From: Oppiella nova
Lineage: Eukaryota; Arthropoda; Arachnida; Sarcoptiformes; Oppiidae
Length of the DNA stretch: 64,000 nucleotides
Assembly: GCA_905397405.1 (NCBI GenBank)
Contig: CAJPVJ010000018.1
Span: 1-64,000, forward strand
Direction: 5' to 3'
The translations under genes and the position numbers were made by a program. Positions 1 through 64,000 of this stretch are shown here, in pieces (within the stretch, counting starts at the first letter, position 1; every line of letters begins with the position of its first letter). The notes beneath the pieces were generated by a model. The model was not told where the DNA came from. It worked only from the letters and a program-made list of their open reading frames with translations, and did not search any database.

Positions 1-1235
1 CCCAATAGTTGCGATCGTTTGGAAACAATATATTAATTATTATAATTAATAATTCTGTTATGTTATAAAACCATACTTCTGAGAAACGACTAGATATTAG
101 CACAAAATGTATACTACAGTAAGAAATGAATTTAGGAGAATTCATACCAAATGATTAGAAATAAGTCTAATATTAGTTATACAAGTATTTAAAGTGTAAA
201 CAGTAATTCGTTAGACTGTCAAACAAATTGATAGTTCACTTCTTATCATTGAAAATAGAAATAATCATTGATTTCATCGAAATGTGTGTCACTTCGGATC
301 GGTTATGATCTCTGAGCCCATAATGTCATAAAGTGGTCGTATGGACCAAACACTCACTCAATCATAACTTGAATGAATACAGTATTACTCATTATTTTAT
401 CCTAATTATTGCGGACACAAAAACTCTGTCTGTATTGAAATACTCTAAATTTATCTGAAATATTAATTACTATTATTTAGTAAAATCAAAACTAAAATCT
501 AGAAATAAAAACAATTCCCTAGTCAATTGTCTAATGATTACATTTATATAACTATTATTTATTTATAGGGTAGGTATATATAATAATATAATTCATAAGA
601 CAAAAGATTGAATGAAAATTCTTAGCAAAGTCTACATAAAATGCTAAATAAATCATTATATCTATAATATAATATTAAGAAATATTGCAATAATAATAAT
701 AACTATATGAATATTTTTGGTGAAAAGACTGACACCTATAATACAATAACCTATAATAAGTTATATGAATACCTTTAATAACAGTTGTATAATATTAGTC
801 ATTGTTATAAAAAAAAGTTACTCAAAAATTTGAGCATTAATTTCAAAAATTTGTTTAAATGATTGGGAAGTAATAAATGGATGACTAGTATTACAATTAT
901 TAGTATAAGTTTTATATAAAATTGGCTCAAATACTGACTTCCCATATAAAAGCTTTTAAATTGATTTTGAAATTTGTTATAAATGTAATCTTATGAGCAA
1001 TTATTGCATAGAAAATGCAACACAACATGAATACATACAAAGATTTAAATCATTTATCACTTCTTAAGCTTTCGCGGATCAACACAATCAAAGCCAGACA
1101 TTCAGTGCATGTGTTTATTAGAAGAAATTGTTGGCACTTGTATTGAATGTCCGGCTCATACATACATACATATACATAGACTCTCTACTTGTCATCAATT
1201 ATGAAATACAGAGCAATACTATTACTGTAAGTCTA
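1..1235. other. AT-rich region downstream of the PDE7 gene
   Basis: No coding exon is visible on either strand. The stretch is A/T-rich with scattered short runs. It lies 3' of the PDE7 stop codon (1236-1238, minus strand), so it probably holds the 3' untranslated region and intergenic sequence. Confidence 0.6.
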
Positions 1236-4200
1236 TTAAGTCGTGTAATTACTCAATGATTCGATGAGAATCTCTTGAGGAACAGAACCTCTTCGCGGTT
1301 TACTATTGAAAAACCACTGCAAAGCCCCGGAATCGGCACCAGAATCGAGAGAACAGGCCTGCCTTCTCAAGAGTTTGGTGTGATGTTGAGCACTGGTAGT
1401 CGAGTGATAAAAGCTTTTATTTTTCTTTAATGAAGACACTAAATATTCGAGTGATCGGCCTCTCATGGCACCGGCTGTCCCATGAGTACCACCCGTCCGA
1501 CTCAGTTTAGCACCGTTTAAGTTATGAATATTATTTGTTGAATGTCGAGCCTGAGCACCCACTCTGTCGGCCGGGAAAGAAGACCGTCTCGTCTGGTCCT
1601 GAGAGGCGACCGCCCCGTGAAGGAAGACTAAAGCGGCCGCCAATTCACAGCTCGCATACACTCCTATACATCCCGGAGCTGATCCACGGCGACCAATCAT
1701 ATGTTTCTAAATACAATTAATATTTCTTGTTCTCAATAAATTCATTTAATAGACTACATGTCTATAAATTGCCGTTTCTTTGCATAAATTGATAGATTCA
1801 TGAAATTAGAGCATAAATCTAAAAAATCTTTTGAAAGTTAAGTTAAGCTTTAGATAGAAGTCAATGGTTTGTGAAATAGCGTTAATAGAGAATTGGTGTG
1901 CAAACTATGCAAAGGAATGCATTATATTATATAATAATAATTGTTATTCTGTTCTCAACTGAATATTCAAAAGACGACTATTATTACTATTATTATAACT
2001 ATAATTAACATTTTGGGCACACTATCTATGAATATTCTGTTTGAATAATTAAATTTCATTTATTACATAAAAGCTGGAAATTTGTTATAAATAAACTTTC
2101 AGAATGCATTTTGAATAGACTTGATATTTGGTATAAAGAATTCATATATTAATGAAATACCTTATCATAAAAGTATGGGCCGTGCGATGGTTGTGATGGC
2201 ATTTGAAAAGAATAGCTCTTAATATTAGGCGTAATGTTTTGGTAGGCGTAGTGTTGGACACGATCCTCTTCTTCTTCTTCATCGGTTTGCAAATCCCATA
2301 AAACTTTTGATTTATTAATAGACTTATTGTGGGACTCGTCAGCATTGGGCGGAGTGCCGCAACCATTAATGCATTGTTTGGCTTTGGGTTTATAGAGACT
2401 CTTGAACTGAGTTAAACTCATTTCCTTCGCATCTTTGATATCATTCAAAGAATGGCTTCTTCTAAGGGATTCATCACGCGGTTTGGCAGTGAAGACACAC
2501 GAGCGAGAGTGTCTGCGCTTGAGTTTGCTTTTGATGAGTGAATGGTTCCACTGGTCGTCATTGAAACGAAGATTATTTATGAGTTGTCGTGACAGAGGAG
2601 AGCACAGGAATTGGTCCCATAAGTCGAACAGTGGGGTTACGATACTCTTGAAAAAGTCTTCAACCAATCCATTGATTCACAATTAATAAATGCATTAATG
2701 AATAGATATAGTAATATAGACATAGATAATATAGATATAGACATAGATATAGTAATACATACCTGTTTGTATACGAGCGATACCCATAGTGTGTCGGTTA
2801 CATATAGGGGTGACCGGGATATTGAGTTGACTTTCATAATCTCCTTGTCTGTAAAATTCATTACAAATCTGTTCACTCCATCTTTTACTTAGATTCCATG
2901 GCCGACAAGGGTTTGCCAGATCTGCACACTTGAGGGCTATTTGTAATATGAAGTGTCGGTTCTCGGGTATTGTCATTGAAAAGGTTTCCGGTTTTGCTAA
3001 ATAATTTTTAAACACCGCGATGTAATGACTTTGTCGAGTGATATCTGTGGCCAATATTAATGCCTTCAGAAGTGATTCGATTTGATTCCATTCTTCTGAA
3101 GCGAAGTGTTGGAAGATTTCCGAGTCGTGGAAGCAGGAGATGGCAAACCGCCAGTGATGGCTCTCCAGCACCGAGAAGTTCTGTTACATACAAACCATTC
3201 ATTCATTTTGGGTTATTTACTATTAAGACACAGATTCTCAGTTTATACATATTAACTAACAACTTATCAAATTAAACCATTTTGCTAACTGTGTCAATGC
3301 ATCTGTTTACAAACATTTGCATTTTTAATTACATCAGGTTATATCTTTGTAAGGCTACAGAATACTTACAAATTTAAGGGTGCCTATAACTTATGATATT
3401 TTGAAATTTTAATTTCTTAATTTCTTAAAATGACAAAATACTTCTGAATCAAAATTAATATTGGTAAAATATTTTTCAAATATTGTATTAAATATCTAAT
3501 AATTTTACAAACTTTATTATTAAAATATACAGTGGAGATTGTCAAGCAAAATTCTTTTTTGAATGTGTAATACCAGTAAAAGCTAATCTAAATACTGCAG
3601 TCTTTAGAAATTCAAAGAATTTTCACTAAAGTAAAGAATATTCTGGAATTAAATATTTTATTACTTATAATAAATGGAATAAAAGGTTACTGTGAAAAAT
3701 TGAGCATAAATTTCACAATAAATAGAAAACCAATAATCCCTACCTTTGCTCAAAAGTAAAGTCTTAAGTAGACTTTAAATAATATCCATATGTAGTACTA
3801 TAATATTTGTATTGCAACTGCTTTCAAATGTTGTACTTATTTCGATATAAATATATAAAAATCAAATAAGGGAAATAATAAATTATTAATAAAAAGTTAA
3901 GCAAATAAAGAATTAAAAGTACAATATTTCATGAAATAAAAGTCTTAAAAGCTTACAGCGACTACAAATAAAAAATTAAAATTATGTGAGCTTTTGTTGG
4001 AATTATGTAAAAATCTTTCATTAAATGCATTCAATAAAAATTATTGCAAATTCTTTAGAATAAATTTACTGTAAATAATAAAATTTTAACATTTATTACA
4101 AAGTTTAAAGGTTTTTCGCAAAGAAAGCCTTCAATGTAATGGAAATCCCGAAAAATTTGCACAATTGTGTAAAAATCGAGAATAGGATTCAATTCATAAA

Positions 4201-6029
4201 TTATTCGGATTGAAAACTATTTGAATGATTTTTAATGTATTCTGCATTTTAACGTTTATTTTCCTAATTGTTGTGCAAATAAATGATAGATTTTAGGGAC
4301 GCTATTGTCCACTGAAAGCATAGAGAATCGCTGTGTGCTCTACATTTGGGAATGAATTGACTGTTGTATACAGTATTTGCATTAAATCTGTATTTGCTTT
4401 TAATATTAAACTCATGTGAGAATGTTATGCAATGCAATGTTAGGTGTGATTATGTTTGAAAAAAGTGATGAATAGGTATTACCATAAGTTTGATAGAAAA
4501 CTCACTTTATAAAGAGCTGCCAAATGGCTTTTAGTGGCGATGAGAAAATGCTGATTAACTCCCGGGTGATCTAAATCATGACATACTGCAGCCAATAAGG
4601 AACACATGGCCTCTAAAGGGGTTAAATATTGGCGTATTTTGGGCTCCTGTATGAAACAATGCATGGCTTGTGTGACATCTGCGGCGTGGACAGAGTTGTG
4701 GTAGGGGTTGGTGTCGTGATATCCTGACAATAGTATAGACAATGTTTGGTATAAGAATTGAGTGAAATGCTGACGAGTGCTACAATTGTGTCAATACAGA
4801 CACAAACTAATACCTGATTCCAAAAAACCTATCGATTGGTGCCATAAAAGAAAGAAAAAAAACTTTTTGTTCAGTTTTGTCGACAAATGCTTTGGGATTA
4901 TATATATAATTGAGTTTTTTGTTAGGAAGGGCTAAACTTACGAAAACATCGCAAAACATTGATTACATCCAATTTAAAAATTCTTATAAAATCGTATTCA
5001 ATAAACAGATGGAAGAGTAGACTCGAGAGGGAATGGCCACCGGTTAGGACATCGAGAGTGAATGTATTGAAGCGCCACTTCGATGACTGTTTCAAATAAC
5101 GAGATGTAATGCCATAATAGCTGTGATCGAGGAGAGCGATGGGATCGATATGAATGCTTCGTTGGATACTTTTACGGCGCCGTAATGTTATCAGAAGATA
5201 CCCCCGATTCTCCTCTATTTCCACGTCCTCCTCGAAAATCTGTTCGCCATCTTTGGGCGAATGTAGTTCCGGGACTTCAATCAAATGTAATCATCAGATG
5301 AATGTCAAAATAGTCATACATATGATCGACTGTAACACTCACTGCACTCTATGGTATGCCTATCACCGGATCCAATGCTTGTACTTAAATCTGATTGATC
5401 AACTGATGTCTGATGTGTATCTGTAAACCATATAAATTATTGTTTTAATATAATCTGCACTTAATTTTTATCTTCATTTCGTCGCTAATAAATAAATCTA
5501 TAAAATGCGCAAAATATGAGTCAATAGACTAGCACTCAATGGTCTATAAAATATAAAATATTTATATACGGATTAAATTTCATTAAGAATATTATATGTC
5601 TATGAATACCAATGACCGACATTCACATGAAACACATTCACTTCTATTGCGTTATATAACTATTGTTTAACTAAAATATTTTGGCAAATAATAAACAACG
5701 AAATGATTGAAATTCTTGCTATTATTATATTATAAATTAGATTTTCAAGAATTAGAGCGATAAAAGTTGGAACAAATATTATGAATTCAAACATTACTTA
5801 AGCTTTCGTTTAAATGGCAAACGAGTCAATGAGTCGAATAATTTTTAAAACTAATTCTCGTTTATGTTTTGTGCGACAAAAGCGGAGCAAGAATTTCATT
5901 CCTAACATAAAATGCTCACAATTTTATGATTGCTTCACAAGAATATAATATTAGAGAATCGTTACCTAATATCCAGGAAAAGCACAGCGTTTGGTCGTCT
6001 TGAGAGTGAACTGTAATCACCGTCGGCTC
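1236..6029 (-). CDS. PDE7: PDE7-type 3',5'-cyclic nucleotide phosphodiesterase, main body
   Basis: Hydrolyses cyclic nucleotides; PDE7 enzymes are cAMP-specific and cytosolic. Minus-strand exons: 6029-5966, 5420-5343, 5274-4942, 4723-4506, 3180-2763, 2657-2161 and 1706-1236. All joins keep phase. The metal-binding histidines and aspartates lie in [17 protein letters not shown] and [10 protein letters not shown] (exon 4723-4506), with a third site in [14 protein letters not shown] (exon 3180-2763). The substrate end follows in [13 protein letters not shown]. The motif DDQT...LGD in the first two exons matches the N-terminal region of vertebrate PDE7A. The C-terminal tail in the last two exons is some 250 residues longer than usual for the family; it contains an acidic EEEEE run and is not conserved. 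Introns include one of 1.3 kb (3181-4505). A probable first coding exon lies far upstream at 14351-14488. PDE7 is preferred to PDE4 because the UCR motifs are absent. Confidence 0.88.
3181..4505 (-). other. 1.3-kb intron of PDE7
   Basis: AT-rich sequence between donor GTGAG at 4501-4505 and the acceptor AG at 3181-3182. No coding exon or RNA gene is seen inside. It is much longer than the 55-75 nt introns typical of the other genes here. Confidence 0.7.
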
Positions 6030-7682
6030 CTGTATTCATAAATAAAAATGTCATTTTAAAAATAATATTTAAACATTATTAATATTGAATGAAAGTTGTT
6101 TCACTGACAAATGCAATAAATTTTCAACAAATTATTATGTAATTATTTTTACAATAAGATAAATGATTGTATATTTACCAAACATTAAGTTCTATAAATA
6201 CTGTATTTAATATTTTATTTAAATTTATGCTCAATTGGCAATATTTTATAAGTTTTATTTGCAAATCAAACCATAAATATTTAAACAGTATTGGGTTTAT
6301 TTGGATTTAATCTTTTAGAAATTTTATTAAAGATTTAAGAAATAAACAGAAAAAATATATTAATAAATTATATTTAATATCATAAATTAAAACTCGGGCT
6401 TATGCCATAGTGTTCAATACAGTGGTACTTTGTACAGTACGAATTAAATAATGTTAATAAGATTATAATATTATAACATGTATAGCACTAAACAATTTTC
6501 TAATTTTATTTTAAATCTGCAATTTCTTATTTAATTATATCAATAATTATATCACGTAATTATAGTTTTATGTGTATGCTTGCAATTATCAATATTTTAA
6601 TTTATGTATAATGATTAATAATTATAAATCTTATTGCAATACATGAATAGTATATAAAAGGTACAGAATTGTATAACACTTTTTAAACATTTAAAAACTA
6701 TTCAATGAGAAAAGCAATGAATAGCAAAGAAAAAAGTTGTGTAGTAATAGTTGTATTGTAAATACAGATACTGTCTACTGAACTGTAGTGATAGTGCGAT
6801 ACTATAGACAAGAGTGTGTAGTATTGAAGCAAATATTGTGCTTCAGTTCACTATATAAACGAACATTTGATCGATTGATGCAATTCTTGAAGAGAGGATA
6901 ATCTTATGCTCACTTCAAACAAATAAGATTAGCCGACAATTGAATCAAATATAGTGCAGAAACAAATTGTTTGGTTCGCACTATACTTATGCCTGACCTC
7001 TCATTATTGACCAAACATTTTACTCAATGTTTAGTTTAATTTTCAATTAGGTTTTAAACTCTCATTCAAAGGGAAGACTTTATTTAATTTATACACAAAC
7101 AATCAAAAGAATGTACCAATTCTTGTTAATATTTACCTTTTTGTATTTATTTCTATGCTTACAGTATACTAAGATTCTGTTAAATTCTATAAAGAATTCA
7201 TACAAATTTAATTCACAATTAAAATTAAGTCACTTGAGATTAAAATGGTAAATAGTAATGAAATGATTGTTAAAAATCTGAATTGTATATAATCTAACAA
7301 TAGTATTTACACTCTAACAATATTTGAATTTAACGTTTAAAGTTGAAACGATACAAATAATAGCAAATAACTTCATTATTTATTAAATACTTTTATAAAT
7401 CATCATTTAAATATGTATGATTCTGTTTTCAAAATATTCTCATTAATCATAAATAATATATTTTTTATATTTGAAATCATGCAAATGCATTTCGACGTAA
7501 TATTATTATACAAAAAACTTTATAAATTGGAAAATTATTATTTAATTCTTATACAAATAAAGCACTGCATTCTACTATACATTTCTATATACATTATGAC
7601 TAATCTTAAAAGAGATTCAAATCTGGATAAATAATTTATTCCTGGAACATTTTTATATATATTTCGCAATTAACAAAAACAT

Positions 7683-7709
7683 TTTACTGTATTTCGTAAA
7701 ATACAGTAA
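7683..7709. repeat. Perfect hairpin with 11-bp stem
   Basis: TTACTGTATTT followed by a short loop and AAATACAGTAA forms a perfect inverted repeat. It overlaps the left boundary of the tandem repeat starting at 7693, so only the first repeat copy has it complete. Confidence 0.7.
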
Positions 7710-7948
7710 CTATAAAGGAAAATATAATGCTGTAGTTGATTCAAATAATCAAATCAATTCATTATACAAAGTTTTACTTATAGGTTTTCAGAATATATTC
7801 CTAAGAGATTGTCAGGATTATTCGTAAAATACAGTAACTATAAAGGAAAATATAATGCTGTAGTTGATTCAAATAATCAAATCAATTCATTATACAAAGT
7901 TTTACTTATAGGTTTTCACAATATTTTCCTAAGAGATTGTCAGGATTT
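7693..7948. repeat. Two-copy tandem repeat, period 128 bp (A)
   Basis: The unit beginning TTCGTAAAATACAG runs 7693-7820 and again 7821-7948. The copies differ at two bases near their ends (cagaatatattcc against cacaatattttcc). No coding content. Confidence 0.95.
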
Positions 7949-8106
7949 AAAATATTTTATAATAGTCATATAAAATAAATTTTTAATTCAAGATATTATG
8001 TATTCTATTGCTAGTTCATTAAGTTAAGTTAAAGTGGATAATAATATAATATTACAGTTATATAGCATTAGTATTTTAATAATAGTATTTATAAGTCAAG
8101 ATAACT

Positions 8107-8361
8107 AAATAGCGTATGAATAACCAGGAAGAGTTTGTACTCATTTAATTATTTAAAAGTCTACCGGATGTTAAGTTAAAATAAAATCCGGTAACAACTT
8201 TCAGTAAGCAACCTGGATGAAGTACTACAGATTAAAATAGCGTATGAATAACTAGGAAGAGTTGTACTCATTTAATTATTTAAAAATCTACCGGATGTTA
8301 AGTTAAAATAAAATCCGGTAACAACTTTCAGTAAGCTACCTGGATGAAGTACTACAGATTT
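8107..8361. repeat. Two-copy tandem repeat, period 128 bp (B)
   Basis: The unit containing AGCGTATGAATAAC runs about 8107-8234 and again about 8235-8361. The second copy lacks one base and has three or so substitutions. Its sequence is unrelated to repeat A, 160 bp away, but it has the same period. Confidence 0.93.
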
Positions 8362-11300
8362 TATTGAGAAATAGTGATTCTTGTAACTATAAAATAGTAA
8401 CTATTGTACTTTTTGATTTGTGTACAACTACAAAACTATATTTGTGTATAATCCAGTTGTTATGTTATCATATAGACTATTACATTATGTGTTAGACTCA
8501 CAGTATTTATGCAATAATAGGGTTTAGTTTTATTAAGCTTCCTCTACGAGTTGTATTGTGTTATTGCTTTTCAATTAATAAATATAATTATTAATATATT
8601 CACAATTAATTAGAAAAAACTAATTGTTTAATCACAAGCGAATGCATTTTAGGGTCAACACAACAACACTAGTGTTTTGAGATAAACCTAAATACTTACA
8701 ATTGTTAGTAATTCTCTATTCCTATAAACTAAGAATTACATGTATTTTCATTAAACCATTTTGTAATTATAAAAATAAGAGATCTAATTTCAAAAATAAA
8801 AATTTGTAAACTGTCTCATTGTTCAAACTTGTTGATGGCTAAATTAAATTCCTTTACATAATCATTATACAGAACTACATTGTAACAAGGATTAAATATT
8901 TAACATATAATAAATTATTATTAGAATTGAATACAACTAAAAATAATTATCAAAAACTTAGATTTGGCTTAAATTCAACTAGCAGAGCCAATAACCTCAT
9001 GAATGTGTGATTTAAGCAAAATCTTTATTAAATTCAACGATTCTTGAAATTAGTTTCACAAAAATGAGAATAAATTTCAAATTTTACAAAATCCGATATA
9101 AACTTAAGAGGATCTAATCATACAAAGTAGTCGTACTCTAACGTTAACAAGAAAAAGTTCATTGGATTATAAGATATTGGGATTTAATAAATCTATATTT
9201 TATGGATTATTTCGGAAATGGATATTTATTGATTTAGAAATGGTTTGAAATGTCATTGTCTTATATAACTGCCAACTCATGCCTATAATTGAGGGTTAAA
9301 TGCAATTCTATTTCTAACTTTGAGACTAATATTAGGTATTATTTAAATGAGAATCAAATGATTATTATAATAGTTGTTTATACGGTATAATTGAGGCATT
9401 TGTTTGAAGGCCTCGCTTCTAATATCTAATCATAATTGGCTCTTAAATGACAAATATTACAAACAGTGACTAAATTGATGGTCACATTTGGAAAACAAGT
9501 TTAATCAGAAAAATAAACCCATTTGTCAAATACTAGTGATTGGTCTGTATTTGTCTATTTGTATGAACACAAAAGAATTGACCCAAATTTGAAATCATTT
9601 GAAAGCATTTTGCTGATATTGTGTTAATTTATTGTATTTATCAAATGTCTTATTGATTAATATCTGACGACAATGTACTCTATTTCAGCAAATTGTATGG
9701 AAAACATTGCCAAAAACGAAATAAAAATTGCTTTATTTTGTGTTTGTTTTCATATTTCGCACTTCATTTCATTCATAAATCTTCGCTTAAATGAGTTCAC
9801 ATGAGTTTGCTTTCTATGAAATGTTTGAGACAAACAATTCATTTAAAACTAAAATCTTTTTGTTCATCAAATTCTTTGGTTAGATATCCACTCAAAGCTA
9901 GCACTGGATAACCGGAAGTATAATATAAATTACAGTTTTGATGGCAATATATGAAACCATAGTTAAAATAGTAATAAATATTTCAATTTCATGGGTAATC
10001 AAGTGAATAGCAGTGGAAAACTCAGACATATATCGATATATCGTACAAATTCCTATTCAATCACAATATTGTAAAATAAAATGAATTTGATTAACGTATG
10101 CTGGAATAGACTGGAAAAGATTTTTGTACTTATTGGCAATTTCTTATGAAATAAGTTTTTGTCGAAAAGTTCGGTTTCTTAACATTGATGTCCGGCTCAT
10201 TTTGACTTAAATTCCACTTTCTTTTTCCTTATAATACTTATACACTTATATACGGCTATAAATTGAAACTACTTTCTGGAATGAAATTTATATTTCAAAG
10301 CTCTTTTGTAATATATTTTGTCATTTGTGCTAAATTATAATAACGCCTAAAGTAAAGATTTACTCCAAAAGATCTATATTTTTATAATAGTGTGTGAATT
10401 GTGTGTCGGAAACAAAACCCATTTCTTTATTTTCTCGGGTTTTATTGAAAGACAATTGAATTTCTAAAAATATAGAGAATAATATATATAACACATTGAA
10501 CTCAGTTTTATCGCATTTTATTTAACACTAAATAATAATTAATGTATTGTATAAACTAATATTTTTCATGTATAATAAATTAATTGAAAATTTGTCATCA
10601 AATTGGATATCTTTTGATTTATAAATAATTGTTTCTAAAATAGCAATTAATTTTCATACGTATTTATTTTTATTGTATTTTTGTCTTATTATCAGTAAAA
10701 ATGGTCAAATGAGAGCTAATGGAGTCAATTGTGTTGAACACTAATTGTCTTAACAATAGATACTATTATTTAGGCCTAAGTCGGAGACCTTATTGATTGA
10801 GTCAATCGCCCCAACATTCAAAGCAATGTATTGTCTTCACTGATCACCACTTGTATTAATACAACTGTACATCACTTTATCATTTCATGTGCACACAGTT
10901 TCACGTTTTTTATTAATCAATTATAACATAAATATAGATTGTTTTGTTAAATAGTAAAAATTCTGGTATTATATCATATTCCTATATATAAATAGTTTAA
11001 CTTAAATTAGTTTAACATATGGGAAATGTATTGATAAATATTAAAAACAATTTTTATAAAATTTAGTATTTGGCATAAATAATCTATAAAAACCTAAGAA
11101 TTAGAACATTTGTATGTTATAACATTTGCACAATAAATATATTTAGTCTGACGTGAGCTACAAATATCGAAATAATAACATAGATTAGGAAGAATATAAA
11201 ACTATAACAAGGAGTCTACTAAAAAAGTATAGAATATGTAAAATATTAACTTAATGCTACTGCACTGCACTACAAATAACTGGCAACACTTTTAGTATGA

Positions 11301-14300
11301 AAGCTAAATAGGACACTAAGAACTCATAATTAATTATAGCAAATATAAAATTTTATGTTGAATAGAGTTCTGTGTTATAATTGTATGAAATATAATATTA
11401 CAGAATCGATTTAAGTAATTCACAGTTAGTGCAGTATATTTATTCTACGTACATATCCTGTATATACACCAAATTACTGAATACTAGTATTATTATTTAA
11501 CTTTTAATTTATTTCTTGTGTTAAATAATTTATATAATTTGAATGAAAAAGATTTTTTGAGCAATTTAATTACGGTTAAGGCACAATTAAAATTATAAAT
11601 TAATAAAAACTGAAATATAATTTTAATGTGTAAAAATAATAAATAATTTCTAATATTGCAGTAAGAATAAATAATTAATTCTATAATTTAAAATTAAAAT
11701 GCATAATATTCACTAGTAATAAGTAGTAGAATAGTTTTTAGAATATAATTTATTATTTAGTTATTTAAAAAACATTTAAATGTATAAATAAATTTATTTA
11801 TAATGAATTTGTCGGTGATATGATGAAAAACTAGTAGTAATTTTAAGTATTCCGTAAGAGTATTAAGTATTACTCAAATTGTTTCTTAAATCAAGTTATT
11901 ATAAATCAATTGTGAAGATTGAGTTAAGATTAAGAATTTTCTATCAAATGAAGTAATGATTTAATAGTAAAATTTGTGAAATGCTGTTTACAATAATAGC
12001 TATAAAATATTAAACGAGAAAATAATGCTGTTTACATAAAATAATGAGCTATTAATCAAGATAACAAAAGTTTCTTAAAGTGGACTTCAATTGCTGTGTT
12101 TGAATATGTGTTAATTTTCTCAATTCATTAGATTATAATTTAATTTCATACAAATCTCTTGTAAAGAATTATAACAAAAAGTGATAATATTTTTTAATAA
12201 TTGAAAATTACTTAAGTAATATTACAACAAAAATGAATGTGAATACTATTAAAATATAATAAACAAATTTATTTGTTGTAGTTATTCACATAATATATTT
12301 TGCATTCATTTCAATGAATACAACAAGAATATAGAGCCGGTTAAATTGCTTAATCGAGTCAACCGTACAGTATATGTGAATTCAATAACTCTGTTGTAGT
12401 GTTTGTGAAAATAAGGCAACGTTTAGATAGGGATACAGAAGATTGAGATTAATTGAAGACAATAATTGAGTTTTATGGCTCTATTATACACCATATTGAC
12501 TACATTCACTTTATTTACTACACACATTTTGCTTGAATCTCTGAATATCGGTTTTAAATTAAATTTTAAATTTTCTTTATCGTTAAACCATGTTTCCCTA
12601 ATGCTATGGCATTTTGATTAAGTTTTGCTAGTTTTTGTGAATTAAATGAAATATATAAATATTACAATAAGTATTGATAGCAGCAATCAATAATATTGTG
12701 AAAGTATTATATATCAGTTATACGGTATGTAGACATAGAATATACAGATAAGAGATGTGCATAACCTTATGGTTATTGAGTTAAACAAATTTCGATATAT
12801 TCTTAGCTAGAGAATTAAACGAATGAGAGACTATGGAAATGTATTAAATGATATAAAATAATGTTTATATCGATTTTAAACTCCAGAATAAGAACATCTC
12901 ATGCTTTTAGTCGATATACAGATTTACAATACATAAGAATTACCAGGTTTTCCATTCAATGCAAGGGTGGGGTCAGTGAACTCATTCAAGGGTTAACCAT
13001 ACAATCAATACTATTTTATTAAATAACTATTAAAATACGAATCAATTGAGCAGAAATGTGAATATTTGTCATATTTGCGTAAACATTGCATTTGAAATAG
13101 TGATGAATGAGATGAAGACTCGGAGTGTGCCCTGAGCTGGCATTCCCTGTGAACGCAAACATACCTACAATACAATGCTCTACATTAGGAATTGTGTTGT
13201 GTTTACAGTTAAGTTGTAACACATATTTCGCAGCATTTTACAAATATTTAAACGATTGTCCGCTTAACTCACTTCTCAATCAATAAATAAACAAAATACA
13301 AATTCCCACAATTTGCACATATTAATACACAATTTTCTCAATTGCTTAATCCAATAAATAAATATTCAAATCGAGATAATTTTATTTGTTTTCAATTCTT
13401 CTTAAGTGTAGTGTCAGTCGCTATGGTTTAAAATATTGGGAACAATCATATAAAAAGACATCGATTATAGATGTCTATTTGCAAATACTTTGTCTATAAA
13501 GATATGCACAAAAAAATGTTTTTGCGGCAAATATACAATAAAAGTTTACAATAAATACACAATTTCTTGTTATACAACAGATATACAATATTACAGTTAC
13601 AGTGATACAGTATATATTGTGGTGTATATTGGGATTTGATAAGCGATAACATTGTATGACTAAAAGCAAAAACTAATTGAAAGCAATGGAAGTGCTATTA
13701 ATTAATTATTAATTGTTATATTAATAGTTAAAAAGGCATTAAATTGGAGTGAAAAACATTCCGCGGATTCCTTACGGAAAATACTTATTTGATTTACTAT
13801 TGAATGCCAGAATTGAGACCTAATTATCTATAAATATCACATTTCATTCATATGGCAAACACTTTCCAGAAATATCACTATAATTAATGTCAAAATCTAT
13901 TATAAATTATTTTATGACCATATTATTGAAAGCAAATTAAAATAAATCTTGTTTAAACATATAAATAACAAAGTCTTGAATCAATATTTTACGAGCAATT
14001 ATACAGTATTATTGATTATTAGATTTTATATCAATTAAACACTTAACGACTGCTAAGATTATGGATGCTAAGTAAATTCAACATTTATCATTTATGCAAT
14101 GGACACTGAACACTGAATGTACTATGCCACTAAAATAGCCTGGTCATATTGGGGACATGAGTGGACATTTGGTGACCCCATTGTATGAAATATATGTTCA
14201 CATAAATGGCAACAAAATGTCAAACGGTTGGTCACATGTATGACAACTGGATTGCCATTAGATTGCATTGGTGTTAGTAAGTGGTTAGTGGTTGGCGCGG

Positions 14301-14350
14301 GTGTGGGAGTGGGAAGGGGTGATGAGGTGGTGATAATGTAGTGGTAATAC

Positions 14351-14488
14351 CTGATTGGGTTGAGAGTGTGGGACGAGTGTCCATTGGAAGTGTTGCGATG
14401 GCAGTGATGGGTCGGTGTCAACGACGAGGACGTGTTGAGGTCGTCGTAGGGATCGACTGAATCTCATACAAGTGGTGTACGGAATCAT
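14351..14488 (-). CDS. Candidate first coding exon of PDE7
   Basis: ATG at 14488 opens a 46-codon frame that ends at a GTATTA donor after 14351 in phase 0. The next proposed PDE7 exon (6029-5966) also starts in phase 0, so the two can join in frame. The segment RRPQHVL recalls the PQHVL of the vertebrate PDE7A N-terminus, upstream of the shared DQT...LGD block. The region around it is less AT-rich than its surroundings, as expected near a promoter. The link is inferred from phase and one short motif. An unrelated short exon cannot be excluded. Confidence 0.4.
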
Positions 14489-16656
14489 GGCTATAGTGAC
14501 AATAACCTTGGTGAGTTTGGTTAATAGTTAAATTCATGTCTTTCACACATAATATAGCGATAGTTTCATGAACTCATGGACTAATAGTCAACACTGCACA
14601 TATGATGAGCACTGGTATGATAGCACTGGTATGATAGCACTGGTAGGATAGCACTGATAGCAATGATTTCGTGATAAGTGAAACACTTATTACAATACTC
14701 TGTGTTGAATGGAAAGGCATCGTGCGGGGTCGTTGCCCTCAACCCATACAACCGTCGACAGCACTGGCACTTCGGCCATACTCTCACACTATCTCAATGC
14801 AAATGACTCGCAATTACTGTTTGGAGTAATGCATTGAATCCTATACTCAATCTAAACCATAGCTCAATACAACACAACTCAATGAAAGCACTCAATATTC
14901 AGCTCTACTCTCATGTTATGCAATGAATGGCATAACAGCATAGACTCTAATGCTGTGCTAACGTTCACCCAATACTACATCACAAACACTACTCTCAGGC
15001 TTCCTATTGCTATGTATGCTATGCTATGCCATAGTAGGCTATGCCATAGTAGGCTATGCTAGTGCTCTCTGTCAGTCCTATGCACACTGTTTCTGCACAT
15101 CTAGATTCTAGACTACCAGTGCTGTGACAATCTCTAAGTTGGCAAAGTTGGCAGACCTGCTTACCACTCAGTCTGACCACTCATGTCATGCAAATCCGGG
15201 ACAGTAGTCACGAAAGGCGTCATAAGGCGTTCAATCGCTTACATAAACTACACATCAATTACATTACATGAACCCATTTCATAGTTATGTACATTCATTG
15301 CATTCATTGCTATTGATTTTACATTCATGACAATTCTAACCATTTCCATACATTCTCATACATTATGTTATTATATAATCCATGTAAATATTTATTGTCA
15401 AATAACTGTTCATGGTGAATCGAGTACACAAACTCAAAAATATTATGCCTATTATTATTACAACAGATTTGGATAGTATGTGGAATAGAGTACTGAATAT
15501 AACAATTATAATAAGTTACTCTACAATACTGCACAACATTAGACTACAAATGCAATTCTGTGTTATCATTATTTAATCACATGAACCATACGTCTAGATT
15601 TGCTCCACTTATCAAACTTAAGCTCATTTTTCATCCCATTCCACATATTCTAACATCAATTCATTTTTAATTCACAATTAATTGTGTTTATAAAAACAGA
15701 TTCTTAATCGCTTTGAGTTTTAATAATGTATAAAAAGTATTTGAAATAAATATTCTTTGCTTTCATTCTGCAAAACAAATCAGTCTTATATTTGTAAGGA
15801 TTCATTAAAACTTTAAATATTTGTAAATATTAATTGTTGTAATTTTATATAAATAAGAAGTTAAGAATAAGAATACAAATACAGTACATTGTATAGTATA
15901 ATATTATTATATCAGTTATTATAAGTTTGATTTGTCTGTATAAGTCAAAAATAAACTAACTTAATAAAAACACAAACACTGTATACAGTAGTAAAGAATC
16001 AATGGTTTAATGTATTAATGAATTATTGATAAGACATTGGTTTGTAATGAGTTCAAGAATTCAGTAAATACTAATTGACAGGTTATTGAATTGTGATTTG
16101 TCATTAGATTAAAAATAATATTATGGGACATAATAATGTATACGTAAGCAACTTCAATAGCTATCTGTATCAAATTGAGTAAATGATTGCACATATAATG
16201 TATAACTTCTAACCAATGATTTTCCAATTCATGCCAAATTTGTAATTAATAATCAATTCAAACCATTGGATACTAGTACAGTATTACTGCTTAACCAATT
16301 TATAATAGTCTACATTTTAGACTCTAAACATGATCATAATTAGTGCTAACAAAAATAGTTAATTGAAATGAACTACTAAAACAAAAATATCTCAAATGTT
16401 TCAACATTTTACAGTTAAAAGCTTTTTATTCTGTTTATTCTGCTTTTAGCAATATTACAAAATTCTGCTCTATAATCATACAAACAATAGTGTAGTTAAA
16501 AATATTGTATGAAGAATAGCACAGATTAGACTATATAATGAAATAGAGTCAAAACAAATTAAACCATTTCTTAATCAAAGTTGTATTCAATTTATAAAAC
16601 CAAAGAGTTGTGACATTTAAAGGAATCTATGGATTAGTCTATTGTTAGCCAAAGGG
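14489..16656. other. Intergenic region between PDE7 5' end and DDX24
   Basis: The first part (to about 15250) is richer in C and G than its surroundings and has small direct repeats, which suits a promoter or 5' leader on the minus strand. The rest is AT-rich with no coding signal. Confidence 0.5.
14609..14650. repeat. Three copies of a 14-bp repeat
   Basis: GCACTGGTATGATA is repeated three times in tandem, the third copy with one change. A similar 15-bp direct repeat (CTATGCCATAGTAGG) lies near 15024-15055. Confidence 0.85.
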
Positions 16657-16912
16657 TTAGCAGAGTCTCAACAAACAGTGAGTGTTGTTGTGAGCATTGC
16701 ATTGCTCTCACAGTTTGCCTCAAAACACGTGCTTTTGTTTGCATTCACTGTCTGTGCGTTTGGTTTGCAATGAATTGCATGTGATTAGCAGAGTCTCAAC
16801 AAACAGTGAGTGTTGTTGTGAGCATTGCATTGCTCTCACAGTTTGCCTCAAAACACGTGCTTTTGTTTGCATTCACTGTCTGTGCGTTTGGTTTGCAATG
16901 AATTGCATGTGA
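16657..16912. repeat. Perfect two-copy tandem repeat, period 128 bp (C), in DDX24 leader
   Basis: Copies at 16657-16784 and 16785-16912 are identical base for base. The second ends 20 bp before the DDX24 start codon at 16933, so both copies lie in the promoter/5' leader. Each carries a four-codon upstream frame (ATG AAT TGC ATG TGA; 16770-16784 and 16898-16912). Confidence 0.97.
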
Positions 16913-16932
16913 TTTTCATAATAACTCTCAAG

Positions 16933-18897
16933 ATGTCTAATGTCCACAAATCTATTCAATGGAAATCTGTTGCCATCGAATCAAACGATGGATTCACTGA
17001 CAAAGACTTCGATGGATTGGTTGCCTTCGAGGAGTTGAGTGATTACTGCATCCAAAAGAGTGACATTAGTGTCAAAACTGATCCCAAGACGAAGAAGAAG
17101 TGCAAAAGTAAAAAGTCAAACACCAATCAAAAGAGTGAGAATGAGATACAAGTGTCTGAAGCGATGGATAATTCAGATTGCGATGAGACTCGCGAAGTGT
17201 CGATGCATTTGTGGCAAAACCTGTGCATTGCTTCACCCATATTGCGATCATTGAGTGAATTATCGTTTTCAAGACCAACTCCAATACAATCGAAATCCAT
17301 TAGAGTTGCCATCGAAGACAAGTTGGATATATTGGGCGCCGCGCAGACTGGAAGTGGTAAGACATTAGCGTTTGGCATACCATTAGTCACACACATCATG
17401 AATGACAAGTCAGAGGATGGCGTCTGTAAACTGCGGGCTCTGGTATTGACGCCAACGCGTGAGTTAGCCATTCAGGTGAAGAAGCACTTGGAGGCCATCA
17501 CTAAATACTGTGGAGTGTCTGTGGGGGTAATAGTGGGCGGAATGTCTGTACAGAAACAGGAGAGGATTCTGAAGAAAGTGAGACCCGATATAATGGTCGC
17601 CACTCCGGGCAGACTTTGGGAACTCATTGAACAACAGTCGAGCGATCACTTGACCAGAGAATCGGTGACTCGTATTAAGTACTTAGTCATCGATGAAGCC
17701 GACAGAATGGCAGAGAGGGGACACTTCAAAGACTTGGTGCAACTCATGGATCTGTTGCGAGTGAAGAGCACCGGGAGACAAACTTTTGTGTTCTCCGCAA
17801 CTCTTACTCTCACTTATTCTCTTCCAAATCGATTGAAAATGAAGAACAAAAACAAAGCAAATAAATTGAATGGAAAGCAAAAGTTAGCAAAATTTGTTGA
17901 GTTCTTTGGAATGAGATCCGATGCCATGGAAGTGATTGACTTGACTGAACAGGGCGTCGGTATACCTGAGAGCAAACAGTTGACTGAATGCAAAATCAAT
18001 TGTATGGCAGAAGAGAAAGACTTGTATTTGTATTACTTTTTAAGTCTATTCAAAGGCCGAACTCTGGTCTTCTGCAACAGCAAAGACTGTTTGAGACGTG
18101 TTGTGAATGTCTTAAAAATACTAGACTTAAAACCACTTCCATTGCACTCATCGATGCCTCAGAAGAGAAGATTAGCTAATTTGGAGAAATTTGAAGCTAA
18201 TTCAGAGTCATTGCTGATCGCTAGCGATGTGGCCGCTCGTGGGCTTGACATCACTCATGTTGATCATGTGGTTCACTATCAGATCCCGAGGACAGCCGAG
18301 ATATATGTGCACAGAAGTGGACGAACGGCTCGTGCCTTCAATACGGGTCTGAGTTTAATGCTTTGCGAGCCTAAAGAAGAGGCCAATTATTACAAAGAAT
18401 TGTCTAAAACGATACACAAAGGAAACCGTTTACAAGACTTTCCAATCGATAAATCGGTTCTGAAGGCACTGAAGCAACGGATTGATTTGGCGCAGAAGTG
18501 CGACCAATTGGACCATAAGATCAGGAAAGAGAGATCGCGCGAGGATTGGTTCCGCGTGAACGCCAAGAAGTGTGAGATTTTGAGCGATACTGAGTCGGAA
18601 TCGGATGACGCGGAAGAGAGTTCTAAAGAAGTCCGAAGATTTAAAGCGATGAAAAAACAGTTGCAATTTCTCCTCAAACAACCCGTTTCGCAGACTAAAT
18701 CACTTTACGCTCACCTCTTGAAGAGTGGGTCAACAAATTGGATGCATTCTAAAGGTACAGTCAATTTTAGCGCTAATTCAATCTAATCATTAATGAAATG
18801 TGATTGCATTTTAGGCACAAAACGAGCCATAGATGTGGTTAAAGACAACAAATCAAAGAGAGTTAAAGTGAAAAAACTTAAATCTCAAGAACAGTAA
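16933..18897 (+). CDS. DDX24: DDX24-like DEAD-box RNA helicase
   Basis: A nucleolar ATP-dependent RNA helicase family implicated in large-subunit ribosome assembly (Mak5/DDX24). Two exons, 16933-18754 and 18815-18897, encode 634 aa. Motifs in order: RPTPIQSKSI (Q motif), AQTGSGKT (Walker A), PTRELAIQ, TPGRLWE, VIDEAD (the DEAD box), SATLT, LVFCNSKDC, SDVAARGLDI and HRSGRTAR. The start MSNVHKSIQWKSV was chosen because QWKSVAIE and DGLVAFEELSDY match the start of vertebrate DDX24 (KWKEVKI, DDLVCFEELTDY). The frame is open further upstream but holds no better ATG. The protein is shorter than human DDX24 (about 860 aa) because the N-terminal linker is short. The last exon supplies a lysine-rich tail. 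The leader contains a perfect 128-bp duplication with short upstream frames. Confidence 0.93.
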
Positions 18898-18965
18898 TCA
18901 TGATAATAAATTTGTTTATTTTAATAATATGTTGATTTATAAATATTTGTTCAAAAAATACGTTT

Positions 18966-19148
18966 TTAACGGTAAATAAAATTGCCTGCTTTCGATGATA
19001 TATTCCAGTGGTTGTCATCATCCAAGTCGTCCTCATCGGTGCGAATATAGCTCTCGTCATCAGTAGTGCTATAAAACGAGCCGCTCTTCGAGTTTTCACG
19101 AAATGATTTAATACTTATATTATTTTTGATCGGAAATACTTTAAATGC
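18966..19148 (-). CDS. Candidate alternative 3' terminal exon of dystrobrevin
   Basis: A 60-codon open frame ends with TAA at 18966-18968 and begins at a CAG acceptor at 19149-19150. It encodes an acidic, serine-rich tail (TDDESYIRTDEDDLDDD near the middle). It would join in phase 0 to a possible donor GTACCG near the end of the dystrobrevin exon, just after codon TTG of EEQKL. That donor is weak and the tail has no known homologue, so this could also be the last exon of an unseen gene or a chance frame in the 3' UTR. Confidence 0.33.
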   Translation of the reverse strand, partial: AFKVFPIKNNISIKSFRENSKSGSFYSTTDDESYIRTDEDDLDDDNHWNISSKAGNFIYR

Positions 19149-19371
19149 CTGTCATTTGGAAGCAATTATTTAATTATTTTTAAAATATTCATTCAATGAA
19201 ACCAAATATAAAATCAAATGAACGATAGGAATGACATACCATTTAACGAAAATAATAATAATAACAAAACAAAACAACTTAAGAGAAGGCCACCGAAGCG
19301 GCCAATGCTTTGGATTTCTATAAATCGAAATAAAATATAAGAACTATTCTTTGTGTCAATTTGGGATCAAT

Positions 19372-21495
19372 TCATTTCGGTACCAATTTTTGTTCCTCCA
19401 GTTCGATGTCCTTATCTGTGATTTCATTCTCTCTATTGCTGTTCATGTCATTGACGATCACTTTGTTATTGAACTCATTGACCAAATCCTCACTTTCTTC
19501 GTCAGAATGGAGTTCTTTGACGAGCGAAGACATGGCATTAGTGACAGAGTCGGCCGCAACCAACAGATCCCGATTCACTGTGGACACCGTCACACTACTC
19601 ATATCACTCTGGATCGAGTCTGAAGTAGTTGTTGCCAAAGAGCCGCCAATCTTGCGGTTCAGTGTAGAGGCGGCCGATGCCGGAGCGCTGTTGGGAATGG
19701 CCAATAGGTTTCCGTGATTTTTCAATAACTTCATCAGTCCTTCCAATTGAACCATCAGTTGTCGACGACTGTCCTGCAGAGCACTTAAATGCGATTCCAG
19801 TTCTTCCTTGCGTTCTCTCAAAGCCGACAATTCAGTCAACAAAATGGGATCCATTTGTGTCGGACCGACGTTCGCATAATAACCACTTGATTTGATCCGC
19901 GAGTCTCGAGTATCATTCTCTTGTTTCTCGACTCTAAGTCTTTCTATTTCTTTCATAATCTCTCTGTTCTTCTCTTCCAATTGTGAGATAACTCTCTGTT
20001 GTTGTGAAATATCGTTCACAATATCGGAGCCATTGGTTGGCACTGAAGAGCTTTTTGAGAAGTTGGCCAAAGAGGCGGCATATCGTGCAATGAGTCGGTG
20101 CTCTTCGTCACCATTCTTTGAATCAGTCGTTGCCGTCGTATAGAGAGAAGGAGGCGATCGATATTTGCGACTTCCGTAGAGAGACTCCAAATCGGATGAA
20201 GTCGAGCGCATATCGGCGCCATTCATGTGATGGATGGAAGGGACGGGAGAGGGGGGGACGATATGACTCAGATTAAAGCGCTTGTCTTTCGGCGGTTCGT
20301 CGATATATTCGTGGAGTTGAGTCCGATTGGAAGGAATGCATCGAAAACTCTTCCGCAAAGAGTGTCCGATCTGTTTCGTCGGTGACTTCCAATACCCGTA
20401 CTCTTTACACGCGTGAGTGTCGGCGTTGTGCTGACCAGACTGTCGACCCCTCCAGAAGCAGTCTTGACATAGATTATAGTTAAAACACTTTTGGCACTTA
20501 TATCGGAACCCATTAAATGGCTGTCGATTACATGTACTGCAACTGATGGGATGGACGACGTTCTCCACTTCAGCCATTCGGTGGAGAATCACAATCCATG
20601 AAATACAAAGTGGAGGACTGTTTGTCGTTATGAAGACTGACATAAATGAATGCAAATCTATTGGTTGACTGAAGTCAAAGATCGTCGACGAGAGGCTGTC
20701 ATCGTATTGAAAAGTAGTCGTTTCGGAGACACTGGCCGTCAATGCCATCGATTGGCGCAGAAATGCATTGAAATGACTCTCAATAAGAAGTCCTCGACTC
20801 GGGTCTGATATGAGTGAGAAAATGTACCGCAATTTGTCGATCAGTTTCCCCGAACACATCACTGCGAACCCAATCTTCAGCGCAAACACATTCAATTTGC
20901 CGCTACCGGTGCTGTGGTAACCATCATATCATTGTTACAATCAATTATACATAAAATAGTGACAAATATTCAAACGTACGGATCATATGTCATCAAAAGC
21001 CAACTGAACATGAGTTCAATGGATTGGTCCAAATTGAATGACAGAGACTGCGGAAGACGTTTTGAAAGTGAATAATACACTGAAGTGACCACTCCTTCCA
21101 ACCGTTGCACTGATATCTCAGAAGATATGTCCTGAAAGTTATGCAAACCATTGTCTCTAATGGATTCGATGGCATTCCACAGGTCCACCAAATGGACTGA
21201 ATTGGCAAAAGACATATCAGTTGTAAGACAATTGCAATACCATTGTTGACATGTCTGAAAGGAAAGACCGTATTGTCTGAACTCACAGTTAGTCTTGTGT
21301 TGAATGAACCGTAACTTTGATGCAGTTCTGTATGAACTAAAACGGATCACTTGGAAGTCGTGCTCGACTTAAGACAAAGGAGAAAATCACTATATTGTGG
21401 CCACAAATGAAGACAATGTTGTCTTAAGACTCACTCATTTCGGTGACCATCTGATCGTATTTGTCCGATAAGTAATGCATCTCTCGTCTCTCCAT
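19372..21495 (-). CDS. Dyb: Dystrobrevin
   Basis: A cytoplasmic member of the dystrophin-associated complex that binds dystrophin and syntrophin. Exons 21495-21435, 21367-21287, 21196-20980 and 20911-19372 encode 632 aa; all phases fit. The N-terminal part (RFSSYRTASKLRFIQHK, then HLVDLW) is the EF-hand-like region shared with dystrophin. It is followed by a ZZ zinc finger with paired cysteines (CSTC, CQKC, CQDCFW) and the linker YGYWKSPTKQIGHSLRKS. The C-terminal coiled coil ends with DLLVAADSVTNAMSSLVKEL, a dystrobrevin signature. It has no spectrin repeats or actin-binding domain, which separates it from dystrophin. The start MERREMHYLSDKY was chosen as the first in-frame ATG giving a clean phase. 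The gene is head to head with the small gene at 21791, with 295 bp between the start codons. Confidence 0.95.
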
Positions 21496-21790
21496 TCGTC
21501 ACTTGAATTGATCCGACAATTATTGAGCCATTGTATTAACTAATTGATGACTAATTCAATGATTTGTCTGCAAATCAATTGATGGTAAATAAAAAACTTA
21601 CAAATTGTCAGTAATATTGAGCCAAATATGGCATCAAATGTGAGATCTCTAGTGATTGGACGACACCTCTAGTCACTTGTGTTGATGTGATTTCTTGTGG
21701 CAAATAATCTGCAAATCGTTGCCTCCTTTGGACCTAAATCTGATTGTGTGGTCATTAGTGACACAATTAGTGGACACATAAGCCGAGGAT

Positions 21791-22183
21791 ATGTTGGCGC
21801 GAGTGGTCGGAAGGTATCAGAAATGTAAGCATTGATTGCATTGAGTGTTAACATGGAGTTAATGGATGTGTTTGTCGTACAGATGTGGATGTGCTTAGAC
21901 AGGGCTGGCATGAAGTGCCGCATCTGTACGGCACGACTTGCATTGGCATCGCCGCCACCTTTGCCCTCATCTACCGCATAGCACATACACCTCCCGGCGG
22001 ACACATCACCCGATTTAAGGAGAGATATATGGGTTAGTAGTGAGACGTTGACCATTGCACTCATGAGTGGTGACTAACTGTAAGCTTTTGTCTTGATTTA
22101 TGTTGCAAGTGATGCGACCCGAAGACGACCGACTAATTGCTTATCCAAGAGATTATGTGACGGATAAGGATCTGCTGAAGTAG
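21791..22183 (+). CDS. Small single-pass membrane protein, possibly mitochondrial
   Basis: Three small exons, 21791-21824, 21883-22032 and 22110-22183, join in phase to give 85 aa from ATG to TAG. The gene is easy to miss because no exon exceeds 150 nt. The product has a basic N-terminus (MLARVVGRYQKYVDVLRQGW), one hydrophobic span (GIAATFALIYRI) and a charged tail with RPEDDRLIAYPRDYVTDKD. This size and layout resemble accessory subunits of respiratory complex I such as NDUFA3/B9 (RxxW..EP before the helix), but the match is weak and I do not assign it. It shares a short promoter region with dystrobrevin. Coding support comes from three consistent phases and good splice sites (GTAAGC, GTTAGT). 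The donor GTTAGT is less common. Confidence 0.72.
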
Positions 22184-22666
22184 TAGTTAAGGATCTGCTG
22201 TTAATTGCTATACAATAACAATACATAGATTTGTCAATAGTGTCTAATTCAATAAATACTGTTATTACATGTAATTACTTTATAATTTAAACTTAATTCA
22301 TTAGTACAATAAACTCTTTAAATGCAAACATTTATCAATTAAATAACTTAGTAATATAAATAATAAATAGAAAAATTAAAATTTTGTAAAACAATCACTT
22401 CAATACAGACTTTTACAAAGTTTCAAAATATTTAAAACATTGAGACATTTAATACCGAAATTAACATAATTTGGATTTAGAGTAGACTTAGATTCACTCA
22501 TGACTTAGATATTTGTCCATTTAGGGAATATTTGGTTAAATGCAATCATAATTTGTGCTTAATTTGCAAATTTAGTTCAATTGGGAATGTATGCAAAATA
22601 CTGCAAATGTTTATCTTATTGTCAATTCTTATACTGTGTTCCAGATCTTTAGATTTGATCAGAAGT
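22184..22666. other. Convergent intergenic region
   Basis: AT-rich sequence between two converging stop codons (the small gene at 22183 and HID1 at 22667). It probably holds both 3' UTRs. No coding signal. Confidence 0.6.
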
Positions 22667-25148
22667 TCATAATTTTTGAATTTCAAAGAGTTTCACATTC
22701 GTGTCGTACCAAATCGGGGGCTCAATGTTACGCAAGTATATCACTCCCCACATGTATGTACGAAACCAAAGGGTGGTGCCGGCGTTGGTCTGGTATTTCC
22801 TGATGAGTATGGGGTGCGGGACAGGCAGTAGTCCTACGAGAGTGCCGTGTTGTAAGAACTTGAGGATCTCATTCTCATCAGTGATTCCCTTATCGATACA
22901 CATCTTCTCGACCTGAGGCACCAGAACCTGAGGATAGCATATAAGATAGTATTAGTACAGTATGTTTGGGCCTCAAGTTAGGTCTCAATACCTGAAGCAT
23001 TCGCATAATGGTCTGCAACGGAAGCTTTTGTTTCCAAGAGTTTATCCATTCAGTAGATGGTGTCCATTGAGTTGTTCTCATGGAAGTACTCGAAGACTCG
23101 CTCGATTGACGACTTAATACTGTTTGACTAGAATTGGGTTCCGATGAAGCACTGGGAGTGTCCTCATCGATAGTACTCTTAGGGTTTGGATGTGTTTTTT
23201 CTGTCATTTTATCAATTCTTGGCGTTGCGGCCAAAGACACGTTCAGAGAATTCTCGTTTTGTTCACCAGTTGTGGTCGCAATCATCTCCTGTTTCTCTAA
23301 AGGGCTCGTGGGAGGGCTCGTCGTTGTTGGAGATGTCGGTGACGATAAACTGGAAGTGGAAGCCCCTGAAGACATGAACAATGATTTTGGTTTTCGCGTT
23401 AGAGTTGTCTTCTTATTTAGTGACTTCTGAACGGTTGAGAAATCTGTCGGTAAATTAGCCAAAGAGTGGAAAATATTTCGTTTTCTAATTATCGTATAAA
23501 TAAGATTCGAGTTTCCGTCGAATTGGTATTGAATGATATTATTGAAGATCTCGAGTAAGAAAAACACCAAATGATGGTTCGTTTGGTTGGAAAACAAGAA
23601 CCATTGGGTGGAGAAGGCTTCCAATAAATGCAATAATTTAGTGCTCGAAACCATTGACAATGTCTTGAGGTATGGGCTGACGTTGACAATAATGGTTAGC
23701 AAACAGTCAAAGAGCGGCTGAAGTCTTTGGTGTCCTGTTGTAATGATTTTGTGAAAGACAATAATGAGTAGATCGGCGTGAGATCCACTAAATATGGGTA
23801 AATCCATGGGAACGCTGGCAGAGTAGGGCTTATTGAGACGAACCCCGAAATTTCGTTCCCCACTCAACAGCAACAGAATGAAGACTCCGATGTGTATGAG
23901 ACCTACCCGTGACTGATCAGCTCTGCTATCATTCAAATGGTAGAGAATGGGAACCAATACGTCCAGAACATCACTGCTCTTGAGAACATAGAACATAAAC
24001 TTCTTGTTATAATCGCAAACCTTCCAGAAGAGAACCAGCAATTCCTGATGGAATTGAATCTTTTTGGTTGAGTTCGGAATATATGTCTGAATCAATGGAT
24101 TGTTGAGGAGTCGTGTGAAGCCCTTCAATATAAAAGCAAAGTCTTCTTCGCGATGAATACGAGACAAGTAGTTAATGAAGAGATTGTCCTGAAGGAGGTC
24201 CTCTGCAGCGTTGCCGAAGTTGTGCGCATTGTCTGCACTGAAGTCATGATCTAATGTGACGATCAGAATCTGAAGAGCCATTTCGACAACAGCTTCTTTG
24301 GAGTCGTTGAACAACAAGTGATTGAATGGTAAATAACCGGTCGGATCGTAACTGAAGACAGTATTCAATAAAGAGGTAAAGAGTGGTAACGCGTGGCGAT
24401 TCTCAACACATGTGAAGTATTGGATCCATCGGTTGGGGGTATGTCCGGCTTCGTTGGCCGTCATATACATGGATGTACTGAAACACGTCAACAGAAGTCT
24501 CAACAATTCACTCCTGTTTTTGTCATACATTGAAGAAGTGGTGATTGGATTCGTGAATCCGACGCCATTCTCCCAAATGTATTCACAACTGTCGATGGAC
24601 TGCAAGTCTTCGGGCGGAGAGTCTGGAGCACCGAATTTACTGCCTTTTGATGGCAGAGGACTTACAGTGAAGTCGGGACAGAAGAGGAGATCACAAATGG
24701 CTAACAGCAAAGACTGGGCTAACGGGAGGTTCTCTTGTCTCACCTCTTGATGGTCTCCATGAGTGGCCACTGAAGCCGATGGAAGACTAGACCAGAAGAA
24801 TCCCTTCCAATCGGGGTCTTCGAAGATGTAGGGAAGCACTCGAGTCAAGAGACGGACACTGTTTAAGACCATCTGTTGCTGAGCCGTCGTATTGCAGAGA
24901 CTGTCCGTCGATTTGACCAGTTTTTCGACCGCTTTGTAGCAAAATGTGGCCAAATTTGAAGGCGACTCCTCCCGAAGCGCCCGGATCTCCGGCGCCGGGA
25001 TCAACGCAAACACATCCTGTATGTTAGTCACGTTCTCACACCAGAACTGATCCCAGAAGTGGTCGTCTTTGGTGTCAATCGGTTGGCTTCTTGTGGTCAG
25101 CTCTACGATGGCTTTCCTGTAATTCAGTTTTGAATCCGTGGTTCCCAT
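22667..25148 (-). CDS. HID1: HID1 (high-temperature-induced dauer formation 1 homologue)
   Basis: A peripheral Golgi protein needed for dense-core vesicle and neuropeptide sorting. Two exons, 25148-22992 and 22927-22667, encode 805 aa (human about 790). The N-terminus MGTTDSKLNYRKAI keeps the Gly2 that is myristoylated in the family. It is followed by FWDQFW, ESPSNLATFCYKAVEKLV and LPYIFEDPDW. The end is nearly identical to human: DKGITDENEILKFLQHGTL, then HPILIRKYQ and FRTYMWGVIYLRN. A Ser/Thr-rich low-complexity loop with a polythreonine patch lies at about residues 590-690, where the family is variable. The start region is repeated beyond the gap at 26201. HID1 is head to head with PEX6. 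Confidence 0.96.
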
Positions 25149-26200
25149 TCCTCACCAGATGTTGGACTAGATATCACTCAATACTATTTAATCGATTGAA
25201 TCCGACTGTCGATTGAGTCAATGATGACAATTGAGTGCTATATTCAACTCAATTCAACATATGGTTTGCCATCAATTCATGTGATCTTTGCTTACAATCC
25301 GTGACTGTTTTCCAGTGATATGTCACACAATATGACAACACATACACCTCTACTGTACTGTATGTGATGCACACTCACGAGTCAATGCTGTATAACTCTA
25401 ATGCTATTAATTTGAATGACTTTTAATAAATGGTTTCATTGAATAAGTTGTATCACATTTGTTTGAAAGTCTTAATTACACAATCATTTAATTATAATGT
25501 GGTTATAAACAGACAAATATGATTGGATCGCATCAATGGATCAGTGGTTGTGTTGTAATATTGAGAGCCCTTTAAAACAGTATTAATATTCAATAAAATA
25601 GTAACCATTAGTGACAACGAGAGCCACTCTATTAGTCTACTAATAGCCATACATTTCATCATTTGTTTGTCAATGCATTCACTTCATATGAATTGTGTAT
25701 TATTTGAACGATTGTTTGGTTCACTGATTGTCTCAATTGGTTTGCATTGCATTTGACTTTCACTTTCACTGTATTCACAAACCTATTAATGTTTGACACA
25801 ATGTTTGGTTTAAAGTTTGTGTTAAACGAAGATTTGTTTGAAACAAATGGCAGTTCCAGTGGTGATGAGGAAAGTTTGTTGAACTTCGGAAACAATGACT
25901 TGATTTGTTTGATTAAAGACCGAAGATTTGATGACTTGTTTGAAGGAAACGAATCCATAATTGGATGCATTGTTTGCAGAAGTGATCCAAAAGTGGAAAT
26001 CAATTGTTCTTCAAATGCATTATTTGTTTGCATTAAACCATTGAGAAGTGATTCAAGTGTTGACCAAATGCTTAACCAAAGAGATGTCCATTCATTGGAT
26101 CTTATTGTTAGCCAAAGATTTCTCACTCATTATAATCTTCCACTCAATCAAAACCATTTGTATCTGAAATTCATCGAAAAATGTCCCAAAATTACGAAAT
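25062..26200. repeat. First copy of a 1.14-kb direct duplication (HID1/PEX6 head-to-head region)
   Basis: Contains the first 29 codons of HID1 (minus), the shared intergenic region and the first 137 or so codons of PEX6 (plus, ATG at 25789). It is nearly identical to 26202-27342, with scattered substitutions and small indels. The PEX6 part is cut off by the gap at 26201. Confidence 0.95.
25789..26200 (+). pseudogene. Partial duplicate of the PEX6 5' coding region
   Basis: Starts MFDTMFGLKFVLNEDLFE like the full gene at 26931 and stays open up to the gap base at 26201. It is then replaced by HID1 sequence. Probably an allelic copy placed in tandem by assembly rather than a real truncated gene. 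Confidence 0.85.
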
Positions 26201-26201
26201 N
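26201..26201. other. Single-base assembly gap (n)
   Basis: The only ambiguous base in the window. It joins PEX6 coding sequence on the left with the HID1 first exon on the right, exactly at the boundary of the duplicated copies, so it marks a contig join. Confidence 0.98.
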
Positions 26202-27342
26202 GTCGTCTTTGGTGTCAATCGGTTGGCTTCTTGTGGTCAGCTCTACGATGGCTTTCCTGTAATTCAGTTTTGAATCCGTGGTTCCCATTCCTCACCAGAT
26301 GTTGGACTAGATATCACTCAATACTATTCAATCGATTCAATCCGACTGTCGATTCAGTCAATGATCACAATTGAGTGCTATATTCAACTCAATTCAACAT
26401 ATGGTTTGCCATCAATTCATGTGATCCTTGCTTACAATCCGTGACTGTTTTCCAGTGATATGTCACACAATATGACAACACATACACCTCTACTGTACTG
26501 TATGTGATGTACACTCACGAGTCAATACTGTATACTCTAATGCTATTAATTTGAATGACTTTTCATAAATGGTTTCATTGAATAAGTTGTATCGCATTTG
26601 TTTGAAAGTCTTAATTACACAATCAGTTAATTATAATGTGGTTATAAACAGACAAATATGATTGGATCGCATCAATGGATCAGTGGTTGTAATATTGAGA
26701 GCCCTTTAAAAGACTATTCATTGAATGCTATTCAATAAAATAGTAACCATTAGTGACAACGAGAGCCACTCTATTAGTCTACTAATAGCCATACATTTCA
26801 TCATTTGTTTGTCAATGCATTCAATTCATATGAATTGTGTATTATTTGAACGATTGTTTGGTTCACTGATTGTATCAATTGGTTTGCATTGCATTTGACT
26901 TTCACTTTCACTTGATTCACAAACCTATTAATGTTTGACACAATGTTTGGTTTAAAGTTTGTGTTAAACGAAGATTTGTTTGAAACAAATGGCAGTTCCA
27001 GTGGTGATGAGGAAAGTTTGTTGAACTTCGGCAACAATGACTTGATTTGTTTGATTAAAGACCGAAGATTTGATGACTTGTTTGAAGGAAACGAATCCAT
27101 AATTGGATGCATTGTTTGCAGAAGTGATCCAAAAGTGGAAATCAATTGTTCTTCAAATGCATTATTTGTTTGCATTAAACCATTGAGAAGTGATTTAAGT
27201 GTTGACCAAATGCTTAACCAAAGAGATGTCCATTCATTGGATCTTATTGTTAGCCAAAGATTTCTCACTCATTATAATCTTCCACTCAATCAAAACCATT
27301 TGTATCTGAAATTCATCGAAAAATGTCCCAAAATTACGAAAT
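26202..27342. repeat. Second copy of the 1.14-kb duplication
   Basis: Begins inside the first exon of HID1 (29 codons, antisense at 26288-26202) and continues through the shared promoter into the complete PEX6 gene. Differences from 25062-26200 look like allelic variation: single substitutions and indels of a few bases. Confidence 0.95.
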
Positions 27343-30300
27343 TAACAGTTGGTGTGAAAAATAGAGATTTCTATGAAAGCATTAAAAGTGATGTTTGGTC
27401 TCAAAGACTATTGGATTTGGTGTCCAATAATGGAGTGAAGATATTGTGCCGAAAACACGACATATTCTGCGCTAACAATGAGTTAATTGTATTGAATTGT
27501 GAGCCTATTCTCCAGGGAGTGATTGGAGTGAACACTGAATTGATTTTCATTAATATCAGCGAAACTGTGAACCAAAGTAACGATTGTAATGATGTGACGA
27601 TTACCGAGAACTCAGGCAAAGAGTTGGACAATAAGATAGTGAATGCCCTGAATCTGATGAACTTCACCACTCGATTGCTACTGAAGCCAACACTGAGTAA
27701 CACGGGATCAAGCATTTCGGCAAACAGTGGACACAATAGCCTGACAGCCATCCAAACTCTGACGGCTTCGACCACTTTCCTCAACTCCATGTCAATTGCC
27801 TTTAGGGTTGTAATACTATCGAAGAATCCATTAATAGATGAAATTGATTGCGAAAATGGTTGTGTCTTTCTCTCAACAAATGCCTTAACAAATAAACTCA
27901 AGTCTCAACCTAAAGATTGGGTCCGAATATGGCTTTCATCGGGCGATAAGTCTTTGAAACAAAAGCAACGCTTTTCACAAGTCTTTGCAATTGACTTCAT
28001 AAGCGACGATAATATTGCCTATATATCACCTCAACTGTGGTTTAATTTGCAGACACTTTCCTCAAATGAAATGACAAATCAGCCATTAATTCAAGAAAAT
28101 GTTACACTTATGGTAAGCACTATTTTCTTATACAGTATTACATTAAAAGCAAGTTTTTTCCAACTATCAGTCGAGTCTTATCTTTATTTTGTATATTTTA
28201 TTTGATTCGTTAGTAGTTTTATCAAATTGGTATTTTATTATTAATATCAATTATTAATAATTACAGTAACATTTGAATAGTAAAGTAAAACTCGTATTAC
28301 CAATTTAGTAACTTGTTTACCCCACATTCTTACTTCCTTGTATTGCACTAACTTACCATAGCGTAGCATACTGTAGAAACAATTACAGTATTGTCTTGAC
28401 AATAAATTAAATGTAACATACTGTAAAAGTGGTCAATTACTAACTAATGACTCAAATGTTTTCATGATTTTTAGATACGAAAAGACATTTTACTTAAAGA
28501 ACAGATCAAATACTCGCCTCAGATACAAATATCTCTCATTCAATCTCCAGAATATTCTGCAACCCATGACTTCTCTTCTTAATGCCTTAACAAATAAACT
28601 CAAGTCTCAACCTAAAGATTGGGTCCGAATATGGCTTTCATCGGGCGATAAGTCTTTGAAACAAAAGCAACGCTTTTCACAAGTCTTTGCAATTGACTTC
28701 ATAAGCGATGATAATATCGCCTATATATCACCTCAACTGTGGTTTAATTTGCAGACACTTTCCTCAAATGAAATCACAAATCAGCCATTAATTCAAGAAA
28801 ATGTTACACTTATGGTAAGCACTATTTTCTTATACAGTATTACATTAAAAGCAAGTTTTTTCAACTATTAGCCGAGTCTTATATTTATTTTGTATATTTT
28901 ATTTGATTCGTTAGTAGTTTTATCAAATTGGTATTTTATTACTAATATCAATTATTACTAATTACAATAACATTTGAATAGTAAAGTAAAACTCGTATTA
29001 CCAATTTAGTAACTTTTTTACCCCACATTCTTACTTCCTTGTAGTGCACTAACTTACCATAGCATAGCATACTGTAGAAACAATTACAGTATTGTGTTGA
29101 CAATAAATTAAATGTAACATACTGTAATACTGTACTGGTCAATTACTAACTAATGACTATTTACAAAAGTACTAAAAATCTATGCTTTTCTGTAAAATGA
29201 ATTTCTTGTCTAGTTTATGAGCGGAGTCTATGTTTATAGAGAGTAAGTTAGAGGTCTTATAAGACGTTGGGTACTGAAGAGAAGAATATTAAAAAGTTAT
29301 TTCAATAAAAAGCGATATATTGTGAAGAATGATGTGATTGGGATCTGGAGTCAAGACGACCCCTTTTATCACAACAAATCAAAAGGCGTATCCCATAACC
29401 AATGGCCAGTTATCTATTTTAGAGTTAATTCAATTGAAGGGAATGGATGTTTGATTGACTCGAATCATTCAAATTTATACCAAACCGGAAGCACTCACAG
29501 TCTTATTCCTGCAACTCTTGGGTCCTACTATCGGACAAATATAATGCAATTTGAGGACAATCCCATCCCTTTAGGCTTAGATTCTTATGTCAAATGTTTA
29601 TGCGATTTAGTTATGCCTTATTTGATGCCAAAGCGAACATCCATTGGAATGGTTATGATTGAGGGGCCCATCGGTTCCGGAAAGAAGACAATTGTGAGAG
29701 CGATGTGTAAGAACTGGAATCTCCATCTCTATCACGTGAACACTAATGACATATTGGGTGATACGGGCGGACAAACGGAAACTAAGATGAGGGCCGCGCT
29801 CTCGAAAGCAATGGTGTATTCGCCGACTGTTGTCATGATTTCCAATATTAATATTCTGGCGAACAATGAGTTATTCGATGACTCGAGGATTGCAAAGATT
29901 TTCAGTCAAACAATGTTTGAAATGAATGACGCGAACAGTGAATATCCAATAGTAGTCATTGCAACCAATTCTGAACCAAAATTATTTGCTTGCAATGAAT
30001 TGAACTCATTGTTCATTCACTCACTAGAAGTGGATGGTCTCGATGTGGAGGAAAGGGAGTCTATATTAAGATCACTTATGGGACAAATACCCACCAGTGA
30101 TGTCCACTTCAAAGAATTGGCCCAAAAGAGCTCTACATTGAATTTGTCTGATTTAAAAGCTTTAGTCTTAAAAGCTCTCAAATATGCTTTCGAGTCATTT
30201 AATGATAACAATGACAACATAGATGCGAGTGATTTAACCCTATCAGGAGTGGTTGTGACCAATGATTATCTCGTGAGAGCTTTGAATGATTTGCAGAAAA

Positions 30301-31127
30301 TGCATTCCGAAGCAATCGGTTCACCAAACATCCCAAATGTTAAATGGGAGGACATTGGAGGTCATGAAGCAATTAAATCGGAAATTTTAGATACAATACA
30401 ATTACCCCTCGAATGTCCACAACTGATATCTCTTGGTTTCAAGCGCTCAGGAGTTCTTCTATACGGCCCGCCCGGCACTGGGAAGACACTGCTGGCCAAA
30501 GCAGCCGCCACTCAGTGTTCTCTTAACTTCTTGAGCGTTAAGGGACCGGAACTGATCAATATGTTTGTCGGACAAAGTGAAGAGAATGTCCGCAATATAT
30601 TCTTGAGGGCCCAGAAGTGCGCGCCGTCTGTCATATTCTTTGATGAATTGGATTCATTGGCGCCAAACAGAGGCCATAGCGGAGACTCCGGTGGTGTTAT
30701 GGATAGAGTGGTGTCTCAATTGTTGGCAGAAATGGATGGAATCAATAAATGTAATCAAGTGTTTGTGATCGGGGCCACAAACAGAGTGGACCTATTGGAC
30801 AGCGCACTCCTTAGGCCCGGAAGGTTTGACCGTTTATTATATGTGGGAATCGCTGAGGACTCTGAATCAAGACTTAAGATATTAAAGGCTTTGACCCGAA
30901 AATTTAATTTCGAGAGTGATCTCGATTTGGAAGGGATTGAGAGGTTGTGTCCGTCCGGCCTGTCGGGCGCCGACTTGTACTCCATTTGTTCCAATGCTTT
31001 GATGAAAGCAATTGAGAGGAATATTCGACAATTGAATGACAAGACTCTGGCCGAAGAGGAATTAAGCGAAATTGTGGTACAAATGTCTGATTTCACGTCT
31101 GTTTTGCCCAAAACTTATGACAATTGA
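26931..31127 (+). CDS. PEX6: PEX6, peroxisomal AAA ATPase (assembly-damaged)
   Basis: With PEX1 it forms the hexamer that pulls PEX5 from the peroxisome membrane. Exons: 26931-28112, 28475 to about 28580, and 29214-31127. D1 has a Walker A loop GPIGSGKK and a Walker-B-like stretch without the acidic pair, as usual for PEX6 D1. D2 is complete: GPPGTGKT, VKGPELINMFVGQSEENVRN, FFDELDSLAP, GDSGGVMDRVVSQLLAEMDG, GATNRVDLLDSALLRPGRFD and TRKFNF, matching human PEX6 closely. Two problems interrupt the reading. The exon at 28475 runs into a second copy of the end of exon 1 (28581-28814) out of frame. Exon 3 has an in-frame TAA at 29244-29246, although coding similarity (ILKSYF...KNDVIGI) continues beyond it. 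The middle of the gene is therefore unreliable here. Confidence 0.9.
27879..28452. repeat. First copy of a 0.58-kb direct duplication inside PEX6
   Basis: Covers the last 78 codons of PEX6 exon 1 and most of the following intron. It recurs at 28581-29158, offset about 702 bp, with a few differences (ATGACAAATC against ATCACAAATC, and others). Confidence 0.95.
28581..29158. repeat. Second copy of the 0.58-kb PEX6 duplication
   Basis: Fused directly to the end of the exon that starts at 28475, with no splice site and a change of frame. It ends within the intron, after which the sequence leads to the acceptor at 29212-29213. Confidence 0.95.
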
Positions 31128-32505
31128 TAATAAAGTTATTTGAATAATGATGTGAATTATATTGAAACTTTTATTCTTTATACAATTTTTTAAATTCAAT
31201 AAATCAATTGAATTAATTTGACAATACTTTCAAAAATAACAACAAAACAATTGATAGAATAGTTTAATTACATAATAGAGAACTTTATTTATATTATATT
31301 TATATTTATATAAAACCAGATATAATGCATATCTCGAGAACATGTCTGGAATCGAGGTTTTGATCACTCAATACATTGAATAACTTCTTAATTCAATTCA
31401 ACAATAATTGCTAATAACATAGGATTCGATAGTTTCGATGTTTTCAATACTAAAGCACTTCTTTGAATAAAAACTGTCTTTTTGTCCCTTTTTAATGGTT
31501 ACCCAGAATACCGAATAATTATTGATTTTATACCGAATTTATTACATTTTGCTAATTATAGTAATTATTGAATATATTGAGAACATAACTGCAAAATATC
31601 TTAAAGTTTGCATTATTTGTGATTTAATTGTAACAATAAATCGGCTCTTCATTTAAGACTTTGGATTAAAACAAAGGAATGTTTAAAAGTTTGTTAAGTA
31701 TTGTTTTGAAAACTTATGGTTTGATTATGTGATTGTGTGGAAGATTTAAACTCCAATTACAGTAGTTTATGGAATAAATTGTTGAATAGATTGGATTCAT
31801 TGATCATTCATTGCTACCTGTAAATGAGTCAATTGAATCCACATTAAGTATATTTCAAATCATAATACTGTAAATATAGTTATAAGAAGTTATCATAAAT
31901 TATGAATTCCCAGTATTTACAAACAAAAAGTTTAGGGTTTCAAGTTGATATTATCGTATTTTATAATATGCTTTTCATTAATTTAGTTTGAAAATATTTT
32001 GTTTTGATTAATAAATATAATATATTTAAAGTTAAAATATGTTCAAAAATGCTCAGAATTTGTCTCCAATAACAACACAATCAATCAGATTCTCACTCAT
32101 ATATAATCTTAAATTGTTTTCATATAATATATGTTTATATCAATAGTTAGCGAATGTATTACAAAATGAAGACAAATGAAGAGCCAATCATTAGTTCAGA
32201 TAATACTGTCTTAGAGTCGGTTCCCCTCTTATAAACAGATCAAATCATTACAATTTGAATGACTTATGACTCGAAGAATATTTGAAAATAAATAAATTGT
32301 GAAAACTATATACCGATAAGAATTAGTGATAAATAATAATTAATAAACAAATTTCAATTAAAAACCCATTCATAAAAACAGAACAGAAGTAAAAATGATT
32401 GAAAATATTGTGAAAACAATGAAAAGAATTATATAACGATTAAAAGGATCGACTCATTGATGCGTGTAATGGATGGGGAGATGGAAGCGATGAGCGGATG
32501 TGCCG
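31128..32505. other. Convergent intergenic region between PEX6 and SNAP-25
   Basis: AT-rich, no open frame of note. It holds the 3' UTR of PEX6 (AATAAAG just after the stop) and of SNAP-25. Confidence 0.6.
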
Positions 32506-33159
32506 TTATTTGAGGAGTTTCTGCGCCCTTTCGTTAGCGCCTTGTATTCGGTTCTTATTAGACTCGGCCTTATCATTGATTCGACCCAACTGTTGGTTCT
32601 GAGAGCCGATCTCCTGTCCCATATCGATGGCCATATTCCTGAGGTTCCCGATCATAGTGGACACCTGTCCCATATTGTCCTCCATCTCGTCTTCGCGCGC
32701 GTCTTTGGTGATCCTTCCGATGTATTGCGTGGAGATAATGCCTCCACCGTTGCGCTCGTCCACCACACGAGCGGCGGGCTGTCCCGACACGACGCCATCG
32801 CCCGATGACTTCCAGGTGCCCGCGTCCTCCTTGAACTCGCTGGACTTACCGCACGGACAGACACAGATGCCGCAGCACTTCTCCATGCCCGTCAGGTTCT
32901 TCTCGGCCTCCTTCATGTCAGTGTTGATCTTATCCATGTCCTCCTCGATGCGGTCCAGTTGTTCGCCCTGTTCGTCGAGTGCCACGAGTGTCCGGATGCC
33001 CGCCTCCTTGGACTCATCGCAAAGAGCTAACATCCGTCGCGTCGACTCCAGCGAGTCATCGGTCGCCGAATTGGCCTTCATTTGCAACTCTTCCAGCTCT
33101 GTCAACGGCACCGCTGGCGCCCCATTCACCTCCTCGGCCACCACTGGTGGTGCAGGCAT
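32506..33159 (-). CDS. SNAP25: SNAP-25, synaptosomal-associated Qbc-SNARE
   Basis: Forms the SNARE bundle with syntaxin and synaptobrevin for vesicle exocytosis at the plasma membrane. The start [13 protein letters not shown] gives 217 aa (human 206), read as a single exon. The first SNARE helix holds [20 protein letters not shown] and [21 protein letters not shown] cysteine cluster CCGICVCPC is the palmitoylation site. The second SNARE helix runs from [20 protein letters not shown] to [20 protein letters not shown]. The linker keeps DGVVSGQP and RVVDER. The frame is open upstream of the chosen ATG, but that part is histidine-rich and not conserved. The coding sequence is far more GC-rich than its surroundings and lacks the many introns of vertebrate SNAP25. 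It is head to head with the otubain gene. Confidence 0.95.
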
Positions 33160-33741
33160 TGCGCTGAGCTTCACGGTATCGCGAGCTTTGATGACAAATG
33201 TGGTGATAATGTGGTTGTGGTTGTGGTCACAGTCTGTGTGTCTGTGTCTGTGACTCAATCCAATCACTCATTCATTTAACACAATCACTAATCAATGAAA
33301 TGACGCTTCACTGCAGGTCTCCAACGCCTACAGCACTGCACTGCGCAACGCATACACATAGTATGACTACAGTATGTATGATATCGCATAGTATTAGACC
33401 CACTGCTCCACTGCTCACTCCTGTGCATCACTCACTCCCAGACACTGCAAACACCACTCATACACCCCTATATGTACTCATCACTACAATACAGTACTAT
33501 AGCCCCAGTCAATGGGTACCACTGTATCACACAATTCACCAAATCTTATGAATTTGATTGAATGCAAGGGTCTATCGTTTACTGTATTTGCAACTTTTGT
33601 TGAACTAAGAAATTATTTGTCCATTCATTACAATTTCTCGAGCATTATCATTGCATACAATCTCACAAACAATCACTAAATAATCTACCCTTAATATACT
33701 GCGAATATTTTAATAATTAATCACATAATGAGTCAGCGCTA

Positions 33742-33772
<31 letters not shown>

Positions 33773-34304
33773 GAGAGAGAGACAGAGAGCTGATTATGGT
33801 TAATTCTGTAGTAGTGATTTATTGAGTGCATTGTTACCAGCTAAATTAACAATGACTATTATATATTGTATGTGATAGATATGATTAAATATAGCGTATA
33901 ATTAAACCCGTGACACATGTATGAAGTTGTGGTGCTTGTGATGCACTGCAGTCTCTGCACAAAGGGTTGTGTCTGTGATGAACCAAACTTTGAGATCACA
34001 AATCATTGGACTTTAAAACCATTAAAATGAGTGTTGAATAAAGAGATGAATTGAATAGAAATCATAAATTGATGGCTGAGTTGGTGTCTATTGGGAGAGA
34101 TGTGGAGTGAGGGCTGATATGGGGGGCGATGGGGGCAGAGAGGGGGCCAATGGGGGAGCGTTTGTGTGGAGACGTGTTGAGTGAATGGGAACTCGATTTG
34201 CATTCAATTGTTTAGTGTTTCGTTCAATCATTTGAATTGCATTTGAGTTTTGCTTTTCATTTGAATAGCTATTCATTGATTGGTTGCAAATTGGGATCAA
34301 TTTC
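33160..34304. other. Region between the SNAP-25 and otubain start codons
   Basis: Presumed to hold both promoters and 5' leaders. It contains a GA microsatellite near 33742-33789 and a G-rich tract near 34110-34160. No coding exon is recognised. Confidence 0.55.
33742..33789. repeat. GA dinucleotide microsatellite
   Basis: About 48 bases of AG/GA repeats with two interruptions, in the SNAP-25/otubain intergenic region. GA tracts near promoters can bind GAGA-type factors, but nothing here shows that. Confidence 0.95.
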
Positions 34305-35468
34305 ATGACAACTGTGAACATGAGTGAAGCCAACGATGTGTCCAACAATGATAATCAAGTGACTTGTAATATGACCGCAGGTTTGCAGTAATGGATGAAT
34401 GAGTTGATTGTGTGACTGAATTGATTGTCTCTTAGCCACGGAAGCAAATAACGATGAATTGATTTTAGCTCAAGAGAAACAGATCGAGAAGGAGATCGCA
34501 GACAAGACAGATCTGGTCGGACAGCGACTCGAGGTCTCGAAACTCGTGAACGAATATTCAGCCGACGATCACATCTATCGCCACAAGATTTTCGTAATGA
34601 CTTGACTCACACTCCAAGACATTGTCTCACAATAACTAATGATTTTGACAAATGACAGGATTTGCAGAAGAGTTACGCCTTCATCCGGAAGACCAGACCC
34701 GACGGCAACTGCTTTTTCCGTGCGTTTAGTTTTGGATATTTTGAGTATTTATTGCGAGATCGACAAGAGTTGGACCGGTTTTGGCCAATCGCTCAGCAAA
34801 GTAAGGATAAGCTCGTGGAACAGGGCTTTCCTCAGTTCACTATCGAAGACTTCCACGAAGTGGTACAACACATGACACTATCTGCTGATCACTTCCGCAT
34901 CACTTGATCTCATTGTTTGTTTGAATAGTTTATGGATATCTTAAAGAAAATAAGGGAAGGAATCAAAGTCGAGGAATTGGTTGAACTGTTCAACGAATCG
35001 GGAATTTCAGACTATTTAGTGGTTTACGTCCGACTCATCACTTCAGGACACCTTCAGAAAGAATCTGAGTTTTTCTCGAATTTCATTGAAGGCCACAGAA
35101 CTGTCTCTGAGTTCTGTAAGCAAGAAGTGGAACCGATGTATAAAGAGAGCGATCACATCCATATCATCGCTTTGACCGCTGAGTTCAAAGTTGGCGTTCG
35201 TATCGTATATATGGTAACACATCGCTCACCACTCCTTACCATTCATTCGTCATATTATCAAATGTTTTGTACTATCATTTACAGGACAGAGGAGAGGGAG
35301 GAAAGGCTAACACTCATGACTTTGGCATAGAAGACGGCTCACCTGATGTGCCCAAAGTATTTCTACTCTACAGACCAGGTCTGCATTTGTCGGTATTGTT
35401 GTCTTGTCTTAAATCATGACTTTATATAACTTTCAGGTCATTACGATGTACTCTATCCAGTCAACTGA
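34305..35468 (+). CDS. OTUB1: Otubain deubiquitinase (OTUB1/2 family)
   Basis: Cysteine protease that cleaves Lys48-linked ubiquitin chains and can inhibit E2 enzymes. Six exons: 34305-34380, 34436-34593, 34659-34862, 34929-35213, 35285-35378 and 35437-35468; 282 aa (human OTUB1 271). The catalytic Asp and Cys lie in TRPDGNCFFRAF and the catalytic His in PGHYDVLYP at the C-terminus. Other family blocks are QFTIEDFHEV, SDYLVVYVRLITSGHLQKES, EPMYKESDHIHIIAL and YMDRGEGG. The start was taken at 34305; a second in-frame ATG follows five codons later. The first 26 or so residues are not conserved. All introns are 54-71 nt. Length and N-terminal layout fit OTUB1 rather than the shorter OTUB2. Confidence 0.95.
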
Positions 35469-35849
35469 AACATTGGTTTCATGATTATAATTATTACTAC
35501 TTTATTAATGATTTAATAATAAAATAATAATAATAATAAATTTTCTGCAAAACTCATCCAATTTTTAAAAATATTGTTTTTATTTTGAATTACATTTACA
35601 GCAAAATATTGATTATTTAATCTAAATTTTAATTTATACTAATCTGTTGTATAATATTGTGATTTAAACTTGACACAATTTGTCATAAATAAATGAATCG
35701 TTTTTTATGAAACAAATCTATATTACTATAAGATTATTAACAAATCTTATCAGTTACTTATTATTATGAATAGAATTTACTTACTGAGAAAATATATTTT
35801 TATTGAATTTCTTATAAGAATTCGAATCCGTCACTAACTTACTTCGCGC
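35469..35849. other. Convergent intergenic region between otubain and papilin
   Basis: AT-rich, probably both 3' UTRs. No coding signal. Confidence 0.6.
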
Positions 35850-38800
35850 TCATCTGAACAGAATGTCGGATAAACATTCCAACTGTCCGGCGAGAAAACA
35901 GGAACGGCAGCAGAATTTGGCGTAATGAGGGTTATTGCAATACTTGGCCTTCACTATAATCTCACAATTGGCAAAATATTGGCTGTCCTCGCAATCTCCA
36001 GAGAGCGGTCCTAAACATTATAATTAAAAATTATTTTTCATATTCAATTCATATAAATATCAATTGGCACTCACTGTTACTGTTGACATTAATGGGAATG
36101 GTAGCCACCGCGTCCCTATAACTATTGGCTGCACGAGTGGACATCAAAGGGCTTAGCAATCGGCTATTCAATATATGTTAATCGCACAACAAACCATCAT
36201 AGGCTATCACAGACAACAGACTGTGATTACCCTACAGTGACAACTTCTTGGTCCACTAACAGCAATGCCTCCCATTCACTATACATTCCAACTCAAGAGT
36301 CATTCCAACCGTATATTCTGAAGCACTCGATATAATCTGTACATTCAGTGGTGAATCTGAATTGGTTGTCAATTTTGGTGAATAAATAAAATTTAAAAAT
36401 AAATATAAAAAGCATTACGTAATTTTACTAGATAAATATTATTACAAAAAGTATATTAGTAAAATTAATAAAACAGTTAATATTAGTAAATTAGTAAATC
36501 ATTAGTCATACCATATCTATGATCAGGTAATATAGGTCTTAAGTTTGGATCAATTGGTTGAATGTTACCATTGAGTGTATAATTAGTTTGTTCTCTAATA
36601 CTGGTTGAGTTAAACGAAGAGGAATCGTATGGTCTAATGTCAGGTTCGGATGAAGAAAAGTCAAGTAATAACATGACATCCCACAGAGCAATAGGTCCTA
36701 AACCATTGTACGCCTATTCAAAATGTTAATCAAGTCTAATTGCTATACAGTAATCTAGTGTATGCCTGACCCATACCTGACAGGTATAAATGCCTCCGTC
36801 CTTATCATCAACTTTTCTAATAAGTAAAGTAAAATTACTGAACTGTCGGTATTGAATGCTATTTAATGGTAACATTTGCTGTCCTCTCCACCTATTAGTA
36901 TGATTTAAGTGTTATTCAGAGTTATGTTTGTTAGCATAAGAAATGGTTAATAATGTCAGACCAAGTGACTCGTGGATCAGGATTTCCAATAGCATTGCAC
37001 TGTAAAAATGACGGCAACCCCAACTGTGCTATTACTATTTGAGGCCCGGGCAATATGCGTGCCGGTGCTAACACAGTTGCATAATATGAATTTAGTTGTT
37101 AAGTTGTTATGAATTTAGGGTTAATTAAATGTCAAAACTCTAAAACTGTACATACCGTTAATCGTAAGCTTAGTGTACATCATATTGACATTATCTGTGG
37201 TGCACTCATAAGTACCGGCGTCTTCGTTCTCCAAACTCTTGATACTAAGCGAACCATTTGGGAGGATCTGAACCCTTTCGTTAAGCAAATACAGGGGCTG
37301 TCCGTCTCTATTCCAAGACACTTGCGCCGATTGTGTCGGCAGAAAGCAATCAATGGTTACATCACTGCCAGGAGTGGCCAGCACTTCAGTTTGCGTTGAG
37401 TGGCCTCCCAACTGATTCGGGTCATAGTGTAAGCTCTTATTAGGAGTAATACCTTCGGCTAAGACACAGATATCAGCGCATCCATTGTTACAACACTTGT
37501 CGTCTCCACGACAGTCGGCGTCATTCCTGCACCGATCGACACAATCAGACGCTAACACATTAGAAGAGGATATATCTGGCGGACAGATTCCCGGCTTATT
37601 TCTTAGTCTGCAAACAGGTTGAGCTCTGGGTTCCCCTCTCTCAGCCCTATAGACTTCAACGGCACACGACTTGTCTTCGGGACATTGGAAAACATAACAG
37701 GGATTAGAGCACCGGCAGGCACTACAGCCTCTCTCGTCCACAAACTCATCGATACCGAAAGGACAGCGTTGGTCCTCGCAGTCAGACGGCGGACAGTCGT
37801 ATGATTTGGTCGATGGTTTGATTTCAGTGGGAATGGGTGTCTGAATTGGAGAGATATGCGAACAGAATCTCATACATACTTCATATGTTTTGAACCGATT
37901 CTTATTGCCATTACAACCGCCGTAAACAAATGGAAGACAGTTATGGCTCTGGGGGTCATAAAACCAAAAGGCTTCGGTCTGACGACACGGCCCCGACTCC
38001 ACATCCAAACGACACACAACTGTTTAACAGAAATCAAATTATAGGCACCAAGTTGTTCATGATAAATACTTAATCATTTTAAGCAATGTAGTTTACCTTC
38101 GCTGGAATCGTCAACTCCCGGACCTTCAATGGGTTTGGAAGTCTTGGCCAGACATCTATTTTCACATTCTTCTCTATTCTCAAAGCGATTCTCATTTCCA
38201 GCACATCCACCAAAAATGAATTGTTTGCACGCATTGTCTTCTCGTGAGTAATGCCATCGCGGAAAGTATCCCTTACAGACACCCGCCTCATGCGGCAGGT
38301 CACAGATGTTAGCAGTAGGGGCTGTCACAGAGCTCGGGTATGGACCTCTGTTTTGACATTGAGTTTCACACATCTCTTTACTGTTATATCGATTAGCATT
38401 TCCATGACATCCACTAAATAAGAATTCCAGACATTCATTGGCGTTGACGTCGAAATACCATTGAGTGAATCGTCCGGAACACGAACCGACCACTTTAGAT
38501 CTGAAATCACACCACCATATGACTAAATGGGTTATATTACTTATTTCTTACTAATTATTCTATCAAATAAAATTAGAAAAAATGTGTACACGAACAATTA
38601 GTACACGGACTTTTGAAAGTTCTATAACTTTTGCTAAAATAATTAATTTATAGTTAAAATGATAGATCAATTTGATTCATACAGTCTGCAAATGTCTTGA
38701 GAGTTCCAACACTTGGCCTCACAATCGCTTCGAGATGTGAACCTATTTTCATTGCCATCACATCCCCCATAGAGAAACTCTTTGCACACACCGTCTGTCC

Positions 38801-41800
38801 TGTCATAGAACCATCGGATCTCGTTTTGAAAACAGGGACCGGAATCGTATGATTTGAAGCAGAACTCCGTTTTGAAGTGTTGGACAGAGAGTTCAGTTGA
38901 GACAACAGTAAAAGGGCCGCATCTTTGAGTGCACTCTTCAAATGAACCGAAATTATTTTCATTGCCTTTACAGCCAGAGTAGTAAAACCGATGACATCTC
39001 TTATCTTCGACATCATAATGCCAACGCTCTCTATAGTCATAGCAATTGCCGCTCTCTTTGGGCTGATGGCAGGCATTGCGGTCAGAGTGGACGTAAAGAC
39101 ACGACCGCTCGCACGCTGTCCTGTCGTCAAAACGATTGCCATTCCCTTCACAGCCTCCATAATAAAATCGTTCACATCGTCCGGATTTTGTATTGAAATA
39201 CCATTGAATGATAGCTGCTCTACAGGGACCCTCTGCCCGGGGTAATGAGCACACGTTGTCGGCAATGGGCAACACTTTGGTTTGATTGCATTGTCTCTCG
39301 CAGGCGCTCTTATCTACAAATCGATTCCTATTGCCTTCGCATCCGCTGTACACGAATTCACGGCAAACACTATAAGTGCTATCGAAGTACCAGCGCGGGA
39401 ATGACCCCAAACAGGGTCCCTCTGCCTTCGGGAAGCCACAGATTTCTTGCGGACTTTGAGAGCCACACGAGTTTCTACATTCCTCTTCTGATTGGAAGTT
39501 ATTCTGATTACCTTTACAGCCGCCATAAGTGAATGGCAGACAACGATTCTCCTCTTTTCGGTAGTGCCAGCGCTCGTAGTTTCCACGACACGGACCTACA
39601 GGTTATCACATCATTACAACTCATTCACACGTTTTTAAATATCTTATATATTTGAATCAATATAGAGTCTATACGTACCAACTGATGGTGGCTGTTCACA
39701 CCTGTCCAGAATGGTCTCCTGATGGACACACGTCTGTTCGCATATATCTTTGGTTTCATATCTATTGGTATTGCCGAGACATCCGCCGTAAACGAATTGT
39801 TCGCAACTTCTGGCTTCAGGATTGAAGTACCACAAGACATAGGAGCCATTGCAGGGACCGCTCACTTTGGGCAGAGCGCACCTCTCAGGCCCTTCTGGAC
39901 TGACACACGAGCGCTCGCATTGCTCTTGAGATGAGAACCGATTGCCGTTACCTTCACAGCCCCCGTACCAGAACCTGTTACAGCCTCCATAGGCCACATC
40001 GAAATACCACTTGACTGTGAAGTTACGACACGAACCCCTCTCTTTGCTCAGACCACACACCTCTGACACTAGTTTCAAGTCCAGGGAAGGACCAGAAGGG
40101 CAGCCCTCAAACTTCGGCCCATAGGCTATAGTGACCCCATCGTGACAACAACCAAATGGTGTGTTAGCACAGGAACAGCCTTCAAACTTAGGTCCTGTCG
40201 CTGGAATGGTAGAGCCCGGACAACAGCCAAAACTGAGTGAATCGCACGGACAGCCGGCATAGTTGGGTCCTTTGGATATAGAAACCATATCTGGACAGCA
40301 CCCGTGCATCGATGACTCACAACTACAGCCCTCATAATTAGCCCCAATGGCTGGGGTTACGCCTATAAATCATTTGATATACAAGTATTTGAATATAATA
40401 TTTAATATAATATAATATAATATTTTTATTTATTAAAAACATGATTACATACCGTCACTACAACACCCGTAAAGCATACGACTGCATATACAGCCGTCAA
40501 AATCTGGTCCCCGAGCGGGTGTATACTTGTCTTGACAACAGCCGTTGGGAACTAAGGCGACAAAAGATGTTTAAATAAATAGTAAATCATTCTCTTAATA
40601 TATAATTTTCAGCTTGTTCAATTCTGTTGATTCAATTCAATATATAATTATGTTGGTTATCCAAATACAACTAAATTCATAAAACTTCAAATATTAAAAC
40701 TACTTACAGTCCTCACAGGTGCAGCCATAATACCTAGGTCCAGTGGCCGCCTTTTTTCCAGTGGGACAGCACCCGAATTCAGTTGCATTGCAATCGATCA
40801 CATCTGTTGTGATTTCAGGGACACACGTGCTGTCCGTACAGTTAGTGATGTCTCCGCCAACAATCACATCTCCACTTCCCTCAGACTTTTGTCCTTCGCC
40901 TATGTCTGTGCCATCAGCACAGCCCTCACCCGATCCCTCTCCCGAGCCCTCGACGAGGGATTCGTCACATTCCTTAGTCTCGTGAATGGCCAGTACTTTA
41001 ACGGGCACTTCGGTAGTTGTGGTTGTAGTCGGCTCCTCAGTTGTAGTCATTATTGTGGTAACTGTTGTGGTTTCGGGTATAGGTTGAGGGCATTCCTCAA
41101 AGGTAGTAGAGTTAGCAATTGATAAGCCGTCTGGACAGCACCCAAACCGTGTAAAATTGCACAAAACTTGACATCCCTTTAGGAAGGGTCCGAAAGCAGC
41201 GGTTTCTAAATCAGGACAACAGCCAAATTGAGTGGCATTACAACCATCTGTCATATTAATTGGCGGACATTCAGAATAGCCATCGCCAGCGGGAGTGAGA
41301 CCATCGGGACAACAGCCAGACTTAGTGTCTTTACAGCCGCCAACACCAATCAACTGGTCGTCGTCGCACTCAAACGTATTGCAGTCCTCTTTCGTAAGCG
41401 GTTTGAGACTTGTGTCACAGCTTTCATCCAAAACTAATTCATCGCTTTGATTGAAACAAATCACTTTTCGTGACATTTGTCCGCCACTGCAGGGAACTGA
41501 TCGATAAAACGACAAATATTTACGGATAATTAATATATAACAAATTATATTATAAAGACATACCGGTGCACATCTCGTAGGGCGCACTGAACCAAATTCC
41601 TTCGCAATCAGATAACCGACAAACAGAAACATTTTGGGGTCTTTCAGAAACACATTCACTATCGCTGTCGACGATCACCTCTGACTTATCGTTAAGATGT
41701 GCGCAAAAGACATGTCTAGTCTGTAATCCCTCTCCGCAATCAACGCTACAATTACTCCATTCAGAAGTGAACCAAAGAGGAGCACACGGGGGCTGTTCTG

Positions 41801-42935
41801 TACACAACTGACTCGTGGCTGGAGTTCGACTGATACCACAGGCCTCTGATGGGAATGCAGTTCCGCTTTCATCCGCACAAATGGCTTTCCGGGTCTGCAC
41901 TTGAGGTCCGCATTGTTTATCACAAGACGTCCAGTCAGTGACAAACCATTCGACGCCATCGCACGGGATTTCATTGCATTCTTGTGTATGAATCGGCCGA
42001 AGAGTTGCCACACATTGGGATTCATTCACTGTCTCTCCTTTCAAAGTGCAGTTCACTTCACGGGTTTGAGTTCCGTTTCCACAGTTTGAGTCACACTATG
42101 AATAAAATATATCAGATGTAAGTGTTTTATAAATTATATCAAATCATAGTCACAAACCCGTTCCCAAACACCGGTCGTCCAAACGGGACATTCCGTCTCG
42201 CGAACGCATTTCTGTAGAGACGATGGTTTTGGTTGATTGAGTTGAAGACATTCAGTGTCCTCCAGAATACCACCGTTTGAGCTCTGAGTCGATGAGTGAC
42301 AGTATACGTGCCGATACTGAACCTCGAAATGACACAAACAGTCTGTCCATTCGGCTACTTTCCAGGCGGCACAGGGATCAGCATTACAGGTCCTGTTATT
42401 ATCAGGTCTCGTGAGTGAATCGCAAAGAGAGTCTGAGACCGGCAAGTGATCCATTACTCGGACGCAGTGGACATTTCGAGTTTGAATACCAGTGCCACAC
42501 GTGCGGCTACATTGCGAGTAATCCGAGTAAATCCACGAATAGATGGAGTGTTGGACAGGGGTCTGGGCGTCAGCCGGAACTGTGAACTCGAAAAATAAGC
42601 CTTTATTTCGCTCCCTATATAACAAGACTATTACGAGTGGCTCTGTTAAGGGACCGACGGCTCGTAAACTTTCGGGCGCCTGTATTCCAAATGGTTTTCG
42701 TTTGGAATAGTAATGAAATGTAGTTCCCGCGAATACATAGGTTTTGGGAAACTGTATCCTCCAGTTCCCATTCAAATAATACTGTCCATTGATATTACGA
42801 ACGGCTAAATAGTTATTAGTAGCAAATCGCTCCTCAATTCTGATATTATAAGCGCCGCTCGGGATCAATAGGATGTCATTATAGCCAACCCTTAACTTAT
42901 CCAAATCAAAGACGCCCTCCACTCTTCGACACGTA
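35850..42935 (-). CDS. Ppn: Papilin, multidomain extracellular matrix protein (5' end missing)
   Basis: A secreted basement-membrane glycoprotein related to ADAMTS. Exons: 42935-42158, 42095-41564, 41496-40708, 40551-40453, 40362-39679, 39595-38683, 38500-38097, 38019-37156, 37067-36962, 36891-36777, 36713-36512, 36356-36236, 36163-36075 and 36010-35850. Domain order: ADAMTS-type spacer (TCRRVEGVFDLDKL), several TSP1 repeats (CSRTCGTGIQTR, CDKQCGPQVQTR), repeated GCCPDG cassettes with a Thr-rich and Gly-Glu-Ser-rich stretch, ten Kunitz domains (for example YGGCEGNGNRF), a cysteine-rich/WAP-like part (DDKCCNNGC), Ig domains, and a PLAC domain (YCNNPHYAKFCCRSC). The signal peptide, first TSP1 and cysteine-rich domain expected upstream are not found. 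The third Ig-like part has an in-frame TAG at 36256-36258. The domain order is diagnostic for papilin. Confidence 0.93.
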
Positions 42936-43944
42936 CTTCCATTGGGTGGTGTTTGAGGTGTTAATAGATGTCAACACAGCGTGGGTATCATGACAGTATA
43001 TTTAATATACTAATCCTTATTTTAGACTTAATACTGATTTTTAGATTTTTGTAAAAGTATTGAAAGATTTCATTATTTAAGATAAAACCAAATAAATTAC
43101 ATTTTTAGGAACACAAACTTTTCTGTTGTATATAATTAGCAATGCTTAACACTATTTTTAAATTGTGCATACATTCAATGAATATTAAATATTTCTTTAA
43201 AACACACAGCTTTTGATTATTTAAGAAATAGTTTCGTTAATTCATTTAAATATAACCATTGCTTAATCAAAATGTATAGTTAAGTGAGAGGTATCTATTT
43301 ATTTGTGTATAATTCATTAGAAATAATTTTCAAATTTGTTTTTCAAGTAATTAATTTAACAGACTAAATTGTTGTTTAAGCACTCATTACCGAATTCTAT
43401 ATTTAACAACAAATAAAATAAAAAACATTTACGAATTATCTCGAAATAAATCCGATCTTAACTGTACTAAAAAGATTTAAATTTAGTTTTCTGTTTAAAA
43501 TACATATATTTATAAAACTAATAAATTTATGTAATTTATAAAAATAATTTTAATAAATCGGATGATATGTTTGTTTAGAATTTTAGAAAATGATTCATTT
43601 CCATAAGTTTTACAGTAATTTCCTTAAACATTTTGTATAAACATTTTGGCACAACTTTGTATGATATTATAGTCGTCAGTAAAGGACATTCCTCACCTCT
43701 GGCCCCATCCCTATCCCTAATTGTTATGTCTCTAACTGTTAAGTAATGTCTAAATGAAATGCCTTAACTGTTATACTTCTCATACAATCAATGGAAGATT
43801 ATAAATTATAACAAAACCTTAACTGACTGAATATATTTTGTTTATAAGATTAAATATTATATAAACTTATAATATTTTGTGCAAATTATACGAAAAAATA
43901 GTTTGTGAGAAACAAAAATGAGTGGAAAGAAAGTGAAAATCGCC

Positions 43945-44071
43945 CGTTCCGAATACAGATTTCCGAAAATTCTTTATTGTTCTTGAGTTCGAAAACAAGT
44001 TTGTAACGAAGACTTTCTTTTTAAGAAAACATCTGTTGCGAATGGACTGAAAGCCTCCGAAAGTTTGTTAA
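43945..44071. repeat. 127-bp block whose plain complement recurs downstream
   Basis: Reading 43945-44071 and replacing each base by its partner, without reversing, gives exactly 44474-44600 over all 127 bases. The base just before the block breaks the match, and so does the base just after it. Confidence 0.97.
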
Positions 44072-44472
44072 GAATAAAATTAAAATATTCACAAAATGTA
44101 CGAATAATTTACTACAAATGCTTGTATTATTCATAACTTCTAATTGAGATGTTATTAATTAATAGGAGAAGATGTGAGAAGAGTTGGAGAGTATTGGTGT
44201 TTAGGCGCACATACTTCCCACCGATCCTATGCTGCTACTGCAGTGTAAGCGCAACACATTTGGGCTCAAAGTTTTGGTGAACTAATGATTTTACTACTAA
44301 ATGCATGGCTAAGAGTAGTGCAAAAATCTTCGCTCTATAGGCATCGACTCCCACTAAAAGAATATTGCAATTCTTAGGGGCGGTTTCAGACACCGGCCCT
44401 CACTCTCAGACTATTTTGTGAGACTAATCGTAAAAAGTAATCTTTACTATAACTATCAATAAATACTATGCG
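44072..44472. repeat. First copy of a 0.4-kb direct repeat
   Basis: Matches 44601-45003 in the same orientation, offset 529-531 bp, with scattered substitutions and small indels. The core (about 44200-44400) is less AT-rich. I do not recognise it as a gene, snRNA or known element. Confidence 0.93.
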
Positions 44473-44473
44473 A

Positions 44474-44600
44474 GCAAGGCTTATGTCTAAAGGCTTTTAA
44501 GAAATAACAAGAACTCAAGCTTTTGTTCAAACATTGCTTCTGAAAGAAAAATTCTTTTGTAGACAACGCTTACCTGACTTTCGGAGGCTTTCAAACAATT
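44474..44600. repeat. Unreversed complement of 43945-44071
   Basis: Identical over 127 bases to the base-by-base complement of the upstream block, in the same left-to-right order. DNA strands are antiparallel, so no normal duplication or inversion produces this. Confidence 0.97.
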
Positions 44601-45003
44601 AAACAAAATTAAAATATTCACAAAATGTACGAATAATTTACTACAAATGCTTGTAGTATTCATAACTTCTAATTAAGATGTTATTAATTAATAGGAGAAG
44701 ATGTGAGAAGAGTTGGAGAGTATTTGGTGTTTAGGCGCACATACTTCCCACCGATCCTACGCTGTTCACTGCTGTGTAAGCGCAACACATTTGGGCTCAA
44801 AGTTTTGGTGAACTAATGATTTTACTACTAAATGCATGGCTAAGAGTAGTGCGAAAATCTTCGCTCTATAGGCATTGACTCCCACTAAAAGAATATTGCA
44901 ATTCTTAGGGGCGGTTTCAGACACCGGCCCTCACTCTCAGACTATTTTGTGAGACTAATCGTAAAAAGTAATCTTTACTATAACTATCAATAAATACTAT
45001 GCG
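44601..45003. repeat. Second copy of the 0.4-kb direct repeat
   Basis: Same orientation as 44072-44472 and a few percent different, as two alleles might be. After it, the sequence continues into unique DNA (GCGCTTCCCGTG). Confidence 0.93.
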
Positions 45004-45642
45004 CTTCCCGTGAATTGCAAACTTGTAGTCAAAGCTTTTTGTGTGAATCAGTAATTACTTGTCCACTCATATACACCATTAAAATATTTGCTCAAATAAA
45101 TAATTATTAAAATAAAAAAATAATATAATCAGTAATAATTAATGGAAAATGATTTTTATTTTATTTCATATATTTTAATAAATCTTTTTAAATATTTTAG
45201 CAATGGTTGGATGCAAATCATTGCAATTTGATGAATAAATGGCAATATTTTATATATACAAATATATCATATCATATATCACAAGACCCGCCATAACATA
45301 CCATAATATTATCATAAAATAATGTGCAAAACTCATGTCTTACTTATAGAAAACCAAATATATCTTAATTCAATTTTATGTCAAATATTCCCAAAATATC
45401 TAAAAATTAAATAAAAATAAGGTTTTGGTATAAAAATCGGAATAATAAATACATTTGGTTGACTCTAAATAATTACAACTCCAATCCATACAAAATTCAT
45501 TTCCTAAATAATTTGTATAATAACTACACTTTCATAATACAGAAAACGCCAAAAAGGATAGAAACCATGTCTTAAGAAAAGTATCGCTCCATTGGTTTAA
45601 ATCTCAATCCGAGAAAACTGAGTGGAAGTAGAGAGAAGTGCT

Positions 45643-47428
45643 TCAGAGTGTGGCCGCAATCCAACCGCTCTTAACCATAAAGTTGTAAATCTTTCGCCGC
45701 AACGATTTATCGATGTTTTCTAAACTCGATTTGCCTGAAGAGCTTGTCGTTCCCCTTTGGTTGTGATCCTAAAACAAATCCATACAAACATAAGCTTTTC
45801 ATTTCAAACAGTTCAAGAATTTCAATAATTCCAGCTATTAGTGAGTCATTGAGTTACTAATGAATTACAAAAACCATTAATTGATTCAATCAATTGCTAT
45901 ATCCTGTAATACAGTCCTGTATTTGATGTGAAATTAGAGCAACAAAAACAATATATTTCCGATTTAATTGATTTCGATCACAACAAACACAATGTTTTCC
46001 CATTGATTTCATGAATACCCGGTATTAATGGTATTAATCAGTCGTTAAGATATTATATTTCTCCGAAGGAATTCATAACAATTGGTTAAATAAACACAGT
46101 TTTGAGACTAATTATTGGAAAACAAGTGACGGAATGGGATATGGTTTGAGTGGAGACACAATGGAGACAAACCTTAAGAATGAGAGTTTTCAAAGTGATG
46201 TATTGCGAGGGCCTTAACTTGACAGTAGAGCACAGCTTCTTCTCTCTGTCCGATAGTAGTCGACAGCCCGGAAGGGAAGAGACATCGAACTCATTCTTCT
46301 GGTTATTAACGAGTTTTGGGGCTAATTCTGACGACACTTTTGTGCCTTTTTTTGTGGTTTGAGAAACAGTTGAGTTTTGATCTTTTGTTGGTTCGCCTGT
46401 TTTGGTGGCCGTTCCTAACGATCGCTTGTGAACGGAGCCAATACTTGCGGCGGCGCTTGGAGTCTGAAAACTAAAGCATATAAACAATTCTGATATGAGT
46501 GGTGACAACAGCACATCACTAACCGATTTCTTTTTGTTTTCTTTGCGCTTTTGGCGCTTATTTCGGGCCGACTCGAAGCCAATCACTTCACTCCTGCGCT
46601 TCAATCCATTCTTCCGATATCTCATCAGTTCTTTGATCTTTGCCTTCAATTCTTTCTCGCGTTTCATGTTTTTAAATAACTCTCGACTTTCCTCTTCCGA
46701 TTGAAATCTTATGAATGGTTTATATTTCTCTTCAAAAGCACTCTTCAAAGGGGATTCGCTTTCGCTTTCTTGGGATGAGCTCTGCTTTGAGTTCTTTTTG
46801 TTGAGACAATTGGCGTTCTTTTGAGGCGTTGAATGGTTTAGATCTTTGAATGAGTTGTGACTCTTGAAGAAATGGCTGACTAGTCCGTACTCCCGAGCGA
46901 TCCCTTTCCTTTCAAACCTCTCTTTCAGTCTTTTCTGATACATCGAAACGTGGGCTAACTTTAAGCTAATCTCGAGGTCATCGTCTTCACTGTTATTCAC
47001 CGAAAGGGTCGACACTAAGGACTCGCACTCGTTGTCGAACTCCCTCTCGAAGTCATCCCTTTTCGGCAAATACCCCAACGCGTCCTCGTCCTGACGACTC
47101 ACTTCTGTGATGGCCGGCAGAGGAGTGGTGAGACCGGGAGAGAGGGGGCCGTCATTAGGACACGTGTGGTCGCGCATCGCCACCGAGGAATCCGTGTTCA
47201 CCTGATTCCAGACGGCCCTCCCGATGCTGCCCAACACATAGTAACTACAGTAGTGTTCTTTGGCCTCATCGGACGTCACGTCTTTGAGACCGACACTGTC
47301 CGCAATGGCTGTCCAGTTACCGAACCCGTACTGCTCGATGGCCTCCAAGAGCGCGATCTCATCCAAAGCCCTCCACTTGTGGGTTGTGGTCAATATAGGA
47401 AACGTTCCGCAATCCTATCCATACAGAC

Positions 47429-47464
<36 letters not shown>

Positions 47465-47793
47465 CAATGAATGCAATTACTCGACAACCCCTCAATGGTG
47501 TAAATGGACTCACAATCAACTGATACGAGTGTCGACTCCTATGGGACCCGATCTCCGCTCCGCACGAAAAGCACTAAACAGTCAATACATCACACATTAG
47601 ATCCATTGGACACTCTCTACACTATCTATGGTTAGGTCACACCTGCAGACAGAGGTCGAAGTCTTGGCATTCGTTGCATTTGACACGAATATCATTGATG
47701 TCTTCATCGCAATAATTACAGTGATATTTGCCTGAAGACAGACCCCGATTACATCACATCCATTGCACACACCTTTCCATACATACCGGCCAT
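45643..47793 (-). CDS. TADA2B: TADA2B (Ada2b), SAGA adaptor
   Basis: Subunit of the SAGA histone acetyltransferase module with Gcn5 and Ada3. Exons: 47793-47787 (only 7 nt: Met-Ala plus one base), 47731-47643, 47573-47514, 47414-46524, 46463-46173 and 45768-45643; about 487 aa. The ZZ finger is spread over three exons (CNYC, CNECQDFDLC, CFSCGAEIGSH). The SANT domain reads EQYGFGNWTAIADSVG and EHYCSYYVLGSIG. TADA2B-specific blocks are DHTCPNDGPLSPGLTTPLP, KLAHVSMYQKRLKERFERK and RYRKNG. The C-terminal SWIRM-like part is LPGCRLLSDREKKLCSTVKL, then KSLRRKIYNFMVKSGWI. The match is to TADA2B, not TADA2A, because of the PLSPGLTTPLP segment. A GA microsatellite lies in the third intron. Confidence 0.95.
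47432..47460. repeat. GA microsatellite in a TADA2B intron
   Basis: A clean run of AG repeats within the intron 47415-47513, close to its acceptor. It reads CT on the transcribed strand and so extends the polypyrimidine tract. Confidence 0.9.
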
Positions 47794-48083
47794 CCCTTCC
47801 CATCACTCCATCGCTTCCATTGCAGACAAATTTGAGCCAAAAATGACGATTAGATTCAATGATTAAAACATTTTTGAGTTTTGAGTCCACTTTTCATCCA
47901 TTGTTTCAAACATGACATTAAGGGGTCGTTCACTCATTGCAGTCACACAAACACCTCATAGACCTCTCATTGGTCTCTAATTATCTTTTATTAATACAAT
48001 AAATGCTATGAAATTAAACTAAAACTAAATCAATGACTAAATCAATGGCCAAACAATTGTATAAATTATGAAAACATTTCTAT

Positions 48084-48798
48084 TTAAGTCATGTTTTGTT
48101 GAGTGGACTCGAGAGCGGGCGTAGGAGTGGTGTGAGTGATGTGTTGGGGCATCGGTTCAATCGCCGTCTTATAGACCTTAAGAGCTACTCCTTCGGGAAG
48201 ATTGCGTTCGATGTACTCGAGGAGAGTGTCTGCTGTGGATCCGGTCATGTGTTTGAACTCAACGTTTCGGAAATAAGTCCTCATTTCGTACTGAACCCTA
48301 TACTTCTTCTTCACGAATGCCGACCGAAGTATAGTTCGCCTATAGATGTAACGAAACGGTTCCCAACTGTCATCACAAATACAGACATATATTAACAATC
48401 ACTCAAATATGGGCCCAAATTTAAGTCCTATTAAACATACGTCCGGCTGATAGTAACCCCCAAACCATTTGCAGTCAGTTTTACAAATGTTTCGTAACTG
48501 TTAAGCACTTCCCTGTCGGCACAGCGGGCCTCGATCTCTATCGTCTTGTAGAGCTTATCCGGTACTGTCGGCTCACTTGTGGTCACTTCCGATGACTTCT
48601 TAACCAATTTGCAAACCAATAGATCAGTCATTTATCAATTAAATCAATAATCGCTTTAATAAATACCGATTGGTTAGTGGCATCACTTGAATTGGTGGCC
48701 AAACTGGACAATAACCGACTCAAACATGTGTTCGTTTGAGACCAAGACATGAATGATTTGATGGCATATTGTCTTTGAATGAAATGATGACAATTCAT
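48084..48798 (-). CDS. MRPS10: Mitochondrial ribosomal protein S10 (uS10m)
   Basis: Small-subunit mitoribosomal protein. Three exons, 48798-48667, 48598-48441 and 48366-48084, encode 190 aa. The first exon looks like a mitochondrial import peptide (basic and Ser/Thr-rich, few acids). Conserved blocks are [39 protein letters not shown] and [20 protein letters not shown], close to human MRPS10 (HRVQYEMRT and [20 protein letters not shown]). The second acceptor is an unusual AAG. The start was set at the ATG of [10 protein letters not shown], since the frame upstream has no ATG. The gene is head to head with SNAPC3, with 408 bp between start codons. Confidence 0.94.
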
Positions 48799-49206
48799 AG
48801 CAATTAGTCGATTATACAGACAAATCAAATGCTTTACGAAATGAATTCAAACTTTCAAAACACAATTAGAGTCTCAATAATAACGTTATGTTTGCCGAAG
48901 AATGAGTGGTCATTCAAGTGATATAAATGAAGACAAATATTAATTTAAGATTTAATTTCAATCAAATATCAATTGTTTCAATGAATGCGTCGATTATTGT
49001 CTCGAAATAGTTGGACACAGAAGTAGTAGTGAAGAGATGAGAGACGAAGAGTTGTGCCGTAATTGATGACCGATTTGTCACGACTTGAGACCAGATTTGA
49101 AACGACAATCAAAAGTCGTTTGGTTTGAGTGTTGCTGTCATTTAGTGGCAATTTATCGTTGGATCCATTCATTGATAATCCGGTGGTCGACTGATTGGTG
49201 GAAAAC
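48799..49206. promoter_or_regulatory. Shared bidirectional promoter region of MRPS10 and SNAPC3
   Basis: 408 bp between two divergent start codons, with no room for another gene. Both promoters and both 5' leaders must lie here. No TATA box or initiator can be singled out with confidence. Confidence 0.5.
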
Positions 49207-50516
49207 ATGGATCGCATACATCGGCCCGACTCGAGGCCATGGATTTTGGCCGGAAGTGTCAAAATTGAAGATTTGGTCGAAACGTGGGCTCAAAACCAAG
49301 TGATGACTGAACTGAATGTCAACGAAACCAATTTGAAAGACATCATCAAAAACGAGCTCCAGATCGACGACAAGATGTTGTCTCTACTGGAGAAGGACTG
49401 TCTGCCATCCAATCTGGACTGTGAGGGCGATGACGAGGAACTGTATGTGGCGTACGAGAAGACGGTGGAGATCCCATCTAATGTGACATTAGAGACACTG
49501 CGGCTCCAGAAGCAGCACATCGAGAGATATGCCACCGATCGGTGCTATCGGACCGCATGTCTGCAGTCTTTGCGATACAGAAACCAACTGATCAGAGTTG
49601 ACAAGAATGTGGATTTGGAGGGTATTGTCATTATTGTCTTACCACTAGTGATACTGTAAGCAAAGGGTACTAAAAATGGTCTCTTAAACAGTGGACTCGA
49701 TTGCAACGATTGAAAGACCGGTGGCAGTGCTGACGGTTCAGCTCTACCGACCGATCCGTTTCAGTACACACTTCGGTAATACTCATCGCTATTCGTTTGT
49801 TTGCGATCAGGAATTGGAAGTCCTGTCCACACAATGGTTGACTGAATTGCGGGACACTTTCACATGTGTTTCCGACATATCCAACGCCAGTGACTGCAGC
49901 GCTAACCCGAAGTCTGCATTGAGTCAAACGGCAGCCGATGTCTACAAATCTGGTCTATTCTTCATTAACAACATATTCTATAACGATATGAGAAATCAAT
50001 TGAATCGGGATTACAGCGAGTATTGAATGAATTGTCTTTCATTTGAAATAATGTTTTATTGATTGGATTTGTATTGAATGACTCGATTGAAGGCCAATCG
50101 TGGAGTGGGCGCGCAGTCCAGAGCGAGGGATCGGTCCCTTCAAGACTAGTCGTATGGATGAGACAAAGTTTAGTGATTTGGAGATCCAATTGGGTTATCC
50201 CTATCTATACCAACATCAGGGCGATTGCGAACACATTCTCGTATTCAGTGATATACGTCTTCTGAAGCCAAGCGTCGATAGTATGGATTCCAATGATTAC
50301 CCGAAGATCGTGAGCACCAATCGTCGGACGCAAGTGCGGTGTGGGATGTGTAACCTGAATACCGCAAAATGGATCACTTTCGAGAACCAACGCTTGCCAG
50401 AGAATCCATTCTTCTTCTGTGAGACCTGTTTTTATTCATTCAATTACGACAAAGACGACAATAAAGTGAATTCTTTCAAAGCTTATCCATATCTCGACAA
50501 ATCGGCTCTTTTGTGA
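49207..50516 (+). CDS. SNAPC3: SNAPC3 (SNAP50/PBP-1), snRNA gene activating complex subunit
   Basis: DNA-binding subunit of the complex that recognises the proximal sequence element of snRNA genes for Pol II and Pol III. Exons 49207-49621, 49692-50019 and 50093-50516 encode 388 aa. Key regions are LTELRDTFTCVSDI, GLFFINNIFYNDMRN and WARSPERGIGPFKTSRMDE. The C-terminal zinc-binding domain has LGYPYLYQHQGDCEHILVFS, then CGMCN and FFCETCFYSFNYD, ending AYPYLDKSALL. These match human SNAPC3 (YPYLYCHQGDCEH and FCDVCFRMLHYD). ATG at 49207 was chosen; the frame is open a few codons upstream but without ATG. Introns are 70 and 73 nt. Confidence 0.93.
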
Positions 50517-51052
50517 GCTCTTCACCAAAATATTCATTCAAATCCATTCTGTTGACCGGTATTTCATAAAGTGATAAATTTTTAATAAATAAAATATTCA
50601 AATCAAATTTAAGAAATACATTACTTTTTCATTTATAATCTTTTTATCAGTTAAAACAAAAGTATAATTTATGAATATCTGGTTAAAACTTCATTTGAAA
50701 TTATTATTACAGTAAGTTATATTCGTTTGACTTTTCCTAATGTTAGAAATTGTGTACATTTTTTACAGTATTTTTAAAATTTGTTAACAAATTGTCAATT
50801 ATTACCAACTCTTAAGTGTTCATTAAGTCTCATCAATACTACAGACAGAGAGGCGACTAATTAAACATAACTATTATAACAGAATGTTTCGATAAATTTG
50901 TGACAAAAAACATTCATTCGTTTTCTATAAAAGCTTTTTTAAATTACAAAATACAAGAATTTGTTTCAATTGTTTTGTAGAGATTTGTAGTTTATTTAAT
51001 TGAATATAAATTGTTTGAAATCTCATTAATAAACACTAATTGATAATAAAGA
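50517..51052. other. Convergent intergenic region between SNAPC3 and LST-2
   Basis: AT-rich sequence between two converging stop codons. No coding signal. Confidence 0.6.
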
Positions 51053-53476
51053 TTATGTTTGTGTTTGTGGCGACACGTGTTCTAACTGTTGATGACACCG
51101 ATTGCAGACACGAACCGGTTTGATGTAACCGTAACGGACTAATGGCATGAAATTGTTGGAACAGTTGTTGCAATAGATTTGTCCGCAATTCCTGCAGTGA
51201 TGTCGTCTCCTAATGATTGTGAACTGAGAGCAACATTGGGTGCAAACGGACACGAGTTCGTCCGGAACCCAAATGGGAGGCAAAAGCACTGGTTGTGACT
51301 CTTCTCGCAAATATGTCGTGTTTTGTGTCAAATCCTCGGAACCTATACTCTCTGTTTGTGGTGAATAGTCATCACTTAATTGACTTATCAATGAGTTCTC
51401 ATTTGTAAAAGTAGTTGATCTGGAGATGAGTCCATTCAAGTCGTCACTTAAGTCTTCGTTTGTGTTCATTATATGAGCGCCGGAATCGATAGCATTAATG
51501 TCAGCCAATTCTAAGTACTCCTTCGCTTCGACCGCTTCCTCGACACTGATGTCATCCTCGTCTGGAGAGCGGTTCAACTCAAACACATTCCGTAATATAT
51601 TCCTTAAATCGCTCGCATAGTTCGACTGCAACTGATCCGCAATTCCTATCAAAAACAATACAAATGCTCAACAAATATACAAACAACTAACCGATTGATA
51701 CAAACCAGCGATTGTGACAAATAGTTTGTGTAATAATAATCTGGTTTGCGATGGAATATATTGGGAATTCTTAGCGTCGATTGCTGTCATATTTATAGAG
51801 TAAATGAATCGTCAGTTATAGAAATAATTGAAAAACTGTCATCAAAATGGATAATTAAGTGATGGACTCAAACCTAATGCGATCTCAAACGAGTCAACAG
51901 AAGCTGTTGTAGTTGTTGTCGATTCAACTGAAGTGACACTAAGATTGTCCTCAAAATTATTGGATTGATTGCCGGGAGGAGTGTTTGCCGAAGCAGTCAG
52001 TGACAGAGTAGACACTGATTTGGCTTTACTCTCAGAATTTGCAGACATTTGTTGGATTCTGTTTTCGGGAACAGAATTACTTCTTTTCCTATGAGTCGAT
52101 ACGTTTTGCAGCGAAACCCTATCGTAGGAATTGGATGCTATACTCTCCTCATTGGTCAACAGTTTCTCTAAGACTTCCACTTCTATTCGCCGCAAAACGA
52201 GCAAAAGATCGCGTATTTTCAGAAGTAAACTAATGTTAAAACAAATCATTAGTTCCTCTAAAAGCAAACCATTAATAAAACAAATACTTGTGAAATGGTT
52301 TAAAGAGGTTTGAGAGTTGATCCCTTGACTTCTTACAAATAGCGGATCCATTTCCCATTAAGAGTCCGGTGATAATCGCCAGTCTGGGTATTGTTATCAT
52401 AGCCTTTGGCTGACAGTCATCGATGTCGTCTTGAGAAATGAGACCCCTTTTGAGTGCTTCTCGAAGTGTTTCACTGAACAGAACAATCACTTCCTGTTGT
52501 TTTTCGATCTCTTCGGCACTCTTAATGGGAAGCATTGACTTCACGTATTCGTATTCAAACGATGAGAACAATTGGTCGAAGTGCTCGAGTTTGACCACCA
52601 TTTCAAATGATAAGTTCCCTCTGAATGGTCAACACAAATACAATTACCATCACTTCTCATGAATGCCATTCATTTACAATACCTCTCGTCTAAGTCATTA
52701 CAACAGTTCCTTAAATCGAGTCTTAACTGATCCAAAGTAGTGGTCAGTGACTTAGCCATTGGTCTCAATAGAGCTGATTCGCTCTCGTGGTTCATTATGT
52801 TGGAACCGGCGGCCAGACATTCAGCACCAAACCATATCTGTCCGTTCAGTGATTCCGCCCCTTCGCCCGTCAGTAAGTCATCTAAACATACAATCCATTG
52901 CTAATCAGACTTATGCTAACCATTCAACAGTGACGTACACTCATGAGTGTCTATTAATGTAGAACTCATTAATAATGAATTCAATATAAGATACTAAATG
53001 GCATTCAACTACTAATTCATTATAACAACAAACATGTGATAAAAATAAGACAATAAGACACGGAAGCAATGAAAGCCAATACAAGAGACTTTCAGTGATA
53101 TAATGAAAGAGATGTGAGACCTGGGAATTTGATCCGATAGTCTCTTGAGGTGCGAACGCAATGCCATTCATCCATGAGTTTGAAGATATAAGTGATGACC
53201 TTATCTTGAGCTGACCTGTTGTGGTGACAAACACAGTGAGTGAGCGACACATAGTTCAGCAATGGCTTCACAACAAGACCTCAATTGGTTGACGAGATGA
53301 GTGCAACGGATGGGGTCTTTGCGACCGTCAAAGCTGTCCAATTGGGTGGCGATTGCGTTGAGCTCTTCGTCCGCATACAAGAAGTCGAGGAGAGTATTGT
53401 TGGCCAAACACATCCGCGACACTCCCGATGACTGCGACAGCATTCGCGACACAAACCACTTGCGTATTGACAACAT
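51053..53476 (-). CDS. ZFYVE28: Lateral signaling target protein 2 (LST-2/ZFYVE28)
   Basis: Endosomal FYVE protein that down-regulates EGF receptor signalling. Seven exons: 53476-53280, 53215-53121, 52881-52683, 52620-52288, 52229-51874, 51783-51706 and 51645-51053; 616 aa, all phases consistent. The N-terminal block is [20 protein letters not shown], then [17 protein letters not shown]-type helices and IPRLAIITG, then LFKPFH and KIRDLL. The middle is Ser-rich and not conserved. The C-terminal FYVE finger has [15 protein letters not shown] and RVCNRC. The donor of exon 1 (GTCTTG) is non-consensus; it was chosen because NQLRSAQDKV then aligns with the family and keeps phase. Start [11 protein letters not shown] matches the family start MxxxFRKWLYK. 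Confidence 0.92.
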
Positions 53477-55113
<1,637 letters not shown>

Positions 55114-55723
55114 TTTTAATGAATTATTTAATTATTTTATATAAATGTTCATTTCTATTTTATCAAATTCTACATTATTTCATACCGTAATTATATGTTT
55201 ATGTAATAACTGTACTTGATTACTTAAATATTTTATTTGATACTTTAAGAGTAATTTAAATGCCATTTCTATTAGAAATTTTCTATTATACTGTAAATTA
55301 CATGAAACATACTATACAGTAGATTTATTAAATAATGGCATATTCTGGTACAAAACATGGTTAACTGTTTGTATACCGAGTAGAATAAAGAAATTTGATG
55401 CAAATTACAAACTATTTTGTGTGATTTATATGGCTTAAAGTAATGGTGACAAACAATTTAATTTATAATACTGTAAATTAAATATTCATTTAAAAGTACC
55501 GGTATAAGTTAGTTATTAATACGGCAAAATTCTGTTTGATTTTGTGGGTCTTATTTTTGCCCAACTGTTAGCTTCACTGCATGTTTTTCAAGTCGTGCAG
55601 TGAAGTTGTCGTCACAAACTCACTCACATTGAATGCCGTAATTACTGTGTGTTTGTGGAAACGTGTGTTTGTTTGTGACTTCCCTTTCCGGACAGACATT
55701 CACTGTTAAAGTACATCCAAAAC
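55114..55723. other. RNMT 3' region and RpL7A promoter
   Basis: AT-rich RNMT 3' UTR, then a less AT-rich stretch from about 55560 leading to the RpL7A leader. No coding signal. Confidence 0.6.
55679..55690 (+). promoter_or_regulatory. Pyrimidine-rich (TOP-like) leader of RpL7A
   Basis: CTTCCCTTTCCG lies about 35-45 bp upstream of the RpL7A ATG. Ribosomal-protein mRNAs usually start with such a pyrimidine tract, which links their translation to growth signalling. The exact transcription start cannot be read from the sequence. Confidence 0.5.
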
Positions 55724-56744
55724 ATGAAGAAGGTTTGTATGGCTATTAGATCCAATAGATCCATGTCTTAGGTCTCATTAATATGCGTTTAGGTGACAAA
55801 GAAGGTTCGGGTGCGCAAAGTGGCGCCATTGCCATCACTGGTGGCCAACAAGTCGGCCAAAGACCCCAAGAAGATAGTCGACCCTCTGATCCAGAAAAAG
55901 GCGAAAAACTTTGCAATCGGTATATGAGTTGACTATGTCTTAGGTTGTGATCCATTATTTGATGCACTCGTTGTCCCAAAAGGTGGTGACATTCAGCCGA
56001 AGAGGGATTTGACGCGTTTCTTTCGATGGCCGCGATATATACGAGTCCAGAGACAGAGAGCCATCCTTTTGGAGAGACTGAAGATTCCGCCGACGATTAA
56101 TCAGTTTAGGAGTGGTTTTCTGGACCGACAGACAGCGACCCAATTGTTCCGTCTGTTCGACAAATATCGTCCGGAATCCAAGAAAGCAAAGAGAGATCGA
56201 CAGAAAAAAGAGGCCGAATCTAAGGCTTCTGGAAAAGAGTCGGCGCCCTCTAAGAGACCACCAGTTGTGCGATTCGGTCAGTCCTCTCACCATTTGATCG
56301 TTGAGTTTGATTTTAATGTCCATTGGTTTGCATTTAGGCGTCAATACAGTGACAACTCTTGTCGAGCAGAAAAAGGCTCAATTGGTTGCCATCGCCGCTG
56401 ATGTGGAACCGATTGAATTAGTTCTTCATTTGCCGTCTTTGTGTCGCAAAATGGGAATCCCTTACTGTGTGGTCCGCGGCGGTCGCTCGAGACTGGGACA
56501 CGTGACCAGAAGGAAGGGCTGTTCGGCGGTCGCCATAACATCGGTGGCGCCCGAAGACCGGCTCAGTTTGACTAAACTGGTAGAAGTGGTGCGAACCAAC
56601 TTCAACGACCGCTTCGATGAGATCCGTCGCCAATGGGGCGGAGGAATACTGGGCGCCAAGTCGAGGGCCAAGATCACCAAACTCGAGAAGGCAAAGGCCA
56701 AGGAGTTGGGTCAGCTCCAGAGCACCGGCGCTGCCATCGCTTGA
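55724..56744 (+). CDS. RpL7A: Ribosomal protein L7a (eL8)
   Basis: Cytosolic large-subunit protein with the L7Ae kink-turn RNA fold. Exons 55724-55732 (Met-Lys-Lys only), 55793-55919, 55983-56276 and 56338-56744 encode 278 aa (human 266). Conserved blocks are [74 protein letters not shown] and [18 protein letters not shown]. The tiny first exon that ends soon after the start codon is typical of ribosomal-protein genes. A pyrimidine tract lies upstream and AATAAA at 56768-56773 follows the stop. Confidence 0.97.
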
Positions 56745-59200
<2,456 letters not shown>

Positions 59201-60275
59201 CTCACATTTCTATTGATATAGTTTTTCGTAAATTTCATGTCTTTTTGATTCCAGTCTTAAAACTTATGCTTTTCTTAAAATTATATGTAAATAGATTTTA
59301 AACCACAATAAATGTATTAAAACACAACACTTTGAATCTGAATAATAATAAGTCATTAAAAATAAATTATATGAATATGAATACGATATTACAAAATAAA
59401 ACAATTTGACAATTTGTAGCATTTATAAACGGCAATGTTTTCAATGTTTTGGGAGTTTTGAGGCCTAAAATCCCGGTGCTGTCTAAATGAGGCCGTCCCT
59501 GAAACCTCTCAAACTGTGAGGACAAGACGTGCAAACGTGAGACATACACCCCTCGAACTAACTATGATGTATACCTTGCGGGAAATGGATTATCTCTTGA
59601 ACGGATAATTTAATCCACAACTAATCGGTTTTAAAAAATATAAATATGCCATATAAATTCACCATGATGACTGCGTAATTTGACTTACTTGTTAGCAAAC
59701 GGGTGTTTTTTATTTAATTCACATTATAAATATATTTTTACCCGCATTTACGAAGTAAAAGTGTGGCTTATAACTTATAAGATGACTTTAGTTAAAAATG
59801 TAATGCAATACTTTTGCAGTCAAATTACGCAGCTATCATGATCAATTGATATGGCATAATGTATATTTTTAAAAACCGGTTGGGGATATAAAATTTATAT
59901 TATAAATCCCTGAAGAGATTAATGATTAGATTATCCGTTCAAGAGATAATCTATTTCCCCCAAGGTAAATATAATAGTCTGTTATTAGATTAATGTACTG
60001 TAGTTCGAGGGGTATGGTAATCGATCATATGGTGATACAGTAAATAAAAGTTTGAACAACACTTGTGTTAGAGTTTGCATATCATAACTGACTTAAATTT
60101 TATTAGTAATTAATTTATTAATTTGAATACAAATTTAAGAATATAAACGACAAAAGGATTTGAGATAATATTGAGAACCGAATGAATGACTAATTATGTA
60201 TAAAATCTTATATATTTGAATCGATTTTTGTGATAAAAAACGAAATCACAGATAAGTTTATGAAAAAGCAATCAA
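59201..60275. other. Convergent intergenic region between TENT4 and Dicer
   Basis: AT-rich 3' UTR sequence of both genes, interrupted by the inverted-repeat element at 59548-60013. No coding signal. Confidence 0.6.
59548..60013. mobile_element. 466-bp MITE-like element with long terminal inverted repeats
   Basis: The left end ACCCCTCGAACTA is matched in reverse at the right end (TAGTTCGAGGGGT). The similarity continues imperfectly for about 145 bp inward: GGAAATGGATTATCTCTTGA and GCGTAATTTGACT on the left reappear inverted on the right. The 170-bp or so centre codes for nothing. It is non-autonomous, and no clear target-site duplication could be fixed (TA is possible). The arms differ by several substitutions and indels, so the copy is not recent. 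Confidence 0.75.
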
Positions 60276-63200
60276 TTATTGTCTTCGTCTGGCTTTGAGT
60301 TCTCGCAGCGCTTTCTTAGCGGCCGTGCATTTGGCGATCCGTTTGTTGCGTCCGACGCCATAAAACTTTCCGAAATCAAACACTTCGACACAAACGCGGA
60401 TTTTTCGGCCAGAGATCAGATCGGGTTTTCTGCGCAACAAAACATGTGTTCATAAAAGGCAACAAAAGTGACATTTTATACAAATCGGACCCAAATTTGG
60501 CATTTTGTGGCTCCATTTCGAGCAGTTCCCGGATCGGAGACTTTGGAACGTGTGAACTGAAGTAGACTTTAATGGTATAGAAAGTGATTAAGAGTAAGAC
60601 AATGTTTGACAAACACTTGTAATACAAACCGATCTCTGGTTTCATCATTTTGTAGTACACTTTCCAAACGGCATTCAAAGACATACCGCTGTCGAGGAAT
60701 ATGGCACCGGCAACTGACTCGAAGATATCACCTAAAGCTTTGGGAACTTCAATGTCTTCAGCGTTTTCAGTCTCTCCTTCACCGATGTATAGATTGAAGT
60801 CATTATTCCTGTCGTTGTTTTGTTCAAATTTGTTGACGAATGCCATCACAACTCGAAACAAATCAAATGAAAGCATTTTCAAATGTTTGTAAAACTTGTA
60901 TTTGACGGACAGGGAGGCAAAGAAGGTGTTGTTCACAAGAGCTGATCGCAGATCAGTGAGTGTTCCCGGAGAGTGACACTCGGGGTCTTCATAGAGATAG
61001 CGAGTGATTAAATAGTCGAGGACTGCGTCGCCCAAGAACTCCAGCCTTTGATAACAATCGGTCACTTGATTCTCATAATAAGAGTTATGAGTGAAAGCCT
61101 GAACCAAATACGCCTTATCTCTGAACTCATAGCCCAGTTTGCGCTCAAATTCATCCAATTTATGGCCCAAATATAAATCATTCAATTGTTTCTGAGCTCT
61201 ACTCACGTTCTCCTCTCCCGAGAAGTTGTCTTCAAAAGGTATAAGAAGTGGTGATTTAGGTGTTGGCAACCAATGCCAGATCGGGTCATCCAAGTCATCG
61301 TTATTCACATCTTGTTTGGGCATCACTTTTAGGTCCAACCATTTCATGAACAGTAGGGCCCCTCTCGGACCGCTTGATATGAGATAAGCGCCGATCAATG
61401 CCTCCACACAATCGGCAATACTTTTATCGGGAATCGAGTGTTGGGTCAACAGATTGTAGGGAACGCTGACACAGGTCTGGGCAGTCGTCCTCTTCTTACT
61501 GGTCTCCGGGTTCTGAGATTTGTTTGAAAGCAGTTTATCTCTGATCTGTTGCTCATTCAAACTGTTGAGTCCTTCAAGTTTTCCGATGTCATACACCGTC
61601 GCCTCGCTGTCGACATTCATTTCAATCAAAGCCTTCTCCAGTCCTTCCGGAATCTGTCGCACAAACCAGTTATAAGTCAAGATGTGAGCAAAATATCAAT
61701 CAATACGGACCGCATAACAGGGCGCACACCAGTTGTCGTTTGGCTCGAATTTGGTGGCATTCATGAACTCTCCGACGCCTATCTTAGTGCCCAATCGATA
61801 CAGATTTAAATTACTTATTTGACGGCTTCGTAAATATGAGAGGCGGCCCTCATGTATGCCGGGACACACACAATATAGGAAAGCCGTCACCGCATACCTA
61901 ATGAGATTTTCTATTAAAACATATGTCTAAACGTTTGAATGAATTTACTTTAAGAAACTGTCGCCAACTGTTTCCAGTCTCTCCAGATTGATACCATCGC
62001 TCGCATTAGACATCGTCAGCGCCTGCAATATCATTGAAGGACTCGGACCTACTTTTGTCACATCCGACTTCAATGGATCGAAATTTTCTATAAATGGCTT
62101 CTTTGAGCGCTCATTCATATCACGATCCGGTAATAAGTCTCCAAAACTATTAAGAAATCAAATTTATTTTTTCTGTCAAATACTATATTAGACGGCAAAC
62201 AAACCAAACGGAATCCATTGCAATGGCTTTGATATTCTTATCGTTCAACTTGTCATCGAATTCGTCTTCTTTATCACAATAAGAATCAATTTCTTGTCCG
62301 CTTTGGTCTTCACTTTCATCGTCCGAGAAATCAACTCTTTTATCGTTTTCTTCCACTAAATACTGGTTCAGGAGTTGCGAAAAATCTGAGGCTTGTTGTG
62401 AAGAACTCTCACCGGTTTGCGAGTTATCAACGGATTCTATTTTGTCAACTCTTTCGCCCACTTCTTGAGAGTTGTCCTCATTGTAGATATGTTTGTATAA
62501 CTTATTGATTGCTTTTTCATTTACGTCTACATTCTGTTCAAAACTAGTGTCCGTATCGGCAAACAATTCATAGCGCAAAATGTCCGCCACTTTATTCTTT
62601 CCACTTCTGTTATAAGACGAGCCAACAGTTGCACTATTCATCGCATGGAGTTCCTCTCTTTCAAACTCCTCGTCGTCGTCGCTATACATGTCATCGAATT
62701 CTGTGGATCCGTCAAAACTATCGTAATCTTCGACCGGAAAGTTCGCCAAATCTTTAGTCAATCCCTCGATATTAAGATCATTAGAACTTGAGATGAATTC
62801 CAGTTCAGGAACAGCACACCCGATAGGAAAGACAGTCGTGGGTTCGTCGCACTCCCATTCGCGGCCAACAATAGGAACGGTAGCATTGAAAAGACTCGGA
62901 GATCCCACTCGAACTAAACGGCTATCATCTGAAGAGATATCGTGATCGTCCGTCAATTCTCTGATCTGAACGCCATTCTGTTGGTTATGAATACCATTCA
63001 AATCAAAATTCCTGCCACTTATTAGAGAAGAACTCAATCCATTTGGTCCGCCGATTATATTAATAGGAATGCCTGCAATCAAATCCATGTCTTCCTGTTC
63101 ATCGATAAACTCATCAAAATCATCCACAAAGTCATCTGGAATGACATAATCCTCGGGATTGAATGTGTCGATAACCAGTTCGTCATTCAGTGTCTGCTCT

Positions 63201-64000
63201 TCCATCACATTGTCATTGATGTTGTTCTCAATGCTCGCAATTTTATTAGCGCTAAAATCCCACTCTTCTTGCGTCTCTTGAGTGGTCTGTTTGCATGGTT
63301 TGGATGCAACTAATTCTTTGCAATCACTATTCAAGCCATCGATTTGTTCATCAGAAGAGGGCACAAACCATCCGAAGTCAAGCGGAGGCCACGGCATGTC
63401 AGGAGTCGGTTCGATAACCCCAACACCGGTTTGTTTAACAATTTTCGTTCGCATCTGTTCTGCGACTAGAAGTGAGTTTAATCTAAACAAAAGGCACGGA
63501 AGACACACCGCTTTCCGCCATAAAGAGGCCGGAAAGGGATGAACGATACAGAGCTCGGGAACCAAAATCTGCTTTTGTTGCAAATTCTCGCGCTTTTCTT
63601 TCTTCGTCTTATCGGTACTCGAAGGCAATGAAACACCTCTTCTATTGACATAACGAGGCGTCAAGAGATTGAGTCGCGCGGAGGTGTGGTCCACATCGAG
63701 CAGTGGTTGAGTTTCATTCATAATATCGATCTTATATTTTCCCGAATAATACTTCTCGAAGGTCTCATAGCCCTCGTCAGGGAATGGACTCTTCGGAGTC
63801 AAGTTATAGCAGATCTCTGCGACATAGAAGAAGAACTGCGGCTTATCTTTTCGATACCACGGAATCACAACCGCGTCGTTGTATTTGTTGGCATCAAATG
63901 TGAAATCCTTTCGCTCCTCTATTGTCAAAGAGTCGGGCGGAAAGTCTTTATGTCTTTTGATTAATGACACGAAATCCCAATCAATGGTTTGACGACCGGA
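60276..64000 (-). CDS. DCR-1: Dicer-1 type ribonuclease, 3' half (continues beyond window)
   Basis: Cuts pre-miRNA hairpins to mature miRNA in the cytoplasm. Exons in the window: from the edge at 64000 to 62206, 62148-61951, 61897-61711, 61653-60630, 60566-60491 and 60429-60276. The first exon holds the PAZ domain ([24 protein letters not shown]) and [21 protein letters not shown] long acidic, poorly conserved linker follows. RNase IIIa has [14 protein letters not shown] and [20 protein letters not shown]. RNase IIIb has [35 protein letters not shown] and [16 protein letters not shown]. The dsRNA-binding end reads [16 protein letters not shown] and [20 protein letters not shown]. Catalytic Glu/Asp pairs are present in both RNase III domains. 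The PAZ domain and linker favour the miRNA-type Dicer-1. The helicase part lies outside the window. Confidence 0.96.

Follow-up and report, generated by a model that had tools for sequence, protein, structure and literature searches.

Can a stretch of DNA hold a block of bases followed by the complement of that same block in the same left-to-right order, and, if not, how could such a pair come to stand in a deposited assembly? The question is raised by the 64-kb stretch of Oppiella nova analyzed here as a whole (the window), for which a first-pass annotation had claimed that 44474-44600 equals the unreversed complement of 43945-44071. Direct comparison of the two segments confirmed this claim at 127 of 127 bases, with the match extending by 0 bases on either side of the 127. 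Neither is this pair a real inverted repeat, the best reverse-complement match between the two copies being 32 nt at 81% identity (17 nt exact). The accompanying argument that copying, inversion and transposition cannot yield an unreversed complement from antiparallel strands stands as established DNA chemistry, and to our knowledge none of these processes gives a complement without reversal in antiparallel DNA. As biology, an unreversed complement is not a real feature; on the evidence of the sequence, the pair is almost certainly an assembly artefact, and a recurrent one. Its two members (block 1) are:

43945-44071, no strand assigned: block 1, first copy, 127 bp; one of two copies, one of which is the unreversed complement of the other
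44474-44600, no strand assigned: block 1, second copy, 127 bp; unreversed complement of 43945-44071

A scan of the whole window revealed a second long unreversed complement, missed in the first-pass annotation, in which 28454-28581 and 29160-29287 correspond at 128 of 128 positions (a 127-base block plus one chance match). After these two long cases the longest unreversed complement in the window is 17 bases, compared with 15-17 in 20 windows simulated with matching dinucleotide content and at most 18 in 80 unrelated archaeal contigs (1.09 Mb); chance is excluded for both long cases. A search of the window for hidden flipped blocks via gain of reading frame gave no excess over control transformations, and a k-mer scan for such blocks was low-powered, 8-17% of ordinary windows scoring negative.

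The second case (block 2) falls in a PEX6-like gene, where the reading frame tells the natural copy from the erroneous one:

28454-28580, no strand assigned: block 2, natural copy, 127 bp, with an open frame after a TTTTTAG acceptor-like site
29160-29286, no strand assigned: block 2, erroneous copy; unreversed complement of 28454-28580
29287-31127, plus strand: downstream portion of the PEX6-like AAA ATPase gene, continuing the frame of the natural block 2

In the deposited 29160-29286, in-frame stops close the exon. Un-complementing exactly these 127 bases yields a single open frame that starts from the TTTTTAG site, crosses the block and, with 29287 kept as deposited, reaches SSLLKSYFNKKRYIVKNDVIG and SSLLKSYFNKKRYIVKNDVIGIWSQDDPF of a PEX6-like protein. 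Since the reading frame is correct with 127 un-complemented bases followed by the deposited 29287, the length of block 2 is fixed at 127, and since this operation mends the PEX6-like exon, the deposited 29160-29286 is an error. The k-mer odds for 28454-28580 as the natural copy (4-19) agree with the reading frame. The long frame downstream of the block encodes two AAA ATPase domains and matches PEX6 over residues 166-629 in one stretch, although in the PDB comparison these domains also match other AAA proteins; the same comparison gave no useful match for the exon of block 2 itself.

Both blocks lie in near-identical tandem duplicates (about 530 and 700 bp), a setting that the first-pass annotation left unmentioned. 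The units and the bases that separate them are as follows:

44072-44472, plus strand: duplicate unit U1, whose last 127 bases (44346-44472) exactly equal 44877-45003 and mark a contig end
44473, plus strand: single spacer base separating the end of the shared 127-mer (44472) from the first base of the block (44474)
44601-45003, plus strand: duplicate unit U2, 98-99% identical to U1
27880-28453, plus strand: duplicate unit, first haplotype, of the PEX6-like gene, repeated at 28582-29159
28581, plus strand: single spacer base separating the last base of the block (28580) from the start of the shared 127-mer (28582)
28582-29159, plus strand: duplicate unit, second haplotype, in which 28582-28708 exactly equals 27880-28006
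26201, plus strand: sole N of the window and site of a third contig join; directly after it a third duplication begins, 26202-26328 repeating the 127 bases of 25062-25188 without a mismatch

The two PEX6-like units, 27880-28453 and 28582-29159, are 95-99% identical. Across the three joins, the adjacent units (about 400, 570 and 1140 bp) share 95-99% identity, with the scattered SNPs and small indels that mark false haplotype duplication. Two of the shared runs, 25062-25188/26202-26328 and 44346-44472/44877-45003, have a length of exactly 127 bases; a third, 27880-28006/28582-28708, has the 127 and a single further base, which lies on the spacer. The exception is the run 26055-26200 at a join, which measures 146 bases. 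The duplicates are best read, from their sequence, as two haplotype arms that would have been placed end to end. The N at 26201 and the spacers (28581 and 44473) resemble gaps of minimal length inserted by a scaffolder, 44473 probably being a former one-base N at a contig join. Around the N, a near-identical tandem duplication of about 1.14 kb (25062-27342) doubles the beginning of the PEX6-like gene region, and it is a probable false haplotype duplication. Elsewhere in the window, tandem pairs at 7693-7947, 8107-8360 and 16657-16914 have periods of 128, 127 and 128 (k or k + 1); the first two are 98% and 96% identical, i.e., not fully so. These pairs are probably unmerged contig overlaps, and they fit the contig-join picture less cleanly. 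Searches for relatives among viral contigs found none, and those for RNA families in the duplicated unit gave nothing credible.

In block 1, the indications as to which copy is flipped diverge. Contig geometry favors 43945-44071 as the flipped one because a spacer is then followed by a correct k-mer, as at 26202 and 28582. If 44474-44600 were flipped instead, the block would come directly after the spacer, which fits the rule of merged overlaps less well. The k-mer odds for 43945-44071 as the natural copy are 2-6 at orders 1-4 and 0.3 at order 5, so that composition mildly favors it as natural at the lower orders and points the opposite way at order 5. In the 44474-44600 copy, a minus-strand reading frame, MNTTSICSKLFVHFVNILILFNCLKASESQ, extends to CAG/GTAAGC, and this putative signal-peptide frame, with a donor-like site at its end, favors that copy as natural. 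The perfect donor CAG/GTAAG in 44474-44600 was also considered as a strong sign of a natural copy and was dropped, this heptamer being more typical of complemented text in this window (a single AGGTAAG over both strands vs. 23 in the complemented text). Likewise, GTAAGT occurs 20 times in the window vs. 149 times in the complemented text, TGAATG/CATTCA thus being common.

De Bruijn contigs built at k = 127 have shared ends exactly one k-mer long, and both blocks resemble the 127-base overlap of two merged contigs. The anomalous block has exactly this length in both cases, and further 127-mers, shared without mismatch, terminate at joins of the same sequence. The proposal of the first-pass annotation that software wrote the complement of a 127-mer at a contig join is borne out by the second 127-base block and these exact shared edges, as well as by the lone N at a join and by an exon frame that the natural block 2 restores only with exactly 127 bases.

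Such an outcome could arise as follows. A de Bruijn graph built from short reads at k = 127 would give contigs ending in shared 127-base k-mers; a scaffolding step would then have placed both haplotypes of heterozygous stretches end to end, creating false tandem duplications, other neighboring contigs would have been merged across their 127-base overlap, and at two such joins the k-mer would have been written as its complement, unreversed. If contig overlaps were written in lowercase, as in SSPACE output, and a later reverse-complement routine translated uppercase letters only, the 127 lowercase letters of an overlap would be reversed and left uncomplemented. A string that is reversed without complementing and then read on the other strand appears complemented and unreversed. 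We consider this combination of lowercase overlap and uppercase-only routine the most likely route, inferred at roughly even confidence. In simulation, the lowercase rule applied to contigs overlapping by 127 reproduced 28582-29700 letter for letter and, with 43945-44071 taken as flipped, 43601-44472 letter for letter; these simulations are a check of sufficiency only and hold by construction. The published pipeline for Oppiella nova and O. subpectinata, in which SPAdes (k up to 127) is followed by SSPACE v3.0 on several libraries and then by GapCloser (PMC8463897), has the right parts to carry this k = 127/SSPACE/GapCloser fingerprint. A literature search of incomplete coverage for the same fault found no report of it.

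The same artefact might also have been produced at another step, if an assembler or gap closer wrote the terminal k-mer with the wrong strand convention and lowercase played no part, an explanation to which we would give slightly less than an even chance. Assemblers that store k-mers apart from the edge sequence could miswrite the strand of a terminal k-mer, and both downstream contigs could be read as starting with a complemented k-mer (29160 and 44474); however, the contig starts at 26202 and 28582 carry the correct k-mer, so that a fault of this kind must be intermittent. An early idea, that SOAPdenovo itself miswrote k-mers, was demoted to such a rival. An error of handling after assembly (e.g., in the database or in preparation of the window) is very improbable, given that the block boundaries coincide exactly with shared assembly k-mers and adjoin single-base joins, details that would be invisible to later editing.

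Two further alternatives would leave more of the deposited sequence as genuine. The tandem duplications may be real and only the flipped 127-mers erroneous; adjacent units of 95-99% identity are attainable by true tandem duplication, but the duplicate edges are exact 127-mers at three places, one of them abutting the N, the PEX6-like duplicates would yield a scrambled gene, and a haplotype divergence of 1-5% at bubble arms accounts for the units, all of which makes this reading unlikely. That the DNA truly holds an unreversed complement, made by some unfamiliar process such as parallel-strand templating, has in its favor the perfect match in the sequence as deposited. We know of no polymerase or recombination product of this form, and the length of 127 in both cases, block edges that fall on contig joins, and a block that breaks the frame of a conserved gene until exactly 127 bases are reverted leave this possibility a negligible likelihood.

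A common scaffolding chain may have a systematic, so far undescribed fault that turns k-length overlaps into unreversed complements genome-wide, a generalization that we rate as evenly balanced. Exons would then be broken in every gene that contains such an overlap, although the damage would be detectable only beside a haplotype duplicate. With two blocks in 64 kb, gene models of this assembly may hold nonsense over stretches of 127 bases; simply searching any assembly made with the same tools for unreversed complements of length k would expose the fault. As for the surrounding genes, the window resembles a compact arthropod-type genome, with Kunitz/ADAMTS-spacer, SNAP-25, Hid1, TADA2-like and PEX6-like genes. 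A papilin-like gene on the minus strand (37121-43000) carries numerous Kunitz domains together with TSP1 and an ADAMTS spacer; upstream of the spacer exon, between 43.0 and 46.0 kb, neither TSP1 nor cysteine-rich exons were recognized, and the gene may be incomplete in the window.

The locus resembles false duplications from unmerged haplotypes (PMC9516828) in that a heterozygous stretch is present in two almost identical versions, one after the other, at a join, and differs from them as they are treated in the abstract of that paper, which deals with extra copies and does not mention a complemented, unreversed block. As in inverted repeats, one copy of the block uses the complementary bases; unlike in inverted repeats, which are also reversed, the order of the block is kept and a reverse-complement match is limited to short stretches. 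The shared ends, each exactly one k-mer (127 bases) in length and with one base or none as the gap, are those of k-mer overlap residues at de Bruijn joins, which are usually identical copies on the same strand, whereas here one copy is complemented.
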